Source: an uncultured Nitrospira sp.
GTDB lineage: Bacteria; Nitrospirota; Nitrospiria; Nitrospirales; Nitrospiraceae
DNA length: 64,000 nucleotides
NCBI GenBank assembly: GCA_902500805.1
Contig: CABVSA010000004.1
Location: forward strand, 1-64,000
Direction: 5' to 3'
Part shown: positions 1 through 64,000 of the stretch, piece by piece
How positions within the stretch are numbered: the stretch's first letter is position 1
Layout: each line of letters opens with the position of its first letter
Position numbers and translations under genes: made by a program
The notes under the pieces: generated by a model
The model's input: only the letters and a program-made list of their open reading frames with translations
Databases searched by the model: none
What the model was told of the DNA's origin: nothing

Positions 1-2
1 GC

Positions 3-200
3 CGTACACCGCTACCGGTCGGTATGTTGTTGGGTTTGGACGATCAGTTTGCTCGGGACAAGGTCAAGCAGGCTCAGTGGAACGCGTTTCTCGCGAAGAA
101 TCGCCTGGAAGGGCCGACCCTGGACATCGTGGTTCGCGAAGTGCGCACATTTCTCGAATTGCCGCTCAGCCAGGTATTGAAATTGGGGGAGAGGGGATGA
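3..200 (+). CDS. AbiEii/AbiGii-type nucleotidyltransferase toxin, C-terminal end (cut by window edge)
   Basis: An open frame enters from the left edge and runs to a TGA at 198-200. It encodes about 65 residues with the pattern D-x-F-A-R-D-K-x-K-Q-A-Q-W-x-x-F-L followed by V-V-R-E-V-R-x-F-L. This is the usual end of AbiEii/AbiGii-type nucleotidyltransferases, the toxin halves of type IV abortive-infection pairs. The catalytic N-terminal part lies outside the window, so activity cannot be judged. It sits beside other toxin-antitoxin remnants and plasmid-type genes, which suits accessory DNA. The identification rests on the C-terminal pattern only. Confidence 0.55.
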   Translation, partial: RTPLPVGMLLGLDDQFARDKVKQAQWNAFLAKNRLEGPTLDIVVREVRTFLELPLSQVLKLGERG

Positions 201-272
201 CTTCACGTCCCCTCGTGTCATAGTGGCTTCGCTCTCCTCAATGCTCTGGACAGGCGCTGATCACGCGAATCT

Positions 273-563
273 TCATGACGTCGTATGGGGGCGTCGACGC
301 GATCGTGCACGACTCTTCGGCGTGCGTGATCGGCACGGATCCTGGTGCTCCATGGCTGCGCGTAAAATGCGGTTCAGCCGCGTTTGATAGCCCTTCCCAT
401 GCAGTTTGAGCCAGTCGAGCACATCGACGTCGAGACGCACCGTGACTTGTTGCTTCGCCGGTGGCCAGGCGACCATCCTGGCCTTCTTGAAAAATGCGTC
501 ATCTAATGGCGGGGTATCGGAGTAGTCGATGTCCCGATCCTTCAGTCGGTCAAGTCTCGCCAA
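273..563 (-). CDS. brnA: BrnA family antitoxin
   Basis: A 96-residue protein. Residues about 35-70 hold the BrnA signature: K-Q-Q-V-T-V-R-L-D-x-D-V-L-D-W-L-K followed by G-K-G-Y-Q-T-R-L-N-x-I-L-R. This is a ribbon-helix-helix DNA-binding dimer that represses its own promoter and neutralises the BrnT ribonuclease. The start appears to be TTG at 563. The 3' end of a brnT remnant lies immediately upstream at 565-678, so the usual brnT-brnA order is kept. The C-terminal tail after residue 75 is rich in Arg/Ser and looks atypical. Because the toxin is truncated, this may be an orphan antitoxin. Confidence 0.75.
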   Translation of the reverse strand: MARLDRLKDRDIDYSDTPPLDDAFFKKARMVAWPPAKQQVTVRLDVDVLDWLKLHGKGYQTRLNRILRAAMEHQDPCRSRTPKSRARSRRRPHTTS

Positions 564-564
564 A

Positions 565-678
565 TCACTTCTGAGAGATTCTCTGCTCGCGTCGGTTCGC
601 CTTTCGCATGGAGATGATGCGCGTCACTTTGTGCCCGCACGGGGAGTGAGCCATCGCCACGACCCGCTTATCACGCAT
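565..678 (-). pseudogene. brnT: BrnT toxin remnant (C-terminal part only)
   Basis: Reading the minus strand from an ATG at 678 gives 37 codons whose product contains H-K-V-T-R-I-I-S-M-R-K-A-N-R-R-E. This matches the conserved C-terminal R-I-I-S-x-R-K-A-x-x-R-E block of BrnT ribonucleases. An in-frame TAA lies 18 bases upstream of that ATG and no BrnT N-terminus is visible further up, so more than half of the roughly 90-residue toxin is missing. The stop overlaps the region just upstream of brnA's TTG start. I read it as a decayed toxin gene. Confidence 0.6.
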
Positions 679-1322
679 GGTCGACTGTAGCGACGTTTAT
701 CGTGCTACGCAAGTCAACCATGCGAGCGGTTGCGAAGATTTCGGAAGGCCGGAGCACCGATCGTGCTCGGTTGAGAGCGATCGTGTGCAGCGACACGTGC
801 CCATAGCCTCCAGAGTTCCCCGTGATCACGGAACATTTCGTCTTCCGCCTACTCGGGCCGTTCGGCCTTCTTCCGCGTTCAGCAACCAATAAAGCCGGGA
901 GCATAGTCGCCTGCTGGCTGATAACCGTCACAATCTCAAGATCATCTCGAAGCCGATTCGTTGACTCGCTTCCATCTTGGTGAACGAGCTTGGTCGCTTC
1001 GGCCTTTCTGAACAGGACCTTCTCGCCTCGTCCGTTGGATCTGCTCTCCAATGCTGTCCTGGTGATGAGCGGGAACCAGCTTGTGGTTTCAGGTCCGGTG
1101 CCTGTGGCATCCGGCCGTCGCCCTGGCTTTCCACCGGCGGGCTGCGTCGATCATGCCCGCGCGCCGCCTCTGAGGCGGCTCCTTTTCACGGGCATTCCTC
1201 CGCTTCGCGCCCACCGGCCCGCCCGGTGCCGACGGCCTCTCTGTCTCCTTTGTCGTCGCTGTGTGGCCTCCACTGCTTCGTGAGAGGCCAACACATCAAC
1301 TCTAACTCAAGGAGACAACACT
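679..1322. other. Gene-poor stretch between the brnTA remnant and a mobile-element small gene
   Basis: About 640 bases with several overlapping open frames on both strands (the longest is 126 codons on the minus strand at 671-1051). None shows a recognisable domain, a good ribosome-binding site or conserved-looking composition. It lies where the 5' part of brnT should be, so a deletion or insertion junction near 678 is likely. The part from 1080 to 1290 is very GC-rich and may act as a leader for the gene at 1323. I see no RNA gene or repeat. Confidence 0.4.
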
Positions 1323-1565
1323 ATGGCACCTCAAGACAAGAAACCCCAGCCGGTCACCACGCTGCGATGCAGCCGCATCAAGGCGAGCATCTGGAAGAAC
1401 GAGGGCATGAACGGTCCGTTCTACAACGTCACCGTCGCCCGCTCGTACAAGGGCCAGGATGGAGTCTGGAAGAATTCCGACTCCTTCGGAGTCGCAGACC
1501 TTGATGCGCTGATCGTCGTCGCCCAACAGGCGACACGCTGGATCGCGGAGCGGTCAGACCGCTGA
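1323..1565 (+). CDS. Small conserved protein of plasmid/ICE type, unknown function
   Basis: An 80-residue soluble protein preceded by a clear AAGGAGAC ribosome-binding site eight bases before the ATG. It contains the run I-K-A-S-I-W-K-N-E-G and a later F-G-V-A-D-L-D-A-L motif. Similar small proteins, as far as I recall, accompany replication and transfer genes in plasmids and integrative elements. The short beta-strand-rich design recalls single-strand nucleic-acid binders, but no named domain can be assigned. It is followed by a GC-rich hairpin and a DUF6908-like gene on the same strand, and the two probably belong to one accessory module. Confidence 0.6.
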   Translation: MAPQDKKPQPVTTLRCSRIKASIWKNEGMNGPFYNVTVARSYKGQDGVWKNSDSFGVADLDALIVVAQQATRWIAERSDR

Positions 1566-1573
1566 CCGTCACG

Positions 1574-1605
1574 GGAAGCCTCCGGCCCTCGCGCCGGGGG
1601 CTTCC
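1574..1605 (+). terminator. Strong GC-rich hairpin after the gene at 1323
   Basis: GGAAGCC at 1574-1580 pairs with GGCTTCC at 1599-1605. The inner TCCGGC/GCCGGG extends this to about 13 base pairs around a CCTCGC loop. It starts eight bases after the stop at 1565. There is no T-tract after it, so it could be a rho-assisted terminator or an mRNA-processing stem before the next gene at 1631. Confidence 0.5.
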
Positions 1606-1630
1606 TGCATCTGAAGAAAGGAGAAACGAA

Positions 1631-2056
1631 ATGGAAACCTATGTGGAATGCGCGAAGCTTCTTGACGAGCTCCTCGCTGGCGCACGCGCGGTGCGGATCA
1701 CAGTCCGCGGCTACCTGCCACTTTCGGTCGAGGAGATTGGAACCAGTAGAGACGGGCACCGGTTGGTGTCCCTCTGTCAGTATGGTGAACAGAACGGCGA
1801 TCTGATGCGTGATTGCGATCTAGTGTTCATGGTCACGGATCTGTCCGACGGCGCGGCAGCCGAACCGGTGTCGTTCCGGAACGACTACCTGGGGCTTTCG
1901 CAAGAAGTGTATCGGTATGACGAGGCGGGCAGGCGCACCCACGTTGTGTCCTCGCTGAAGCAGGACTTGAAGGAGTTTGCCAGAGCCTGGTTTGCCACGC
2001 TCCGAGAGCAGGGCTTCTTTGCCTCGACCGCGGTGCGAGAGATCCTGTCTCCGTAA
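1631..2056 (+). CDS. DUF6908-like protein of mobile-element type
   Basis: A 141-residue protein with a good AGAAAGGAGAAA ribosome-binding region before the ATG. The diagnostic stretch is L-V-S-L-C-Q-Y-G-E-Q-N-G-D-L-M-R-D followed by P-V-S-F-R-N-D-Y-L-G, which I associate with the DUF6908 family found on plasmids and integrative elements. The role of the family is unknown. There is no signal peptide or membrane segment, so it is probably cytosolic. It sits just downstream of another small plasmid-type gene and about 1.2 kb before mobC and the relaxase, which suits cargo or maintenance genes of a mobilisable element. Confidence 0.6.
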   Translation: METYVECAKLLDELLAGARAVRITVRGYLPLSVEEIGTSRDGHRLVSLCQYGEQNGDLMRDCDLVFMVTDLSDGAAAEPVSFRNDYLGLSQEVYRYDEAGRRTHVVSSLKQDLKEFARAWFATLREQGFFASTAVREILSP

Positions 2057-2073
2057 TCTCGTCGATCCTTTCA

Positions 2074-2103
2074 GGGGGTATGATCTGATCAGGTCATGCC
2101 CCC
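2074..2103. terminator. Long stem-loop between convergent genes
   Basis: GGGGG at 2074-2078 pairs with CCCCC at 2099-2103. The intervening TATGATCTGA/TCAGGTCATG continues the stem with two G-T pairs, giving about 14 pairs around a tight loop. It lies between the end of the DUF6908-like gene (2056, plus) and the end of the lipoprotein gene (2145, minus), so it probably terminates both. A short A-run on the plus-strand side gives T's for minus-strand transcripts only before the stem, so termination is not classical. Confidence 0.5.
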
Positions 2104-2144
2104 GTCAAAAAGAGAATCCTGACAGAACATGGAACGGTTGAGGC

Positions 2145-2960
2145 TTACTGCTTCACGCCGAGAAAGAGAAAGCTGGTGGTCCGGGTATGGTTGAGGGCGG
2201 CAATGTACAGCCGTTGTGTGGCGATATCGTAGAAGGCGACCCCCGTGAGCGTCTCGGTTCCCTGGCGACAGGAGCCATCATCGAATGTCAGAGAGGTATG
2301 AAACACATCGCCTTTCGCATCAGGAGACAAGGTCCCAGCAACGGTGCATCCATCGGTCGAATGACCGGAAAGCGTTCCAACTGATTCCACGGTCACGGTG
2401 ACCTGGTGATTGTCGGAACGGAGCCCAGCATAGGTCCCGGTCACCAGAGTCAGATTCGGGGCCGACTTAGAGTCCCCATCGTACGTACTTGTGAAGTTCT
2501 CTGTGTCACCAGTGAAGTAGGCGATCCTCCCGTCAAAGCTCTTGTTCGGCACATAGCTGCCACGCATTGTCGCTGCGCGAATACCCGCGCCTTCCACATT
2601 AAAATCTCTCGTATTCGAGGACCCAAAGGAGCCAGAGTGTGACGTGCCCATTCCGTGAATCATTCCAGCTAGGATATTGGGATTGTTTTTTGCCGAATGG
2701 AACAGCCAATAGGAGCCGTCCTCCAGGACGAGTCCAGCGACGGTGCGGTCGGTAGAAGTCGTACCCGTCCAGCGACCTTCCGCCGAAGTGGCCGTGGGCT
2801 GCGGAGGAGAGGAAACGTCGCCCTCGCTATACCCGCCGCCACAGGCGGCGGGGGCGAACCCACTATTGAAGCAGTTGGCGAAGCTGCCACAGGCCACGAG
2901 CCCACTTATCATGCCGAGTGCCAGAAGGCCTCGAAGAACGTGTGTCCCAGTCATGCGCAT
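2145..2960 (-). CDS. Lipoprotein of unknown function
   Basis: With the ATG at 2960 the protein has 271 residues and begins M-R-M-T-G-T-H-V, then a hydrophobic stretch and the lipobox L-V-A-C-G. It should therefore be lipidated and exported to the envelope. GAGG lies eight bases upstream of this ATG; a longer reading from 2999 is possible but would put odd residues before the signal. The mature part is rich in Gly, Ser and Thr with alternating polar/hydrophobic residues, and looks like an all-beta domain. I recognise no family. It sits alone between convergent terminator-like sequence and the mobilisation genes. Confidence 0.65.
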   Translation of the reverse strand: MRMTGTHVLRGLLALGMISGLVACGSFANCFNSGFAPAACGGGYSEGDVSSPPQPTATSAEGRWTGTTSTDRTVAGLVLEDGSYWLFHSAKNNPNILAGMIHGMGTSHSGSFGSSNTRDFNVEGAGIRAATMRGSYVPNKSFDGRIAYFTGDTENFTSTYDGDSKSAPNLTLVTGTYAGLRSDNHQVTVTVESVGTLSGHSTDGCTVAGTLSPDAKGDVFHTSLTFDDGSCRQGTETLTGVAFYDIATQRLYIAALNHTRTTSFLFLGVKQ

Positions 2961-3103
2961 GTTTGTGACCTCAACAGCGTACAGGGTGTTCCCTGTCACA
3001 GGATAACAGGAAGAGCTCCCCCCTCAAATCGGGACCCCCGAATGGCTGGAAACCGGACCAGCCGACTCCTCATGCCAGCATGTTTCGCTTGCCGGAGGCA
3101 TGG

Positions 3104-3161
3104 TGTAAGACGGATTTTAAGAGGTTAGCAGGATATGGCTATAGCCCGTAGTTGTCTTACA
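3104..3161. other. Candidate origin of transfer (oriT) upstream of mobC
   Basis: TGTAAGAC at 3104-3111 and GTCTTACA at 3154-3161 form a perfect 8-bp inverted repeat separated by 42 bases. A 10-bp perfect palindrome, GGCTATAGCC, lies inside at 3137-3146. The element sits about 115 bases before the mobC start. Relaxase oriTs are commonly placed directly upstream of mobC/mobA and contain inverted repeats, so this is the best candidate here. The nick site itself cannot be assigned by eye. Confidence 0.35.
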
Positions 3162-3277
3162 TTATGGGTTTATCGTATTCTTGTGCCCAGGCTTTCTGAC
3201 CCTCCAATGACCAGAATCAGCCACCGGTCGGTGAGGGGAGTTGGGTATCTTGATTTGAGGCTGGTACGGGTGAGTTG

Positions 3278-3829
3278 ATGGGGCAGCGAGCGAAACGGAC
3301 GACCACAGTCACGGTGGATCTGGGGGAGATCAAAGCGCCCTGGCAGGCCTGGTGTCAGGCCCATGGACTCACACCGAGCCATGCTCTGCGGAACGCCATT
3401 CGGCAGACCATGGATCGGAGAGCCACCCCGGCCCCTACGCCTCGGAGTCGTGTCACCCCGAAGCGAGAACGGGCGATCGCTCGCATCGAACTGAACCTGA
3501 CAGCCTCAGAGCTCGCCGCCCTGAAGAAGATGGCCGGTCAAGAAGGCTATGTGCCGACGAAATGGCTGGTGGCGATGGTCCGTACCAAGTTGACCGGGCA
3601 GCCGCAGGTGGGGGAGCCGGAATTAGAGACCTTGGCCCGGTCGAATCAGCAACTGCTGGCCTTAGGCAGGAACTTGAACCAGATTGCGAAAGTCTTGAAT
3701 ACCGCGCCTCAGAACCGGACAGCCTTTCGGGTCGAGGTCATCACCGAACTCTCTCGCGTGATTCAGGCCCATACGAAGAAGGTGTCCGATGTCTTACGCG
3801 GGACGGTGGAGCGCTGGCAGCTCCAATGA
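3278..3829 (+). CDS. mobC: Mobilisation accessory protein, MobC-like
   Basis: About 183 residues from the ATG at 3278. Residues near 130-150 carry the MobC hallmark A-L-G-R-N-L-N-Q-I-A-K-V-L-N, and the middle of the protein reads like a ribbon-helix-helix DNA-binding segment (I-A-R-I-E-L-N-L-T-A-S-E-L-A-A-L-K). MobC proteins bind oriT and help the relaxase open the strands. The stop overlaps the relaxase start in the sequence ATGA at 3826-3829, so the two are translationally coupled. The highly basic N-terminus suits DNA binding. Confidence 0.8.
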   Translation: MGQRAKRTTTVTVDLGEIKAPWQAWCQAHGLTPSHALRNAIRQTMDRRATPAPTPRSRVTPKRERAIARIELNLTASELAALKKMAGQEGYVPTKWLVAMVRTKLTGQPQVGEPELETLARSNQQLLALGRNLNQIAKVLNTAPQNRTAFRVEVITELSRVIQAHTKKVSDVLRGTVERWQLQ

Positions 3830-4809
3830 GTCCAACCATCAGCCACATCGACGAGCGTCTGGATGAGTGGGGGAGTCGGCTCTTCAATGTCTCAACGGAG
3901 ACCCTGCCACGGCCACGGTCCAGCAAGCGTGTTCGTCTTGGTTCACTCAAGTCATCAAGCACTGGTGGGAGACTCAACACGCTACAGGCTCGTGCGAATA
4001 ATGTGCGGCAGAAACTGCAAGCCATGGTCCGCCGCGCGCCACAAGTCGCGGTGAAACTCGTCAGGGCGCCGAAAGGGATCAAGGGCATCTCGAACAACCT
4101 CACCTACATTTCGCGTGATGGCCAACTCGAGATCGAGGATCAGGATGGCCAGGTGATTCTCGGGAAGGAGGCCGTGGCGGATCTGAAAGCCGAATGGCGC
4201 GACGGCGGCATGCCGATCGCCGTGGACTCGACCATGCGTGATGCTTTTCATCTCGTCCTTTCCATGCCGATACGCACCGATCCGTTATCGGTGCAGCGCG
4301 CGGCCCGAGACTTCGCGACACGGGAGTTCTTAGGGTTTCAATACGCGATGGTCCTCCACACCTTCGAGACCGATCCGGATCCGAACCCGTCTCCGCATCC
4401 ACATGTGCATCTCACGGTCAAAGCGGCGGGCCTTGACGGGATTCGCTTGAATCCAAGGAAGGCTGATCTGCAACGCTGGCGAGAGGGGTTTGCGGAGGCG
4501 TTACGAGAGCATGGGATTGAGGCCACGACCACGAGCCGAATTCACCACACGACGCATGAACGGTGGAGGGTACAACATCTCCGTGATCGCATAACAAAGG
4601 CGAAAGTGCTGGATCGTCAGCAACGCCAGACGCATCTGCCGAGGAAGCAGCGTGAGGTGATGCATCACTACGAACACGTCATGAAGACGCTCGCGCGATC
4701 CGATCGAGGTGAGGATCGGCAATTGGCAATGGATCTCGTCCGCTATCTGGGGGGACGAAGGCGAACTTCGGAGGTACAGCGGGATAGAGGGAAAGATCGT
4801 GAACGGTAA
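3826..4809 (+). CDS. mobA: Relaxase (MobA/VirD2-like)
   Basis: A 327-residue protein coupled to mobC through a 4-base overlap. Relaxases nick oriT through a tyrosine, stay attached to the 5' end and lead DNA into the recipient. A metal-binding histidine cluster H-P-H-V-H-L-T-V-K is at residues 191-199, preceded by H-T-F at 178-180. A candidate nucleophile is Tyr94 in N-L-T-Y-I-S-R-D-G, a common relaxase context. The C-terminus is very basic and no helicase or primase domain follows, so this is a short mobilisation-type relaxase that would depend on a helper conjugation system. No coupling protein or type IV secretion gene is visible here. Confidence 0.8.
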   Translation: MSPTISHIDERLDEWGSRLFNVSTETLPRPRSSKRVRLGSLKSSSTGGRLNTLQARANNVRQKLQAMVRRAPQVAVKLVRAPKGIKGISNNLTYISRDGQLEIEDQDGQVILGKEAVADLKAEWRDGGMPIAVDSTMRDAFHLVLSMPIRTDPLSVQRAARDFATREFLGFQYAMVLHTFETDPDPNPSPHPHVHLTVKAAGLDGIRLNPRKADLQRWREGFAEALREHGIEATTTSRIHHTTHERWRVQHLRDRITKAKVLDRQQRQTHLPRKQREVMHHYEHVMKTLARSDRGEDRQLAMDLVRYLGGRRRTSEVQRDRGKDRER

Positions 4810-4946
4810 GGCGGTCTGTCATCGACGACACAGGGAGGCAACGGCAAAGACGATCGATCGACCGCGACCGTTGTCTGCTCAATGACACGAATACGACACC
4901 TTCGGCTCCCTCAGGCAGCCGCCGCGCCCTGACAGGCGAGGGTACA

Positions 4947-5243
4947 TTGTCTCGGCAGCTTCGACCGACCGTTACCAGTCATGCCTGTGCCGATAGGCTA
5001 CTACGCACGGAAGCGAAGGTTCGCTTACGGTGTTCCTTTCGTATTGAACAATCATCAACGCGACTTCACGTCGTACCTGTCCACAATCATCCCTCCGGAG
5101 ATCCCACGCCGAGTCCGGAGGATCGGACCCTCACCACACGGCTGCGCGAAGCTGGAGAACTCCTGGGTATCAGACTGCTTGACCATCTCATTCTCGGTGA
5201 CGACCGTCTCTATAGTTTCGCAGATGATGGCTGGCCGCTGTGA
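4947..5243 (+). pseudogene. radC: RadC-like JAB/MPN protein, truncated
   Basis: The last 55 or so residues contain V-H-N-H-P-S-G-D-P-T-P-S-P-E-D, the metal-binding JAB motif of RadC (His-x-His and Asp), followed by G-I-R-L-L-D-H-L-I-L-G-D and the normal C-terminus S-F-A-D-D-G-W. Everything before this motif, including the helix-hairpin-helix region and the first part of the JAB fold, is missing or unrelated, whereas full RadC has about 220 residues. RadC-like genes are frequent passengers of integrative elements. I treat this as a remnant left by recombination next to the mobilisation genes. Confidence 0.6.
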
Positions 5244-5736
5244 GACGACAGCGAACGTCCTGTCACACTTCCCGTCGACTATACTTTTGAACACATGACG
5301 CATGTCGACACATTCGGAAGATTCCAGGTCCCTACCACAAGTGGTGGTCTGCTTCTGACACAGCGGACGCCTAAAAAATAGGCAACATGCTTGACAGCCC
5401 GTGCTTCGCGGTGATGCTTGCTCATCACTCGACTTGCTAACAAAGTTATCCCCAGAAGATGTGGACGAATAGCTGAGCGTGATGGCCTCACTCTCGCGCT
5501 ACTCGGTCCTGTATGTGCGAATGATAGCGGCCGGGTGTTCGCGGCGGGAACTGGATGGCTATATCCAAGGAGTATTTGTGGCCGGACTCTATTGCCACTT
5601 ATAGGGGATTGGGCTGGATGTACTCAATGGGCGTTTACCAACCTTTGATGAGGGCGCAGCAGGTGAGCCGGGTTCGATTGCCCAAGTGGGCCGGAGCCAA
5701 CGCGAAGGCGAGGCGTGTTCCATCACTCATTCTTGA
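5244..5736. other. Intergenic stretch without a supported gene
   Basis: About 490 bases between the radC remnant and the convergent DedA-rhodanese gene. Overlapping short frames exist but none shows conserved features. A TTGACA-like hexamer is at 5391-5396, without a convincing -10 partner, and a small GCCTA/TAGGC hairpin is at 5369-5383. I see no tRNA, repeat or insertion-sequence end, although this is a plausible place for an element boundary. Confidence 0.4.
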
Positions 5737-6696
5737 TCAGGATAGATGTTGCGGGTCCGTGCGCGGCGCTACCCGCTCCGTCGGAAACCGTCGTTCCCGC
5801 CATGCATCAAGTCCTCCTTCAAGCGGACGGACACGTTGAACTCCCTGTCTCTTTAGCTTCAGCGCCGTCCGGGCGCTGGAGATGTCGTTGGGACAGGTGC
5901 AGTAAAGCACAATTTCTTGGTTTTTCGGCAGTTCGTCCTGGCGATGCTCGATCTCCTCGAACAGCAAATGGATGGCTCCAGGAATGGCTTCGGGATCTGT
6001 CTTGCGCGACAGAGGATTTCTCACATCGACAATAATCACTTGCTGACCGTCATCCATCAGGTTCTTTAACTCGACAGCAGAAATCTTGGCCATGCGGTGC
6101 TCTCGCAGGACCTGATGTCTTCGATAAAACTTGTACGCCACAAATGTGGCGAGACCGATCAGCGCGATCGCGAGCACCCAACCACCGACCTGGTCGAAGA
6201 CGGCCATGACGGATTCCAACTGGTTGCTAAACAGCGCGCCCACGCCCTCGGACAGGATGATCCACAGGAGAGCGCCACCCGTATCATAGAGTAGGAATGC
6301 CGGAAGCGTCATACCGGTGATGCCGGCTAAGGGAGGAGCAATGGTGCTCAAGCCGGGGACGAACTTTGCGATCAATAGGGTGCTTGTCCCATGCCGGCGG
6401 AACATATCCTCCGAACTTCGCACACACGAGTCAGGCTCAAGCGAGATCTTACAGAGAAGCCCCAAGACCCGGCCACCCTTCACGCGCCCTAAGTAATACC
6501 AGCAGAGGTCGGGAAGAACAGCGGCGACGAGGGGAGCCAGCACCGCCACGCCGACGTTCATCTTATCAGCACCGACTAAGGCGCCTGTTGTCACTAAGAG
6601 AGGGACCGCGGGAATAGGAAGACCAGCCTGCTCTAAAAATACGATGGCGAAGAGCACCCATGCTCCGTAGTCCACCAAAAACTGTAAGGTGTTCAT
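5737..6696 (-). CDS. DedA family membrane protein fused to a rhodanese domain
   Basis: 319 residues. Residues 1-195 form a DedA/SNARE-associated membrane domain: hydrophobic segments, the early motif E-Q-A-G-L-P-I-P-A-V-P, and the signature F-V-P-G-L-S-T-I-A-P-P-L-A-G. DedA proteins are involved in undecaprenyl-phosphate or lipid translocation and envelope homeostasis. A rhodanese domain follows at about 200-305, with V-D-V-R-N-P and the active-site loop L-Y-C-T-C-P-N-D; the first Cys is in the normal nucleophile position. The fusion suggests a membrane-tethered sulfur-transfer or redox-sensing role on the cytoplasmic side, but that is inference. An AAAGGAA ribosome-binding site precedes the ATG. 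Confidence 0.85.
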   Translation of the reverse strand: MNTLQFLVDYGAWVLFAIVFLEQAGLPIPAVPLLVTTGALVGADKMNVGVAVLAPLVAAVLPDLCWYYLGRVKGGRVLGLLCKISLEPDSCVRSSEDMFRRHGTSTLLIAKFVPGLSTIAPPLAGITGMTLPAFLLYDTGGALLWIILSEGVGALFSNQLESVMAVFDQVGGWVLAIALIGLATFVAYKFYRRHQVLREHRMAKISAVELKNLMDDGQQVIIVDVRNPLSRKTDPEAIPGAIHLLFEEIEHRQDELPKNQEIVLYCTCPNDISSARTALKLKRQGVQRVRPLEGGLDAWRERRFPTERVAPRTDPQHLS

Positions 6697-6760
6697 ATCG
6701 TATTCCTTTGGTCGGTGCGTACGAGTATTGGGCCTCTACCCGTGCATCGGTGGTGCCGGC

Positions 6761-7375
6761 TCAGGGAAGTGGGTGAGGCGCAGCACCCCCTCGAATGGTC
6801 GAGGCAATGTTCTGGCTGAGGGTCATTAATGCACGACTATGAGCAGCGACCAGGGCATCGTAGCTCTCGTCAGATACCGGCTCTTGCACGGATGCGCTGT
6901 CAGTTCGCTGCGTTCCATTCGCCCAGTGTACTGTCCAGACGGCGTCGATCGTTGCCGTTTTCCCCAGGATCGACTCGAAACGTTGAACATCGACCGACAC
7001 CCTCACCTCGGCGTGATCTGCCCCACGCTGAGGGTAAGAGGGGATCGACCGGCTGCCCAGCAGCGCGGCAAGGTTATCGGCCAGGACACGCGCGAGTTCT
7101 ATTTTAAGCGGTCCGGCCCAGCGATGCGTCTCGGCGAGGACCACACGATGCGCACTTGTGCGCAAGACGAGCTGCGGGCGATCGACCATTTCCGGCAGTG
7201 TAACGGGTCCCAGGCCGACCGACTGCGCGAACGCCTCGGTCTGGGGAGTTTTACTGTCTCCGGTGGTGTGACTGCTGAGCGTGTAGTGGTTGAGGGTAAC
7301 GGACGATGCGCAGCCGGTCGTCAACACAAGACCTGCGAGTCCGGCAATGGCGAGTCTGGACGGGCAGCTGATCAT
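6761..7375 (-). CDS. pqiC: PqiC-like lipoprotein of an MCE transport system
   Basis: 204 residues with an N-terminal signal and lipobox L-T-T-G-C, followed by the ABC-type auxiliary lipoprotein fold (N-H-Y-T-L start, central P-Q-L-V-L-R). PqiC is an outer-membrane lipoprotein that works with the PqiB needle in moving lipids between the two membranes. Its ATG lies inside the pqiB stop (ATGA at 7372-7375), so it is the last gene of a coupled pqiA-pqiA-pqiB-pqiC operon. Length and position agree with YmbA/PqiC of other Gram-negatives. Confidence 0.85.
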   Translation of the reverse strand: MISCPSRLAIAGLAGLVLTTGCASSVTLNHYTLSSHTTGDSKTPQTEAFAQSVGLGPVTLPEMVDRPQLVLRTSAHRVVLAETHRWAGPLKIELARVLADNLAALLGSRSIPSYPQRGADHAEVRVSVDVQRFESILGKTATIDAVWTVHWANGTQRTDSASVQEPVSDESYDALVAAHSRALMTLSQNIASTIRGGAAPHPLP

Positions 7376-9012
7376 GGTCTCTCCTCTGTTCTTCCCCGAA
7401 TGAGGGATTCGGGGTGGCGTTCGAGAAATTCCGCTAGTTCGTGAAGTGATTGGGATGCCCGTCCCAGCTGACGCAACGCATCACGGGCATCCTGCTGAAG
7501 GGGCGAATCGGTCGCCAAAAGGCGTTCTGCGGCGAGCAGCGTGCGCCGCAACTCTTGCAATGCTTCCTCAGCCTTCGGCGCAACCTGTTTGTCCAGCTGC
7601 TGCGCCAACGCATCCGTGCTCCGCAGCATCGCCTGCAGGGAACCGAGGGTTCGGCGAACATCTACGATGAGTTCCTCCACCGGCAGCTTGTCCAACTTCT
7701 GCGCAAAGTGGGACAAGGTATGCTGTAGGCTCGCAAGACTACTCGGAGTCGTGGGCAGTTCCGGTGGAACTTTCCCCCAATTGACCGATGCTTTGGTTGC
7801 GTCATGAAAAAAGTCGAGCGCCACGAAAAGCTGTCCGGTGAGGAGGCTGCCCGTGGTGAGTTGTGCCCGTAGCCCACGAGCAACAAGCGCATCGAGCTCC
7901 TGCCTTGTGGGAGCCCCCGCGTGGGCCATCTTCATATCATCAGGTTGGACGTGTCGTGCCAATTGATCGGGGTAGAGTGCCAGTTCAACAGGAAAGCGAT
8001 AGGTCCCGGCCTTTTCGTCGTAGTCCATCTCGATGCCTACCACCTCACCGACCGGGAGCCCGTGCAGCTCAACCGGAGCCCCGAGCGCCAGCCCTCGCAA
8101 GGATTCCGTGAAATGTACCGTGAATCGGAGCGTCCCCTGGTCGGGTCGTTTCATCGCCATGTCTCGATCTGGGTACATCACGAAACTGGTGTTGTCAGCG
8201 GCCTGCGGCGCGACCGAGACATTCGGCGGGGTCTCAAAGGCTATGCCACCAACCAAGATCGAGAGCAGGGATTGTGTACGCATCCTCAGTCCGGCAGCGT
8301 CTACGGTCACGTCCACACCGCTTGCGTTCCAGAATCTCGTGTTGGTGGTCACGTATCGGTCATGGGGCGCGGCGACAAAGATTCGTGTCACCACAGCGGC
8401 TCCATCCGTATCCAACTCGGTGGACAACACCTTTCCTACGGGCACTCGATGAAAGTAGACGGGGGTGCCGGTGTCGAGTGACCCCTGGTCTGTCCCTCGA
8501 AGGACAAATTGACGGCCTGCGATATCTCCGGTGATGATCGGAGGGACCTCGAGCCCCTCAAAGTCCCGCTTCGACGCCAAAGATTTCCCCACATCCAGGC
8601 CGATGTACGATCCGGAGAAGAGCGTGCCGAGTTCCGTCACCTGTCCGCCCGTCACCCGCGTGCGGACGACCCAAAACCGTGTGTCTTCGACGAGATGTGC
8701 AGAGAAGTTGCTGACCATGTCAGCGGTCACGACGACGTGAGAGAGGTCCTCACTGATGCTAATCTGCCGCACTTCTCCCACGTCGACATTCTTGTACTTG
8801 ATTTTCGTCTTGCCGGGTTCCAGCCCCTCTGCGGCTCTGAAGGTGATGGTGATCGTGGGGCCATGTTCGAGCACAGCTTTGATCGCGATCCATCCGCCGA
8901 TCAGAGCGGAGACAATCGGCACCAACCACACAAGGTGAAGCGACCACCGCCCTTTCGGTGCAGCCACTGCATTTGCAACTTCAAATGGCTCGTCTGTGTG
9001 ATTATCATGCAT
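7372..9012 (-). CDS. pqiB: Intermembrane transport protein PqiB (three MCE domains)
   Basis: 546 residues: an inner-membrane anchor at about 24-45 (W-L-V-P-I-V-S-A-L-I-G-G-W), then three MCE/MlaD repeats starting near residues 52, 170 and 290, each with a G-x-x-x-x-x-V-x-Y-x/G-V-x-V-G-x-V pattern. A helical, coiled-coil C-terminus (about 430-535) follows. PqiB family proteins assemble into hexameric tunnels crossing the periplasm for lipid transport. It overlaps the second pqiA by eight bases and pqiC by four, which indicates translation coupling. The length matches E. coli PqiB. Confidence 0.92.
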   Translation of the reverse strand: MHDNHTDEPFEVANAVAAPKGRWSLHLVWLVPIVSALIGGWIAIKAVLEHGPTITITFRAAEGLEPGKTKIKYKNVDVGEVRQISISEDLSHVVVTADMVSNFSAHLVEDTRFWVVRTRVTGGQVTELGTLFSGSYIGLDVGKSLASKRDFEGLEVPPIITGDIAGRQFVLRGTDQGSLDTGTPVYFHRVPVGKVLSTELDTDGAAVVTRIFVAAPHDRYVTTNTRFWNASGVDVTVDAAGLRMRTQSLLSILVGGIAFETPPNVSVAPQAADNTSFVMYPDRDMAMKRPDQGTLRFTVHFTESLRGLALGAPVELHGLPVGEVVGIEMDYDEKAGTYRFPVELALYPDQLARHVQPDDMKMAHAGAPTRQELDALVARGLRAQLTTGSLLTGQLFVALDFFHDATKASVNWGKVPPELPTTPSSLASLQHTLSHFAQKLDKLPVEELIVDVRRTLGSLQAMLRSTDALAQQLDKQVAPKAEEALQELRRTLLAAERLLATDSPLQQDARDALRQLGRASQSLHELAEFLERHPESLIRGRTEERP

Positions 9013-9643
9013 GGGTGTGAGACTCCTTGTGAGCCGGATCCCAGATCAGCCGCGGATCAAAAGCCATAGCGGACAACATGCTGAGTATCACCACGGCCCC
9101 AAAGTAGAGGGCCCCACTGCGAGGCGTCACCGTGGCGAGCGGGCGAAATTGCACCAGCGCCGCCAGAATCGCGACAACATAGACATCAAGCATGGACCAG
9201 CGTCCGACCAGCTCGACGAGTCGATACAGTTTCGCCCGCTCGAGCGGCCGCCAGGCAGATTGGTAATGGGCGGTAATCAGGAGAAGGGTCATTGCCAGGA
9301 GTTTCAGCACGGGTACGACGACACTGGCGATGAACACGATGAGGGCCAGCCCCCACGATCCAGCATGCCATAAGTATGCGACTCCGCTCACAATCGTGTT
9401 CTCCTCACGGCCGAACACGGAATGAGTTTCCATGATTGGGAGCACGTTGGCAGGGATATAGAGAATATAGGCGGCGATCAGATAGGCGGCGGCACGTTCG
9501 ATGCTATTCGTCTTACGGAAACGGAGAGAACTACCGCACCGACCACACGATGACGCGCCTTCACGAGCAGGTCGCGAAAGAAGACCGCAGGTATGGCAGG
9601 CGTAGAGTCCGAGTGCATGCGCCGTGCGTGGGGAGGGTCTCAT
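9005..9643 (-). CDS. pqiA: PqiA-type membrane protein, second copy
   Basis: 212 residues from the ATG at 9643, which overlaps the previous gene's stop as ATGA; a longer in-frame reading upstream is unlikely. The N-terminus has two zinc-ribbon-like pairs, C-H-T-C-G and C-G-R-C-G, followed by four membrane segments with the PqiA pattern (Y-I-P-A-N-V-L-P-I-M). E. coli PqiA is one protein of two such halves, so this gene and the one upstream probably represent the two halves as separate polypeptides. It is expected to be an inner-membrane partner of PqiB. Confidence 0.88.
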   Translation of the reverse strand: MRPSPRTAHALGLYACHTCGLLSRPAREGASSCGRCGSSLRFRKTNSIERAAAYLIAAYILYIPANVLPIMETHSVFGREENTIVSGVAYLWHAGSWGLALIVFIASVVVPVLKLLAMTLLLITAHYQSAWRPLERAKLYRLVELVGRWSMLDVYVVAILAALVQFRPLATVTPRSGALYFGAVVILSMLSAMAFDPRLIWDPAHKESHTHA

Positions 9644-10278
9644 TGGGGAGCCACCTGTTCCCAGAGATGCCGAAGATTGAACGACCGACTCGCAGCAATC
9701 AGCAAGAGCATCATGCCCCCCAATGACCACAGAGCAATCCCGGTTACGATATCAGCCATGTGCGCCAACTTGACGAGCGCCACGAGCACTCCCATGAAAA
9801 ATATTTCGGTCATGCCCCACGGGCGCACCAGTGTCAGCAGGCGTAGCAACTTGGGCATCCACGCAGACGCACGTCGTACTCGCAATAAGAGCAGCACCGA
9901 GATCATGACCGCCAACTCAAGGGCCGGCAGCAGAATGGTCGTGGCTGCGATGAGAACCGCGAAGACATGCAGGCCATCCTTCCAGAGTTGTTGCACTGTT
10001 CTGGATAGACTCGAAGAGGTCACATTCCCTTGTATCTCCAGCTCCAAGATCGGAAATGTGAGGCCGATGAGAAACAGCACCGCCGCGCCGAGTGAGAAGG
10101 CAAGTGCCCGATCGAGACTGCCTGGTGTGTATCGATAGAGGGGAGCGTCGCATCCTCCACAGACCGCCCACCCGCCCGCGGGAAGCGCGATCGGCCTTTG
10201 AAGGAGGTCGCACTCGTTGCAGGCGATCAGGCCAGTCGTCGACTGACTGTCTGTGGGGCTCAACACTGGCATCCTCAT
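9640..10278 (-). CDS. pqiA: PqiA-type membrane protein, first copy
   Basis: 212 residues, the first gene of the pqi operon. It starts with a zinc-ribbon-like region (C-N-E-C-D and C-G-G-C-D) and continues with four hydrophobic segments, including L-T-F-P-I-L-E-L-E-I-Q-G, the counterpart of the PqiA N-L-L-P-I segment. Its order before the second pqiA mirrors the two-domain layout of E. coli PqiA. All four genes overlap, so the stoichiometry is probably set by coupled translation. No palindrome like those of the redox island is seen in the short upstream gap to 10421. Confidence 0.85.
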   Translation of the reverse strand: MRMPVLSPTDSQSTTGLIACNECDLLQRPIALPAGGWAVCGGCDAPLYRYTPGSLDRALAFSLGAAVLFLIGLTFPILELEIQGNVTSSSLSRTVQQLWKDGLHVFAVLIAATTILLPALELAVMISVLLLLRVRRASAWMPKLLRLLTLVRPWGMTEIFFMGVLVALVKLAHMADIVTGIALWSLGGMMLLLIAASRSFNLRHLWEQVAPQ

Positions 10279-10421
10279 CCCTATCCAATGTGTCCTAACC
10301 AGCTAGTAGGGGCGTACAGATCTTGGCCAACATAGAGAGCGATGTAAGGCATGCTCGCCTATCGCAGATATCTAAAAAAACCCTTACGCTACGACCCAAT
10401 TCAGAGGGGAACAGAGGTTCG

Positions 10422-11537
10422 TCACTCCGGGAAAACGCGGGGAGGAACCGTCTGTTGCCATCCCTCACCAGAGAGATTATTGAGAAAGGCTTCCAAGTCC
10501 GCTCGTTCGTCGTCACTCAGAAACAGAGGTCGCATAATGGGATCTTGATGCGGGTTGTTCACGCCTCCGTGGTTGTAGAAATTCACCACTTCTCTGAGTG
10601 TCTTAAACCGACCATCGTGCATATAGGGAGCGGTCCGCGCGATCTCTCGCAATGTCGGCGTCTTGAACGCGCCGATATCTTCCGGTCGCCGGGTAACGGC
10701 ATAACGGCCGAGATCGATGTGAGGAGTCTCCCACCCCACGCCAAGATTGTGGTATTGCTCATCGGTATAGTTAGGGCCGGCATGACATCGCACGCAGCCG
10801 CCCTTACCTCGAAACACGAGGAATCCGCGTTGTGCGGCGGCAGAGAGCGCGGCCGTATCTCCCCGATAGTCAAAGCGGTCTACCGGGCTGTTGCCGGAGA
10901 GAATAGTCCATTGAAAATGGGTCAAGGCGGTCGCAATGCTCTCTTCGGTCACATCCGTGCCGAATGTTTCTCGAAACAGGTGTCGATAGCCGGGGATGGC
11001 CTTGATCATCGAGAGGAGGTCATGCTGAGAGAGACCGTGTTCAACAGGATTGCGAAAGGGTTCAAGGGTCTGTTCTGTAAGTGTGCGAGCGCGTCCGTCC
11101 CAAAAAAAGGACCGCCCGTACAGTCGATTGATAACAGTGGGGGCATTCCGATGCCCGCGTTGGCCATTGATACCGCTTGAAACAGCTTTCCCGTCGGTAA
11201 ACGCCCGAGAAGGCAGGTGGCACGAACTACAGGCGATCGTGCCATCTCCAGAGAGCCGCTTGTCGAAAAACAGAAGTCGACCGAGCTCAATGGACTGTTT
11301 GGTGGGACGACTCTCACATGGGAGAGAGTCATTCGGGTCACCTAATCCAAGGTGGTGAGAGATTTCTACGTCTGCTGCACGAAGAGAATCCGTCGCCATC
11401 GCGTCCGCGCTGAGAACGAACAATCCACAACCAATGAAAATCCTCGCGAGGGTAAGCGTGAAGGATAAAGCCTGCCAGGAAGGACTTGGCACGAGCCGTC
11501 GGATGTCGATAAGCCTCGATAATGTGCTGCACGCCAT
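10422..11537 (-). CDS. Di-haem cytochrome c peroxidase (MauG/CcpA family)
   Basis: 371 residues. A hydrophobic export signal lies at about 22-47 and two haem c sites follow: C-S-S-C-H at 103-107 and C-V-R-C-H at 248-252. Family features include F-F-D-K-R-L-S-G-D-G, R-N-A-P-T-V-I-N and the late F-K-T-P-T-L-R-E-I-A-R-T-A-P-Y-M-H-D-G. Such enzymes reduce hydrogen peroxide in the periplasm with electrons from small cytochromes or quinol-linked donors. It is encoded just upstream of the cytochrome P460 region on the same strand as the neighbouring lipoprotein. Distinguishing a true peroxidase from MauG-like oxidases is not possible by eye. Confidence 0.9.
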   Translation of the reverse strand: MACSTLSRLIDIRRLVPSPSWQALSFTLTLARIFIGCGLFVLSADAMATDSLRAADVEISHHLGLGDPNDSLPCESRPTKQSIELGRLLFFDKRLSGDGTIACSSCHLPSRAFTDGKAVSSGINGQRGHRNAPTVINRLYGRSFFWDGRARTLTEQTLEPFRNPVEHGLSQHDLLSMIKAIPGYRHLFRETFGTDVTEESIATALTHFQWTILSGNSPVDRFDYRGDTAALSAAAQRGFLVFRGKGGCVRCHAGPNYTDEQYHNLGVGWETPHIDLGRYAVTRRPEDIGAFKTPTLREIARTAPYMHDGRFKTLREVVNFYNHGGVNNPHQDPIMRPLFLSDDERADLEAFLNNLSGEGWQQTVPPRVFPE

Positions 11538-11587
11538 TGTTCAACCAGGGCGAGGAGAACTCATTACTCGTAATCTCAGCAGATCCA

Positions 11588-12799
11588 TCATTTCTGAATG
11601 GTAATCGCTGGTGTCGGATATTTACCTAAATCTGTCACGGCCATCTGAAAGAGGTGCGATAACACGGCAAACGCTTCTTGGTTCCAATTGGACGCCGCTT
11701 CTTGTCCAGCTAAGTACTTTCTTAACGAGTACCACCGGCCTTCAAACTGAACGGCAAACTCGATCCCTTCCGGTTTCGTGGCCGACTCGACGACTTCCAA
11801 CGTGTGCACCGGATTGCGCACTGGCGTCCGGGTTCTTGGATCCGGCGCAACGGCGAATTCGCGATCCTCCTCGAAGTTGCGGCCTACAAATCCAATGATG
11901 TTATTGATGCTTCTCAGGATTAATGTGCCATGAAGCGGATAATCGCCTCCGGGGTAACCAGGTCGAATATCAACCAATACTTGGCTCTCCGGATACTGGA
12001 TGGCCTCCAGGTGCAGTTGTCGCCGTTCTTCGTTGGACAGGCGCTTGGAGTCGTAGTTGGAAATCAAGAGCCGACCGACTGTCGGGCGCCACACGGTATG
12101 AGTGCCGGTCTTGGCATCGGCCTCCCAGCGATATCCCTTCTCTGTCGCTTCGACGACCTCACGTGGATCTGGGGGACGGACGTACAAGGTCTGGGTGTCG
12201 TTGAACAGCAGCGGTTCGATATAGAGAGACCGGCTTTTTTCGAGACTAGCCAGGTGCAAGAGCCGACGACGAAATTCAATGAATCCATCTCCCTCAGAAG
12301 GGCGGTTAATTAAGAAGTGCCGACCATCACTTTCTTCGATAGAAAATCCTCTGGCCATCAAACGGAACAACATGTTGAGCTCATAGCCTTGGTGCACCAA
12401 AGATCTCAATGTATTTTCACCGAGGGGATGAAGGATTCGTTTTGTAAATTCCTCACCCGTGATGGGGATAATAGTGATGGTCGGGTTTTCCGCGACGCTC
12501 ACACCGTATTCGAGGCCAACCGGGTATTCCGTTGGATCTACGGCATGCCCAATCCCTCCACGGATTCCCGCATCCGTTCGAAAATCGAATGTCGCCGCGA
12601 CGCTTGACACTGCCGTGAAATGCACGGGTCGATGGTATCGTGCGCGTGCGATGTTGAGCAGCAACAGATCTGCTTCGACGTAACTGACAGTCCGGTCGTA
12701 CTCCAGCACGGCGCGATGGGTTGCGAGAGGAGAAAGGCACCCACTTACGCCAAGAGAAAAAACAAACAATAGTGACGTGACCTTGAGCGACGATCTCAT
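11588..12799 (-). CDS. Large lipoprotein of unknown function
   Basis: 403 residues, starting M-R-S-S-L-K-V-T-S-L-L with a hydrophobic core and lipobox V-S-G-C. The mature protein should therefore be anchored in the envelope. It contains no haem motif or recognisable enzyme motif; the sequence Y-V-E-A-D-L-L-L-L-N-I-A-R-A-R-Y near residues 40-55 and a later stretch of alternating strands suggest a mixed fold. It lies 50 bases upstream of the cytochrome peroxidase and 83 bases downstream of the first P460 gene on the same strand. The three may be cotranscribed. I do not recognise the family. Confidence 0.7.
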   Translation of the reverse strand: MRSSLKVTSLLFVFSLGVSGCLSPLATHRAVLEYDRTVSYVEADLLLLNIARARYHRPVHFTAVSSVAATFDFRTDAGIRGGIGHAVDPTEYPVGLEYGVSVAENPTITIIPITGEEFTKRILHPLGENTLRSLVHQGYELNMLFRLMARGFSIEESDGRHFLINRPSEGDGFIEFRRRLLHLASLEKSRSLYIEPLLFNDTQTLYVRPPDPREVVEATEKGYRWEADAKTGTHTVWRPTVGRLLISNYDSKRLSNEERRQLHLEAIQYPESQVLVDIRPGYPGGDYPLHGTLILRSINNIIGFVGRNFEEDREFAVAPDPRTRTPVRNPVHTLEVVESATKPEGIEFAVQFEGRWYSLRKYLAGQEAASNWNQEAFAVLSHLFQMAVTDLGKYPTPAITIQK

Positions 12800-12882
12800 G
12801 TGCGCGCGTTATAAAGCGAACGAATTGGTCGAACAGGGCAGGCGATGACCACACGTCAACGCCTGCCGAGTCCAACGGACGG

Positions 12883-13521
12883 CTACTTTTTCATGGGATT
12901 CGCCGCGCGCAGCACCGGGTAATACTGCGAGAAGACGAAATCTATCGCATTCGTTTCATGACACTTGTTGCACTCATCGATCTTGTTGGGCTTTGACACG
13001 TCTTTGAGCGGGTACGAGTGGCCAAAGCTGAAGAAACCCCAGTTGCCCGGGTCCTTCGGGAAGAGCTTGGAATCCCTAACTGAAACTTCAAGCCCGATAA
13101 ACTCCCCTTGGAAATACCCTGAACCGCTGGCCGCTTCTTTTGTGCCGACACTGACCAATTCCTTCACGATCGCTGTGCCGTCTCGATATTTACCGTTCTT
13201 TTCATAGTAGGCAAAACTCTCCGGATCCATATAGACGTTATGAAACTCAGGGAAATTCGCCTTTCCATCGTTCATATCGTTCGGAGTGAGGGGAGTTCCA
13301 ATGTACACCCAATGCCGGAAGGCAGAAAATGGCGGCCTTTTCATTTTGCCCTCAGGGGTGTATTCAATCGCCCCGACTATTGTAGATGGGGGAGAGCCGG
13401 GCGGAGGAGAGCCAGCCGTTGCAGGACTAGGGCTGCCGACGGTCGACCAGGCCATTGCGCCAAGCGCGATGGTTGCTGCTAAGACGATACGTACTGTGCG
13501 ACTGCCACTTGTTAAATACAT
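12883..13521 (-). CDS. Cytochrome P460 (first of three)
   Basis: 212 residues with an export signal ending near residue 36, the P460 core (W-V-Y-I-G-T-P-L-T-P-N-D-M-N-D-G-K, then F-P-E-F-H-N-V-Y), the G-T-A-I-V-K-E-L segment and a single C-terminal haem site C-N-K-C-H. Cytochromes P460 carry a haem cross-linked to a lysine and oxidise hydroxylamine or nitric oxide in the periplasm. The sequence is close to the classical nitrifier type. It is transcribed away from a crp-like gene, and an exact GTCATCTAGATGAC palindrome lies 70 bases before its start, so the two probably share control. Which lysine is cross-linked cannot be shown without an alignment. Confidence 0.9.
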   Translation of the reverse strand: MYLTSGSRTVRIVLAATIALGAMAWSTVGSPSPATAGSPPPGSPPSTIVGAIEYTPEGKMKRPPFSAFRHWVYIGTPLTPNDMNDGKANFPEFHNVYMDPESFAYYEKNGKYRDGTAIVKELVSVGTKEAASGSGYFQGEFIGLEVSVRDSKLFPKDPGNWGFFSFGHSYPLKDVSKPNKIDECNKCHETNAIDFVFSQYYPVLRAANPMKK

Positions 13522-13590
13522 ACAGACCTCCTTAAGATTAGGGTGCCAATATCACGTGCCCATAGATGACACATTCGTCGGACGAAGAAC

Positions 13591-13606
13591 CGTCATCTAG
13601 ATGACA
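13591..13606. promoter_or_regulatory. Candidate Crp-like operator, copy 1
   Basis: CGTCATCTAGATGACA, with a perfect 14-bp palindrome at 13592-13605. It lies between the divergent P460 (start 13521) and crp-like gene (start 13658). Nearly identical palindromes occur at 20595, 22574 and 24385, all in the redox island. The TGTC-N8-GACA architecture is typical of sites bound by dimeric Crp/Fnr proteins. The binding protein is inferred from proximity. Confidence 0.7.
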
Positions 13607-13657
13607 AAATGAAATAAAACCGTACAAAAACCTGGTACGAGAGCGAACGCGCTTCAC

Positions 13658-14398
13658 ATGAAGATTCCAGCATCACTCGCAACGGATTTTGTAATGGTTG
13701 CGGCACATCTCAAAACTGCTCGGCGGAATGTGTTCAACGACAAAGCCCTGATCTATGGCTCATTCGAGCCGGAGAAAGTGTATGTCGTTGAGCAAGGGTA
13801 TGTGCGTCTAGGAGCGACCCAAACAGATGGTCGCCTGACTACTCGGGCATTGCTGGGAAAAGCTTCGATCTTTGGAGACCTTCCGTTCTGTCCTGCCACG
13901 TCCGAGCAAAACGGAGTTGCTGTTGCGAGCGGAGAAACCTACGTGCTCGAACTGAAACGTCACGCTTTAGAGGCAGCTGTGCAACAGGATGAGGCTTTGC
14001 GCCAGCTACTGCTGGAAATTTACGGGCTTCAGTTTCGGTTTCTTGATCGTCGACTGCAGTGGCAGTTTGTCATGCCGCTAGAGAGGCGCATTGCAACAGT
14101 GCTGTTGGACTTGATGTGTTTTGGAGGGAAGCCGTGCCCACACCACCCCGGGTACGTTCTCGATATCCGGCTGACGCATCAAGAGCTCTCAGAGCTCGTC
14201 CTGGCGGCCCGATCAAACGTGACTCCTATTCTGAACACCTTCCGTGCTCAGAACGTCATTTCCTACTCACGGGCCTATATCTGTGTTCGGACGCTCGATG
14301 CGCTGGCAAAGATCGTCGGAGACGTTGCCATACGAAATAGCGCCAGCTTGGGATCGCGTCCAGCACACTACCCACCCATATATACCAGAATACCCTAG
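13658..14398 (+). CDS. Crp/Fnr-type transcription regulator, paralogue 1
   Basis: 246 residues: an N-terminal cyclic-nucleotide-binding-like barrel (about 30-110, with I-F-G-D-L-P-F), a dimer helix (about 112-150) and a C-terminal winged helix whose helix-turn-helix is L-T-H-Q-E-L-S-E-L-V-x-x-x-R-S-N-V at about 172-188. It aligns without gaps through residue 220 with the two paralogues at 22765 and 23688. The loop before the DNA-binding domain is K-P-C-P-H-H-P-G-Y; Cys160 and His162 are conserved in all three. The usual cAMP-contact residues are not evident, so the signal is probably not cAMP. A palindromic operator candidate lies 52 bases before the ATG, suggesting autoregulation. Confidence 0.85.
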   Translation: MKIPASLATDFVMVAAHLKTARRNVFNDKALIYGSFEPEKVYVVEQGYVRLGATQTDGRLTTRALLGKASIFGDLPFCPATSEQNGVAVASGETYVLELKRHALEAAVQQDEALRQLLLEIYGLQFRFLDRRLQWQFVMPLERRIATVLLDLMCFGGKPCPHHPGYVLDIRLTHQELSELVLAARSNVTPILNTFRAQNVISYSRAYICVRTLDALAKIVGDVAIRNSASLGSRPAHYPPIYTRIP

Positions 14399-14619
14399 CC
14401 CATCCCGCAGCACGCCCATCTCACGGTACCATAGGGCCTGTGCCGGGGTACGATCGTGAGACCGCCGAAGGATCGCCGAGACCTCCGCCGGCCACCCGAC
14501 TCGGCAGTGGCCCAGTGCTCAGGTGTGCCGGGCAGACCATCATTAAGGAAGAAGTTCGAGCAGGTTTGTCCGCTTGTACCCGATCGGACGCCGTGCTAGC
14601 TGACTCAAATGGAGGCCTT

Positions 14620-15210
14620 CTATTTCACCGACGTCGAGTTGGCCGGCGGAGCCACCCTGTCGAGGGCTTCGCGGTGAGTCTCCTTGACATGCGGATGGCC
14701 CGCCGCTGCTTCGTGGGTGAGCAAATACTGTTTTTGCTCAATCCCCCCGCCGTAGCCCGTGAGTTGTCCCTGCTCGCCGATGACCCGATGGCAAGGAATA
14801 ATGATGGATAGGGGATTGCGTCGTGAGGCTCCCCCGGCCGCTCGGGCTCCCTTCGGGCTGCCGACGTGGGTCGCCAATGCGGCATAGGCGATGGTCTCGC
14901 CGATGGGGAGGCGGCGCAATGCCTGCCACACCCGTACCTCAAACGGCGTCCCTCGCAGATCCAGCGTGAGTTCAGTCAGCTCGTCGAACCGGCCGTTGAA
15001 ATAGGACCGTAGCCATCGGGCGGCTGCCCTGATCGATGGATGACTTCTCTGTTCAATTCGATGGCCGTGATACCACCTGGCGAGTCGTGCCTGCAACAGA
15101 TGTTGCCGATCCGGCGTCACGAACTCCAGCGCACAGAGCCCTTGTGCGGACGCAACGGCTTGCATGGGCCCGATAGGGGTGTCAATGGTCTCCGTGCTCA
15201 GATACTCCAT
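14620..15210 (-). CDS. ogt: Methylated-DNA--protein-cysteine methyltransferase
   Basis: 196 residues from the ATG at 15210 (M-E-Y-L-S-T-E-T-I-D-T-P-I-G). It carries the active site I-I-I-P-C-H-R-V with Cys140, and the helix-turn-helix region G-T-P-F-E-V-R-V-W-Q-A-L preceding it. The enzyme removes O6-methyl groups from guanine onto its own cysteine. The conserved R-A-V-G-x-A-N-x-x-N-P arginine-finger block reads R-A-A-G-G-A-S-R-R-N-P, a mild deviation. It overlaps the end of alkA by 29 bases, so direct reversal and base excision of alkylation damage are coexpressed. There is no separate Ada N-terminal sensor domain here. Confidence 0.9.
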   Translation of the reverse strand: MEYLSTETIDTPIGPMQAVASAQGLCALEFVTPDRQHLLQARLARWYHGHRIEQRSHPSIRAAARWLRSYFNGRFDELTELTLDLRGTPFEVRVWQALRRLPIGETIAYAALATHVGSPKGARAAGGASRRNPLSIIIPCHRVIGEQGQLTGYGGGIEQKQYLLTHEAAAGHPHVKETHREALDRVAPPANSTSVK

Positions 15211-16177
15211 GATGGTGACTCCTTGGTCTGTCGGGTCGGTCGTGCGCATGGGGCGACGGGGACGCCCACAGCCCTATCGTCGCGTAGGCTCGCCAGGGTC
15301 GCCAGGCTTCGGCCATGGCGAGGATCTTCTGCGGCCGGTGCTCCCCTAATGCGCGCTTTACCCCCAAGTCGGTGTGCGGAAAGGCGTCCGGCCAGGATAG
15401 GGCGCGCATGGCGATGTACTGAGCAGTCCATTCACCGATTCCCGGCAGGTCTTTCAGTTGCGCGATGGTCTGGGAGATATGGGCCTTCGGGGTTAGAATA
15501 AGTGTGTTGGTGGCGACGGCCTGTGCAAGGGCCATGATAGAGGTGGCCCTCTTTGTCGTAATACCAAGGGTTGTCAAGTCACCACGGGCGCATTCAGCCA
15601 GTGTCTTGGCATTCGGGAACGTCTTGGTCACCATTGCGTTGGGCGTGATTACGGTACCTCCAAATCGCCGGGCGATGCGCCCGAGGAGGGTCCTTGCAGC
15701 TTTGATGGACACTTGCTGCCCCACAATTGCCCGCACCCCCAACTCAAACCCATCGACGGCACCAGGCACCCGCAACCCGGCAATGGGCAGCAATGCCTGT
15801 ACCGCCGGAGCAACTTCCTGAGGATTGTAAAACACATCGAACAATCGCCCCACGCGTTCGAGGACCAGTGGAATTGCACGAGATAAAGACGAGGATACTG
15901 TGACGCTCAAGGCCGGTTTATGGAGACTCAGAGACACGTGGACCCATCCGACGTACGCCTTCCCCATCGATTCAAGCGCGAGACTGCGGAGGTAGTGTCT
16001 CTTGTCGACGTGCTCGACGCCTGCAATGAGTCGGTCTGCGAGAAACGCAAGCAGTGCATCCCAGGCATATGGGGGATGAAATCCGAGATCGCACTGTACC
16101 GCGTCGTCACAACGGGAGAGCGGTTTCTGAGTGTCAAAAAGTTTCAGATGGGGATCTGCTTCTTTGGAAATGGACAA
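15182..16177 (-). CDS. alkA: DNA-3-methyladenine glycosylase II
   Basis: 331 residues. An AlkA N-terminal beta domain at about 25-115 is followed by the glycosylase core with V-G-Q-Q-V-S-I-K-A-A, the helix-hairpin-helix L-K-D-L-P-G-I-G-E-W-T-A (241-252) and catalytic Asp270 in F-P-H-T-D-L-G-V. The enzyme removes 3-methyladenine and other alkylated bases. The last 30 residues, after W-R-A-Y-A-T-I-G-L-W-A-S, go beyond the usual family end and overlap ogt. They are His/Arg rich and may reflect a lost stop codon. The N-terminus lacks the Ada regulatory domain found in some relatives. Confidence 0.88.
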   Translation of the reverse strand: MSISKEADPHLKLFDTQKPLSRCDDAVQCDLGFHPPYAWDALLAFLADRLIAGVEHVDKRHYLRSLALESMGKAYVGWVHVSLSLHKPALSVTVSSSLSRAIPLVLERVGRLFDVFYNPQEVAPAVQALLPIAGLRVPGAVDGFELGVRAIVGQQVSIKAARTLLGRIARRFGGTVITPNAMVTKTFPNAKTLAECARGDLTTLGITTKRATSIMALAQAVATNTLILTPKAHISQTIAQLKDLPGIGEWTAQYIAMRALSWPDAFPHTDLGVKRALGEHRPQKILAMAEAWRPWRAYATIGLWASPSPHAHDRPDRPRSHHHGVSEHGDH

Positions 16178-16395
16178 AGCGATTCCTATTATCCCAGCTA
16201 AAAGCGTGTTCGTGCCATTGTTCCTACAGGGTCACGTCGGAAGGTGAGCGTGGAGATTCCCCACCTCCTCGACAGTGGTTGATGAAGTCAGCGGTGTTGG
16301 GAACAATGACATGGCGCACATTCAACATAGACATGTTGCGGTGCCCTACTTACTCAACGGACATCTTTCAACCAATACTGGACTGTTCTCAGCCT

Positions 16396-16650
16396 TTAAT
16401 AGGCAGCCGCATTATTTCCGCCCCGCACGCACCATACGTTATGGCTATCGGTGACTTTGATGTCATGTGATATGCCCATGACAAAGCCCACGTTCCACGC
16501 GGAGGACCCTCTACCCACGAACGATGAGGCCGACCAGTAGTGGGCTGCCTGAACATTTGCGAAGGGATGGCCGGGGTGCAGCGTGGGGCCTGGTGAGACG
16601 GAGAGGTCCACTAGGCTAACCAATTCATGCACCGACGGCATTGAGGTCAT
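16396..16650 (-). pseudogene. DUF1566 (Lcl-like) protein fragment
   Basis: The 84-residue frame holds H-E-L-V-S-L-V-D-L-S-V, then Y-W-S-A-S-S-F, A-W-N-V-G-F-V-M-G and the ending W-C-V-R-G-G. These are the successive conserved blocks of the DUF1566 C-terminal domain (usually L-P-T-x-x-E-L-x-S-L-V-D ... Y-W-S-S-T ... V-R-C-V-R-G). The preceding W-R-L-P and all N-terminal sequence are absent, and an in-frame TGA lies 15 bases before the first ATG. It is therefore a truncated remnant of an exported adhesin-like protein, abutting the promoter-distal side of the second P460 gene. Confidence 0.6.
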
Positions 16651-16716
16651 CTGCTCATCTGTTGGTCACGCGCAGAACTCCCTCTCGTGAGTATGTACGT
16701 ATGGAAAACCTACTAC

Positions 16717-17283
16717 CTATCGTCGAAGGCCAATGTGGTGGTCCGAAAAGATATATTGCTGGTCTGATGCATGCTGTTCATGGCACGACGAACATTTTGA
16801 CCGATCCGCTAGAGCAGCGCGATCGAGGTACGGCTCTCGCTGATGGCCAAAAGGAAAATAGCCCAAATGCCCGGTCTGTGCCGGAAATATCTTGCTGTCC
16901 TTCACAAGAACGCATAGTCCAGCAAAATACATTTCATGAACTGTGCCATCTTCATCGGGTTCGCCTAGCACCACGAATTCTTTCGCAATGGTTGTTCCTT
17001 CAGGCCACAGGCCAGTTTTCATATAAGCTGCATAAGCCCAAGGCTTCACATACGTATTTATGATTTCATTTGTTGGTATTGGGATGTTATCAATAATATT
17101 AGCCTGACCTTTCGGCAGAACGGTTGAGCCCACATGAACCCATCCACGGTAGCCGACCGGCCGATCAAGCGAACCATCCTTATTGAAAACAACCTTCTCT
17201 TCGGCTGCGGAGCCTGTTCCTACCATGAATGCCGATAAGATGAGGGTTCCAACTAGTACAACCATTTTGCAGCTCGATTTCAT
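16717..17283 (-). CDS. Cytochrome P460 (second, divergent copy)
   Basis: 188 residues from the ATG at 17283, giving a clean signal peptide (M-K-S-S-C-K-M-V-V-L-V-G-T-L-I-L-S) ending at A-A-E-E. The P460 core is recognisable: G-Y-R-G-W-V-H-V-G-S, E-I-I-N-T-Y-V, G-T-T-I-A-K-E-F and the haem motif C-S-S-C-H near the end. It is less similar to the other two than they are to classical P460, and its codons are visibly richer in A and T than neighbouring genes, which suggests separate acquisition. It lies 140 bases downstream of the lactonase gene on the same strand. No copy of the TGTC-N8-GACA operator is seen directly before it. Confidence 0.82.
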   Translation of the reverse strand: MKSSCKMVVLVGTLILSAFMVGTGSAAEEKVVFNKDGSLDRPVGYRGWVHVGSTVLPKGQANIIDNIPIPTNEIINTYVKPWAYAAYMKTGLWPEGTTIAKEFVVLGEPDEDGTVHEMYFAGLCVLVKDSKIFPAQTGHLGYFPFGHQREPYLDRAALADRSKCSSCHEQHASDQQYIFSDHHIGLRR

Positions 17284-17422
17284 TGCATCTTCCTCTTTGT
17301 TTGAGAGCCAGCTCGTGGTCTTAAATAGTGACGAGAGTGCTATTATCAACGCCACTCGATGTCCAGATGGATCGAATAATGATCCCTCTGCATGATTAGG
17401 TGCCCATCAAATGTGTACGTTA

Positions 17423-18745
17423 TCATGATCGGTCACACGTGGCGATGCCCTGCGGCCGGGACCGATAGTGCACCCCGTCTTGGCCGAGATGTCGTGAGTG
17501 TGCGACGGCGGGGATTCCCTCACCATTGAGCCGCAGGCTGTGCAAGATGTTGCCTTCCTCTTTGGTGTTTTCATCTGATTGATTAATCCGCTGACAGATG
17601 ACATAGAGAATGGTCTCTTCTGGATTCAGAGTGCATTGAAACGCAGTACTCCCAGGCTGAGAGAACATGCGGTTGTTAGTGAACCATTCTCCGGGGTGGG
17701 GCAGTTGCAACCGGCTGATTTCAACCGGCTTGGTTGCGCGCTCGCCGGCAATGTCGTAAGTGCTCACGGTAGCAGCCTTATCATCTTTATCTGACCGGGG
17801 CAGATTATTGACCGTATAGAGCCGAGTCCCCTTTTTATTGGCGAGTAACCAGCAAATATCTTGCCCACTATTTTCAACAGATCCTAAAAACGTCATTTCA
17901 CCATTCTTGCCGAATCGATAGACCCCGAGTTCATTGCGGGTCACGAATCCGACGTACAGCAACGGTTCGGTCGGGTGCGCCCAAATGCCGAGCGGCATCG
18001 AGGGAACACCCTCCATTCCCTTGTATTTATAGCCGGCGTTTGTCTCCGGTAGCTGTACCAGGCTTCGCTCGGTTAACCGACTGTCTCGCCCCACGTGAAA
18101 GACGTGGAGTTGTCCCTGTACACTCGGCTTGAGACCGGCCAGGAACGAGCGCGTGCCCTCGCCATCGAAGTCCACATCCACTTGAAAGTCATTGCCGAAC
18201 GCAACCTCAGGATTCGAACGAGGGACATACACCTGCGTAGGTTTGTGCGAATTCTCCACGTCAATCTTGGAAACAAATCGTAACGTGCCGTTCTGTTCAA
18301 TGGCGAACGAGACGTAGCTCGCCTTCGCGGCACCACGCAATGCCTCTCTTTGATGATAGTCTTCATTCCGGTTTGAGACGAGCAGCGTCGTGCCGCTCAG
18401 CGAGAGACTGTTCGGCGCGACACCGTGCGACGAAAACGGCGAACCCTTTACATGTCGTAATGATCCATCGGATTGAACATCGAAGACCGCCACGGTATTG
18501 CTGTGCGTGTTGACGGTAAAGAGACGTTTCCCGTCAGGGCTGATGATAAGCGGCGTGTCGTTGTCATGTGGACCGAGTTTGCCATGGGTGTCATTGTTGA
18601 TGCCCGTGCCCCCTGTATAGAACGGATTTTCAGGCAACGGATCCAGCGTGCCATCGTCTTTTCGGTGATAACCCAGTACCGCATTTTGCCCCTCACGGAT
18701 GTCGTTCGTTTGGATATACAGAAACTGGCTATGGCGAGTTGTCAT
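17423..18745 (-). CDS. Lactonase-fold seven-bladed beta-propeller protein
   Basis: 440 residues without a signal peptide. It has repeated blade motifs such as S-P-D-G-K-R-L-F-T-V-N and N-P-E-E-T-I-L-Y-V, and the Y-I-Q-T-N-D start typical of the 6-phosphogluconolactonase-like/YncE-like propeller family. Such proteins hydrolyse lactones or act as binding scaffolds; the substrate cannot be told. AAGGAGG precedes the ATG by a good distance. It follows the DyP peroxidase gene by about 230 bases on the same strand and may be part of the same stress transcription unit. Six-phosphogluconolactonase in the pentose phosphate pathway is an alternative, but its genomic context does not support that. Confidence 0.75.
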   Translation of the reverse strand: MTTRHSQFLYIQTNDIREGQNAVLGYHRKDDGTLDPLPENPFYTGGTGINNDTHGKLGPHDNDTPLIISPDGKRLFTVNTHSNTVAVFDVQSDGSLRHVKGSPFSSHGVAPNSLSLSGTTLLVSNRNEDYHQREALRGAAKASYVSFAIEQNGTLRFVSKIDVENSHKPTQVYVPRSNPEVAFGNDFQVDVDFDGEGTRSFLAGLKPSVQGQLHVFHVGRDSRLTERSLVQLPETNAGYKYKGMEGVPSMPLGIWAHPTEPLLYVGFVTRNELGVYRFGKNGEMTFLGSVENSGQDICWLLANKKGTRLYTVNNLPRSDKDDKAATVSTYDIAGERATKPVEISRLQLPHPGEWFTNNRMFSQPGSTAFQCTLNPEETILYVICQRINQSDENTKEEGNILHSLRLNGEGIPAVAHSRHLGQDGVHYRSRPQGIATCDRS

Positions 18746-18976
18746 CTTCAGACCTCCTTGAATTGAAAAATCATACCAGTGCGTATGCGGTCGTCCCTCA
18801 AATTGCCGTTCTTCCTGTGCTCCACCCTATGACCACCAGGGCCATTCTGCTGACGGTCTCCGACTCTCAGCATTTCCGGGCACCAATGGCTACTCTCATC
18901 TATCAGCACACACCCTTTGGTATCGGACCACCATCGGGCTCTCCGACGACGTTCACCACGTATAGCCTGCTCTCCC

Positions 18977-19858
18977 CTAGACGCCAATGGCAGATAAATT
19001 GAGTCGGCCATTCTCCATCGGCGGGCACCAATAGAAGCTCCCTGTTACTGGACGTGTGAACGTGAACAGTGCGTCCGCAATCCCGTCGTCCGCTCCTACC
19101 ATCCGCTTCAACTGCGCTTCAAACGGGTCAAGCGAGGCCCCAAAGGCTACAAAATACAATCCACTCCCATGCTCATCGGCCCATGGCATCGAGCGGCGCA
19201 GGACGAACGCGGCCGGTTGAAAACTCTCCTGTGCCGTGCGTTTCACGTGTGCGGAGGTCGGTGCTGTAGCCAACTCTTTATTGTCCCGCCGCCGCCGACC
19301 GATCATGGCATCGTGCCGCGGATCCGACATCTCGTCGAACCGTTTCCAATCATGGACCCATCGTTGAACGGCGACGTAACTTGACCCATCGAGCATGGCC
19401 CCTTGGCCCCGCACGATGGCAGCCTTTTCCGCAAGCTTGCCTTTGGGGTTTTCGGTACCATCCTCATAACCGGTCAGATCCCGCCCCGTCCCGTACAGAA
19501 ATCCTTCCGTGGACTCACAGACTGTGAACGCCGGCGTCAGCTGCTCAACCAGACGACGCTCGACATGAAAGAGTTCTCCACGGTCTTCTGCTCGAAGCCA
19601 ACACCACAAAGCCGCTGGCGTTGAAGGGACTGTCAACCCACTCCCAAACTGCGTGGGGAACACCCTCAATCCAGGAATGTCTTTCCCAAGTGCGCGGAAG
19701 AGCGGTACACCCAGTCCGACCACGGTTCGCTCGCCATCAACAAGAGTCTGCAGGGTCTTGATAACGCGGGAGAGGCCGGCGATATCGTGAACGGCGAACT
19801 CTACGTACCAGGCTGCTTTGGGGAGAGGAGCAATAATCCCTGGTTGCATGATCACCAT
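18977..19858 (-). CDS. DyP-type haem peroxidase
   Basis: 293 residues from the ATG at 19858 (M-V-I-M-Q-P-G-I-I-A-P); an earlier ATG at 19891 would add 11 residues. The distal haem motif is G-Y-E-D-G-T-E-N-P, with the catalytic Asp at about residue 133 in G-x-x-D-G. The likely proximal ligand is the His in P-T-S-A-H-V-K-R at about 204. DyP enzymes use peroxide to oxidise dyes, phenols or other reductants; this bacterial form lacks a Tat signal and is probably cytosolic or encapsulated. It is 50 bases downstream of msrB on the same strand, so it likely shares the operator at 20595. Confidence 0.9.
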   Translation of the reverse strand: MVIMQPGIIAPLPKAAWYVEFAVHDIAGLSRVIKTLQTLVDGERTVVGLGVPLFRALGKDIPGLRVFPTQFGSGLTVPSTPAALWCWLRAEDRGELFHVERRLVEQLTPAFTVCESTEGFLYGTGRDLTGYEDGTENPKGKLAEKAAIVRGQGAMLDGSSYVAVQRWVHDWKRFDEMSDPRHDAMIGRRRRDNKELATAPTSAHVKRTAQESFQPAAFVLRRSMPWADEHGSGLYFVAFGASLDPFEAQLKRMVGADDGIADALFTFTRPVTGSFYWCPPMENGRLNLSAIGV

Positions 19859-19909
19859 GTCTTCTTCGCGTGTGTGGACGTATTTCCTCATCTGCTACGA
19901 GAGCCGGTC

Positions 19910-20401
19910 TCAGTCGCGCACAGGACCTTTGTGGAGAGAGACGGCATTGATGCAAAACCGCAACCCTGACGGCTCCGGTCCATCGGGGAACACATGGCCG
20001 AGGTGAGCATCACAGACATTGCAGGTCACCTCGATTCGGTGCATGCCGTGGCTGGTATCCTGATGATAGGCCACGACCCCTGGCGAGACCGGTTGCGTGA
20101 AACTAGGCCACCCCGTATGGCTTTGATACTTGGTCGCCGCATCAAAGAGCTCTGTGCCGCAACACAGGCACTCGTACCGACCAGGTTCAAACAGTTGGCA
20201 GAGCTCCGAGCTGTGGGCCCGTTCGGTCCCCTTCAGACGGGTGATCCGAAATTGCCTGTCGGTCAGCAGTTCGCGCCATTGCGCCTCGGTCTTCTCGACA
20301 CGAAAGGGAGGGGACGGATTGCCGTGCGTTGCCCAGTGCGTCACCTCATTCCACGTGAGGATGTCAACCGACGGCAAATGATGTTCTTTGTGTTCTGTCA
20401 T
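19910..20401 (-). CDS. msrB: Peptide-methionine (R)-S-oxide reductase
   Basis: 163 residues. The zinc cysteines are Cys78/Cys81 (Y-E-C-L-C-C-G) and Cys127/Cys130 (C-N-V-C-D), and the catalytic Cys150 sits in G-L-R-F-C-I-N. H-T-G-W-P-S-F and H-L-G-H-V-F-P-D-G are further MsrB signatures. It repairs the R-epimer of methionine sulfoxide in proteins. No signal peptide is present, so it is cytosolic. It begins about 190 bases from the exact TGTCATCTAGATGAC palindrome at 20595, the only operator-like site upstream. MsrA is encoded separately at 25687 in the same island. Confidence 0.92.
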   Translation of the reverse strand: MTEHKEHHLPSVDILTWNEVTHWATHGNPSPPFRVEKTEAQWRELLTDRQFRITRLKGTERAHSSELCQLFEPGRYECLCCGTELFDAATKYQSHTGWPSFTQPVSPGVVAYHQDTSHGMHRIEVTCNVCDAHLGHVFPDGPEPSGLRFCINAVSLHKGPVRD

Positions 20402-20594
20402 AAACGCTCCGTTGGTGATCCATTCAACCGCGCCCTTCGGGACCCCTTTTCTACCATTGGATATTCGGGCGTCATGATCCTCAGATCCTTCTCCAAGATA
20501 CTGGGTGCCTGGACCGAGTTGCCCAGATCGTAATTCTCTGCTCAGCTTTTGGGTTGACTACGCACTGTCATACGCCATTGTCTTTGACCCTGTC

Positions 20595-20610
20595 TGTCAT
20601 CTAGATGACC
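20595..20610. promoter_or_regulatory. Candidate Crp-like operator, copy 2
   Basis: TGTCATCTAGATGACC, containing the same perfect 14-bp palindrome as copy 1 (20596-20609). It lies in the 311-base gap upstream of msrB-dyp (minus strand), about 190 bases before the msrB start, and beyond the end of the binding-protein gene at 20713. The rest of that gap holds nothing else I can support. Confidence 0.7.
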
Positions 20611-20712
20611 ATCGTGATCAACGTGCAGACATCAGGGGTCTTTCACACCATGCCGTCATCTTGCGTCAGTGCGTTCGACGGGACGATCATCAATACCTCG
20701 GCGTAGTCATTG

Positions 20713-21756
20713 TCACTCGGCTAAGCGGCACTGTCCCTGATCATAGTGATCAGGAACTTGTGTCACCTCAAGCGGCAAGCCTTCCGCGGTCGCCCGCCGA
20801 ATGGGCGCATAGTCCGCTTCGATCCAACGTGAGCGCATCTGTTTCAACCGTCCTGATTCTTCCAAACGAAAGAGCAAGTTGTTCAAGAACCATTGGAGGC
20901 GTCGGTGCTCGTCGCTTGTCACGACGGAGAGGTCTTCCTGCGTCACAATCAGCGGAGTACCGTCTGCTTGCATCAACAGCTGCCAATCCTGCCAGACCCG
21001 CTTCGTCACATAGTCGAGTATGGAATGGTCAGACAGGATGACATCGATCTTCGGGTCTTTGGTTTCGATCGCTGCAGGGAGAGAATCGCAGACCACCAAT
21101 CGGCTCTGTTTGAGGTTGGCTTGGGCATAGAGGTGAGCGGATCGTCCCTTCTGAACCGCTAGGGTCAAGCCAGTGAAGGCATCCTGAACGGCTTCGAGCG
21201 TGTCCCAATTCCCGGTCGGCTTTCCAAAGTGTGCCCGCACACGTTCTGCGATCTTAGGTTCTTGGACGATCGCGGCGATCCCGTCACCGCGAAAATAGGG
21301 AGCTGAAAACCATAACCCCGTTGGTCTTGTGCCCGGAACGGTCCCGCTTACGGACGAGACAAAGAGATCGAGCTGTCCCTCATTCATTTTAATGAACAGG
21401 TCTGGAAATCGAGTCACATGCAGGGTTGGAACGACGGAATGGGGTATACCGCAATGAGCAGACAACGCGTCCGCAACCTCGCGGATCAGTTCAATATCGA
21501 ACCCGGTCACTCTGATGCCTTCGTCGGTGTACATGGCAGGAAAGATGAATGGCCGAAACGGTTCAACAGAAATACCGACACGTAATCGTCCGCCAGCGCA
21601 TATGGATGACAGCTCATCGCGGTTCAATGGATGGACCATGGTGGCTGCGTCGTACACCAGTCCGCACCCCTGCAAGAAGACCACTGCCAACAGCATCAGG
21701 ATACGGAGCATGACGCGTGCATCGATGGCTTGTCTCATGTCATCAATCAACGACAT
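20713..21756 (-). CDS. Periplasmic solute-binding lipoprotein (amino-acid-type family 3 fold)
   Basis: 347 residues from the ATG at 21756. A hydrophobic signal ends at the lipobox F-L-Q-G-C, followed by a family-3 solute-binding core: G-R-L-R-V-G-I-S-V-E-P-F-R-P-F, then G-F-D-I-E-L-I-R-E-V-A and the later D-V-I-L-S-D-H-S-I-L. Such proteins bind amino acids or small organic acids, or serve as sensor domains; no transporter genes are adjacent. The start is four bases from the stop of the outer-membrane gene upstream, so the two form an operon, probably controlled by the palindrome at 22574. The ligand is unknown. Confidence 0.72.
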   Translation of the reverse strand: MSLIDDMRQAIDARVMLRILMLLAVVFLQGCGLVYDAATMVHPLNRDELSSICAGGRLRVGISVEPFRPFIFPAMYTDEGIRVTGFDIELIREVADALSAHCGIPHSVVPTLHVTRFPDLFIKMNEGQLDLFVSSVSGTVPGTRPTGLWFSAPYFRGDGIAAIVQEPKIAERVRAHFGKPTGNWDTLEAVQDAFTGLTLAVQKGRSAHLYAQANLKQSRLVVCDSLPAAIETKDPKIDVILSDHSILDYVTKRVWQDWQLLMQADGTPLIVTQEDLSVVTSDEHRRLQWFLNNLLFRLEESGRLKQMRSRWIEADYAPIRRATAEGLPLEVTQVPDHYDQGQCRLAE

Positions 21757-21760
21757 AACA

Positions 21761-22405
21761 TTAGAGTCGAAATCCAACCGTGAATAACCATTGCTCAGAC
21801 AGGTCAGACTGTCCCTTGAAATCGATTTCAAATCGCGTGTATTGAAGACCCATGTCGACCGACAGCCCATGGGTCACTGGGAATCGCACCCCGACCTGCC
21901 CACCGTAGAGATACCCCGGAGAATGTTCACCATGTCCAGGGAGGGTTCCACCCAACATCGCTCCAACGTATGGCACTGCACGATTTTCCAGCGGCCCGAA
22001 GAGCACATGTCGAATGACTCGATTGATCGGCCAGGTTTTTGGAAAATCCAAGTAGTCGATGAAATTATTCCACCGGGGGTTGAGGTACAACGAATGTTGA
22101 TCCGTGGTGAACGTCGGAGTGTGGTGGCTGTAGTACTGGTAGATGGCTCTCACTTCAAGTGGTCCGTACTGAAGAGCAGTGAACCCTGCTTGAAGCATAA
22201 GGACCCGGCGCGTTGGCGCAAACGTTCGGTGATTGAAGGACACATCGAAGTTAAAGGGCCGGAGGGGGAGCATGTTGAGTACGGCTTCCTGAGCAGCGAC
22301 CTCGCACGGCAGCGCTGAGGCGAAGAGTAGCAGGATGAGAAGGAGTCCAGAGCCGTAGCCATACGCCTTCAACGCCCACCTGCTCACGCAGTGTCGTCCA
22401 ATCAT
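21761..22405 (-). CDS. Putative outer-membrane beta-barrel protein
   Basis: 214 residues from the ATG at 22405, where a signal-like segment L-L-L-I-L-L-L-F-A-S-A ends at A-A-Q; earlier in-frame starts up to 22507 exist and the ribosome-binding site is not decisive. The mature part alternates hydrophobic and polar residues (V-G-V-R-F-P-V-T-H-G-L-S-V-D-M-G-L-Q-Y) and ends T-V-G-F-R-L, a good C-terminal barrel strand for BamA recognition. It resembles PagL/acyloxyacyl-hydrolase-like or OmpW-like small barrels but no family can be fixed. It is transcribed divergently from the second crp-like gene across the operator at 22574. Confidence 0.6.
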   Translation of the reverse strand: MIGRHCVSRWALKAYGYGSGLLLILLLFASALPCEVAAQEAVLNMLPLRPFNFDVSFNHRTFAPTRRVLMLQAGFTALQYGPLEVRAIYQYYSHHTPTFTTDQHSLYLNPRWNNFIDYLDFPKTWPINRVIRHVLFGPLENRAVPYVGAMLGGTLPGHGEHSPGYLYGGQVGVRFPVTHGLSVDMGLQYTRFEIDFKGQSDLSEQWLFTVGFRL

Positions 22406-22573
22406 ATCGGCCGTTGTGGAAACGTTTGCCTCAGGAGAAATATGCCGCGCCATCGAACCCACGCCAACCATGCGTCGGTCAATTTGATTCCTACATGAAG
22501 ATCGCACGCATGTAACTTAAATGGCTTCACTCGATGTCCTGATGAAAGATACCAGGGGGGGGCCATGGAGCTC

Positions 22574-22589
22574 TGTCTTCTAGATGACA
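22574..22589. promoter_or_regulatory. Candidate Crp-like operator, copy 3
   Basis: TGTCTTCTAGATGACA, one mismatch from the consensus TGTCATCTAGATGACA. Flanking bases extend the dyad to CTGTC...GACAG. It lies between the divergent outer-membrane gene (minus) and the second crp-like gene (start 22765), so it can serve either or both. Confidence 0.68.
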
Positions 22590-22764
22590 GACAGCCGTGG
22601 TTAATCTGAGGTAAACGCAGTGCATAAATATCTTGTGGTGTTTGAGAATCTGCTCCTCCGGCCATCAATAAAGATGGTTTGAATATATGGAGGGGTGTGG
22701 AACAGGCTGCGCCGCTCTTTTCTAGACTGAGAGAGCAATTGTACATGGAGCCGGTCAGAAGACG

Positions 22765-23430
22765 ATGAAGCTTCCTCTCACAATTGCGGCTCCGCTTCTT
22801 ACCTCATTAGGTGCCTTGCGACCTATTCGCAGGACCAAGCTGAATCATGGAGCGATCGTATACAAGACTCTCGCGGTTGGCCGAACATACGTGGTACAGG
22901 AGGGTTGCATTCGGCTCATTCACATTGAGGGCGACGGACGCACCAATTTCTGGGATTTAATAGGTGCTGGAGGAATGTTTGGAGATCTGCCGTTTGCTCT
23001 CACTACGTCTCAACACATAGAGCATGCCATGGCGAGTGGCCCAACCTACCTCTGGGAGTTTTCTCGTGCTGCGTTGGAGAGGGAAGCGGAGCGTAGTCAA
23101 GCGTTTAATCGGACCCTCCTGAGAACATATGGGGCCTTCTTAGGCTTTGGAGAGCGGCGCCTCCGGTGGCGACTCACCAATCCATTAGCACGTCGGGCGG
23201 CCCTTGTTCTCATCGATCTTTTGGTTCTCGGCGCAGGGCCATGCCCTCACGGGCCTGGTTATTTGATACAAATTCGAATGACTCAAGAGGAATTCGCCGA
23301 ACTCCTCGGTGTCGCTCGTCAAACACTCAACTCCCTCATGAAAGAGTGGAAGAGGAAACAGATAGTCTCCTACACCAGGTCCTGTTTCTGTATTCGTAAC
23401 CTGGAGGCACTTCAGGCGATTGCGTCCTAA
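22765..23430 (+). CDS. Crp/Fnr-type transcription regulator, paralogue 2
   Basis: 221 residues, colinear with the paralogues at 13658 and 23688. It shows the same M-F-G-D-L-P-F turn (71-77), R-R-L-R-W-R-L at 131-137, G-P-C-P-H-G-P-G-Y with Cys160 and His162, and a helix-turn-helix M-T-Q-E-E-F-A-E-L-L-G-V-A-R-Q-T-L at 172-188. The recognition helix differs from the other two (A-R-Q-T-L-N-S-L versus A-R-S-N-V-T-P-I and S-R-P-N-V-S-A-I), so its DNA preference may differ slightly. It ends right after the winged-helix, lacking the 15-25 residue tails of the others. The operator copy 3 is 175 bases upstream. Confidence 0.85.
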   Translation: MKLPLTIAAPLLTSLGALRPIRRTKLNHGAIVYKTLAVGRTYVVQEGCIRLIHIEGDGRTNFWDLIGAGGMFGDLPFALTTSQHIEHAMASGPTYLWEFSRAALEREAERSQAFNRTLLRTYGAFLGFGERRLRWRLTNPLARRAALVLIDLLVLGAGPCPHGPGYLIQIRMTQEEFAELLGVARQTLNSLMKEWKRKQIVSYTRSCFCIRNLEALQAIAS

Positions 23431-23687
23431 TATCCGGTGTCATCATCGATACAAGTCGATGGACGCGAGTTTGTCCTCAGCATAGTCATCGCATGGAGGT
23501 TGGGCAGGATCCCGAGACGACTGCTCTCGTTCCGCCCATTTCAGAACAGAGATGAACGGGAAAGAGGATATCGCCCGAAGTGGTTGGCTGATGGATCGTA
23601 TCTGAGTGATTCCTTCTGATTCCGGACCATCAGGGGCTGACTGCGATCCATCTTATTGTAAGGCACCATGAATAAGAGGCCTCCATC

Positions 23688-24398
23688 ATGAGGATTCCAG
23701 ACTCGCTCTCCACAAGATTGCTCACTGCTCTCCAGAGCCTCCATCCCATCCGGCGACGCAGGCTGAAGGACAAGATGTTGGTATATGAGTCCTTCATGCC
23801 TGGGAAAACGTATGTCATCGAGGCCGGGTATGTCCGCATTGTCTCTGCGGAAGCCAGCGGCCGATACGTCACTCGTTTGTTGTTAGGAGCCGGGGGGATT
23901 TGGGGAGACCTCCCCTTTGGGTTGACGACCTTCCAGAATGCAGAATCGGCAGCCGCAAATGGGACGGCCATCGTGCTCGAGTTTGATCGATCGAGTATTG
24001 AAAAGGCCTCCAGGATTGATGAGTCTCTCCGGCAGGGGCTTTTGGAAACCTATGGCCATCAGTTGCATTTCCTTGATCGTCGGCTGCAGTGGCAGCTGAC
24101 CTCGCCGTTACAAAAGCGCGTTGCGATGGCACTCGTTGATCTGATGTGCTTCGAGGGACGGCCGTGCAACCATGGTGTCGGTTATGTCGTGGATGTCCGG
24201 ATGACACATGAGGAGCTTTCTGAACTTGTCGGGGCCTCTCGCCCCAATGTGAGTGCCATTATGAAAGCTCTGAGTGACCAAGGCGTCCTCTCTTACAGAC
24301 GGGCCTATGTGTGCGTGCGAGACCTTGACGCTCTCGGTCGCATCGCGGTGCCTGATTTCATACAGGCCAAAGGTCTCCATGATTTGTCGTCTAGATGA
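23688..24398 (+). CDS. Crp/Fnr-type transcription regulator, paralogue 3
   Basis: 236 residues, closest to paralogue 1: both have L-D-R-R-L-Q-W-Q, D-L-M-C-F and P-C-x-H-x-x-G-Y with Cys160/His162. The effector barrel has I-W-G-D-L-P-F at 71-77 and the helix-turn-helix is M-T-H-E-E-L-S-E-L-V-G-A-S-R-P-N-V. An ATG at 23688 follows a weak purine-rich tract. The gene ends inside the operator copy 4 (its TGA is 24396-24398) and is followed after 96 bases by the third P460 gene on the same strand. This couples regulator and target physically. The 257-base gap before it holds only a poor half-match to the operator near 23438. Confidence 0.86.
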   Translation: MRIPDSLSTRLLTALQSLHPIRRRRLKDKMLVYESFMPGKTYVIEAGYVRIVSAEASGRYVTRLLLGAGGIWGDLPFGLTTFQNAESAAANGTAIVLEFDRSSIEKASRIDESLRQGLLETYGHQLHFLDRRLQWQLTSPLQKRVAMALVDLMCFEGRPCNHGVGYVVDVRMTHEELSELVGASRPNVSAIMKALSDQGVLSYRRAYVCVRDLDALGRIAVPDFIQAKGLHDLSSR

Positions 24399-24400
24399 CA
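24385..24400. promoter_or_regulatory. Candidate Crp-like operator, copy 4
   Basis: TGTCGTCTAGATGACA, one mismatch from the consensus. It overlaps the last codons and stop of the third crp-like gene and lies 94 bases before the start of the third P460 gene, a suitable distance for a promoter with an upstream activator site. Confidence 0.7.
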
Positions 24401-24494
24401 GAAAATCGGATGAACAAAATGTAGGATTGCGTCGTCATTCAACCACTCCGTATGTTGGAGTGATGATAACTGTCTTTGAGGAAAGGGGAAAATC

Positions 24495-25106
24495 ATGAAA
24501 CACATGCTGTTCGGAGTTGTTGTTCTCGCATGCGGAGCTATTGGGCTGACCGGATTATCCAATGCAGAAGAAGAGAAACCGTTCGCACTGAACGTCGACG
24601 TCGCCACGGGGGCTCTCCGTGTGCCAGACAACTACACAGAATGGCCCACGCTTGGTACATGGGCTCACGCCAATACCGATGAGAAATTGGAAAAAAATGG
24701 ACCCGGTCTTCATGAATACCACACGGTGTACACGCAGCCTTCAACGATTGCCCATTATAAAAAAACAGGGCAGTTCCCTGACGGCGCGATATTGGTCAAG
24801 GAACTCTTAAATGCGGAGACGATGGCAATGAGCACAGGACCTGCGGTCGGTCATGCCACTACCGTCAAGGGCTGGTTTGTTCTCGTACGCGACACAAAGG
24901 GGCGGTACAAAGATTCGCCGGTCTGGGGAAATGGATGGGCTTGGGGTCTCTTTAATAAAGGCGATATGACCCATTCCGTCACAAAAAACTACAAGGTAGA
25001 GTGTATCCCTTGTCATATTCCTGCCAAGAGCCTTGCTCCTGCAACTGCTGCAGATGCGGATAAATGGATCTATACGCTTGGCTATCCGATTCTGCAAAAA
25101 CAATAG
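24495..25106 (+). CDS. Cytochrome P460 (third copy)
   Basis: 203 residues with a typical signal peptide (M-K-H-M-L-F-G-V-V-V-L-A-C-G) ending around S-N-A-E. The P460 fold is indicated by the segments Y-T-E-W-P-T-L-G-T-W, E-Y-H-T-V-Y, G-A-I-L-V-K-E-L-L and the C-terminal haem motif C-I-P-C-H. A GAGGAAAGGGG ribosome-binding region precedes the ATG. It differs from the first copy in lacking the T-P-N-D-M-N-D-G-K block, so the two may prefer different nitrogen oxides or redox partners. A crp-like gene and operator precede it directly. Confidence 0.85.
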   Translation: MKHMLFGVVVLACGAIGLTGLSNAEEEKPFALNVDVATGALRVPDNYTEWPTLGTWAHANTDEKLEKNGPGLHEYHTVYTQPSTIAHYKKTGQFPDGAILVKELLNAETMAMSTGPAVGHATTVKGWFVLVRDTKGRYKDSPVWGNGWAWGLFNKGDMTHSVTKNYKVECIPCHIPAKSLAPATAADADKWIYTLGYPILQKQ

Positions 25107-25146
25107 GTCAAGGCGTATGTCCGTGTAGTGACTCTTAAGGGGATGG

Positions 25147-25503
25147 TTGGCGGATGGTGATGCTCCATCCATGTTCCTGATGACGACGCACATTCAATTC
25201 GACAATACCTATGCCAGGGAACACGAAGGCACGTATGTTCCCTGGCAGCCCGCCAAAGTGCCTTTGCCAGAAATTCTTCGATTGAATACAAGCTTGCGGC
25301 ACACAAACCCGCTGTACATTCCACGGAACCATCGTGTGGAAGAAGCGCTGGCTGCAGCCACCGATCACGCAGACCTAGCACCATTCGATCGCCTGTTGAA
25401 CGCCGTCACTCGACCGTTTGAGCAAGATCCTGAGTTGGATGCCTATGCCTCTCCTGCTCCTGTTGAAGTGACGGCCTGTTATCAAACGTTCTGCGGTACG
25501 TGA
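25147..25503 (+). pseudogene. selO: SelO (YdiU) protein adenylyltransferase, C-terminal remnant
   Basis: From about 25306 to the stop the frame encodes N-P-L-Y-I-P-R-N-H-R-V-E-E-A-L followed by P-F-D-R-L-L and the ending Y-Q-T-F-C-G-T. This is the unmistakable C-terminus of SelO pseudokinases, including the redox-active C-G-T tail. The roughly 50 codons before it do not match SelO and the 400-residue kinase-like domain is absent. SelO AMPylates proteins during oxidative stress, so a decayed copy next to msrA fits the theme of the island. Any expression of this fragment is doubtful. Confidence 0.7.
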
Positions 25504-25686
25504 AGACGCCGCCTCCTTGTTGTTGCTATACGGAGAACCTAGGTCATCAATGATGTCTGTGGGGTACATCGTCGTCATGTGTTTCTCTATAGACCAAGAC
25601 CGTCAACGGTTCACCTTTGCGGAAATACGGTCTCTTTATGCAAGAGTCGTCGGCCTCTCATTCGCTTGGATGATAAGGAGCGTCAC

Positions 25687-26196
25687 ATGAGTCAGAGGGA
25701 AACGGCTATACTCGCCGGCGGTTGTTTTTGGGGCATGCAGGATCTTCTTCGCAAGCTGCCAGGAGTTCTCTCGACCAGGGTGGGCTATAGCGGCGGCGAT
25801 GTGCCGAATGCCACGTATCGCAACCATGGAACCCATGCAGAAGCTATCGAAGTCGTGTTTGACCCTGGCAAGCTGACGTTCCGTAATCTGTTGGAGGTGT
25901 TTTTTCAGATCCACGACCCCACCACACTGAATCGCCAGGGCAACGATGTCGGCCCGTCGTATCGATCAGGAATTTACTACACGTCAGAAGCCCAACGCCG
26001 AGCAGCAGAACAGGTAATCGCAGAGGTGAATGCATCAGGTCTCTGGCCCGGTAAGGTGGTCACGGAGGTTCGGCCCGCAGGACCATTTTGGCTGGCGGAA
26101 CCGGATCATCAGGATTATCTTGAGCGGAATCCCCACGGATATACGTGCCACTTTCCAAGACCTCATTGGAAGATACCACCTCAAGCCGGTTCTTGA
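25687..26196 (+). CDS. msrA: Peptide-methionine (S)-S-oxide reductase
   Basis: 169 residues from the ATG at 25687, which has AAGGAGCG upstream; an in-frame extension to 25579 lacks conservation. The catalytic motif is G-G-C-F-W-G with Cys13, followed by [16 protein letters not shown] and the [12 protein letters not shown] block. MsrA reduces the S-epimer of methionine sulfoxide with thioredoxin-linked electrons. There is no signal peptide. It follows the selO remnant and precedes a c-type cytochrome on the same strand. Confidence 0.93.
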
Positions 26197-26317
26197 TGAG
26201 AGAGCGCTCATCATTTCGGAGGGGGGATCTTGCAGTAATCACCAAGCCGTTACCGGTCGAATGTGTTTAGACTCAACAGGACGCCGGCTAGGGCCTCTTT
26301 AACAGAAGGAGCGTGCG

Positions 26318-26794
26318 ATGAATTCAATGAGAGCACAACAGAACGTGGTAGCAATGATGGCCTTGATTCTTTGGTTTCTACCATTCAACCAACAGACTAT
26401 GGCAGCTGACCCTGAGGGGGGACAACAGCGTTCCTGCGTCCAACCGAGGAAGACTGCGAACGCTCCAGAAGACGTCTTCACGAAGACGAACCCGCTTCCG
26501 GCATCCAGCGACGTTCTCCAAGCAGGAAAAGGACTGTATCTTCACGACGCGAAACCGATGGCCTGCGCTCTGTGCCACGGCAAGCGGGGAGAGGGGAAAG
26601 GACCGGTCAGCGGGGGAATGATGCCGCCAGCGCGCGATTTCACATGCAGCGCGATGATGCGTGAGATCTCGGATGGGCAGCTGTTCTGGATTACAAAGCA
26701 CGGCTCTTCAGGCACAGGGATGATGGCGTTCCCGGATTTGTCGGATGAGGAAGTGTGGCAGCTTGTTCACTATATGAGAAGCCTCGCAAAATAA
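26318..26794 (+). CDS. Class I c-type cytochrome
   Basis: 158 residues with a signal peptide (M-M-A-L-I-L-W-F-L-P-F) ending near A-A-D-P. The haem site is M-A-C-A-L-C-H-G and a second region, G-M-M-A-F-P-D-L-S-D-E-E-V-W-Q-L-V-H-Y-M-R, gives the Met ligand candidate and the C-terminal helix of class I cytochromes. The protein is probably a soluble periplasmic electron carrier, a plausible partner for the P460s or the cytochrome peroxidase. An AGAAGGAGCG ribosome-binding site precedes the ATG. Confidence 0.88.
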   Translation: MNSMRAQQNVVAMMALILWFLPFNQQTMAADPEGGQQRSCVQPRKTANAPEDVFTKTNPLPASSDVLQAGKGLYLHDAKPMACALCHGKRGEGKGPVSGGMMPPARDFTCSAMMREISDGQLFWITKHGSSGTGMMAFPDLSDEEVWQLVHYMRSLAK

Positions 26795-26970
26795 AAGAGG
26801 CCTTCTGACATCTGTACCTCAAGACTTCGCCTGAGAAGCGGCGAACCCTCATCGGGTTTCAGCAACCAGAGCTATTCAACGAACTGCAAGGCCGAGCCCA
26901 GGTGGAAGAGGGTTGCTGCTCGCCCACCCACAGCTGCACGTCAGGCATTCTCAAGACCATGTTTGTTCCT

Positions 26971-26998
26971 CTGAAATCAACACGAAGCTTGATTTCAG
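26971..26998. terminator. Perfect inverted repeat, possible hairpin
   Basis: CTGAAATCAA at 26971-26980 and TTGATTTCAG at 26989-26998 form a 10-bp perfect stem with an 8-base loop. It lies in the 515-base region between the cytochrome gene and the outer-membrane gene. No T-tract follows on either strand, so it may be a protein-binding dyad rather than a terminator. Confidence 0.35.
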
Positions 26999-27040
26999 GG
27001 GAAGCATTTCCATCGTCACGTACCAGAAACTCGTATTTCT

Positions 27041-27056
27041 TGTCTTATACATGACA
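27041..27056. promoter_or_regulatory. Degenerate relative of the island operator
   Basis: TGTCTTATACATGACA keeps the outer TGTC-N8-GACA arms of the consensus but has a different centre. It is upstream of the outer-membrane protein gene and so could bring it into the same regulon. The rest of 26795-27309 shows no supported gene. Support is weak because eight fixed bases can occur by chance. Confidence 0.35.
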
Positions 27057-27309
27057 GAGATTTGTTTACTCGCCATATAGAGTGCGAACCAAAGCCACGA
27101 CACCAGATTTATCTACTACGAGTAAGCAGAGGAGTCATCGCACCGAACACAGCTCCCTGTTAAGCCTCTCCGGTGGACAAAATCTGACGGACAATCGAAC
27201 ACTGGCGCAGAAGCTATGTGTGTTCACACAGTTGTCTGAGGCGATTGCCAGATCCAGGAGACAAGAACTCCGGCATTCAAAACGCTTTGAACGGAAATTG
27301 GTGATATTC

Positions 27310-28356
27310 GTGAAACTGCCGTTAATGACATCATGTGGGTGGTCCTTCCTCGTTTTGTTGTTGCTGTCTTCCCAGGCTCAAGCTGAAACTGATGAGAAGG
27401 AGGCGAAGGCTGATGCAGGCTCTGAATCAGGGTGGCATGTCGGTGGAGAAATGAATGCGTTCTATACCGACGACGTCGCGCTGTTCTCGGCGTCTCAACG
27501 ATTGTCGCTGCAAGAGGATCCTACACAACCGGTCATTCAGACCACCGGCCAAGGTTCAAGCGGTGTGTTTGAACCCTTTGCCCACGTCACGCGATCATTT
27601 CAGTCGAGCTGGGGGAAAACGGACCTGACGGCGCGAGCCCAAGGGTTTGTCTTTACCGACCAGACCGCTTTTTCTCATGGCACGTATGGCGCACAGCTGA
27701 CTCAAGCACTCCCAGGAGGAGAGACTATCTTCCGGATGCGGTATCACTACGGGCCGCACCTATTCTTGGGCAATCACGGCCCTGGCGAGTTACGGTCATC
27801 GGATCGCGGGGGCGAGTACGTAACGACACACTTTGGAACGGCAGAGCTGGAGCGTAAACTGCTCGAGAATCTCACCATTCGCGGGTTAGCCCGATACGGA
27901 GACCGATCGTACAACGAGAGTTTTGCCCATCGGAATACTCGCTTTTGGACTCTTGGGACCCATGTCATGTGGGAAATCAAGCCGGGAATCGGATTGTTGG
28001 TCGGATACCACTACGAACGAGGGCTGGCTGATGGGAGACACAACCCACAAATTGGAGAGGACATCTCCTATGTCACACATTATGTCGAAGCAGAGCTGGA
28101 GGCACGTGTGACGGACAAGCTCACCTTGATCGGTGGTTTCGACCTTGAGCGAACTAGTTATACGTCAGGTATCCCTGGTGACGACTTTCTCGGCACGCGT
28201 GAAAGAATTTATCAGGGAGAAGTCATGGCGCGATATCAGTTGACTGATGCGCTCGCACTTTCGATCGGGTATCTACACGGACGATGGAAACTCAGCTATG
28301 AAGACGAGGCAGCCAAAATAAACACCGTTACAGTCGGCAGTCTGTTTCGATTTTAA
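27310..28356 (+). CDS. Outer-membrane beta-barrel protein, unknown substrate
   Basis: 348 residues from the GTG at 27310, chosen because it gives a normal signal peptide (W-S-F-L-V-L-L-L-L-S-S-Q-A-Q-A) preceded by GGTGAT; the frame is open to 27082 and an upstream start cannot be excluded. The mature part is a series of amphipathic strands such as G-I-G-L-L-V-G-Y-H-Y-E-R-G and A-L-S-I-G-Y-L-H-G-R-W-K and ends V-G-S-L-F-R-F, with the aromatic C-terminus of outer-membrane barrels. Size suggests 14-16 strands. It closes the plus-strand series starting with the third crp-like gene. Confidence 0.68.
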   Translation: MKLPLMTSCGWSFLVLLLLSSQAQAETDEKEAKADAGSESGWHVGGEMNAFYTDDVALFSASQRLSLQEDPTQPVIQTTGQGSSGVFEPFAHVTRSFQSSWGKTDLTARAQGFVFTDQTAFSHGTYGAQLTQALPGGETIFRMRYHYGPHLFLGNHGPGELRSSDRGGEYVTTHFGTAELERKLLENLTIRGLARYGDRSYNESFAHRNTRFWTLGTHVMWEIKPGIGLLVGYHYERGLADGRHNPQIGEDISYVTHYVEAELEARVTDKLTLIGGFDLERTSYTSGIPGDDFLGTRERIYQGEVMARYQLTDALALSIGYLHGRWKLSYEDEAAKINTVTVGSLFRF

Positions 28357-28656
28357 TCACATGGCTTCTGTCTGACCCTCTTCCCCTGCGATAGACTTGC
28401 CGTCTCTTGATTTCGTAGGAGTGTATGGAAAGAAATAGGAAAAAGTCGGGAACTGATGATAAACCGAAGGTGAGAAGTTGTATTTCGGCTTGTCCTAACG
28501 GCAAAAACGAATCCTTCCTGCGCTGGTCAGCAGGCTGTGTGAGCACCTGAAGAAGCTAGGTACTAACCCTACGTGTTCCCGGCGTGTTCTCTCCACAGCA
28601 AAATAGGCCCAAATTCCCCTCAATTGGGCTGAGCCAAACTGAACACGTAAAACAGC
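28357..28656. other. Intergenic region downstream of the redox island
   Basis: About 300 bases between the barrel gene and a hairpin near the truncated tRNA. No open frame with recognisable features, repeat or promoter-like pair was found. It lies next to the tRNA remnant and may contain the island junction. Confidence 0.35.
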
Positions 28657-28683
28657 GAAACGCTTCTACTGGAGAGGCGTTTC
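28657..28683. terminator. Stable hairpin beside the truncated tRNA
   Basis: GAAACGC at 28657-28663 pairs with GCGTTTC at 28677-28683. The inner TTCT/AGAG continues the stem to about 11 pairs with a five-base loop. A short T/C tract follows on the plus strand. It could terminate transcription into or out of the island. Confidence 0.4.
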
Positions 28684-28720
28684 AATGCCATGACAAGGGT
28701 TTGAGTGGAGGTCTCGGAGA

Positions 28721-28762
28721 GGATTAGGAAACCGTTGCTCTATCCAACTGAGCTACGGGGGC
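28721..28762 (-). pseudogene. Truncated tRNA-Arg(CCU), 5' half only
   Basis: Read on the minus strand, the 5' end begins GCCCCCGTAGCTCAG and has a proper D-arm (GCTC...GAGC), the anticodon-stem strand ACGGT and the loop TTCCTAA with anticodon CCT. After the loop the sequence becomes TCCTC instead of the ACCGT needed to close the stem, and no T-arm or complementary acceptor end follows in the next 360 bases. The gene is therefore broken at about nucleotide 39. tRNA genes are common integration targets, so this probably marks an island boundary. A complete copy must exist elsewhere if the CCU-reading tRNA is needed. Confidence 0.7.
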
Positions 28763-28829
28763 GTAGGGCGAACTGTAGCGCACTGGCAGGCAGATTGGAA
28801 GGGGAGGGTAGATACTTCCTGCTCTTCCG

Positions 28830-29012
28830 TCAGCCGCAGCATCCGCCGGCGAAGACTTGCCGCTGTCTGTGGGCGTTCCAACAGGCAGGGCAAAGTTGGA
28901 CGGTGGAATGGGTCAATCCATCGACCGATTCGATTCTCTGCTCCACGACCATCCCGCAATCCGAACAGGGGCCTGCTGCAGTCTCCAACTGTCTATGCGC
29001 TTCGACCATCAT
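28830..29012 (-). CDS. Small zinc-ribbon-like protein
   Basis: 60 residues beginning M-M-V-E-A-H-R-Q. Two cysteine pairs, P-C-S-D-C-G and L-C-P-A-C-W, are separated by about 25 residues, which is right for a treble-clef or zinc-ribbon fold. It ends G-G-C-C-G. The start overlaps the stop of the preceding small gene by 20 bases, so it looks like the third cistron of the LexA-like repressor operon. The pattern recalls DksA/TraR-type fingers but the diagnostic helices are absent. Function unknown. Confidence 0.5.
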   Translation of the reverse strand: MMVEAHRQLETAAGPCSDCGMVVEQRIESVDGLTHSTVQLCPACWNAHRQRQVFAGGCCG

Positions 29013-29235
29013 GCGCCATCACCTTGGTGTTCGGGCGAATATGTTGATTGCACACGGATGACATAAACGCCCGTGCTTGTCGGGAACCGGTCAGGACCCA
29101 GAACCGTTTCACCGGTGAACCGACCGTGGCTGTCCCTAATCCCGCTTGGAGGTGTTTGACACGATCATCCAAGGCTGCCACCGTTTTTTCCAACTGGAGG
29201 ATCCACTCCTTCGTGACGGGGGTTGGTTCTGGCAT
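28993..29235 (-). CDS. Small protein following the LexA-like repressor, unknown function
   Basis: 80 residues from the ATG at 29235 (M-P-E-P-T-P-V-T-K-E-W), with a GAGAGGAG ribosome-binding site. The N-terminal half W-I-L-Q-L-E-K-T-V-A-A-L-D-D-R-V-K-H-L predicts a short coiled coil; the C-terminal half is basic (V-K-R-F-W-V-L-T-G-S-R-Q-A-R). It begins 17 bases after the repressor's stop and overlaps the next small gene, so it belongs to the repressor operon. No family recognised. Confidence 0.5.
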   Translation of the reverse strand: MPEPTPVTKEWILQLEKTVAALDDRVKHLQAGLGTATVGSPVKRFWVLTGSRQARAFMSSVCNQHIRPNTKVMAHDGRSA

Positions 29236-29252
29236 GATTCCACTCCTCTCTG

Positions 29253-29798
29253 CTAACGAGCGCAATGCCGAATGACGCCGATAACAAGCCCTTCGATCTG
29301 AAACTCGTCGGATGGGTGAACCAGAATCGGCTGCATCGTGTCGTTGGCCGGACGCAGCTCGATGTGACGCTCTTTCTTATAGTAGATCTTGATCGTCGCT
29401 TCACGATTGACCAAGGCCACGACCGTTTGTCCGTTCTTCGCCGTTTCTTGTTTGCGGACGATGACCAAGTCGCCGGGGAGAATGCCCTCATCCTTCATCG
29501 ATTCGCCCTTGACTTTCAAGGCGAAGGTTTTTCCGTCGTGGAACATGCTCGGGGGAACGTCGACCAGTTCCGCTTGTGAGACTGGTTCGATCGGAGTCCC
29601 GGCGGCAACAAGGCCGGCCATGGGAATCTCCGTCTTTTGTCGCAATTGATTCAGCACGACGGAGACGATGCCGGGAATTTTCCGCATGCCGGCTTCATAC
29701 CGTGCGACGGAGACGCGAGTCGTGTGCAGGGCATCAGCCAGTTGTTGCTGCGTGAGACCTAATTCTTCTCGAAGGCGTCTGACGTCTTGTGGTTTCAT
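29253..29798 (-). CDS. LexA-like self-cleaving XRE repressor
   Basis: 181 residues from the ATG at 29798. An XRE helix-turn-helix is at about 12-38 (L-T-Q-Q-Q-L-A-D-A-L-H-T-T-R-V-S-V-A-R-Y) and an S24 peptidase domain at about 62-175. The cleavage site Ala66-Gly67 is in V-A-A-G-T-P, the nucleophile Ser100 is in K-G-E-S-M-K-D and the base Lys137 is in A-T-I-K-I. It is thus a complete self-cleaving repressor of the phage CI/HdiR type rather than the winged-helix LexA type, and would be inactivated by RecA filaments during DNA damage. A 17-bp dyad lies immediately upstream, probably its own operator. Confidence 0.85.
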   Translation of the reverse strand: MKPQDVRRLREELGLTQQQLADALHTTRVSVARYEAGMRKIPGIVSVVLNQLRQKTEIPMAGLVAAGTPIEPVSQAELVDVPPSMFHDGKTFALKVKGESMKDEGILPGDLVIVRKQETAKNGQTVVALVNREATIKIYYKKERHIELRPANDTMQPILVHPSDEFQIEGLVIGVIRHCAR

Positions 29799-29800
29799 TA

Positions 29801-29817
29801 TGTATCCATTGGTAACA
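29801..29817. promoter_or_regulatory. Candidate operator of the LexA-like repressor
   Basis: TGTATCCATTGGTAACA is an imperfect 17-bp dyad. The bases TGT..CCA.TGG..ACA are perfectly symmetric and all remaining positions are A or T. It lies two bases before the repressor start codon on the minus strand, which is where an autorepressor operator would block expression. Confidence 0.55.
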
Positions 29818-30053
29818 CATCGAGCGACTCTCGTCAAGCGGATCCAGATGTGTGGAGGGTTTCATGTTCGAGGTGAGGCCGCCTCTTGAAGGTATTTAGA
29901 AAAACGAGTCATGGCCGGATGTGGCTGGGTAGGCTCGATCGTCCTGCTGACTAAAAACTAGGCAAGAAGCTCGATCTGAGCGCATAGCGTGTGTTCGGCA
30001 ACCGTGGGGATACGTAACCACAGACTTATCCACAGAAACTGGGGAGAGGGGCG

Positions 30054-31145
30054 CTATTCCACGAACTCTTCGTTCAGCGCGACTGTTTTGATATGGGCAA
30101 ACACGAGCTGGCCTAGTTTCAAACCTAACAACATCAGCGATTTTCTCGTGATACTGGCCACGAGCGGGGTGCCGATATCCAAGACGACGTCTACGGAGGA
30201 CTGATCGATTTCCCGGACTTCTACGACCGTGGCTTTCAGGATATTCAAGATGCTGGTCGGCACGACTGTTTGCGCGAGGACCAGACTGACATCGTTGGAA
30301 AAAATATGGACACGCAGGGCTTGCCCGACAGGCACAGACTGAATCGGAACAAACAGCGCGTGGTTGTTGAAGTCCAACTGAGTCAGTCCGTATTGCAGGT
30401 CATGATGTATGACGCGCGCGTTCAAGATGGCGCCGATTCGATGCAGCCCCAACTGTCCTCTGAAATGCAACGTGGTGAACACCTCATTGAGCAGGCCGGT
30501 GCCGACGACGTGGCCTTCTTTCATGAGGATGACACGGTCTGCCAGTTGAAGGATTTCCGTCAGTCCATGACTCACATAGAGCACCGGGATGCGGAGGTGC
30601 TCATGAAGCTGACGGATGAAGGGAAGGACCTCTTGCTTCCGCTGAAGATCAAGCGAGGCAAGGGGTTCATCTAATAACAGTAGTTTGGGACTGGTCAGCA
30701 GTGCGCGCCCGATCGCCACCCGTTGTTGCTCTCCGCCGGAGAGCTTATGAATTCGGCGATCAAGCAGATGGCCGATTCCCAGAATCTCAATCACCTGTTC
30801 CGGAGCAACTCGGCGCGCTTCAATGGAGATTCGTTTATAGCCGTACAGAAGATTCGAGCGCACGTCATAATGAGGAAACAGGCGCGGCTCTTGAAAGACA
30901 TACCCGATCGGGCGTTCGTAGAGCGGTAGACAGCGCCCGCGGCTCTCATCCTGCCAGACCTCCTCGCCGAATTGCATGAAGCCCTGCGGTGCCCGTTCGA
31001 GTCCGGCCAGACATCTCAACAGCGTGGTCTTGCCTGATCCAGAGGGGCCGAAGATGGCAGTAATGCCTGATATCGGCACATCGAGATTCACGTTCAGACG
31101 GAATGTCGACAACGGCAGGTCGAATCTGGCTCGGAGGTGACTCAT
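30054..31145 (-). CDS. modC: Molybdate ABC transporter, ATP-binding protein
   Basis: 363 residues. Walker A is G-P-S-G-S-G-K-T-T at about 34-42, the ABC signature L-S-G-G-E-Q-Q-R at about 138, and Walker B L-L-L-L-D-E-P is followed by the switch His in Y-V-S-H. A MOP/TOBE molybdate-binding domain occupies about 290-358 (S-I-L-N-I-L-K-A-T-V-V-E-V). Its GTG/ATG start overlaps the modB stop by four bases. It powers molybdate import, needed for molybdopterin enzymes such as nitrite oxidoreductase and nitrate reductase. Confidence 0.92.
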   Translation of the reverse strand: MSHLRARFDLPLSTFRLNVNLDVPISGITAIFGPSGSGKTTLLRCLAGLERAPQGFMQFGEEVWQDESRGRCLPLYERPIGYVFQEPRLFPHYDVRSNLLYGYKRISIEARRVAPEQVIEILGIGHLLDRRIHKLSGGEQQRVAIGRALLTSPKLLLLDEPLASLDLQRKQEVLPFIRQLHEHLRIPVLYVSHGLTEILQLADRVILMKEGHVVGTGLLNEVFTTLHFRGQLGLHRIGAILNARVIHHDLQYGLTQLDFNNHALFVPIQSVPVGQALRVHIFSNDVSLVLAQTVVPTSILNILKATVVEVREIDQSSVDVVLDIGTPLVASITRKSLMLLGLKLGQLVFAHIKTVALNEEFVE

Positions 31146-31813
31146 GAGACGTGGATGGGAAATCGACGGTTCACGACGTACACCGCCAGCAAGACGAGAA
31201 AGGAAAAGGTCAACAAGATGGCCGCGATCGCATGGGCTTGGCCATACTCCATGGCTTCCACATGCTCAAAGATCGTCGTGGAGAGGACTCGCGTCTGTCC
31301 AGGAATTGACCCGCCGACCATCAGCACGACGCCGAACTCCCCGATTGTATGGGCGAACCCGAGCACGATGGCGCTGATATATCCCCGCAGAGCGATCGGA
31401 GAGACGACGGTCAGGAAGGCATCGAGTTTTGAGGCGCGAAGCGACCAGGCTGCTTCCAGGGGGGCTTTTCCGACGGCTTCGAATGCACCCTGGAGAGGCT
31501 GGATCACAAACGGCATGGAGTAGAAGACCGAGGCGATCACGAGTCCGGTGAACGTGAAGGCAAGGCTGACCTGTGCTACCCGTCCGAACGGCCCATAGGG
31601 ACCGAGCGTAATAAGCAGGTAAAACCCAAGCACGGTGGGAGGAAGCACGATGGGAAGCGCAACCAGTGCCTCAATGATCGGTCTGATGCGTGAGCGGGTA
31701 TGGGCCAGCCACCAGGCGAGCGGAGTGCCGATGAGAAGGAGTACGATCACCGTCGTCGTGGCCAGTTGCACGGTGACCCACAGGGCACTTAGATCGAGGT
31801 CTGTCATTCCCAT
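31142..31813 (-). CDS. modB: Molybdate ABC transporter, permease
   Basis: 223 residues with five or six membrane segments. The EAA loop of binding-protein-dependent permeases reads E-A-A-W-S-L-R-A-S-K-L-D-A-F at about 138-151, and the typical L-P-I-V-L-P-P-T-V-L-G-F-Y-L start of ModB domains is near 53. It is ten bases from modA and overlaps modC, so modABC is one coupled unit. The transporter imports molybdate, possibly tungstate. Confidence 0.93.
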   Translation of the reverse strand: MGMTDLDLSALWVTVQLATTTVIVLLLIGTPLAWWLAHTRSRIRPIIEALVALPIVLPPTVLGFYLLITLGPYGPFGRVAQVSLAFTFTGLVIASVFYSMPFVIQPLQGAFEAVGKAPLEAAWSLRASKLDAFLTVVSPIALRGYISAIVLGFAHTIGEFGVVLMVGGSIPGQTRVLSTTIFEHVEAMEYGQAHAIAAILLTFSFLVLLAVYVVNRRFPIHVS

Positions 31814-31822
31814 CCTCTGTTG

Positions 31823-32578
31823 CTACTTCAGCTCATAGCCATAGCGTTCGATGATTGCCTGCGCTTTCAGGCTACGAAGAAACTCCATGAGGGCTTTCGC
31901 AGCTGCATTATCGTTTCCCTTCGTCAGTAAGATGGCATCCTGTTTGATGGGCTCGTGTAGATGTTTTGGCACGTCCCAGCGACTGCCTGTCCCCTTGATC
32001 TTCGGGTCTAGCACCTGTGACAACGCGACAAACCCCAATTGCGCATTGCCGGACTCAATGAATCCCATGGTCTGTCCCAAGTTTTCCCCCATGACCATCC
32101 GAGGCTGTACGTTCTCCCAGACTCCCAGCTTTTGCATGGTCTGTATCGCAGCTACTCCATAGGGAGCTGTCTTGGGATTCGCGATGGCCAGATGTTTGAA
32201 GTGCTCGGAGCGGAGTGTCTGTTCTCCCTTCATGAGATCAGGATTGGGACTCCAGAGCACGAGACGGCCGATCGCATAGGTAAAGCGAGATTCCTTAACG
32301 CCCAATCCCTCGTCTTCCAAGAGTTTGGGCCGTTCTACATCGGCCGACAAGAACAGGTCGAAGGGCGCGCCGTTCTTAATTTGCGAATAAAAATTTCCGG
32401 ATGAACCAGCCGCGACTCGAAGTGTATGACCGGTCGCAGTCTCGAATGCAATCGCGATTTCACGGAACGGCGGAACAAAGTTGGCTGCAACGGCCACCAC
32501 TGCTTGCTCGGCAAATGCCGGTGCCACCGCCAGACTTGAGAACACACACAAGCACCATGCGAGGAGTCTCTGTATCAT
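31823..32578 (-). CDS. modA: Molybdate-binding periplasmic protein
   Basis: 251 residues with a signal peptide ending A-F-A-E. Family signatures are V-A-V-A-A-N-F-V-P-P-F-R-E-I, G-S-S-G-N-F-Y-S-Q-I and G-A-P-F-D-L-F-L-S-A-D, the oxyanion-binding loops of ModA, plus N-P-K-T-A-P-Y-G-V-A-A near 150. It lies 13 bases downstream of the porin-like gene, making the porin the first structural gene of the mod operon. Tungstate or other tetrahedral oxyanions are possible ligands too. Confidence 0.92.
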   Translation of the reverse strand: MIQRLLAWCLCVFSSLAVAPAFAEQAVVAVAANFVPPFREIAIAFETATGHTLRVAAGSSGNFYSQIKNGAPFDLFLSADVERPKLLEDEGLGVKESRFTYAIGRLVLWSPNPDLMKGEQTLRSEHFKHLAIANPKTAPYGVAAIQTMQKLGVWENVQPRMVMGENLGQTMGFIESGNAQLGFVALSQVLDPKIKGTGSRWDVPKHLHEPIKQDAILLTKGNDNAAAKALMEFLRSLKAQAIIERYGYELK

Positions 32579-32590
32579 GACTCATCCTTT

Positions 32591-34144
32591 CTAGATCCGG
32601 ACTCGAATCGCTGCATAAAAATAATCACTATCTTTGTTTCCACCGGCCGGCATTTGGGTCAGGATGGCGGAGCTATCGAAATACGAGCCTTTGAACCAGT
32701 GGACGTATCCCACATCGAAATCCAGGTTTGAGGTGACGGCCCATTGCGCTTGAAGCTCGACGTCATGCCCTAACGATGTGCCGGCGTTTCCGGTGGTATC
32801 CCGCAAACCGGAACTGCCGAAGAAATCTCTCTCCTGTGCCAGGTACCAGACACGATGCTTGACCATCAACGTCCAATTTGCCGTGGGGTTGAGGAAGAGG
32901 CGCCAACCTGGTGAGATCAGGTTCGTTCTGGCGAACGGTCCCCAGGTTCCGGTTGGTCCGTATTCCCACCGTCGAGCGCCGAACAAGCTGTCAAACCCTT
33001 CATCCTGGTTGTCGTCTGGCTGACGATCGCCGCTGGCATAGTCGAACTGAAACAGGAGTCGAGGGGTCCACGCCGTGTTGAAGGTATAGCCGAGTTCCAC
33101 ATGTTGAAGATAGGCGAAGTGGTCGGTGACGCCGCGACGACCGGTTTGCCACGCGGTCTCGATTTCATAATCCGGTTCCCCCGGCTTGGGGTCCTTATAC
33201 AGGCGGCCTCCGGCCGTCGAATAGGTCCGATGCGCAGTTCCGTTGGGGACTCGCTGATCGTTCAGGCCGAAATAAAAGGCATCCACTTGAAACCAGGGAA
33301 AATGTTTGCTCTCCAGATAGGTGCCCCAAAACAGGAGGTTGTGATATTGCTGATCCAGCCTCACGTCGTTCCGTACGACCGGTTGTGTCGCAAACGCCCG
33401 AATTCGCCAGGTATTTCCCTGCGAAAGTTGCCAGTGAAATCCATCGAACGAATTCACGGTGTTTCGGAATGCATTTCGTGCGATCAACCGTCGGCTTCCA
33501 AAGTCCATGGTCATGCGGCCGAAGTGAAGATCGGTGCGAAGTCCGGTTCCTAAGACGTTGTGCAGGGTTAAGGCCCCAACCAACTGTAAGACATCAAATT
33601 CATTGACGGTGGTCGTATCACGAAAATCTCCGGGGTCCTTATCCAAAAATGAACGCGAATCCTGTCCCTCGAACAAGAGTCGCAAAGGGCCGTCGCCGCC
33701 TAAGCCGACACGCATACGCGACCGTAAGGCGATCTGGGCGTCCGTCCGTCCGTTCCCGATCGCTTGGCTGGCTCGCCAGGGGTGGTCATAGGATTCGAAT
33801 CGAGTCCGGTTTTCGAATCCGAGATCCAGCCAGTCCGGTAGGCGGAGCAGAGACCGTTCGTAGTGAATCCAATCCATTTCTCGCCGTCGATTCAGGACTG
33901 CATCAGCCGGTTCGATCCAATTATTCCCGGTGCGATCAGTGGTTTTGAAATAGTCTTCATCGGTGATCACGTGCTTGTCGTGTATGAGCTTGAGCACCGG
34001 GTCTTCGGTGTTCTTAAACTCCCATTTCCCGTCTTTCTGAACCAGTTCGCCATACTCAACGGCCTGTACCGAGCCCGTTCCTGTCAGAAACAGCGCGGCG
34101 CTGAGGAGGTTGTAGAAAAGAATCCTGCTTATCAGGCGTGCCAT
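32591..34144 (-). CDS. Alginate-export-like outer-membrane channel in the mod operon
   Basis: 517 residues with a signal peptide ending V-Q-A-V. The body is rich in amphipathic strands (L-T-L-H-N-V-L-G-T-G-L-R-T-D-L-H-F-G), with typical AlgE-like features L-D-L-G-F-E-N-R-T-R-F-E-S-Y and L-F-E-G-Q-D-S-R-S-F, and ends F-Y-A-A-I-R-V-R-I. Proteins of this family form 18-stranded channels for anions. The gene starts within the end of the regulator gene and is followed after 13 bases by modA. That placement suggests a dedicated route for molybdate across the outer membrane; this is inference. Confidence 0.8.
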   Translation of the reverse strand: MARLISRILFYNLLSAALFLTGTGSVQAVEYGELVQKDGKWEFKNTEDPVLKLIHDKHVITDEDYFKTTDRTGNNWIEPADAVLNRRREMDWIHYERSLLRLPDWLDLGFENRTRFESYDHPWRASQAIGNGRTDAQIALRSRMRVGLGGDGPLRLLFEGQDSRSFLDKDPGDFRDTTTVNEFDVLQLVGALTLHNVLGTGLRTDLHFGRMTMDFGSRRLIARNAFRNTVNSFDGFHWQLSQGNTWRIRAFATQPVVRNDVRLDQQYHNLLFWGTYLESKHFPWFQVDAFYFGLNDQRVPNGTAHRTYSTAGGRLYKDPKPGEPDYEIETAWQTGRRGVTDHFAYLQHVELGYTFNTAWTPRLLFQFDYASGDRQPDDNQDEGFDSLFGARRWEYGPTGTWGPFARTNLISPGWRLFLNPTANWTLMVKHRVWYLAQERDFFGSSGLRDTTGNAGTSLGHDVELQAQWAVTSNLDFDVGYVHWFKGSYFDSSAILTQMPAGGNKDSDYFYAAIRVRI

Positions 34145-35310
34145 GCTCGGACCTTTCCGGTCTCACTGGTGTCGTAGCCGCCGAGCGCGGCAATCTCGTT
34201 GCGGAATGGGCGGCTCGTCAGCGTCTCAAAGAGGTGCGTGAGGGTCGGATGGGACTTGAGGTACGACTTCGGTACGACCAGGTCATACCGCGCTGTTTGG
34301 AGCGGCACGAAATCCAAGTTGAACTGTTGGGCAGCGGACCGGATGCCGATTCCCACTTCAGCTTGACGCTGTGCAATGGCTCGTGCGACGTCGACATGCG
34401 ACGATACAACACGGTCATACCCTCGAACTTGTGCTGGGTCTATTCCGGATGTCCGTAATCGTTGATCGAGCAGCAGTCTCGCTCCAGAACCCTCTTCGCG
34501 GTTCACGAGTGTCACCATTGGTTCTGTGAGATCGGCGGTTGAGCGAATGGACAAGGGATTCCCGGCGCGGACCAGCAATCCTTCTTCCCAGGTGGCAAAG
34601 GTCACCACCTCGTAACCTGATCCTTTCAGTGCTCGCCTGAGAAACGGCAGATTCGATTCGTTCGTCACCGGATCGAAGAGATGCATGCCGGCCACATGGA
34701 CTTCTCCACGTTGCAAGGATTGGAGGGCTGCCATGCTGCCCATCGTCCAGCCGACGACGGTGGTTCGGTCTTTGTGACGCCGCAAATGTTCGCCGATCAA
34801 GAAAATTGCCGGGTCACAGCCGGCCACGGAAATCTCTTGCTCGATGGCATCGCGATCCCGCGAGAGTGTCACATGGACCGTACTGCCAGACGGCGTCCTG
34901 TTTGTTTCGGTGACATAGCCGTCGGCAGGGACGGCAAAGGAGAGTTGTTCGCCCAAGTCCGTGACGGGCCGTACGATCGTGCGTTTTCCAACGGAGGAGA
35001 CCTTGACGCGCACCGGGTGACTGTTCGTCTCAGTTGAGGGGAGGTGGCCGATCAGCGTGCCTTCAATGATGTCTTCGGTTGGGACAAGGCTGAAGAGGTC
35101 TTCCACATGGCAGGCCAAGACCGAGGCCAACCGGAGGGCCACCGCCGTCGTCGGCAAGTAGAGGTTCGATTCGATAGCTGAGATGGCTTGCCGGGTTATG
35201 CCTGCTCGTGCAGCAAGATCACCCTGGGAGAGGCCTCGTTGTGTGCGAATCGCTTTGAGGCGATTGGAAAATGCCGACGCTGTGTCGAGTTGTTGCTCGT
35301 GAAGTTCCAT
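34132..35310 (-). CDS. XRE-family regulator with a molybdate-binding-like sensor domain
   Basis: 392 residues from the ATG at 35310. Helix-turn-helix residues 18-55 include L-S-Q-G-D-L-A-A-R-A-G-I-T-R-Q-A-I-S-A-I-E. The C-terminal part (about 170-380) is a periplasmic-binding-protein-like fold with G-C-D-P-A-I-F-L-I-G and E-E-G-S-G-A-R-L-L-L-D (PBP_like, PF12727 type). Such one-component regulators sense molybdate or tungstate and can replace ModE, which is not seen here. Its stop overlaps the porin start by 13 bases, making it the leading gene of the operon. The AT-rich palindromic region in front of it is the obvious binding target. Confidence 0.85.
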   Translation of the reverse strand: MELHEQQLDTASAFSNRLKAIRTQRGLSQGDLAARAGITRQAISAIESNLYLPTTAVALRLASVLACHVEDLFSLVPTEDIIEGTLIGHLPSTETNSHPVRVKVSSVGKRTIVRPVTDLGEQLSFAVPADGYVTETNRTPSGSTVHVTLSRDRDAIEQEISVAGCDPAIFLIGEHLRRHKDRTTVVGWTMGSMAALQSLQRGEVHVAGMHLFDPVTNESNLPFLRRALKGSGYEVVTFATWEEGLLVRAGNPLSIRSTADLTEPMVTLVNREEGSGARLLLDQRLRTSGIDPAQVRGYDRVVSSHVDVARAIAQRQAEVGIGIRSAAQQFNLDFVPLQTARYDLVVPKSYLKSHPTLTHLFETLTSRPFRNEIAALGGYDTSETGKVRAWHA

Positions 35311-35495
35311 GATCACTGATAGCAATAATAATTGCTCAATGTCAAATTCTAAAATAAATTATTACTATAACTAGTTATAAATAAACATTATTTTAAAATT
35401 TAAGTGACAATAAATAATTACTACTCAATTATGATCTAATTAGTGTAGTATGTGTGACACATTTCGGAGTAGTTGAAGAATGTGTGGAGGTTGCG
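35311..35495. promoter_or_regulatory. AT-rich divergent control region with multiple palindromes
   Basis: Between the regulator-porin-modABC operon (minus) and the ABC operon starting at 35496 (plus). Base composition falls to roughly one quarter GC. It contains TATAACTAGTTATA, a perfect 14-bp palindrome (35366-35379), ATTTTAAAAT (35390-35399), GCAAT/ATTGC around four bases (35322-35335) and repeated AATTA/TAATT steps. Such density suggests several operators for a dimeric regulator and overlapping divergent promoters. Exact -10/-35 boxes are ambiguous in this composition. Confidence 0.65.
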
Positions 35496-36464
35496 ATGAC
35501 CATGTATGCACGAACAGTTCTTTTCGGGCTCAGTTTGCTTTGTGTGGCCGTTCCTCCGGCCATAGCGGAGACCATCCGGGTCGGCCATTTCCCGAACGTG
35601 ACCCATGTGCAAGGTCTGGTTGCGCATCATCTCTCACGGACCGGACATGGATGGTTCGAGGAACGGCTGGGTAAAGACGTGAAGATTGAATGGTATGTCT
35701 ACAATGCCGGTCCGAGTGCCATCGAGGCGATCCTGGCCGGTTCGGTGGATCTGACCTATGTGGGGCCGAATCCCGCGTTGAACGCGTACGCGAAATCGAA
35801 CGGAGAGGAGATTCGACTCCTTGCTGGTGCTGCAGCAGGTGGTGCCGCGTTGGTTGTACAGTCGGATTCCAGCCTCAAACAGCCGGCAGATTTCCGTGGG
35901 AAAACTATCGCGACTCCACAGCTCGGCAATACCCAAGATATTGCCTGCCGCGCCTGGCTGGCCAACGGTGGATTGAAGATCACCCAGACCGGCGGAGAGG
36001 CCTTCATCGTTCCGACGCCGAATCCTGATCAAATCTCGTTGTTTCAACAGCGAAAGCTCGATGCGGTCTGGACGGTCGAGCCCTGGGTGTCCCGTCTTGA
36101 ACGGGAAGCCGGAGGCAAGGTGCTGCTCGAACAGTCGAAAGACAGCGTCACGGTGCTTGTGTCAGGGGTGAAATTTGTGAAGGGGAAGTCTGAATTGACG
36201 AAAAAGTTTGTCCAGGCTCACCGTGAACTCACGGACTGGATCCTCGCGCATCCCGAGGAGGCGAAGAAGATGGTCCTGGAAGAGTTATCGGTGGAAACAC
36301 AAGCCAAAGTTTCAGCGGAGTTGATTGCTCAGGCATGGAAACGGATCATGCTGCGCTCCGATGTCTCGATCGAGGAGTTTCAGCAGTTTGTGAGCAACGC
36401 GCAGCGTGCGGGGTTTATGCGCACGACGCCGGATTTGGCGCGACTCATTGAAAGGCTTCAGTGA
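35496..36464 (+). CDS. ABC transporter substrate-binding protein (sulfonate/nitrate/taurine type)
   Basis: 322 residues from the ATG at 35496, preceded by GTGGAGG. A signal peptide ends at A-I-A-E. The core is the SsuA/TauA/NrtA family: I-R-V-G-H-F-P-N-V-T-H near the N-terminus, Y-N-A-G-P-S-A-I-E-A-I-L-A-G-S-V-D, Y-V-G-P-N-P-A-L-N-A-Y and T-P-Q-L-G-N-T-Q-D-I-A. It should deliver a small anion to the permease encoded downstream. The ligand could be sulfonates, nitrate/nitrite or cyanate and cannot be chosen by eye. Its start is shared with the AT-rich control region of the mod operon. Confidence 0.85.
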   Translation: MTMYARTVLFGLSLLCVAVPPAIAETIRVGHFPNVTHVQGLVAHHLSRTGHGWFEERLGKDVKIEWYVYNAGPSAIEAILAGSVDLTYVGPNPALNAYAKSNGEEIRLLAGAAAGGAALVVQSDSSLKQPADFRGKTIATPQLGNTQDIACRAWLANGGLKITQTGGEAFIVPTPNPDQISLFQQRKLDAVWTVEPWVSRLEREAGGKVLLEQSKDSVTVLVSGVKFVKGKSELTKKFVQAHRELTDWILAHPEEAKKMVLEELSVETQAKVSAELIAQAWKRIMLRSDVSIEEFQQFVSNAQRAGFMRTTPDLARLIERLQ

Positions 36465-36465
36465 G

Positions 36466-37269
36466 ATGGAGAGTCAGGTTTCTGCTACGGATACTGTTCC
36501 AACGAAGCTGGTGCTCGAACATGTCTCAAAGTGGTTTCGGACCAGCTCACTGCATGTGCAGGCACTGGACGATGTCACCCTTCGCATCGCTGAAGGGGAG
36601 TTCGTGTGTTTGGTCGGTCCGAGCGGGTGCGGCAAATCGACCTTGTTGAACCTGATCGCGGGCCTCGATCGGGCGGATCGTGGGACTGTGCAAGCCGATG
36701 GCCAGACGATCAGCGGACCTGGACCGCATCGCTTGATGATGTTTCAGGAGGCGGCGCTGTTTCCCTGGCTCACGGTGCTGGGAAACGTCCTGTTCGGCCT
36801 GAAACTCGTCAAAGGGCTGAGTGCGTCGGAGCGTCGGGAAAAGGCCGAGTACTTTTTGGAACTCGTGGGTCTGAAGCGCTTCATGCATTCCAACGTGCAT
36901 GAGCTCTCAGGCGGCATGAGGCAGCGTGTGGCGCTCGCTCGATCGCTGGCGCCGAATCCCAGTGTGCTGTTGATGGATGAGCCGTTTGGCGCGCTGGACG
37001 CACTGACGCGGGAACAGCTCTATGGTGATATCCAGCGCATCTGGAGCCAGCACCGGAAAACGATTGTCTTCGTGACGCATAACGTGCGTGAAGCCGTGTG
37101 TCTGGGCGATCGAGTGATTCTGTTTTCACCCAATCCCGGGCGAATCAGAGAAGAATTCTCCATTCCGCTCCCTCGCCCGCGTGATATCAACAGCGTGGAC
37201 CTTGCTCGGTACTCCACGGAAATCACCCGTGTGCTGAAGGGCTACGTTCAAAATGAGGTTGCCGGATGA
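36466..37269 (+). CDS. ABC transporter ATP-binding protein (SsuB/TauB/NrtD type)
   Basis: 267 residues from the ATG at 36466, one base after the preceding stop; a longer frame to 36406 runs into the previous gene. Walker A is G-P-S-G-C-G-K-S-T at about 49-57, Q-loop M-F-Q-E-A-A-L-F-P-W-L, signature E-L-S-G-G-M-R-Q-R and Walker B V-L-L-M-D-E-P-F-G-A-L-D, followed by the H-loop F-V-T-H. The F-P-W-L motif after the Q-loop is typical for the nitrate/sulfonate/taurine group. It overlaps the permease start by four bases. Confidence 0.92.
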   Translation: MESQVSATDTVPTKLVLEHVSKWFRTSSLHVQALDDVTLRIAEGEFVCLVGPSGCGKSTLLNLIAGLDRADRGTVQADGQTISGPGPHRLMMFQEAALFPWLTVLGNVLFGLKLVKGLSASERREKAEYFLELVGLKRFMHSNVHELSGGMRQRVALARSLAPNPSVLLMDEPFGALDALTREQLYGDIQRIWSQHRKTIVFVTHNVREAVCLGDRVILFSPNPGRIREEFSIPLPRPRDINSVDLARYSTEITRVLKGYVQNEVAG

Positions 37270-38036
37270 TCGCTCGTTGGGCCATCGCGTCGCTCTTTTT
37301 TGCTTGTTTGATCGGTCTCTGGCAGCTTGCCGTCAACGCGCAGATTTGGTCACCGCTGCTCCTGCCGTCCCCGTCCAGTGTCTTCATTTACCTCTGGTCC
37401 GCTCTTGAAGATGGCACCCTGTGGGAGGCCACACTCGTGACGGTGCAGCGCCTTCTCATCGGATATGGGCTGGGCATTCTCATCGGCCTTCCATTAGGGC
37501 TTCTGACTGCGTCCTTCAGATGGTCTCAAGATACGATCGGCGTGCTTGCCTTGGGTCTTCAAACGCTTCCAAGTGTCTGCTGGGTTCCCCTGGCGCTGCT
37601 TTGGTTCGGGCAAACGGAATCTGCCATGCTGTTTGTTGTGGTGATGGGAACCTTGTGGTCGCTGATCATCGCCACGGATACCGGTGTGCGGACGATCCCA
37701 CCAATCTACAGCCGCGCTGCCCGTAGCATGGGATCGTCAGGCTTCCATACCTGGACTCATGTGATTCTCCCGGCGGCTCTTCCGTTTCTGTTGAGCGGCA
37801 TGAAGCAGGGCTGGGCCTTTGCCTGGCGATCGTTGATGGCCGCGGAAATTTATGTGACGATTCTGACGGGATTCGGCCTCGGGCATCTGTTACATTACGG
37901 ACGAGAGTTGAGCGCGATGGATCAGGTGATCGGGGTCATGCTGGTCATCGTCATGATCGGACTCGCGGTGGACAAAACGCTCTTCGCTCCGGTTGAACGA
38001 TTTCTGCATCGCCGATGGGGAACTGCGCGTGGGTAG
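37266..38036 (+). CDS. ABC transporter permease (SsuC/TauC/NrtB type)
   Basis: 256 residues, six predicted membrane segments. L-L-P-S-P-S-S-V near residue 35 is the classical start of this permease group, and the EAA-like loop is S-R-A-A-R-S-M-G-S-S-G-F-H-T-W-T-H-V-I-L-P near 152-172. It overlaps the ATPase gene by four bases and ends immediately before the following hypothetical gene, so all four genes form one coupled operon. The transporter imports a small anion, probably organosulfur or nitrogen related. Confidence 0.92.
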   Translation: MIARWAIASLFFACLIGLWQLAVNAQIWSPLLLPSPSSVFIYLWSALEDGTLWEATLVTVQRLLIGYGLGILIGLPLGLLTASFRWSQDTIGVLALGLQTLPSVCWVPLALLWFGQTESAMLFVVVMGTLWSLIIATDTGVRTIPPIYSRAARSMGSSGFHTWTHVILPAALPFLLSGMKQGWAFAWRSLMAAEIYVTILTGFGLGHLLHYGRELSAMDQVIGVMLVIVMIGLAVDKTLFAPVERFLHRRWGTARG

Positions 38037-39023
38037 ATGACCTCGCTGATGGTGTTCGTCAAAAAAGGCTGGATTCTTGACGCTGTGCTCTGGATTGTGC
38101 TGATCTTCTGTGTGCTCCCTGCACAGGCAGAGAGCGGGTCTGTAGCGAATACATCACTCGACGACATCCCTGCCTCGCCACTTCTCTACGTCTCGGACTA
38201 CATTTCCTTTGTCGGGCAAGACAGTCAGGGGAAAGTGGCCTTCGCGATCGACAACAGTCGCGGGCGAGATGGGGAGGCCTATCAAGCGCAACACTTTCTC
38301 GTCTTGCACGATGAGAACACCGGATGGGTGCGGCTTGACGGCAACAGCCGCTATGAGAACGCCGGGAAGGAGCTGAAGACGATCCCCGATTCGCCGTCCT
38401 TCCACTTTCAGGGCAGTCCTAAAACAGGCATGACCATTGTCGGTGAGAGCAATCGTCTCACATTGACGATCGATCCGATTTCACTGCGAACGAGCCGGCA
38501 GGATCATGGTGCAGTCATGTGGATGGGTTCAGCCCCTGCTGTCCTGACCTGGCGAGATCGAGTTGTTTCCGGACGGGTCGTCTATGAGCACCTTCTGATG
38601 CCGGACTTCAACCGTCTCACGCGCACCTATTGGGACCTCTGGAGCGGATACCAAGGATTCTATCTGAAAATCGGCACAGATGGTGATGTGTATGTCCACC
38701 GGCAGCACAGTGAGCGCCTTGCCCCATTGATGGGCGTCCTGGATGGATGGACGGCGTTTAGTGGTGTGACCGGGTCGATGAAGGATCTGAACATTGAGGT
38801 GATCGACCATGGACTGGCCCGAGGGTTTTTTCGCTGGCCGACCGCTTGGCGCGTCACGTGGACGGGGCCACAGGGGGCGGCTGTCCTGACTCTCACACAG
38901 GTATCGAGGACCGGTATCTGGAGCTGGGCGATCGGTGGGTTCTCGATGGTCGTGGTCGAAGGCGAGTTGGAGTATGGAGGGAAGAAACTTCCGGTGTATG
39001 GGCTTGCGGAACTGATCGTCTAA
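38037..39023 (+). CDS. Exported protein of unknown function in the ABC operon
   Basis: 328 residues beginning directly after the permease stop (TAG then ATG). A signal peptide ends at A-Q-A-E. The rest is predominantly beta: I-S-F-V-G-Q-D-S-Q-G-K-V-A-F-A-I-D-N near 50-67, W-M-G-S-A-P-A-V-L-T-W-R and a long W-containing C-terminal half. The alternation of strands and the D-N-x-R start weakly recall AttH/CrtC-like lipocalin-type folds, but I cannot confirm it. Its placement makes it a possible periplasmic enzyme that prepares or releases the transporter's substrate. Confidence 0.6.
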   Translation: MTSLMVFVKKGWILDAVLWIVLIFCVLPAQAESGSVANTSLDDIPASPLLYVSDYISFVGQDSQGKVAFAIDNSRGRDGEAYQAQHFLVLHDENTGWVRLDGNSRYENAGKELKTIPDSPSFHFQGSPKTGMTIVGESNRLTLTIDPISLRTSRQDHGAVMWMGSAPAVLTWRDRVVSGRVVYEHLLMPDFNRLTRTYWDLWSGYQGFYLKIGTDGDVYVHRQHSERLAPLMGVLDGWTAFSGVTGSMKDLNIEVIDHGLARGFFRWPTAWRVTWTGPQGAAVLTLTQVSRTGIWSWAIGGFSMVVVEGELEYGGKKLPVYGLAELIV

Positions 39024-39054
39024 CTGCCCTTGTCGGTATGAGGGGACCGCCTGA

Positions 39055-39621
39055 TCAATCCTGGTGCGACTGGTCTGTAGCGGGTCGAGCTGAAATCCGA
39101 TGTGTGAGTCCGCGAACGATCAGTAATACCACAAGGGTTGGAAGCCAAATCCACTGCATTTCGCTGGCGAGAATACGCAGCGCATCGGTACTGAAGAAGT
39201 TGCCGATGCCGATCGGAGAGACCGCGACCGGTCGAAATGGAAAGAAATATCGAGTGGGATCAAATGGAGAGAAGAAGGCGATGCCAAGCCCTCCGTCTGT
39301 CATCGCGTCGAGGACGCCATGTGATGCGGTGCAGAGAAAGAGATACAGCCCGATTCCTGTTTTTGTTGCCGGTGATTCTTGTCGATAGCCGAGAGCCACA
39401 AGCACGGCGCTAAGTAGGCCGGCAAAGAAGAGAGAGTGTGTCATGCCGCGATGACCCCAGAGGTCCCCATACTGAATGCCGAAAGCACATCCGATCACGT
39501 CGACATCCGGCGCAATCGAACAGATTGCACCGGTCAAGAGGAGGGGCCGCTTCATCGCCCGATGTGGTATGGCTTTGCCGAGTGCGAGGGCGACGAATGC
39601 GTGAGAGAAGGCTGAAGCCAT
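39055..39621 (-). CDS. YdjM-like membrane-bound metal-dependent hydrolase (DUF457)
   Basis: 188 residues with four or five membrane segments. Family motifs include A-F-S-H-A-F-V-A, S-I-A-P-D-V-D-V-I-G and W-G-H-R-G-M-T-H-S-L, in which His and Asp residues are thought to form a metal site, plus T-A-S-H-G-V-L-D-A. The family is membrane-embedded; some members are LexA-regulated in enterobacteria, but the substrate is not known. It converges with the exported protein gene, with only a short gap and no clear terminator. Confidence 0.8.
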   Translation of the reverse strand: MASAFSHAFVALALGKAIPHRAMKRPLLLTGAICSIAPDVDVIGCAFGIQYGDLWGHRGMTHSLFFAGLLSAVLVALGYRQESPATKTGIGLYLFLCTASHGVLDAMTDGGLGIAFFSPFDPTRYFFPFRPVAVSPIGIGNFFSTDALRILASEMQWIWLPTLVVLLIVRGLTHRISARPATDQSHQD

Positions 39622-39642
39622 CTTCTGCTTATAGACGGAACG

Positions 39643-40107
39643 TCATTGGCCGTTCTCAAAGCCTAGCTGTCGCCATGCCTCGTAGACAATGACCGCGACT
39701 GCGTTCGAAAGATTGAGGCTACGACTCTCTGGGCGCATGGGGAGACGAATCCGTCGTTCTGCTGAGAATGTGTCCAGTAAGTCGGTCGGGAGTCCACGGG
39801 TTTCTGGACCGAACAGAAAGGCATCATCTTGAGCATAGGCGATGCGATCATACCGTTGAGTATTCTTCGTCGAGACCGCAAAGAGGCGGCGATTGTTGAA
39901 TCGTTCGGCACACTCGGCCCAATTCGCATAGACGCTGAGGGTGGCGAACTCGTGATAGTCCAAGCCAGCTCGTAGCAACTGTTTATCGTCGAGAGAAAAC
40001 CCCAGGGGCTTCACCAGGTGTAGTCGCACGCCACTATTGGCGCAGAGGCGAATAATATTGCCGGTGTTCGGTGGAATTTCCGGTTGGTAGAGGATGACAT
40101 CGAACAT
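39643..40107 (-). CDS. trmL: tRNA (cytidine/uridine-34 2'-O)-methyltransferase
   Basis: 154 residues of the SPOUT fold. Motifs: N-T-G-N-I-I-R-L-C-A-N near the N-terminus, L-F-G-P-E-T-R-G-L-P at about 92-101 and I-R-L-P-M-R-P-E-S-R-S-L-N-L-S-N-A-V-A at the C-terminal knot that binds S-adenosylmethionine. It methylates the ribose of the wobble base in tRNA-Leu species. The length matches TrmL/YibK. It starts close to the galE end on the same strand. Confidence 0.93.
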   Translation of the reverse strand: MFDVILYQPEIPPNTGNIIRLCANSGVRLHLVKPLGFSLDDKQLLRAGLDYHEFATLSVYANWAECAERFNNRRLFAVSTKNTQRYDRIAYAQDDAFLFGPETRGLPTDLLDTFSAERRIRLPMRPESRSLNLSNAVAVIVYEAWRQLGFENGQ

Positions 40108-40170
40108 CGCAGAGGCAGTGTAGCACGGCGCCCACGCTCGGCACGACGACCGAGGTTCCCCAGGGGTAGT

Positions 40171-41196
40171 TTACGGGGAAGGTTTGTACCCGTGCGGATT
40201 GAGGCTCTGCCATTTCCACGTATCGGCGCACATGTCAGCAAGGCTCCATGTCGCGTGCCAGCCGAGAAGGGCAGCCGCCTTGTTGGGATCGGCATAACAG
40301 GCTGCGACATCACCGGGTCGGCGAGGCGCAAGCTTGTACGGCACCGGCTTGCCGCTGGCTTGCTCGAATGCCTGGACGATCTCCAGGACGCTGTACCCGG
40401 TTCCGGTTCCAAGGTTGACCGTGAGGCAGTCCGTCTGGTGCGTCGCCCGCTCAAGCGCCTCCAGTGCTTTGAGGTGCCCGATGGCGAGGTCCACGACGTG
40501 GATGTAATCGCGCACGCCGGTCCCGTCTTTCGTGGGGTAGTCGTTACCAAAAACATTTAGGTGCGGGCGGCGGCCGACTGCCACCTGCGCCACGAACGGC
40601 ATGAGGTTATTTGGCGGGCCTTGCGGATCCTCACCGATGAGTCCACTCTTGTGCGCGCCGACCGGATTGAAGTATCGGAGAATCCCGATACGCCATGAGG
40701 TGTCGCCGCGTTGCACATCACGCAGGATGTGCTCCACCGTCAGTTTCGTTTGCCCGTAGGGATTGGTTGCTGACAGCGGATGGTCTTCTGTCAACGGCAG
40801 CTGTTGCGGATTGCCGTATACCGTGGCGGAAGAACTGAACACCAATGTCTTGACCCCACAGCTCCTCATCGCCTCCAATAGACGTAAAGACCCGACCACG
40901 TTATTGTCGTAATAGGACAGCGGCTGCTGAACGGACTCGCCGACGGCTTTGAGTCCTGCAAAATGAATCACCGCTTGCGCGCCACTGTCTTGCAGCGCCG
41001 TCACCAGTGCTGCTCGGTCGCGGATGTCGCCGCGGATGATGCGAAGCTGCTTTCCCGTAATCCGCTGTACCCGCTCGAGGGATTCAGGGTGGCTGTTGCA
41101 AAAATTATCGAAGACAGTCACGTCCTGTCCTGCCAGAAGCAGCTCGACACAGGTGTGAGAACCGATATAGCCGGCACCGCCCGTCACTAAAATCAC
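40171..41196 (-). CDS. galE: UDP-glucose 4-epimerase
   Basis: 341 residues. The Rossmann NAD motif G-G-A-G-Y-I-G-S-H is at 6-14, S-S-S-A-T-V-Y-G and the catalytic Tyr-x-x-x-Lys in N-P-Y-G-Q-T-K near 146-152, and R-Y-F-N-P-V-G-A downstream. It interconverts UDP-glucose and UDP-galactose for polysaccharide or lipopolysaccharide synthesis. The length is normal. It is alone with trmL on this strand; upstream is a 270-base gap with a nested hairpin. Confidence 0.94.
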
Positions 41197-41285
41197 GGCG
41201 TATCTCCAGTGGAAGTACGTTCAAGGATTCGATTCACGCTAGACTAACGAGATCATGAAGGGAGGTCAAGGAAGGGGGTGGAGCC

Positions 41286-41340
41286 CCACGGCTTGATCCA
41301 TCCTCCGTAGCAGACGACTGCGGAGGACGGGCAGCCGTGG
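41286..41340. other. Nested inverted repeats forming a long stem-loop
   Basis: Outer arms CCACGGC (41286-41292) and GCCGTGG (41334-41340) enclose inner arms TCCTCCGTAG (41301-41310) and CTGCGGAGGA (41318-41327, one G-T pair). This makes a two-tier hairpin of about 55 bases between galE and the TPR gene, which diverge. It could be a transcribed structural element or a repetitive intergenic unit. No other copy was seen in the window. Confidence 0.4.
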
Positions 41341-41469
41341 CTTCCTGCGTAGGTGGGTGAAACGAGAGGGCGATTCATGAGGGATGGTATGATTTCAGCC
41401 TCGCCGGATATATTTGTTCTGCTTCTTGGTATAGTGATTCAAAAAATCAGAGGAGTGTAAAGCGATCAT

Positions 41470-43245
41470 ATGACCGTAGTATCTGCTAGGCAAGACTTTG
41501 GGAAACGACAACAGCTCTACGCTGAAGTCATTCGTGTGGTGAGAGTACTGATGTTTGTTGTGGTGGCTGCTCCCTGCGCCATCGCAGATGATGGACGAAG
41601 GGCGCCTGTTGAGCAGGTGCTCGAACAGGCCAAAGCTGCCTGGGAGAGTGGGGCAGTGGCATCCGCACTTGAATTACTCGAACAAGGGATTCATGACTAT
41701 CCACAAGCGCTCGCTCTCCATCAATTGCGCGGTGATATGCTCTCGACGTTTCGTGACCCTAAGGAAGCGATTCAAGCCTACGATCAAGTTCTTGCGGCAG
41801 ATCCTGCTGCGCTGGACGTCCGCTGGGCGAAATGGGCGGTGCTGGTCAGATTGGGGCAGGAAGCAGAGGCGATTGCTGAGCTTCGCTCCATCGCGCAGGT
41901 TGATGCCAAGAATCCACTGGCCCACTGGCGGCTGGCACAGGAGCTCCGCAAGATCGATCGATTGGAGGAATCGCTGGAATCCTATAAGCAGGCGGTGGAG
42001 TTGAAGCCGGAGTTCCTGGGCTGGCGCCTTGCTTTGGCTCGTGCCCACTTCGATGTGCTGGATTATCAAGGCACGGATGCCGATCTTCAGTATGTACTGG
42101 AACATGTTCCGCCTGGATCTCCGCTTGAACTGCCGGCCAAGAATCAACTGGCTCAACTGCATGAGTCGATGGAGCGAGGGCGGCGGTTCAGTCCAACGTT
42201 GACGCCTGCGGCTAGTGCGGCCCAACTGAAGGAATGGGCTGCCATTCGGTCGGATGCGTGGAACTTGTTTGAGGCTGGTCAATATCAGGAGGCCGAACCA
42301 ATGTATCGGAAGCTCTTGGCGCTCAACCCCGGTGATCCCATCGCCACCCATCAGTTGGGCCTGACCTTGATGCAGCTAAACCGCTGCGAGGAGGCCATCG
42401 CCGTATTCGGCAATATTTCGAATCTCAATCCAAGCGAGGAGGATTTCGCCGATACGACATATCGGATGGGACAGTGCTACGTGAAGTTGCAACGGTGGGA
42501 CGACGCCTTCATCCATTTTCAACTACTGTATGACGCAGCCGTGGAGTTTGAACAGGTGAATAAAGATGTCCCGTTTCCAGCCGGCACTCGTGTGCTGGCC
42601 AAGGACAAAATCGCTCGTTGGCTCGATAAGGTGAAGCCTCATGTTCCTGAGCTGGTGAAGTTGAAGGAGGAAGAGGACAAGAGGGTGAAGGACTCAGGAA
42701 CCCAGGCAGCTGTGCCCTCGGAAGAGGCTCTGTATGCAAAGGCAATTGAAAAAATCAAAGCCCAGAAGCCGTTAGAAACGGGAGTGGCGATTGCTGGTCG
42801 TGATGCCGATTTCAGCTGGTTTCGCTTTGTGATTCCCGCAACTAAGGTTGTGCGAGATGACTTTCCAACCGGTGCGCATGAGTTCATTCCGTTGAACCCA
42901 GGCGACACATTTTCTACTACGCAACCAGAGCTCTACTTAGTGTTCAGGTTGCTATCCGATTCATTCGACACAGTGCCACTGACCGCACGTTGTTCTGTCG
43001 AAACTCGTGACATGACCGAAGATCCACAGACGATGGTCCAGGATCGCGTCATGACGACCACAAATGATCGCTCCGGCTACTTTCTCCTCACCCCACCGAA
43101 AGCAGGTTGGCTCTCAGGCCTCTACCGCTGCGGTCTCTTTGCGGGAGAACAGACTTCCGCCTATTCTTATGTGGATGAAGTCCGGTTCCGGGTCGTGGAA
43201 GCAACCACCGTTCGAAGTCTTGATCTGGACAAGGATATCCATTAG
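41470..43245 (+). CDS. Exported TPR-repeat protein
   Basis: 591 residues. A signal-like segment V-L-M-F-V-V-V-A-A-P-C-A-I-A ends near residue 39. Tetratricopeptide repeats fill about 55-360, for example A-L-E-L-L-E-Q-G-I-H-D-Y-P, A-I-Q-A-Y-D-Q-V-L-A-A-D-P and E-A-E-P-M-Y-R-K-L-L-A-L-N-P. The C-terminal part (about 420-590) is not TPR and contains a beta-rich domain with D-S-F-D-T-V-P-L-T-A-R-C-S. It should act as a periplasmic scaffold for a protein complex. The partner is unknown. A GAGGAGTG lies upstream of the ATG, somewhat far away. Confidence 0.78.
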   Translation: MTVVSARQDFGKRQQLYAEVIRVVRVLMFVVVAAPCAIADDGRRAPVEQVLEQAKAAWESGAVASALELLEQGIHDYPQALALHQLRGDMLSTFRDPKEAIQAYDQVLAADPAALDVRWAKWAVLVRLGQEAEAIAELRSIAQVDAKNPLAHWRLAQELRKIDRLEESLESYKQAVELKPEFLGWRLALARAHFDVLDYQGTDADLQYVLEHVPPGSPLELPAKNQLAQLHESMERGRRFSPTLTPAASAAQLKEWAAIRSDAWNLFEAGQYQEAEPMYRKLLALNPGDPIATHQLGLTLMQLNRCEEAIAVFGNISNLNPSEEDFADTTYRMGQCYVKLQRWDDAFIHFQLLYDAAVEFEQVNKDVPFPAGTRVLAKDKIARWLDKVKPHVPELVKLKEEEDKRVKDSGTQAAVPSEEALYAKAIEKIKAQKPLETGVAIAGRDADFSWFRFVIPATKVVRDDFPTGAHEFIPLNPGDTFSTTQPELYLVFRLLSDSFDTVPLTARCSVETRDMTEDPQTMVQDRVMTTTNDRSGYFLLTPPKAGWLSGLYRCGLFAGEQTSAYSYVDEVRFRVVEATTVRSLDLDKDIH

Positions 43246-43287
43246 GTGCAGTTTGATTCTCTGTATCCTCGGATGTAGACTGAGAAA

Positions 43288-43518
43288 ATGGATTCGCTCA
43301 AAACCTCATCGACAGAGACGTGGTGGCTGAGGGGTGTCATCGCGCGAACCGTCGACATTATCTCGATCGCTCTGGGGTTTTTCATCGGTATGTACGGCCT
43401 GGATCATCCTGACTCACATTGGTTGCAGACCGCACTGGGGTTACTGGTGACGGGGATGGTGGTCCAAGGGTATGCACTCTACTGCTCGATCAAACGGATG
43501 CAGCAACGGAATTTCTGA
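43288..43518 (+). CDS. Small membrane protein with two transmembrane helices
   Basis: 76 residues. Hydrophobic segments are at about 22-40 (I-I-S-I-A-L-G-F-F-I-G-M-Y-G-L) and 46-65 (L-Q-T-A-L-G-L-L-V-T-G-M-V-V-Q-G-Y). The N-terminus is polar. It follows the TPR gene by 42 bases on the same strand. No family recognised. Confidence 0.55.
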   Translation: MDSLKTSSTETWWLRGVIARTVDIISIALGFFIGMYGLDHPDSHWLQTALGLLVTGMVVQGYALYCSIKRMQQRNF

Positions 43519-43639
43519 CCAGTGTGTCTTCAGCTCCCATGACCAACCCAGACACCATCAGCTGTTATTGACCAGTTTGTCACTGATGTTAAAAATAAGA
43601 CTCTTGGTGCATTTTACCACTTAGGATTACGCACTAGAT

Positions 43640-45412
43640 CTACTGTCGCCGATTGTAGTGTTCCCTCCGTGGCAGTTTGAGAATAGCTGTGCTGAGCTCT
43701 TCAATGGTGGCCTCACCACGAAGGATGCGATTGAGCATTTCATTGCATGGCTCATCAAAGCGGTCGTTATTGATTGGGCTTTCATGAGCAGCAATTATGA
43801 AATTGTAGGGAGTAAGAAATCTCTCTCGAAGCTGTGCCTCACCGTTCAGTCTAACAACTCGGCCATCAATCACTGCAGCCCCATCATCATATTCAGCTCT
43901 TGTTACTGGTCGCCCGTGAAACAGCGAGAATTCCTCTTTCGCATAACCTCTGAGTGCGATCTGATCCGGGACGGAGGAGATATCATAGAGCCCTGATGGC
44001 TGCGCTGGTTTAGCTTTAATGTACAAAAACTCTTGATAGTAAGAACCTGCATTTACCGCAGCCAGCTCGTCGATTATAAGCTCTTGATGGTCAAGCAAGA
44101 TCGTATCATTTGACAAGATGGAGAAGTTTTGGATGTACATATTACCTGAGCGCCACCACCAAATAGGATGGTGGCCACCGAACACGATGGGTTTAGTAAA
44201 AAAAAGCGCAAGGCGTTCAATTGCTTTAATTGGGTCGTGAAACCACTGAATTCCACGAACACCGGGGAATGCTTTGGCAAAGCGCTCGCTGAAAAACTGT
44301 GTTGAGGTTTCATGCTTCATTACGGGCAAACCATCTTGTTTAGATGGGTGAATGGGAATTCGATTCAGGTCAGGCTTTGAGCTAGCAATTGTGCTGGTTA
44401 GTTCGATAGGTACTTGAATAATAGCTTTCTTCACGATATCGGCTGGTGACTGAACTGCTTGGATAATCTCTTGTGCCAATGTAGGGATGCCATGCTGGGT
44501 AGACACGGCCACTTTGTCCGCTAGAGGGGAAGAGTACTTGAGTATGTCAGCGTGGCTCACATTGTGCCAGATAGGGAGAATGACCTTTCCTTCACTGATC
44601 TCTCTTTGCACTAGCCCATCGAGCTCTCGCTGGGGCCAGCTCTTGGTAAAGAAGGCTTGGCTAAGCACAACAACTCCAAAACGCGAACTTCCTAAGCCTT
44701 CATCAATCTTTCGGCGAAGGCTATCCCCAATTGTTAGTACAGAGCGATCAAGCCAAACACGTAGGCCGTGCTTCTGCAATTCTTTTTCGAGTGGATCAAC
44801 GACTGCGCTTTTATCCTCACTCGCATGACAGATGAAGACGTCCCACCGTTTTTCTTCCCTTTGTGCATTAGTGTCCGCCAGTGAAGAAGGCGGCCTTAAC
44901 AAGTATGCCTGATCGCCCACAGCCCAGCCGTCGTGTGTCACGAGGAGATGGGTCATGTCATGGAACTTGATTAACCTCTTTCTCTTCAGTTCCTCAACAT
45001 GAAACATAGCTTCTTGAGGATTTTGTGCAGTTGCCAAGGGATAGTCCCATTCTGGAGAGAACTCTACGGGAGAGCCCACGTGATTTGTCCGTCTTATGAG
45101 CATCTGCAGTAACCCAGTAGCCCGATCTTTGGGAGAGATGTTCTGCATAGCTTGACCCAGTGTCTGAATATTCGATGAGACCAGGAGTTCTGTGGGCTTG
45201 CCATGTTCATGATTTTGACGAGTATAGGCAGATAGCCAAGGTCTCAAAGAAATGGGAATATCGCGAGATGAGTAAAGAGCACCTGATATGGAAAACTTCC
45301 CACATCGGCGACATTCCACCTCATAGATATCCTTGTCAGCCTGGCGAGCAGCGGAAATCGGTTCTGCATCACATAAGGGACAGGGGGAGGGCTTTCCTTT
45401 GCTCACGCTCAT
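43640..45412 (-). CDS. TIR-domain protein with zinc-finger N-terminus and unknown C-terminal module
   Basis: 590 residues. A CxxC zinc finger pair is at Cys11/Cys14 and Cys34/Cys37. A TIR domain spans about 188-305: W-D-V-F-I-C-H-A-S-E-D-K at its start, G-L-R-V-W-L-D-R-S-V-L-T-I-G-D-S-L, and S-W-P-Q-R-E-L-D-G-L with Glu263, the probable NAD-hydrolysis glutamate. The C-terminal region (about 375-560) has G-G-H-H-P-I-W-W-W-R-S-G and P-V-T-R-A-E-Y-D-D-G and no family I recognise. TIR enzymes in bacteria often act in antiphage defence by destroying NAD or making signals. Lower GC content than its neighbours suggests recent transfer. Confidence 0.8.
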   Translation of the reverse strand: MSVSKGKPSPCPLCDAEPISAARQADKDIYEVECRRCGKFSISGALYSSRDIPISLRPWLSAYTRQNHEHGKPTELLVSSNIQTLGQAMQNISPKDRATGLLQMLIRRTNHVGSPVEFSPEWDYPLATAQNPQEAMFHVEELKRKRLIKFHDMTHLLVTHDGWAVGDQAYLLRPPSSLADTNAQREEKRWDVFICHASEDKSAVVDPLEKELQKHGLRVWLDRSVLTIGDSLRRKIDEGLGSSRFGVVVLSQAFFTKSWPQRELDGLVQREISEGKVILPIWHNVSHADILKYSSPLADKVAVSTQHGIPTLAQEIIQAVQSPADIVKKAIIQVPIELTSTIASSKPDLNRIPIHPSKQDGLPVMKHETSTQFFSERFAKAFPGVRGIQWFHDPIKAIERLALFFTKPIVFGGHHPIWWWRSGNMYIQNFSILSNDTILLDHQELIIDELAAVNAGSYYQEFLYIKAKPAQPSGLYDISSVPDQIALRGYAKEEFSLFHGRPVTRAEYDDGAAVIDGRVVRLNGEAQLRERFLTPYNFIIAAHESPINNDRFDEPCNEMLNRILRGEATIEELSTAILKLPRREHYNRRQ

Positions 45413-45534
45413 CGGTTACTCAAATATGGATTCCGATGCATTCCCCTTCCCGACGATCTACATGGTCCATTGATGGCTACAAGAGAAGGTAAGGCTTGGT
45501 GGGAAGATCGTGAAAGGATCTGATGGCAGGTAGC

Positions 45535-45693
45535 TCAAGGTTTCTTCGCCACCACCTTGCCGTTCTCCCACACGTAGATCGGTGTCCCGTACATCTTGGC
45601 GGTTTTGCGCGCCGCTTTCGCCGCTCGGCGAAGTGCACGGCCAACACCCTCCGAAAAAGCCTTTGTCTCCTTTTTCCGTGTCGCTTTCCTCAT
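45535..45693 (-). CDS. Short basic partner of the zeta-type kinase (putative antitoxin)
   Basis: 52 residues translated from the minus strand: it begins M-R-K-A-T-R-K-K-E-T-K, has an Ala/Arg-rich helix R-A-L-R-R-A-A-K-A-A-R-K and ends Y-V-W-E-N-G-K-V-V-A-K-K-P. The ATG at 45693 overlaps the stop of the upstream zeta-like gene (ATGA, 45690-45693), so the two are translated together. The conserved-looking G-T-P-I-Y-V-W tail is typical of small partners beside AAA/zeta-like kinases as far as I recall. The role as antitoxin is inferred from this layout. Confidence 0.6.
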   Translation of the reverse strand: MRKATRKKETKAFSEGVGRALRRAAKAARKTAKMYGTPIYVWENGKVVAKKP

Positions 45694-46220
45694 GGGCCTT
45701 CCTCCAACAGCCGTGGAGCACCGCCCGAATTCTCATAGACTGACCAGGTGTCAGCCAGTGGGCGATAGATCGTATGGAAATTGTGCCAACTCCGATGAAA
45801 ACGCCGTATGACATCACTACGAGGCACATCATGGCCACCTTGCTCAACCCTGGCGGCAATGCGTTGTAATGCAAGTTGAGGGGAGGACAGTGAAAGAAAT
45901 ACGATTTTGATCTTATACCCCTCTGCTTTCCAGCTCTTCAATAGGTGTAGGTATGTTTTCCCACTGAGCGTGCTTTCGAAGGAAAAATGTTTCCGTGCTT
46001 TGGCCAAACGGGATAGCTCCAGCAAGAGAAGGCGCCCTGCTTGCCTTGCTGCCAGTTCCGGACGGAGTGGCGAGATCCCACTTGCGATCAAGTCGGCATT
46101 AACAAAGTGGACCATCGCACCTTCGCGAGGCAGGTATTCTCGAGCGAATGTCGTCTTCCCCGAACCGTTTGGTCCGGCAATAACAATGCAACGAGGATGT
46201 CGAGCTGGTCGGTCGTTCAC
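45690..46220 (-). CDS. Zeta-toxin-like nucleotide kinase
   Basis: 176 residues from a GTG at 46220. Walker A is G-P-N-G-S-G-K-T-T at 16-24, followed by V-N-A-D-L-I-A-S-G-I-S-P and F-S-F-E-S-T-L-S-G-K-T-Y, the substrate-site pattern of zeta toxins and related UDP-N-acetylglucosamine kinases. Zeta toxins poison cell-wall synthesis by phosphorylating UDP-GlcNAc. In the classical epsilon-zeta pair the antitoxin gene comes first; here a small gene comes after, so this may be a different kinase-antitoxin type. It sits between the TIR gene and bioB. Confidence 0.82.
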   Translation of the reverse strand: MNDRPARHPRCIVIAGPNGSGKTTFAREYLPREGAMVHFVNADLIASGISPLRPELAARQAGRLLLLELSRLAKARKHFSFESTLSGKTYLHLLKSWKAEGYKIKIVFLSLSSPQLALQRIAARVEQGGHDVPRSDVIRRFHRSWHNFHTIYRPLADTWSVYENSGGAPRLLEEGP

Positions 46221-46228
46221 ACTATCAA

Positions 46229-47251
46229 TTAGCCTGCTACGGGTTGCTGATAATCCACTTCGATGGTAAAGCCGAGATCTTCAATCATGCCCCAGACTTC
46301 TGGCGCTGGAGCTCCTGGCGTCGTCAGGTAGCCGTTGACGAAGACGGAGTCGGCTGGGTAGAGGGCAAGGGGTTGCAAGCTTCGCAGATTATGCTCCCGC
46401 CCGCCTGCGATGCGAATTTCTGTCCTGGGATGCAGGAATCGGAAGAGGCAGAGCACTCGTAAACAGCGTTGGGGAGTCAGCTGATCGCACTTTTCAAACG
46501 GTGTGCCGGAGACTGGGGTGAGCATGTTCAAGGGAATGGAGTCCGGCTTGACGTCCTGCAAGGCTGTGGCCAGTTCGATCAGGTCCTCGTCTGACTCACC
46601 CATGCCAACGATGCCTCCGGAGCAAATTTCCAGCCCTGCCGCACGCGCGTTCTTGATTGTCGCCAGCCGGTCTTGAAAGGTATGGGTCGTGCAGATGGAT
46701 GCGTGGAAGGCTTCGCTGGTGTTCAAATTGTGATTCACGCGGTCAACACCCGCGGCCTTGAGCCGTTTCGCTTGGGATTCACTCATCAAGCCAAGCGAAC
46801 AGCAGATTTGAATCGGAACTTCCTGCTTGATGGAACGGACCGCTCCGGCGATTTCGTCGATCTCTCGATCTAACGGGCTCCGCCCGCTGATGACGATGCA
46901 ATAGCGTTGAGCCTTGGAAGCGGCAGCTTGTTTGGCACCTTCCATCATCTGTTTCTGTGGAAGCAGACTGTACCGTTCAATCGGCGCCGTTGAGATTGAT
47001 GATTGTGAACAGTAATGGCAGTCTTCCTGACAGGCCCCGCTCTTGGCGTTCTGCAGCATTTGGAGGCGAACTGTCCGACCGAAGTACTTGGATCGAACCT
47101 GAAAGGCCGCGTGTAACAGCGCAAGTAGCTCATCGTTTGAGGTATTCAACACGGAGTGGCATTCTTCTCTGGTCAGAGGTTCGTCATGGAGTGCTTTTTC
47201 AGCTAGAGCTACATACTCGGTCATCTGAGTCGCCTTTTGTGAAAGATTCAT
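46229..47251 (-). CDS. bioB: Biotin synthase
   Basis: 340 residues from the ATG at 47251 (M-N-L-S-Q-K-A-T-Q). The radical-SAM iron-sulfur motif is C-Q-E-D-C-H-Y-C with Cys74, Cys78 and Cys81. The later conserved S-G-G-I-V-G-M-G-E-S, N-M-L-T-P-V-S-G-T-P and R-I-A-G-G-R-E blocks are intact. It inserts sulfur into dethiobiotin in the last step of biotin synthesis. No other bio gene is adjacent. It stops nine bases before the zeta-like gene's start. Confidence 0.95.
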   Translation of the reverse strand: MNLSQKATQMTEYVALAEKALHDEPLTREECHSVLNTSNDELLALLHAAFQVRSKYFGRTVRLQMLQNAKSGACQEDCHYCSQSSISTAPIERYSLLPQKQMMEGAKQAAASKAQRYCIVISGRSPLDREIDEIAGAVRSIKQEVPIQICCSLGLMSESQAKRLKAAGVDRVNHNLNTSEAFHASICTTHTFQDRLATIKNARAAGLEICSGGIVGMGESDEDLIELATALQDVKPDSIPLNMLTPVSGTPFEKCDQLTPQRCLRVLCLFRFLHPRTEIRIAGGREHNLRSLQPLALYPADSVFVNGYLTTPGAPAPEVWGMIEDLGFTIEVDYQQPVAG

Positions 47252-47401
47252 GGTGGATGTTCGTCGTGTCGGATGCGCCAAAGAAGTCTCGGGTTTTAAG
47301 TTTCACGTCCCTTCAGTGCAAAGGGCCTGTTGCACAAAACCAGAAACAGAAAAATTGCAAATGAGCGTCGCTTCACGAGGAACGACTGTCGAGGGGGAAA
47401 G

Positions 47402-48802
47402 CTACACGGTTTCAAACGGAGAAGCAATGCCTCGATAGGGGACTGACTGGCCGGGGGACGGTTCTTTCTCCGAGGTAGTGGAAACCTGACTGGTTTCGAT
47501 CCAGGGGAGGGCCGTGAGTGTATTCCACTTGGCACAGCGGCGGCATCGCCCTGTCCATTCGACGGATTCTTGTTGGCATTGGGTACAGATATAGGGCACT
47601 ACCACACGTTTCTTGAAACTCAGCGCTTTCTTGAGCGACGTGATGGCCTCTTCGAACTGTTGTTTCCGTAAGTAAAGATTGGCCATGATCTTATGGTAGT
47701 CCAACAGATGATCTTGCGGACCTTCGATCGTTGAGAGGAGGTCAAATGCTTCATCCACCATTTCGAGCCGGTAATAGAGTTTGCCCAGGTAGAACTGGAG
47801 CACGGGATTCTGTGGGTCTTGCTGCAGCGCGTCCTGATAGACCCTGATGATTTCGCTGGGTTCGCCTTGATCCAGAAACAGTTCCTCCAGCCGATGGAGA
47901 ATGATGACGCTTCGGGTGCGTGCGTAGACTTTTTTTAGAATTTCAACGGCATCTTTTGTCTTTCCTTCATGAAGCAGAATTTCTCCGATGCCGATGTAGG
48001 CGGGGAGGAATGCACGGTCTTTCTTAATGGCGCCGCGGAAGTATCGTCGAGCCTTATCAGGATGGCCGCGTTCGAGCAGCTGGCGCCCTACCTCATACAT
48101 ACATCCGAGGAGCAGTGCGGCCTCGGCCTGCTTTTCCGGGGCGGGAAGGTTGGCTTTGAGCAGACGGTGCTGGATTTCGAGCGCCTCATTCCATCGCTCC
48201 AGGCGGATATTGAGGTCCCGTTTCCGGATCAAGGCCGTGAGGTTATCAGGTTCGATCTTGAGGATTTGCTGCAGCGCTTGCAGCGCTTCTTCATACCGCT
48301 TGGCTCCTTCGAGATCTTTTCCCAGCTCAAGCAGCACCTCGATGTTTCGATCGTCCACCCGCTGCGCATGTTGATGGAGTCGGATAGCCTCGGGAAAGTT
48401 CTGTTCCGAACGGTAGATATTCCCCAGCCAGAGCAGTGAATCGACTCGTGTCGGGTCGATCGCGAGCGCTTTTTCCAACAGCGTAATGGCTTCCGACGTG
48501 CGTTTCGACATGAACGCATGGGTTCCATCTCGGTGAAGCGTATCGACCTTTTCTTTGCGGCGTACGAGACGTTGACTACGCCAATTGAGGATAAGGTGGG
48601 CTGTCTGTTGCAAACCGACGATGAATGTCGCGAGGACGGCTCCGCCGGCCATCGAGATCAAGACTAGTGTGACCGGGCTAAGATCGAACTCCACGCCGGG
48701 ACTGGTATGGATGACGACGGTACCCGGGTTTAGCTCGCGGAAGTAGCTATACACAAACACGCCGGCACTGATGAGAAAAATGGTGATCAGCAGTTTAAAC
48801 AT
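47402..48802 (-). CDS. lapB: LapA/LapB-like TPR membrane protein with rubredoxin-type C-terminus
   Basis: 466 residues. Two membrane helices (about 3-20 and 45-65) resemble the LapA/DUF1049 domain, and the cytosolic part from about 95 to 390 is a tetratricopeptide array (A-I-T-L-L-E-K-A-L-A-I-D-P and E-A-L-Q-A-L-Q-Q-I-L-K-I-E-P-D-N). A rubredoxin-like zinc/iron site Y-I-C-T-Q-C and R-C-R-R-C lies at about 410-430, the LapB feature. In E. coli LapA and LapB are separate genes and regulate LpxC stability; here they are fused. The tail after 435 is low complexity. The neighbouring gene rsfS is 15 bases upstream. Confidence 0.82.
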   Translation of the reverse strand: MFKLLITIFLISAGVFVYSYFRELNPGTVVIHTSPGVEFDLSPVTLVLISMAGGAVLATFIVGLQQTAHLILNWRSQRLVRRKEKVDTLHRDGTHAFMSKRTSEAITLLEKALAIDPTRVDSLLWLGNIYRSEQNFPEAIRLHQHAQRVDDRNIEVLLELGKDLEGAKRYEEALQALQQILKIEPDNLTALIRKRDLNIRLERWNEALEIQHRLLKANLPAPEKQAEAALLLGCMYEVGRQLLERGHPDKARRYFRGAIKKDRAFLPAYIGIGEILLHEGKTKDAVEILKKVYARTRSVIILHRLEELFLDQGEPSEIIRVYQDALQQDPQNPVLQFYLGKLYYRLEMVDEAFDLLSTIEGPQDHLLDYHKIMANLYLRKQQFEEAITSLKKALSFKKRVVVPYICTQCQQESVEWTGRCRRCAKWNTLTALPWIETSQVSTTSEKEPSPGQSVPYRGIASPFETV

Positions 48803-48817
48803 CGCTTAAACCATCTT

Positions 48818-49180
48818 CTACGAACGTGTCTTCCGGGTCAGCCGCTCCTTTGCCTCTGGAGTCGGTGCCGTGTCCTTGTCTGGAATGGGAATGAGCCGTG
48901 CGTCACTCCACAGACGCTCGAGTGCATAGTGCGATCGTACATCTTGTCGAAACACATGGGCAACCACATCGCCAAAATCGATGAGGACCCACTGGCCTGA
49001 GGCTGTTCCTTCAAGACTCAGTGGCCGTTGGTTTAGACGAGACAGCGCGTCGACAATCGAATCAGCCACTGCACGCGTCTGCCGATCGGATTCGGCAGAA
49101 CCCAGGACCAGGTAGTCAGCGATTGAAGTCAGCGGGGCGACATGGAGGACTTGAACATCAAGGGCCTTCTTGTCGAGCAT
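48818..49180 (-). CDS. rsfS: Ribosomal silencing factor
   Basis: 120 residues from the ATG at 49180. D-V-Q-V-L-H-V, S-I-A-D-Y-L-V-L-G-S-A-E-S, G-Q-W-V-L-I-D-F-G-D-V-V-A-H-V-F are the RsfS/DUF143 motifs. RsfS binds L14 and blocks subunit joining when nutrients fall. The frame is open upstream for about 17 codons with plausible family residues (A-L-A-V-A-K-A), but no ATG, GTG or TTG occurs there, so the true start may use an unusual codon. It overlaps this way with the end of nadD, its usual partner. Confidence 0.9.
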   Translation of the reverse strand: MLDKKALDVQVLHVAPLTSIADYLVLGSAESDRQTRAVADSIVDALSRLNQRPLSLEGTASGQWVLIDFGDVVAHVFRQDVRSHYALERLWSDARLIPIPDKDTAPTPEAKERLTRKTRS

Positions 49181-49208
49181 CGCCTTGGCGACGGCGAGGG
49201 CTGTGGCC

Positions 49209-49955
49209 TTAGATGTGCGTGCGATTAGGGTCCTCCTGATAAAGACTAGTGTGAAGTATATAAGATTCTACCGGGGGGGGCAACATATTTGCCAGCGGGA
49301 GGCCGCATTTCACCCTCCTCCTGATCTCCGAGGCAGAGATGAGACAGGGAGGGAGCGGTAAACAGGTGAGACCGGATGCATCAGGGACGGCGATCTCCAT
49401 CCGGTCTAAGGTACCGAGATCTAATTGCTGAAGGGCCTCTGTATCCAGGTTGGACAGTAGGGGCATCTTGCTGAGGGATTGGAATGATTGTCCCGGTCGG
49501 GTGACGACCACAAAATGGCAGAGCCGTAAAAGTTGTTCAGGGGCTCTCCAGGTAGAGAACTCAAGAAAGGCATCTAAGCCAATGATAAAGAACAGGTTCC
49601 ATGATGGACCATATTGGGATCGGATTTCATGGACGGTGTCGATCGAGTATGACGTACCACCCCGATTGATCTCAATGGCCGATACTTCGAAGAAGGGGGT
49701 GTCAGCAATGGCCAGCTCGACCATTTTCAGGCGAATCTGTGCAGGGGCTAGTGATCCGCTCTGCTTGTGGGGTGGGTCTCCGGTTGGAATAAAGAGAACC
49801 CGAGAGAGTTGCAGACGTTCATACACGTGATGGGCGATCGCCAGATGGCCGTTGTGAATGGGGTTGAAGCTGCCACCGAGAAGGCCGAGACGGTTACCAT
49901 TCAAGCGTGAGGGGTGAGGGGTGAGGGGTGAGGGGTGAGGATTTGAAACATTCAT
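49209..49955 (-). CDS. nadD: Nicotinate-nucleotide adenylyltransferase
   Basis: 248 residues. The nucleotidyltransferase motif G-L-L-G-G-S-F-N-P-I-H-N-G-H-L is at 23-37 and I-S-A-S-E-I-R-R-R-V near 207-216. The enzyme makes nicotinate adenine dinucleotide in NAD synthesis. The first 19 residues (P-H-P-S-P-L-T-P-H-P-S) are encoded by a tandem heptanucleotide repeat and are absent from normal NadD, so the authentic start may be elsewhere or the N-terminus variable. An eight-G tract at 49273-49280 lies in the 3' part. The rsfS gene follows closely, an arrangement common in bacteria. Confidence 0.93.
   Translation of the reverse strand: MNVSNPHPSPLTPHPSRLNGNRLGLLGGSFNPIHNGHLAIAHHVYERLQLSRVLFIPTGDPPHKQSGSLAPAQIRLKMVELAIADTPFFEVSAIEINRGGTSYSIDTVHEIRSQYGPSWNLFFIIGLDAFLEFSTWRAPEQLLRLCHFVVVTRPGQSFQSLSKMPLLSNLDTEALQQLDLGTLDRMEIAVPDASGLTCLPLPPCLISASEIRRRVKCGLPLANMLPPPVESYILHTSLYQEDPNRTHI
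49908..49940 (+). repeat. Tandem heptanucleotide repeat, TGAGGGG x 4.7
   Basis: The plus strand from 49908 reads four perfect copies of TGAGGGG and then TGAGG. It lies at the 5' end of the nadD frame (minus strand). Seven is not a multiple of three, so gain or loss of one unit shifts the reading frame of the upstream start relative to the gene. Confidence 0.85.
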
Positions 49956-49978
49956 AACTCAAGACTGAGGACTCAGCG

Positions 49979-51100
49979 CTAGAGAATGACAAGATTGTCG
50001 CGGTGAATGACTTCCTCATACTCTTGGGGACCGAACTGTTCCTGAATGACGGTCGTCTTGAGGCCTTTCATCCGATTTAAGAGCTCCGACGACACGTTCA
50101 CCAGGCCTTTGGCAAACTCCTTTCCCTCTGGATCGAAGCAGCTCACCGGATCGCCCGCTTCGAATGGTCCGATGACCTCACGAATACCGGAGGCGAGCAG
50201 GCTTTTCCCCCGTTGAGCGAGCGCATCGACGGCCCCTTGGTCGAGGTGAATCTGCCCACGCGGGCGAAGTGTGAACGCGATCCAATGTTTCCGGCTGTTC
50301 AGGCGACGTTCCCTGGCCAGAAACAGACTTCCACCGGTTCCTGTGGTCAGGGCTGAGGCGAGGAGCCCGGCTCGTTCTCCACTGAGAATCAATGTAGAGA
50401 CTCCATATTGGCCGACCTTCTTGGCTGCCCGGAGCTTGGTGGCCATGCCCCCTGTGCCTTCGAAGGTGCTGGACATGCCGGCCAACCGCTCAATGTCGTC
50501 GGTGATAGCTGGGATGAATGGAATCAGGGTAGCTGAAGGATTTCTCCGAGGATCTTCTGTATAGAGCCCATCCACATCGGACAAAATCACCAAGAGGTCC
50601 GCATCCGCTAAGTGAGCCACTTCGCTGGCTAGGGTATCGTTGTCACCGACTCTGATCTCATCCACAGCGACGGTATCGTTCTCATTGATAATCGGGATAA
50701 TGCCAAAATCAATCAGAGTCGAAAGCGTATGGCGGGCATTGAGGAAGCGGCGACGGTCTTCAAGATCCTGGTGAGTGAGGAGAATCTGCGCCACCTGGAT
50801 CGAGAGGTGCTCGAAGGCCTTTTCATAGGCCCACATCAGGCGACTTTGCCCCACGGCTGCCGCGGCCTGCTTGACCGGAAGGTTTTTGGGGTATTCTTTC
50901 AGCTGCAGTTTTTTGATGCCGGAGACGATGGCGCCGGAGGAGACGATCAGGATCTCTCGTCCCTGCTTCTTGAGAGTCGCGATCTCGTCGGCCAACCGCT
51001 CAATTCTATCCGGGCGTAGCCCTTCTGCGCGTGATGCGATCAGGCTACTGCCGATTTTGATGACGATCCGCGTGGCCTGCGTTAGGACTGTGTCTCGCAT
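49979..51100 (-). CDS. proB: Glutamate 5-kinase
   Basis: 373 residues from the ATG at 51100 (M-R-D-T-V-L-T-Q-A-T-R-I-V-I-K-I-G-S-S). The amino-acid kinase fold is shown by K-I-G-S-S-L-I near the N-terminus, I-I-N-E-N-D-T-V-A-V-D-E-I and G-T-G-G-M-A-T-K-L-R-A-A. A PUA domain closes the protein (about 280-370). It phosphorylates glutamate in proline synthesis. It overlaps the end of obgE by 19 bases on the same strand, so it is part of the ribosomal-protein/obgE transcription unit. Confidence 0.95.
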   Translation of the reverse strand: MRDTVLTQATRIVIKIGSSLIASRAEGLRPDRIERLADEIATLKKQGREILIVSSGAIVSGIKKLQLKEYPKNLPVKQAAAAVGQSRLMWAYEKAFEHLSIQVAQILLTHQDLEDRRRFLNARHTLSTLIDFGIIPIINENDTVAVDEIRVGDNDTLASEVAHLADADLLVILSDVDGLYTEDPRRNPSATLIPFIPAITDDIERLAGMSSTFEGTGGMATKLRAAKKVGQYGVSTLILSGERAGLLASALTTGTGGSLFLARERRLNSRKHWIAFTLRPRGQIHLDQGAVDALAQRGKSLLASGIREVIGPFEAGDPVSCFDPEGKEFAKGLVNVSSELLNRMKGLKTTVIQEQFGPQEYEEVIHRDNLVIL

Positions 51101-52107
51101 GGCAGCATCCGTAGCATATCGACCTGTTTCCCGACATAGAGGATCAACTGGTCCAGCCCCGTATTTGTGGCGGCTGAGATCGGGAAGCAAGGATATCCTC
51201 GGTCCCGGCAATAGGCTTGAATCTGTTCCAGCCGTTCACCTGCCCCAACGACATCAATCTTAGTTGGAACGACGGCAAAGGGGCGGGTGGTCAGCCCCTG
51301 GTCATAGGCGGCCAGTTCTTGCCGGAGGGTCTCAAAGCTGCTTCGTGGATCATCGGTGGCCCATTCTGAGATATCGATCAAGTGGAGTAAAAACGCCGTC
51401 CGCTCGATATGGCGCAGAAACTGTACTCCCAGACCTTTTCCTTCATGCGCTCCTTCGATCAAGCCAGGGATATCGGCTACCACAAAGCTGCGGTCGGATC
51501 CCCATCGGACGACGCCAAGATTAGGAACCAACGTGGTGAAGGGGTAGTCGGCAATTTTCGGACGAGCCGCAGAAATGGCAGAGATGAGGGTCGACTTTCC
51601 TGCGTTGGGAAATCCAACAAGACCAACATCGGCCAGTAACTTGAGTTCGAGTCGTAATGTCCGCTCTTCACCAGGACTCCCTGGTGTGCACTTGGTTGGT
51701 ACACGATTGACGGATGTGGCGAAGTTGCTGTTGCCCTTTCCGCCACGCCCGCCTTGGGCGATCACGGCTGTTTGACCGTCTTCGGTGAAATCCGCGAGGA
51801 TGTCTTTCGACTCGTCGTCGTAGACAATGGTCCCGACTGGTACTCCGATCGTGACGTCGTCACCTGACCGTCCGGTACAGTTGGAACCACCGCCGTGTTT
51901 CCCGTCTTGCGCCTCGTAGTGGTTCTGATAGCGGAGGTCGAGCAGGGTTGTCAGCCGATGCGAGGCCGTCATGATGACATCGCCGCCATGACCGCCATCA
52001 CCGCCATCCGGACCCCCACGAGGGACAAACATCTCTCTTCGAAAGCTGCAGATGCCGTTTCCGCCTCGACCAGCTCGTACCGTCACGCGTACTTCGTCGA
52101 CAAACAT
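51082..52107 (-). CDS. obgE: Obg family GTPase
   Basis: 341 residues. The glycine-rich Obg fold occupies about 1-158 (V-R-A-G-R-G-G-N-G-I, G-G-P-D-G-G-D-G-G-H-G-G), and the G domain has G1 G-F-P-N-A-G-K-S-T (167-175), G2 (Y-P-F-T-T-L), G3 D-I-P-G-L and an N/T-K-I-D-type G4. It assists late 50S ribosome assembly and stress responses. The C-terminal OCT domain found in some Obg proteins is absent or very short. It follows rplU-rpmA on the same strand, the classical arrangement. Confidence 0.96.
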   Translation of the reverse strand: MFVDEVRVTVRAGRGGNGICSFRREMFVPRGGPDGGDGGHGGDVIMTASHRLTTLLDLRYQNHYEAQDGKHGGGSNCTGRSGDDVTIGVPVGTIVYDDESKDILADFTEDGQTAVIAQGGRGGKGNSNFATSVNRVPTKCTPGSPGEERTLRLELKLLADVGLVGFPNAGKSTLISAISAARPKIADYPFTTLVPNLGVVRWGSDRSFVVADIPGLIEGAHEGKGLGVQFLRHIERTAFLLHLIDISEWATDDPRSSFETLRQELAAYDQGLTTRPFAVVPTKIDVVGAGERLEQIQAYCRDRGYPCFPISAATNTGLDQLILYVGKQVDMLRMLPCETQS

Positions 52108-52232
52108 GGGATGTTAGTTTCCTACAGCTGAACTAAAGTGAAGAGACGGAAAAGTATACCCGACCATGAGGCGAAGAAGCAGGGAGAATCTATGTCTGCC
52201 CTGCTTGGGAAGGAGAGAGTAGAAAGGGAAGG

Positions 52233-52496
52233 CTAGGCCTTAGCGGAGCTCGGATACACACTGACTCTTCGTCTGCCGCGTCCACCTTCAAACTTGACTA
52301 CGCCGGTTGCTTTGGCGAACAGGGTATGGTCCCTTCCCAGATCCACATTGAAGCCAGGAAAAAACTTAGTCCCACGCTGGCGGACGATAATGCTCCCGGC
52401 TGTGACCGTCTGACCACCATACGCCTTCACCCCCAAATACTGGGGGTTACTGTCACGACCGTTACGTGATGATCCGCCACCTTTGTTTGTTGCCAT
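52233..52496 (-). CDS. rpmA: 50S ribosomal protein L27
   Basis: 87 residues beginning [16 protein letters not shown], with the L27 hallmark [15 protein letters not shown]. It is a 50S protein near the peptidyl-transferase centre. It lies 23 bases downstream of rplU and 125 bases upstream of obgE. The length is normal. Confidence 0.97.
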
Positions 52497-52518
52497 GGTC
52501 TATCCTTCCTACTCGAAT

Positions 52519-52833
52519 TTATGCCGTTGCAATACCGGTAATCAGGAGCTTGGTGAATCCTTGCCGGTGCCCACGAGTACGTCGGTAGTTCTTGCGGCGT
52601 TTCTTCTTGAATACGGTAATCGATCGAGTCCGTCCTTGGCGCACAATTTCAGCTGTGACCTTGGCTCCCGGCACAAGAGGTTGCCCGATGAGGAATGTAG
52701 TGTCACCGTGCACGAGACGGACCTGATCGAGGTCCACTTGTGCACCGACATCGCCCGGCAGGCTTTCAACTTGAATCGTCGCTCCTGCTTCTACCCGATA
52801 TTGCTTACCACCTGTCTCAACAATCGCGTACAT
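52519..52833 (-). CDS. rplU: 50S ribosomal protein L21
   Basis: 104 residues: M-Y-A-I-V-E-T-G-G-K-Q-Y-R-V at the start and K-K-R-R-K-N-Y-R-R-T-R-G-H-R-Q near 80-95 are diagnostic. It is a structural protein of the large subunit. It heads the rplU-rpmA-obgE-proB series. The 216-base region upstream, up to the divergent PilZ gene, should hold its promoter; no riboswitch-like or terminator structure stands out. Confidence 0.97.
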   Translation of the reverse strand: MYAIVETGGKQYRVEAGATIQVESLPGDVGAQVDLDQVRLVHGDTTFLIGQPLVPGAKVTAEIVRQGRTRSITVFKKKRRKNYRRTRGHRQGFTKLLITGIATA

Positions 52834-53049
52834 ATCTCTTCTCCAGTCTTGAGGAACGGTTCATTTAACATGTGAGCGCAAGAAGTGTCAAGCCATCGGG
52901 AGCGCCATGCTTGAATTGGTGATCATTCATCGCCCCCTCTTTCGTGGGCTAGGATCACCTCCAAGCCAGCACGTATTCTTGCGCCACACTGCGTCGCTGT
53001 CGTTGATGTGGTGGTGATCGTCATTCTATTCCAAGTGAGTGATGAAAAC

Positions 53050-53394
53050 ATGGCGCATACCGGCAAGTTCGTGATTCGCACCTATCACCGGATTCCCGTT
53101 CGGTGCGAAGCCTACTACATGGGTGGTGACTTCCTCGGAAAGGGGACCGTCATGAACCTCTGTCGAAACGGGTTTCGTGTACTCGGCGATCATCAAGTCG
53201 TACCGGGAATGGAACTCACCGTGCGTCTCTCTCTCCCGGATAAGGATGGGCCGGTGGAAATCCAACGCGTTGTGGTTCGGTGGGTTCGCGGCCTGCTGTT
53301 TGGAGCGAAAATCATGACGATGAGTCCGGACGGAGAAGATCGAGTTGCCACGTTTCTGAGCGCTCGCCTTCGCGCCTATTGTGCCTCGTCCTAA
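53050..53394 (+). CDS. PilZ domain protein
   Basis: 114 residues from the ATG at 53050 (M-A-H-T-G-K-F-V-I-R-T-Y-H-R-I-P-V-R). The R-I-P-V-R-C segment followed about 25 residues later by N-L-C-R-N-G-F-R-V and the trailing V-V-V-R-W-V-R-G-L-L-F-G-A-K-I gives a PilZ barrel. The canonical c-di-GMP motif is R-x-x-x-R ... D/N-x-S-x-x-G; here the second half is N-L-C-R-N-G, with the Ser replaced by Cys, so nucleotide binding may be weak. An in-frame extension to 53008 is unlikely. It diverges from rplU. Confidence 0.78.
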   Translation: MAHTGKFVIRTYHRIPVRCEAYYMGGDFLGKGTVMNLCRNGFRVLGDHQVVPGMELTVRLSLPDKDGPVEIQRVVVRWVRGLLFGAKIMTMSPDGEDRVATFLSARLRAYCASS

Positions 53395-53530
53395 GCGTCG
53401 ACCTCATGACTGCATACTTCCTTGCCCGGGTTGAACCCCGTTTGCTTGACCCGAGGTCAGCTGCACGCTATAGTCCCTCACGCGAATCAAAGCAGTATCC
53501 TCACGATCCGTTGATGGAGCGCGCACCCAT

Positions 53531-54445
53531 ATGTTGGAGCCGGTTGAAAAAATCTGGATGGACGGGAAGTTCGTGCCTTGGGGAGAGGCGAACGTCCATG
53601 TCCTGACCCACTCGTTACACTATGGTCTGGCAGCATTCGAAGGCGTGCGCTGTTACAAAGGCAAGTCAGGATCCGCTATCTTTCGACTGCAAGAACATGT
53701 CGATCGATTGTTCGATTCGGCGCACATCAGCATGATGGTCATGCCGTACGATAAGAAGCAGATGACCGAGGCCATCGTGGAAACGGTTCGTGTAAATCGA
53801 CTGGATGCCTGTTACATCCGCCCCTTGGTTTTTATCGGGTATGGGGCGATGGGGGTGCATCCGGGGGACAACCCGATTCGGGTGGCCATCGCTGCGTGGA
53901 AGTGGGGGGCTTATTTGGGAGATGAGGCCCTTGCCAATGGGATGCGCGCGTGCGTGTCTTCCTTTACGCGACACCATGTGAATGTGTCCATGACCAGAGG
54001 GAAGATCTCCGGCTATTACGTGAACTCTATTCTTGCGAAACAGCAAGCGAAGGCTGATGGATACGACGAGGCGATTCTTCTCGATCCGGAGGGGTATGTC
54101 GCCGAAGGAACAGGGGAGAATGTGTTCATCATTCGCCGCGGTGTTCTGAAGACGACGCCGTTGACGTCAGTCCTGGAAGGGATTACGAGGAATTCCGTCA
54201 TCCAATTGGCGCAAGAGCGGAACATCACGGTCCTCGAAGAACGGTTTACGCGTGATGAAATGTACATTGCCGATGAAGTATTTGTAACAGGGACGGCTGC
54301 TGAACTGACTCCGGTCCGGGAGATTGACAATCGCCGTATCGGTACCGGGACACCCGGGCCGATTACGCGCGCGCTCCAAGACACCTTCTTCTCGATCGTG
54401 CGTGGTGAGGACTCCTCGCACCAATCCTGGCTGACCAAGATCTAG
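53531..54445 (+). CDS. ilvE: Branched-chain amino-acid aminotransferase
   Basis: 304 residues of the fold-type IV aminotransferase class. L-H-Y-G-L-A-A-F-E-G-V-R at 29-40, Y-I-R-P-L-V-F near 95-101, the PLP lysine Lys158 in R-G-K-I-S-G-Y-Y and E-G-T-G-E-N-V-F are all present. It transfers amino groups to or from leucine, isoleucine and valine. It is flanked by PilZ (same strand) and secG (convergent). Confidence 0.95.
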   Translation: MLEPVEKIWMDGKFVPWGEANVHVLTHSLHYGLAAFEGVRCYKGKSGSAIFRLQEHVDRLFDSAHISMMVMPYDKKQMTEAIVETVRVNRLDACYIRPLVFIGYGAMGVHPGDNPIRVAIAAWKWGAYLGDEALANGMRACVSSFTRHHVNVSMTRGKISGYYVNSILAKQQAKADGYDEAILLDPEGYVAEGTGENVFIIRRGVLKTTPLTSVLEGITRNSVIQLAQERNITVLEERFTRDEMYIADEVFVTGTAAELTPVREIDNRRIGTGTPGPITRALQDTFFSIVRGEDSSHQSWLTKI

Positions 54446-54544
54446 ACATCGCAGCCGCTCGCAACCATAGATGCCGGAAGGAGCGAGCGCTCCTCACCGG
54501 CAGGTACAAGTTCGTCCGATGACTCAGGTCGTTTCCGTGCTCGA

Positions 54545-54904
54545 TTAGTGGCTAGTTGAGGGAGAGTCAGCCGGGGAAGAGTGGGACTCACCCGATGGTT
54601 GCGCAGGCGGTGTAGCCGGAGCAGTTGTCGGCTCACTCTTGTGGTCGAGATCAATGACCGTCGAGGAGACATTTCGCTGTTTTGCCAAGATGGCCAGGCT
54701 GAGTGACGTTACCATAAAAATGGCAGCAACGAACACGGTCAGCTTACTCAGAAAGTTAGCCGGGCCGCGGCTTCCGAAGACCGTCTGACTGGACCCACCA
54801 AAGGCGGCCCCGATCTCCGCCCCTTTCCCGGACTGGAGTAGAATCGCTCCGATCATAAGAAAACAGATGAATACGTGGACGACCACGATTAGCGTGTATA
54901 ACAT
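54545..54904 (-). CDS. secG: Preprotein translocase subunit SecG
   Basis: 119 residues. Two membrane helices (about 3-22 and 53-72) surround the SecG signature L-L-Q-S-G-K-G-A-E-I-G-A-A-F-G-G-S-S-Q-T-V-F-G. SecG assists the SecYE channel. The tail from residue 85 is rich in Pro, Ser and Thr, longer than in E. coli but common in other phyla. It lies seven bases from tpiA on the same strand, a frequent arrangement. Confidence 0.93.
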   Translation of the reverse strand: MLYTLIVVVHVFICFLMIGAILLQSGKGAEIGAAFGGSSQTVFGSRGPANFLSKLTVFVAAIFMVTSLSLAILAKQRNVSSTVIDLDHKSEPTTAPATPPAQPSGESHSSPADSPSTSH

Positions 54905-54910
54905 GAACGT

Positions 54911-55693
54911 TCAGACTCCGATTGTTCGAGTAGTAGAAGCAAGATTGATGATTGTAGCAAAGGAGCTCACCTCTAGACAAGCGCCTCCGATCAGTGCGCC
55001 ATCCACCTGGTCCGACGACAAGAGTGAGGCGATATTCTGTGTGGTCACGCTGCCGCCATACAGAATCCTTGTCCGTTCAGCGATGACGGGAGAGGCGGTG
55101 GCGGAAAGAACAGCTCGGATCGTCTGATGCGCTGCAACGGCTTGCTCAGTGGTTGCCGATCGGCCGGTACCGATCGCCCATATCGGTTCATAAGCGACCG
55201 TGAGAGTTTCCAGGGTTTCGGTTGAAAATCCAGCCAAGCTCTCGTGGAGCTGCTGAGCGAGCACGTCGTCGGTTGAGCCGGCTTCTCGCTGCGCGAGTGA
55301 CTCACCGATGCAGAGGATCGGGCGAATCCCATATGCAAAGGCTGCCTGAAGTTTCTTGTGAATTCCGTCACCTCGTTCACCAAAGAGCGTTCGCCGTTCA
55401 GAATGGCCAAGAATCACATGGCGACAACCGAGGTCCTTCAGCATGGGGGCGGAGATCTCTCCGGTGTAGGCTCCTTTCGGTTCCCAAAACAGGTTTTGCG
55501 CCCCGAGCTGGATGAAAGACTCTGAGCCTAAGACCCTCCCGACCGATTCCAATGCCGTAAAGGGGGGAGCGACAACCAGTTCTACACCTGTGGGAATCTT
55601 CGAAAGGTGCTGGCTCAATTCACCGACAAACGTGGCCGCTTCGGATGCGGTCTTGTTCATCTTCCAATTGCCAACAATGAGCCGTGTACGCAC
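54911..55693 (-). CDS. tpiA: Triosephosphate isomerase
   Basis: 260 residues. The N-W-K-M-N-K motif carries the catalytic Lys, H-S-E-R-R holds the catalytic His in I-L-G-H-S-E-R-R, and the catalytic Glu is in V-A-Y-E-P-I-W-A-I-G-T-G. It interconverts dihydroxyacetone phosphate and glyceraldehyde 3-phosphate. The gene is part of the gapA-pgk-tpiA-secG series, all on the minus strand. Confidence 0.97.
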   Translation of the reverse strand: MRTRLIVGNWKMNKTASEAATFVGELSQHLSKIPTGVELVVAPPFTALESVGRVLGSESFIQLGAQNLFWEPKGAYTGEISAPMLKDLGCRHVILGHSERRTLFGERGDGIHKKLQAAFAYGIRPILCIGESLAQREAGSTDDVLAQQLHESLAGFSTETLETLTVAYEPIWAIGTGRSATTEQAVAAHQTIRAVLSATASPVIAERTRILYGGSVTTQNIASLLSSDQVDGALIGGACLEVSSFATIINLASTTRTIGV

Positions 55694-55732
55694 ACAATGT
55701 CCTGGGATTGAGGTTGTACTGAGAAACCGTCG

Positions 55733-56932
55733 TCAGTCCTGGCGATCAGGTAATGCCGCAAGGCCGGGTAATGTTTTACCTTCAAGCAGTTCCAGGGCTG
55801 CACCACCACCGGTGGAGATAAAGGACATATTCTCCGACACACCGGCTCGATGAACAGCGAGGGCCGTTTCACCGCCACCGACGATCGTCAGGGCGTACGC
55901 ATCGGCGATGGCGTGGGCCATGGCTAAGGTCCCTCTTGCATAGGCGTCGATTTCAAAGACACCCATCGGTCCGTTCCACAGAATGGTCTTGGCGTTCTGG
56001 ACCGCCTCATTGAAGAGTTTGACGGAGGCCGGGCCGATATCGAGGGCATACCACCCTTTCGGAATCTCCTGGACGGGGACAATCTTGGTTTCTGCACCGA
56101 CCTCTCGGCTGGCCGCGACTACACAGTCGACGGGGAGATAAAACTTGACCCCACGCGAGAGGGCATGGTCTTCGATGCCTCGCGCAAAATCCAGCATGTC
56201 CATTTCGCAGAGCGAGTTGCCGATCTCCATGCCTTTGGCCTTCAAGAAGGTGAACGCCATGCCGCCACCGATGATGACCTTGTCGACTTTCTTGCCGAGA
56301 TTCTCAATCACTCCGATTTTCCCGGACACTTTAGCGCCACCTAGAATGGCGGCAAACGGGCGTACGGGATTGGCGACGGCCCCCTCGAGGTACTCGATCT
56401 CCTTCTTGAGCAGTGCTCCTGCCGCAGCATCTTTAATGTATTTCGTAATGCCGACCGTCGAGGCGTGGGCGCGGTGCGCGGCTCCAAAGGCGTCGTTGAT
56501 AAACACGTCTCCCAGCGAGGCCAGGGCCTTCGCGAAGCCATCGTCGTTTTTCTCTTCGCCGGTATGAAACCGGAGGTTTTCGAGTAAGAGCACATCCCCG
56601 TCCTTCATCTTGGTGACCAGGTTCTCGACGGCTGGCCCTATGCAATCCGGAGCGAAGAGAACTTCTTTGCCAAGGAGCCGTCCCAAACGTTTGGCGACAG
56701 GAGCGAGGCTATATTTTGGTTCAAACGCGCCCTTCGGTCTGCCGAGGTGTGAACAGAGAATGACTTTCGCACCCTCATCAACGACGCGATTGATCGTCGG
56801 CAGGGTGGAGCGAATGCGGGTGTCGTCGGTAATTTGTAACGACTCGTCTAGGGGGACGTTGAAATCCGCTCGAATAATGACCCGTTTGCCACGAAGTTGC
56901 ACATCATCGATGGTTTTTTTGTGCAAGTTCAC
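55733..56932 (-). CDS. pgk: Phosphoglycerate kinase
   Basis: 399 residues. The substrate-binding R-A-D-F-N-V-P-L-D near residue 21, S-H-L-G-R-P-K-G and the C-terminal nucleotide region G-G-G-E-T-A / S-T-G-G-G-A-A-L-E are complete. It makes ATP from 1,3-bisphosphoglycerate, or runs in reverse for carbon fixation and gluconeogenesis, as an autotroph would need. It sits 40 bases upstream of tpiA. Confidence 0.97.
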   Translation of the reverse strand: MNLHKKTIDDVQLRGKRVIIRADFNVPLDESLQITDDTRIRSTLPTINRVVDEGAKVILCSHLGRPKGAFEPKYSLAPVAKRLGRLLGKEVLFAPDCIGPAVENLVTKMKDGDVLLLENLRFHTGEEKNDDGFAKALASLGDVFINDAFGAAHRAHASTVGITKYIKDAAAGALLKKEIEYLEGAVANPVRPFAAILGGAKVSGKIGVIENLGKKVDKVIIGGGMAFTFLKAKGMEIGNSLCEMDMLDFARGIEDHALSRGVKFYLPVDCVVAASREVGAETKIVPVQEIPKGWYALDIGPASVKLFNEAVQNAKTILWNGPMGVFEIDAYARGTLAMAHAIADAYALTIVGGGETALAVHRAGVSENMSFISTGGGAALELLEGKTLPGLAALPDRQD

Positions 56933-57022
56933 GGAAAGCTCCTTGGTGTAGGTTCATTCAGCAGCCCAAACGTCGGGATGGATGAGCAATGGAGCCGGCT
57001 CGGTCATCCCCGGCGCAGTCAG

Positions 57023-58126
<1,104 letters not shown>

Positions 58127-58270
58127 TCAAGATGGAAGGATGGGTGTGCCGTGCAAAAATGATGTAACAATATGCGGGCTTCGGAGTCTGTTGCAGCTCC
58201 AGGAGTTGCTTCCAGTTCTTCAGGAAGGCTAGAGTTCTCAGGTCTCTCGAACTATGAGGGTGTCAGACTG

Positions 58271-60688
58271 ATGAGCCAAACATTATTCGATCAAGCCACG
58301 CAAGCGTTGGAGTGGCCGCGTGTGCTCGAGTTTCTCTCCCTCCAGGCACAGTCGGCGATCGGGCGCGCTCGATGCCAATCACTCTCATTGGCCAGCGAGC
58401 TGACGGATACTCATCACCGCCAACAAGAGACCAGTGAAATGGTGGCGTGGCTCGAAGGGAGCGATCCGGTCCCGGCGTTAGGCTTTCCCGATATTCGTGA
58501 GCCAGTCACTCGGGCGTCCAAAGGTGGTGTGCTGGAGGCTGGTGAGTTGCGGGACTGTGCCATCGTGCTGGCCATGCTCGCTGAGCTGGAACGCTACGCA
58601 GAATCTCACAAAGGCGAGACTCAACGGCTGGCGCAGGTCTTAGAGCCGCTTCGTGCCGCAAGGGCTCTGCAAGGAGTGTTGCGTGTCATTGAGGCAGCTA
58701 TCCAGCCGGATGGATCCATGAAGGAGACGGCTTCTCCGGAGTTGCGGCGTCTGACACATCACGCGCAGGGATTGAAGCAGGAGATGCGTGGCCATCTCGA
58801 TCGGATTCTCCAGTCGCGGCGATACGAGGAGGTGTTGCAAGAGTCGTATTTTGCTCAGCGAGAAGGGCGCTACGTCATACCCGTGAAGGCGGACATGAGG
58901 GGGCGAATTCCTGGGATCGTTCACGATGTGTCCGCGAGCGGAGCAACCGTTTTTCTGGAGCCACGGGAGTTGGTCGAATTGAACAATTCTATCAAGGTAG
59001 CGGATTTAGAGATTGAGCGGGAGGTGCAGCGTATCCTACGGGAGCTGAGTGCTGTCGTTGCTTCCAAAGCGGATGTGATCAGCCAGGGGTTGGAAGTGTT
59101 GGTTCAATGCGATGTCATCAAGGCTAGGGCCGAGATGAGTCGTCGGCTGAAATGTCACCCTGTGAGTTTGAATGAGTCGGGCCGTGTCATTCTCAAGCAG
59201 GCCCGGCATCCACTCTTACTGCTTGCAAAGGATCAGGTCGTCGCCAACGATATTGAGTTGGATGAAACGGTTCGGGTGCTGGTCATCTCGGGACCGAATA
59301 CGGGTGGGAAGACGGTGACGCTCAAGATCGTCGGGCTTTTTGCCCTGATGGTTCGCGCCGGGCTGCATCTTCCCTGTGCGCCAGAGTCGGAGATGGCCCT
59401 CTTTACCGATCTCTATGCCGATATCGGTGATGCCCAGGACTTAAGTCGCGATCTTTCCAGTTTTTCGGCGCATATGACTCAGATGATTCGGCTCCTTTCT
59501 GAGCGTGCTGCCTGTTCGACGACTGAGCCTCTTGCTGCACCGCGTTCGTTGGTGCTGCTTGATGAGCCGGTGACTTCGACTGATCCCCAAGAGGGGGCTG
59601 CATTGGCAGAGGCGCTGCTCTGTCGCCTGGCGGAACTCAATATGAAGGTCGTGGCCACCACGCATTACGGGGCGCTCAAAGAGCTCGCACAAACGACTCC
59701 TGGTTTCGGGAATGCCAGTGTTGAATTTGATGTGGAACAGCTGGCGCCGACCTATCGATTGTTCATGGGAATTCCTGGAGGCTCGTCGGCGCTCGAGATC
59801 GCCGGGCGCCTCGGTATGGATGAGCGCCTCGTGAATGAGGCACGGAAGCGTTTGCATCGCCAGAATCAACGGCTTGATGAATTGATGGCGGATTTGCAAC
59901 GTAAGCAGCGTCAACTTGCCGATGATCGGGAACAGACCCAGCGAGCCAGGCAAGAAGCTGAACAAGCGGCTCGCGAAGCTCACGCGATCCGTATGCAATT
60001 GGAAGCTGTCGAGCAGGAAGCTCGACGGGGGCTCAAGAAGAAAATCGGTGAGCAGTTTCAACGGGCTCGGGCCGAGGTTCAAGCGACGGTCGATTCCCTG
60101 AAACGCGAACAGAAGCTCATTAAGGTAAAGGAGACGAAAGAGCGATTGCGTGAGTTAGAGACGAAGACCAGGCAGGAGCTTGCACCGCCGAGCGAGCCGA
60201 TTCCGCTTGAACGGCTTGCCGTCGGCGATACGGTGGAAATTACGGGCTTGGGCATGACCGGAATCTTGCTTGAAATTCCACAAGGGAAGAAACGCGTTCG
60301 TGTCAAAGTCGGAGAAGGGGAGATCCTCGCCACCGTTTCGAATCTCGTCGGGATCGCCAGTGAACCACACGGGGGGCTGCCTCAACCGACTGCCGCAGCA
60401 TCGTCCCTTCACCGGAATACAACAATTACCGGACTCGGGTTGGAGGAGCAGACCGTTGTGGATGTGCGAGGTCAAGCCGTGGATGAGGCTTTGGATCAGG
60501 TCGTGGCGGCGTTGGATCGAGCAACTCTGGGTGGTGCGCCGTTTCTTCGCGTCATTCACGGTCACGGCACCGGTCGACTCAAGTCCGCTCTGCGAGAGTA
60601 TTTGAAATCATCACCCTATGTGACGGAGTTTCGTCCAGGTGATCGAGCCGAAGGGGGCGATGGCGTGACAGTGGCGAAGCTGCGGTGA
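58271..60688 (+). CDS. mutS2: MutS2 endonuclease/ATPase
   Basis: 805 residues from the ATG at 58271; the frame is open further upstream to 58172 without conserved residues. The MutS core and clamp run to about 300, the ATPase has Walker A G-P-N-T-G-G-K-T near 337-344 and Walker B L-V-L-L-D-E-P, a coiled-coil arm lies at about 510-640, and the C-terminal Smr nuclease domain shows V-D-V-R-G and H-G-H-G-T-G-R-L. MutS2 suppresses recombination or rescues collided ribosomes. There is no mismatch-recognition N-terminal domain, as expected. Confidence 0.93.
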   Translation: MSQTLFDQATQALEWPRVLEFLSLQAQSAIGRARCQSLSLASELTDTHHRQQETSEMVAWLEGSDPVPALGFPDIREPVTRASKGGVLEAGELRDCAIVLAMLAELERYAESHKGETQRLAQVLEPLRAARALQGVLRVIEAAIQPDGSMKETASPELRRLTHHAQGLKQEMRGHLDRILQSRRYEEVLQESYFAQREGRYVIPVKADMRGRIPGIVHDVSASGATVFLEPRELVELNNSIKVADLEIEREVQRILRELSAVVASKADVISQGLEVLVQCDVIKARAEMSRRLKCHPVSLNESGRVILKQARHPLLLLAKDQVVANDIELDETVRVLVISGPNTGGKTVTLKIVGLFALMVRAGLHLPCAPESEMALFTDLYADIGDAQDLSRDLSSFSAHMTQMIRLLSERAACSTTEPLAAPRSLVLLDEPVTSTDPQEGAALAEALLCRLAELNMKVVATTHYGALKELAQTTPGFGNASVEFDVEQLAPTYRLFMGIPGGSSALEIAGRLGMDERLVNEARKRLHRQNQRLDELMADLQRKQRQLADDREQTQRARQEAEQAAREAHAIRMQLEAVEQEARRGLKKKIGEQFQRARAEVQATVDSLKREQKLIKVKETKERLRELETKTRQELAPPSEPIPLERLAVGDTVEITGLGMTGILLEIPQGKKRVRVKVGEGEILATVSNLVGIASEPHGGLPQPTAAASSLHRNTTITGLGLEEQTVVDVRGQAVDEALDQVVAALDRATLGGAPFLRVIHGHGTGRLKSALREYLKSSPYVTEFRPGDRAEGGDGVTVAKLR

Positions 60689-60792
60689 GAAGATCGTGTT
60701 GAGCCGGAAAGCGAGAATCTTTGGCGCCTCCGGAGATCGAGTGGGGAAGAGTCTTGAGCTCAGCATACTGCGTCGCATCCTCCTTTGCGATG

Positions 60793-60813
60793 CCTCCCCT
60801 TCGTAAGGGGAGG
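60793..60813. repeat. Short inverted-repeat module, copy A
   Basis: CCTCCCCTTCGTAAGGGGAGG is a near-perfect hairpin (CCTCCCCTT/AAGGGGAGG) in the gap after mutS2. It shares its arms with the repeats at 60889 and 61350 and is followed by GAGGTGGGGTCGAG, as in the other copies. Confidence 0.75.
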
Positions 60814-60888
60814 AGAGGTGGGGTCGAGTCTCTGCAGGCCGGTGCACGCTTGTGTGCATGGCCTTTAAGTCTTCGACCTCCCCGTTCC

Positions 60889-60963
60889 TCTCCTTACGAA
60901 GGAGGGGGCAAGATGGTGGCCGGTTCAGATTCCTCCCCTTTGTAAGGGGAGGTGAGGAGGGGG
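60889..60963. repeat. Inverted-repeat module, copy B (left of the DUF559 gene)
   Basis: It begins CTCCTTACGAAGGAG, continues GGGCAAGATGGTGGC, then has the hairpin TCCTCCCCTTTGTAAGGGG and GGTGAGGAGGGG. The same succession, with few differences, recurs at 61350-61430 on the other side of the DUF559 gene. The two hairpins and the constant GGGCAAGATGGTGGC linker form the module. Confidence 0.8.
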
Positions 60964-60970
60964 CGATCGT

Positions 60971-61405
60971 ATGCCGTATGCGAAACGAGGGACGCCGGAC
61001 TTCCTGCCTCTGAAACGACGACTGCGCTCAAATATGACGGAGGCCGAGCAGCGTCTCTGGGCTTGCTTGCGGCTCCGGCAGTTCCACGGGTTGAAGTTCC
61101 GGCGGCAGCATAGCATCGGTCCGTACATCGTGGACTTCTATTGCCAGGAACGGGCGCTCGTGATCGAAGTGGATGGAGAGACCCATGCTGAGGAGGAGCA
61201 GATATTGAAGGACCGGGAGCGAGATCGCTATTTGGAGTCGCTCGGGTTGTGCGTTGCACGGTACCAGAACCGCGATATCCTGATGAACCTCGACGGCGTG
61301 ATCGAGGATCTATCGCGGCGACTGAAGACGGCCTCTACCTCCCCCACCCCCTCCTTACAAAGGAGGGGCAAGATGGTGGCTGATTCAGAGTCCTCCCCTT
61401 TGTAA
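60971..61405 (+). CDS. DUF559 endonuclease-like protein
   Basis: 144 residues. Core of the DUF559/Vsr-like fold: M-T-E-A-E-Q-R-L-W near 22-30, F-R-R-Q-H-S-I-G-P-Y-I-V-D-F-Y at 43-57 and V-I-E-V-D-G-E-T-H near 66-75, the predicted Asp/Glu catalytic residues of a PD-(D/E)XK-type nuclease. The last 25 residues (S-P-T-P-S-L-Q-R-R-G-K-M-V-A) are encoded by repeat copy C and are not part of the fold, so the natural end may have been replaced. The gene is bracketed by repeat copies B and C. The protein may be involved in their spread, but its biochemical role is unproven. Confidence 0.8.
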   Translation: MPYAKRGTPDFLPLKRRLRSNMTEAEQRLWACLRLRQFHGLKFRRQHSIGPYIVDFYCQERALVIEVDGETHAEEEQILKDRERDRYLESLGLCVARYQNRDILMNLDGVIEDLSRRLKTASTSPTPSLQRRGKMVADSESSPL

Positions 61406-61430
61406 GGGGAGGTTGGGTGGGGTCGAACGT
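61350..61430. repeat. Inverted-repeat module, copy C (right of the DUF559 gene)
   Basis: CTCCTTACAAAGGAGGGGC, AAGATGGTGGC, TTCAGAGTCCTCCCCTTTG and TAAGGGGAGG follow in the same order as in copy B. It overlaps the 3' end of the DUF559 gene, and GGTGGGGTCGA after it matches copy A. A further half hairpin (CCCCTCCTGACAAAGGAG) follows at about 61444-61461. Confidence 0.8.
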
Positions 61431-61473
61431 TAGCGTTCCCCCTTCCCCTCCTGACAAAGGAGTGCATGACCCG

Positions 61474-61563
61474 ATGCCCGAATTGCCTCCGATTGACACG
61501 AAGGCCTACGATTTCACGCAATGGCTCCTGCCGTGCGAAGTGCTGAAGTTTGACTCTATCTGA
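61474..61563 (+). pseudogene. Possible Avd/S23-like four-helix protein, N-terminal fragment
   Basis: A 29-codon frame starts M-P-E-L-P-P-I-D-T-K-A-Y and continues F-T-Q-W-L-L-P, ending after V-L-K-F-D-S-I. The spacing of E-L-P ... W-L-L-P ... K-F resembles the start of diversity-generating-retroelement accessory (Avd) and 23S intervening-sequence proteins. The remaining 90 residues are missing. It directly follows the repeat modules, so it may have been cut by them. The identification is tentative. Confidence 0.25.
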
Positions 61564-61783
61564 TCCAGTAGCCAACCATGTTTCGTCTCCGGTGCATAGT
61601 CGATCAGCAGCACCAAGCGCTTGTCCTGATCTCCGGATGAGAGGAGAAAGCTGGGGTGAGGGTGTGTGTTTGGTTGGATAGATGGCTGCTCGATTCCTGC
61701 AGGAGTGCGAGTCGGCGCTTTCATTGACAGTGTACGGAGATATGACGTACGGTACATCCTGTGGGTGTTACGCGGGAGGGACT

Positions 61784-62086
61784 ATGCCGACGATTGCGAA
61801 GAAAAAATCTCGGAAAGGTAGTGCAAGACTGGATGTGCGCTTGCGACCCGACAAGAAGGCCTTGATCGAAGAAGCTGCCACGCTTTCCGGGAAGACGATC
61901 AGTGAGTATGTGGTCTCAACACTTCTGCAGCAATCGACAGAGGTTCTCCAACGGCATCGGCATATCCGTCTTTCCGATCGCGATCGCGATCAATTTCTCA
62001 CTTTGCTGGATGCTTCGGATGAACCGAGTGCTACGCTCACCCGAGCGGTGCGGAAGTACAAGCAGGTAGTGGGGACAAAGCGGTGA
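61784..62086 (+). CDS. tacA: DUF1778 antitoxin (TacA-like)
   Basis: 100 residues from the ATG at 61784; earlier in-frame starts lack conserved residues. R-L-D-V-R-L-R-P-D-K-K-A-L-I-E-E-A-A near 13-30 is the ribbon-helix-helix of DUF1778, and the C-terminal part (L-L-D-A-S-D-E-P-S-A-T-L-T-R-A) is the toxin-wrapping tail. Antitoxin and toxin overlap (GTGA at 62083-62086). A TTGACA box at 61724-61729 and TGTAC/GTACA arms at 61731 and 61751 upstream suggest an autoregulated promoter. Confidence 0.88.
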   Translation: MPTIAKKKSRKGSARLDVRLRPDKKALIEEAATLSGKTISEYVVSTLLQQSTEVLQRHRHIRLSDRDRDQFLTLLDASDEPSATLTRAVRKYKQVVGTKR

Positions 62087-62565
62087 TTGTTGTGCCATTG
62101 AGCGATCGTCACGATCGCTCGCAGTTCGATTGTGGAGAGCCGGCTCTCAATCTCTTCTTGCAACGGTACGCCGGTCAGCACGACCGCCGTGGGTTTGGCC
62201 GGACCTATGTTGCGGTTTCTGAGAGAGCTGTCGCCATCAGCGGATACTACAGTATCTCCAGCGGGTCGATTGCATTTGAAACGGTTCCCGAGAATCTTCC
62301 CCGTCATCCAGTGCCGATCGTTCTCTTGGGCCGACTTGCCGTTGATCGGCGGTTCCAGTCTCAAGGAGTGGGCGGGTTGCTGTTAGTGGATGCCTTGCGT
62401 CGCGCACAACGTGCGGCTGACGAATTGGGAATCTACGCGGTTGCTGTGGAAGCGCTTTCCGATCGAGCGAAATCCTTCTATGTCAAATTCGGTTTTCGGG
62501 CGTTGACCGACGATCGCTTGCATCTCTATCTGCCGATCAAGGTTGTGCGCCGACTTCATCTGTGA
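62083..62565 (+). CDS. tacT: GNAT acetyltransferase toxin (TacT-like)
   Basis: 160 residues starting at a GTG overlapping the antitoxin stop. F-D-C-G-E-P-A-L-N-L-F-L near 16-27 is the typical TacT start, the acetyl-CoA motif is L-A-V-D-R-R-F-Q-S-Q-G-V-G-G-L-L near 86-101, and F-Y-V-K-F-G-F-R is the C-terminal strand pair of the fold. Such toxins acetylate the amino group of aminoacyl-tRNAs and stop translation. The pair with DUF1778 upstream is the canonical arrangement. Confidence 0.9.
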   Translation: MIVVPLSDRHDRSQFDCGEPALNLFLQRYAGQHDRRGFGRTYVAVSERAVAISGYYSISSGSIAFETVPENLPRHPVPIVLLGRLAVDRRFQSQGVGGLLLVDALRRAQRAADELGIYAVAVEALSDRAKSFYVKFGFRALTDDRLHLYLPIKVVRRLHL

Positions 62566-62624
62566 TCGATAGTGTGACATCGTTGGGAGATGTAATGCAC
62601 CAGGTCAAACGATGCTCAGATGCT

Positions 62625-63962
62625 CTATTGAAGGTGATGTTTCGCCATCCGGTAACGGAGCGTATTGCGGGTCATCTTGAGGAGCCGACTGGCTTCTGAG
62701 ACATTGCCCGAAGCCTTTTGCAACGCTTCTTCGAGCAATTTCTTTTCCATCTCCTGAAATGAGAGTCCGAAGGCCAACAGCGATGGCCTGAGTTCAGGAC
62801 CCTGGTCGTCGGCTGTCGGATGACTGTTCACGGATGCCGGGAGGTGATGTGGTTGGATCACCTCTTCTTTACAGGTGATCGTGAGCCACTCGACCACATT
62901 GTGCAGTTCTCGGACATTACCGGGCCACGTGTGGCTTCTGAGGATCGAGAGTGCGGATGGGGCAATAGCCTTCACGCGGCATCCCCGTTCCTTTCGGGCT
63001 CGCTCTAAGAAGATTAAGAGAATCGGCTCGATATCTTCAGAGCGTTCTCGGAGCGGTGCAATACGGAGCTGATAGACGTTCAATCGATAATAGAGGTCGA
63101 GCCGGAAACGGCCTGCTTTGATATGGGCGAGCAAATCTTCGTTGGTCGCGGCGAGGATTCGGATATTGACTTTGTGGCTCTGGGTATCGCCGAGAGGATC
63201 AACGGTGCGGTTTTCCAGGACACGGAGTAGCTTGGCTTGAGCGGTCGGGCTCATTTCTCCGATCTCGTCGAGAAAGAGCGTACCGCCCTCTGCCGTTTGG
63301 AATCGCCCGGGTTTGGCCCGCTTCGCGTCGGTAAACGCGCCCGGCTCATAGCCGAACAGCTCCGCTTCCAACAGATGTTCAGGAATCCCCGCACAATTCA
63401 GGGTGACCAACGGGCCACCGGCCCTGAGGCTTGAGTGGTGGATGGCTTCTGCAAATAATTCCTTCCCAGTTCCACTTTCTCCTGTGATGAGGACGGTTGC
63501 ATCGGTCACGGCCACTTCTCGGGCCAGATGCTTCATTAAGTTCATCTGCGGTGAGATGCTGACAATTGCGGCGAAGGGATCTTGTGGTGCCGTAGAAGTC
63601 ACGGGAGGAGATTGTCTGATGATACCGTTGATCGCAGCCTGTAGATCAGCCGGAGAAACGGGTTTTGTCAGGTAATCCGCTGCACCAGCTCGCATGATGT
63701 CAACGACGTCTTTAACGGAATGATGGTCTCCAATGACCAGTACAGCGGGAGCAGAAGGGAGCTGCCTGGCATATTCGAAGAGCGGCTCGAGAGTAGGGGG
63801 AGTCCCTTCGCTGATCACCAACAGAGGAGAAGTTTCAGACCAGCATGAGAGCCCTTTTGCGATGGTTGATGCTGATTGAATGCTGAGCTGTGGTGCGGCA
63901 GCTTCTACAAGCTGTCTGAGTTGCGGATCCTTCGAGATGAGAAGTGCTTTCTGAAGGTTCAT
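62625..63962 (-). CDS. Sigma54-dependent response-regulator-like activator with degenerate receiver
   Basis: 445 residues from the ATG at 63962, preceded by GAGGAGG. Receiver-like residues 1-115 keep Lys100 (Y-L-T-K-P) but the phosphorylation Asp position reads V-I-S-E-G, so it probably is not phosphorylated. The AAA domain has Walker A G-E-S-G-T-G-K-E (161-168), G-A-F-T-D-A (208-213, in place of G-A-F-T-G-A) and Walker B T-L-F-L-D-E-I. A Fis-type helix-turn-helix ends the protein (N-V-S-E-A-S-R-L-L-K-M-T-R-N-T-L-R-Y-R). It should activate sigma54 promoters through partner-protein or AAA-domain control. No sensor kinase is visible nearby. Confidence 0.9.
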   Translation of the reverse strand: MNLQKALLISKDPQLRQLVEAAAPQLSIQSASTIAKGLSCWSETSPLLVISEGTPPTLEPLFEYARQLPSAPAVLVIGDHHSVKDVVDIMRAGAADYLTKPVSPADLQAAINGIIRQSPPVTSTAPQDPFAAIVSISPQMNLMKHLAREVAVTDATVLITGESGTGKELFAEAIHHSSLRAGGPLVTLNCAGIPEHLLEAELFGYEPGAFTDAKRAKPGRFQTAEGGTLFLDEIGEMSPTAQAKLLRVLENRTVDPLGDTQSHKVNIRILAATNEDLLAHIKAGRFRLDLYYRLNVYQLRIAPLRERSEDIEPILLIFLERARKERGCRVKAIAPSALSILRSHTWPGNVRELHNVVEWLTITCKEEVIQPHHLPASVNSHPTADDQGPELRPSLLAFGLSFQEMEKKLLEEALQKASGNVSEASRLLKMTRNTLRYRMAKHHLQ

Positions 63963-64000
63963 CGGAGTGCGTGCCTCCTCTGGAACCATCAACACCTCGT

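What the first reader, a model, noticed from the sequence alone, without database searches (positions are those of the whole stretch)
60793..61461. DUF559 nuclease-like gene bracketed by near-identical hairpin modules
Modules at 60889-60963 and 61350-61430 repeat the order: short hairpin, GGGCAAGATGGTGGC linker, CCTCCCCTTTGTAAGGGGAGG hairpin. A third hairpin is at 60793 and a half copy follows at 61444. They flank a Vsr-like nuclease gene whose last codons lie inside the right module. This resembles a REP-type or homing-type element in which a nuclease drives spread of its flanking repeats, which as far as I know is not established for DUF559.
Basis: partly seen in the sequence, partly recalled or inferred. 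Interest (0 to 1): 0.6.

Follow-up and report, generated by a model that had tools for sequence, protein, structure and literature searches.

The report
Nuclease gene with palindromic mobile-element ends
A small nuclease gene of unknown function (DUF559) sits between matching palindromic ends, and the same gene-plus-ends unit recurs across several bacterial phyla and is present in some species but absent at the same spot in their relatives, so it looks like an undescribed family of tiny mobile DNA whose leftover ends are scattered as repeats.

Summary
The hairpins are real, at the stated coordinates and far above chance. They are not two modules flanking a gene but the ends of three head-to-tail elements: a gene-less one (60793-60907), one carrying DUF559 (60932-61368) and a short decayed one (61392-61462). 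Each has a fixed polarity: left hairpin plus G-rich box, core, mirrored box plus right hairpin.

In this genome all such ends lie at its single DUF559 gene. Of 77 DUF559 loci, 54 have CT-rich hairpins on both sides and 19 on one, against 1 and 16 of 231 control positions. Hairpin type tracks the protein; outside flanks do not. In relatives the same ends are dispersed without the gene (about 90 hairpins in one genome). Orthologous sites in Leptospirillum-like and Deinococcus genomes are empty, hold one end, or hold the full element. Hairpin-rich genomes nearly always have DUF559; several, including the richest, lack any IS200/RAYT-type (Y1) transposase.

That DUF559 itself moves it is inferred: the fold is Vsr/I-Bth0305I-like, without activity data. 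No target duplications were seen. I found no paper tying DUF559 to such repeats.

The parts
60932..61368 (+). Full-length element: left end A2 (hairpin 60932-60952, box to 60962), DUF559 gene, right end B2 (box and hairpin 61335-61368)
   Evidence: Same ends and polarity as dispersed solo copies and as other DUF559 loci
60971..61405 (+). DUF559 nuclease gene, 144 codons; the frame reads on through the right end and linker 2 and stops inside hairpin A3
   Evidence: conserved D55, E66, D68, H72; Vsr/I-Bth0305I-like model
60793..60907 (+). Gene-less element 1: left end A1 (60793-60823), core, right end B1 (60875-60907)
   Evidence: Same size and grammar as the 105-109-bp-spaced solo elements in G009, G088 and G117
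61392..61462 (+). Gene-less element 3, short and decayed: left end A3 (61392-61422), right end B3 (61438-61462)
60908..60931 (+). Linker 1, left of the full element
   Evidence: 20 positions identical to linker 2; possible old target duplication or tandem-duplication remnant
61369..61391 (+). Linker 2, right of the full element

Best explanation
The locus is a tandem cluster of three members of a family of small mobile elements. The full-length member carries one gene, a DUF559 nuclease, between two inward-facing palindromic ends. Each end is a CT/GA-rich hairpin plus a G-rich box that mirrors the hairpin arm of the other end. Gene-less copies keep only the two ends around a short variable core and are probably served in trans. 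Most likely mechanism: the Vsr-like PD-(D/E)XK nuclease recognises the hairpin ends, or similar palindromes at target sites, and nicks or cuts them; the cell's repair or replication then copies the element into the break. That is closer to homing or REP-type copying than to cut-and-paste transposition with target duplication. Shown: anatomy, gene-end linkage, co-variation, dispersal, presence/absence at orthologous sites, absence of Y1 transposases in several hairpin-rich hosts. Inferred: that DUF559 is the moving enzyme, what it cuts, and how copying occurs.
For: Ends on both sides in 54 of 77 DUF559 loci, one side in 19, against 1 and 16 of 231 control anchors. Hairpin sequence co-varies with the protein (Mantel r 0.38, P 0.001) while outside flanks do not (0.08, P 0.09). 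Solo two-ended copies keep end sequence and polarity. Hairpin genomes: DUF559 in 31 of 40 against 50 of 158. Empty, single-end and full states at orthologous sites. Deinococcus hpa and paa operons empty or occupied in named plasmids. G026 copies 84-97% identical in different surroundings. Nine hairpin genomes lack Y1_Tnp and all nine have DUF559. Fold: 3hrl Z 15.7, I-Bth0305I Z 12.0, Vsr Z 10.7.
Against: No activity data for this protein. No target duplication and no base-exact empty site; the window's own site is unalignable in relatives. Single-end states could be deletions of a full element rather than insertions. [quoted passage not shown] Four of 77 loci have no hairpin by the scan. Nine hairpin genomes have no DUF559 match, five of them nearly complete. 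The co-occurrence test is not corrected for phylogeny.
Confidence: 0.62

Rival explanations
1. Passenger model: the ends are moved in trans by another enzyme (IS200/IS605 or RAYT type, or another transposase) and DUF559 is cargo or a retention gene.
For: Cores are exchangeable: one two-ended element in a genome without a DUF559 match carries a HicAB pair. Hairpin ends without target duplication recall IS200/IS605 (established knowledge).
Against: G065 (90 hairpins), G173, G081, G187, G026 and others have no Y1_Tnp match; hairpins and Y1_Tnp are not associated (OR 1.5, P 0.43). DUF559 recurs between such ends in many phyla. Other transposase families were not tested.
Confidence: 0.22
2. Homing-only model: DUF559 acts as a free-standing homing endonuclease that spreads into pre-existing palindromes; the repeats are targets, not parts of a transposing unit.
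For: At one Leptospirillum-like site sister genomes hold a single hairpin of another family in place of the element, and single-end states occur. The fold is close to homing endonuclease I-Bth0305I.
Against: Insertions are found where relatives have only a 24-30 bp operon spacer without hairpin or a 12-34 bp spacer. Ends keep left/right polarity in gene-less copies.
Confidence: 0.1
3. Ordinary hairpins: the palindromes are transcription terminators or mRNA-stability structures that merely lie around small orphan genes.
For: Hairpins beside genes are common, and the right hairpin often lies at the stop codon.
Against: They lie upstream as well as downstream, lack a T-run, are 29-fold enriched near DUF559 (other hairpins 1.4-fold), co-vary with the protein, and are gained or lost with the gene.
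Confidence: 0.04

Closest known systems
REP/REPIN repeats with RAYT (TnpA-REP) transposases, 'REPtrons'
   Same: One small gene between palindromic repeats; repeats dispersed as pairs without the gene; repeat type specific to the gene type; single-hairpin states exist
   Different: Enzyme is a Vsr-like PD-(D/E)XK nuclease, not an HUH/Y1 enzyme; no GTAG tag in the ends; arms are CT/GA-rich with a mirrored box; several hosts lack Y1_Tnp
IS200/IS605-type insertion sequences
   Same: Subterminal hairpins, no visible target duplication, tiny element
   Different: No Y1 transposase gene in the element; two different hairpin ends with matching boxes
Vsr-like (EDxHD) homing endonuclease I-Bth0305I and Vsr
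   Same: Nuclease fold (Z 12.0 and 10.7)
   Different: Not in a self-splicing intron as far as seen; bounded by palindromic ends; multiple sites per genome
MITEs (non-autonomous copies of DNA transposons)
   Same: Short gene-less copies with conserved inverted ends
   Different: Ends are self-complementary hairpins plus box; no target duplication seen; cores unrelated among copies
CGTC REPs and RIME elements (repeats without a known moving enzyme)
   Same: Palindromic intergenic repeats; the Sinorhizobium DUF559 locus L110 lies among long palindromes that resemble RIME (resemblance from memory)
   Different: CGTC tag not found in the window's ends; RIME identity was not tested

Membership tests
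DUF559 (PF04480) | Match above the Pfam gathering score | tested here: met
   114 bits against a cut-off of 20.6
DUF559 (PF04480) | Vsr-like PD-(D/E)XK fold with conserved acidic/His residues | tested here: met
   Model matches 3hrl, 3r3p and 1cw0; D55, E66, D68, H72 invariant in ten sequences
REP/RAYT system | Gene encodes an HUH/Y1 transposase (PF01797) | tested here: not met
   The element's gene is DUF559; hosts such as G065 have no Y1_Tnp match
REP/RAYT system | GTAG tag at the foot of the hairpin | tested here: not met
   Window ends and aligned solo copies carry no GTAG at the hairpin foot; TAGA lies inside the box
REP/RAYT system | Repeats dispersed in pairs of opposite orientation | tested here: met
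   Solo copies are A-core-B pairs of fixed polarity
CGTC REP | CGTC (or variant) tag at one end | tested here: not met
   Not at the hairpin foot in the window ends (definition from PMC3733652)
DNA transposon / MITE | Inverted terminal repeats | tested here: met
   About 40-bp imperfect inverted ends in many loci, 56-71 bp in Deinococcus; imperfect in the window because the two ends differ
DNA transposon / MITE | Target site duplication | tested here: inconclusive
   None evident at sites with empty relatives, but spacers are diverged; 20 identical positions in the window linkers are unexplained
DNA transposon / MITE | Encoded enzyme shown to move the element | not testable with these tools
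   Needs an experiment
Homing endonuclease | Lies in an intron or intein, or in a gene-free target next to its cut site, absent in empty alleles | tested here: inconclusive
   Empty alleles exist and some elements lie in frame inside HsdS, but the cut site is unknown

The most novel reading that the evidence does not exclude
DUF559 nucleases are the autonomous movers of a class of palindrome-ended mobile elements spread over several bacterial phyla. They work by cutting palindromes rather than by any known transposase chemistry, and they are the missing partner of many orphan palindromic repeat families.
Probability: 0.5. Interest if true: 0.9.

Novelty: new variant of a known kind. Interest (0 to 1): 0.78.

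Why it matters
Short palindromic repeats fill intergenic DNA in many bacteria, and for some families no moving enzyme is known (for example CGTC REPs, PMC3733652). A common nuclease family of unknown function tied to such repeats gives a specific, testable candidate for how they arise and spread. It would also explain why DUF559 genes are patchily distributed and turn up in operon spacers and in frame inside HsdS genes.

Tried and rejected
Empty site for the window's own element: the spacer downstream of mutS2 is too diverged in relatives. RNA structure in the cores of gene-less elements: mean folding z about +0.3, none. Viral carriage: the exact hairpin is absent from the viral contigs and only three phage records hold a DUF559 relative. 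Defence-system assignment: only weak or partial PADLOC matches, the best to part of DpdF. Terminators: rejected for lack of a T-run and for the upstream copies. Y1/RAYT in trans: rejected as a general explanation. A close DNA relative in the plasmid collection: one weak partial match only. Literature: searches of the open-access library for DUF559, alone and with repeat, mobility, REP or Vsr terms, gave no report of this link; subscription papers are not covered.

Full report
WHAT IS THERE. The three hairpins CCTCCCCTTnnnAAGGGGAGG (60793, 60932, 61392) are exact, with 0.01 expected by chance. Three mirror-type hairpins CCCCTCCTTnnnAAGGAGGGG lie at 60887 (one mismatch), 61348 (exact) and 61445 (three mismatches). 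In the 4.3-Mb genome that holds the window (probably Nitrospira, judged from gene content), these types occur nowhere else, apart from one two-mismatch hairpin on contig 1 that lacks the element's box. There is one DUF559 gene in the genome, the one at 60971-61405.

HOW TO PARSE IT. Comparison with solo copies elsewhere gives a constant grammar: hairpin A (arms CCTCCCC/GGGGAGG), nn, box AGGnGGGG, TAGA, core, TCTA or TCGA, box CCTCCCC, nn, hairpin B (arms CCCCTCC/GGAGGGG). The box at one end mirrors the hairpin arm of the other. Read this way the window holds A1-core-B1 (60793-60907), linker, A2-DUF559-B2 (60932-61368), linker, A3-core-B3 (61392-61462). The two linkers share 20 identical positions; they may be an old target duplication or come from tandem duplication of element plus linker.

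THE GENE. PF04480 at E 3e-33. The AlphaFold model (mean pLDDT 78.5, pTM 0.72, ten sequences) matches the solved gonococcal DUF559 protein 3hrl (Z 15.7, rmsd 1.2, 94 aligned), the catalytic domain of homing endonuclease I-Bth0305I (Z 12.0, rmsd 2.9, 96 aligned) and E. coli Vsr (Z 10.7, rmsd 2.1, 99 aligned). D55, E66, D68 and H72 are invariant in the alignment. Nuclease activity is expected but not shown.

THE ASSOCIATION IS GENERAL. Of 198 genomes of the phylum 81 have DUF559. In 77 DUF559 loci (63 from this phylum, 14 from others) an automatic scan finds CT-rich hairpins on both sides in 54, on one side in 19 and on none in 4; random 315-bp anchors in the same loci give 1, 16 and 214. A few of the 77 loci were fetched because of their hairpins, most by DUF559 score alone. 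In the 30 best-scoring loci of the phylum the density of CT-rich hairpins within 250 bp of the domain is 29 times that farther out; other hairpins 1.4 times. Ten further loci from cyanobacteria, Deinococcus, alpha- and gammaproteobacteria show CT-rich hairpins on one or both sides, as do loci from Bacteroidota, Pseudomonas, Sphaerotilus, Neisseria and E. coli, with more decay and some exceptions. The hairpin sequence follows the protein: Mantel r 0.38 (P 0.001), and 0.32 for pairs below 65% identity, against 0.08 (P 0.09) for the 60 bp just outside. The five nearest proteins to the window gene among those with ends on both sides carry its hairpin type or a one-base variant.

DISPERSAL AND CO-OCCURRENCE. 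The hairpin CTCCCCTTnnnAAGGGGAG is present in 40 of 198 genomes; the pattern read backwards is almost absent. DUF559 is present in 31 of those 40 and in 50 of the other 158 (OR 7.4, P 2e-7); among complete genomes in 30 of 35 and 41 of 125 (OR 12.3, P 2e-8). This is not corrected for phylogeny. G065 (Leptospirillum-like, an order-level relative) has 90 hits and four DUF559 matches. Sampled copies are mostly two-ended with the fixed polarity, ends nearly identical, cores unrelated to each other. In G026 many of the 13 DUF559 matches are 84-97% identical in different surroundings, and in several pairs the identity stops at or near the hairpins; three carry a further small hairpin unit inside the right end.

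PRESENCE AND ABSENCE. (a) Between pyrG and kdsA (named by eye), G243 has a short spacer without hairpin, G249 and G248 a single right-type end, G245 a single left-type end, G081 one hairpin, G065 the full DUF559 element, and G241 a hairpin plus a two-ended copy of the window's type. (b) Inside what reads as an ABC-transporter operon (by eye), G173 and G249 carry a DUF559 element of the window's type, while G065, G243, G081, G244 and G248 have only a short spacer of about 24-30 bp. (c) In the hpa operon of Deinococcus plasmids, D. ficus and D. deserti have spacers of 33 and 12 bp and D. radiodurans no gene there; D. proteolyticus has the element with 56-bp inverted ends, D. wulumuqiensis the same element with a decayed gene. 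D. psychrotolerans has another between paaD and paaZ, where Deinococcus sp. QL22 has an 83-bp spacer. (d) A solo element in G065 is replaced at the orthologous place in G247 and G248 by a single hairpin of another family. (e) In five loci the DUF559 frame runs in both directions into what reads as a type I specificity (HsdS) gene, so the whole unit is translated in frame; four were confirmed by Pfam Methylase_S. No constant target duplication was visible, and the spacers are too diverged for base-exact junctions.

MECHANISM. Anatomy and distribution point to a mobile or recently mobile unit with an autonomous, DUF559-bearing form and non-autonomous forms. The fold points to a nicking or cutting enzyme related to a homing endonuclease. 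The simplest joint reading is cutting at palindromes followed by repair-based copying. The alternative that a Y1/RAYT transposase moves the ends is weakened: nine hairpin genomes, including the richest, have no Y1_Tnp match, all nine have DUF559, and hairpins and Y1_Tnp are not associated over the phylum. A passenger role for DUF559 remains possible: one two-ended element in a genome without a DUF559 match carries a HicAB pair, so the core can be exchanged.

KNOWN OR NEW. It works like a REP/RAYT system but fails two defining features (enzyme class, GTAG tag). Di Nocera et al. (PMC3733652) describe palindromic repeats without any dedicated transposase; the present link supplies a candidate enzyme for orphan families, though CGTC repeats themselves were not tested. 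Searches of the open-access library gave no prior report of the link; subscription literature was not searchable.

VERDICT. Observation confirmed; interpretation partly supported and extended well beyond the window. I rate it a new variant of a known kind (a REP-type element with an unrelated nuclease), with an even chance that it deserves a class of its own once the enzyme's role is tested.

Noticed in passing
L155:4595-5431 (G088, genome without a DUF559 match): A complete HicAB toxin-antitoxin pair lies between the same A and B ends, 815 bp apart, as if carried as cargo.
   Followed up: partly
window 61682-62565: A TacA-like antitoxin and GNAT toxin pair lies directly beside the element cluster; relatives G193 and G177 lack both the pair and the elements downstream of mutS2.
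   Followed up: partly
L027, L038, L041, L042, L045: DUF559 elements lie in frame inside type I restriction specificity (HsdS) genes of several lineages, after the same FDPV(R/H) motif, so the palindromes are translated.
   Followed up: partly
L110:3345-3520 (Sinorhizobium sp. K101): The DUF559 gene is followed by two inverted copies of a long palindrome that resembles the known RIME repeats; identity not checked.
   Followed up: no
L270 and L272 (Deinococcus): The inverted ends run outward into sequence that differs between the two loci (56-71 bp in all), as if flanking DNA had been copied in inverted orientation.
   Followed up: no
G065 two-ended copies (L162-L171): Ends are nearly identical while the 30-70 bp cores are unrelated to each other; simple internal deletion of the DUF559 element does not explain this.
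   Followed up: partly
L108, L109 (E. coli): A DUF559 gene (probably ycjD) is followed by decayed copies of a CCCTCACCCCAACCCTCTCCC palindrome, suggesting a settled, immobile relic.
   Followed up: no
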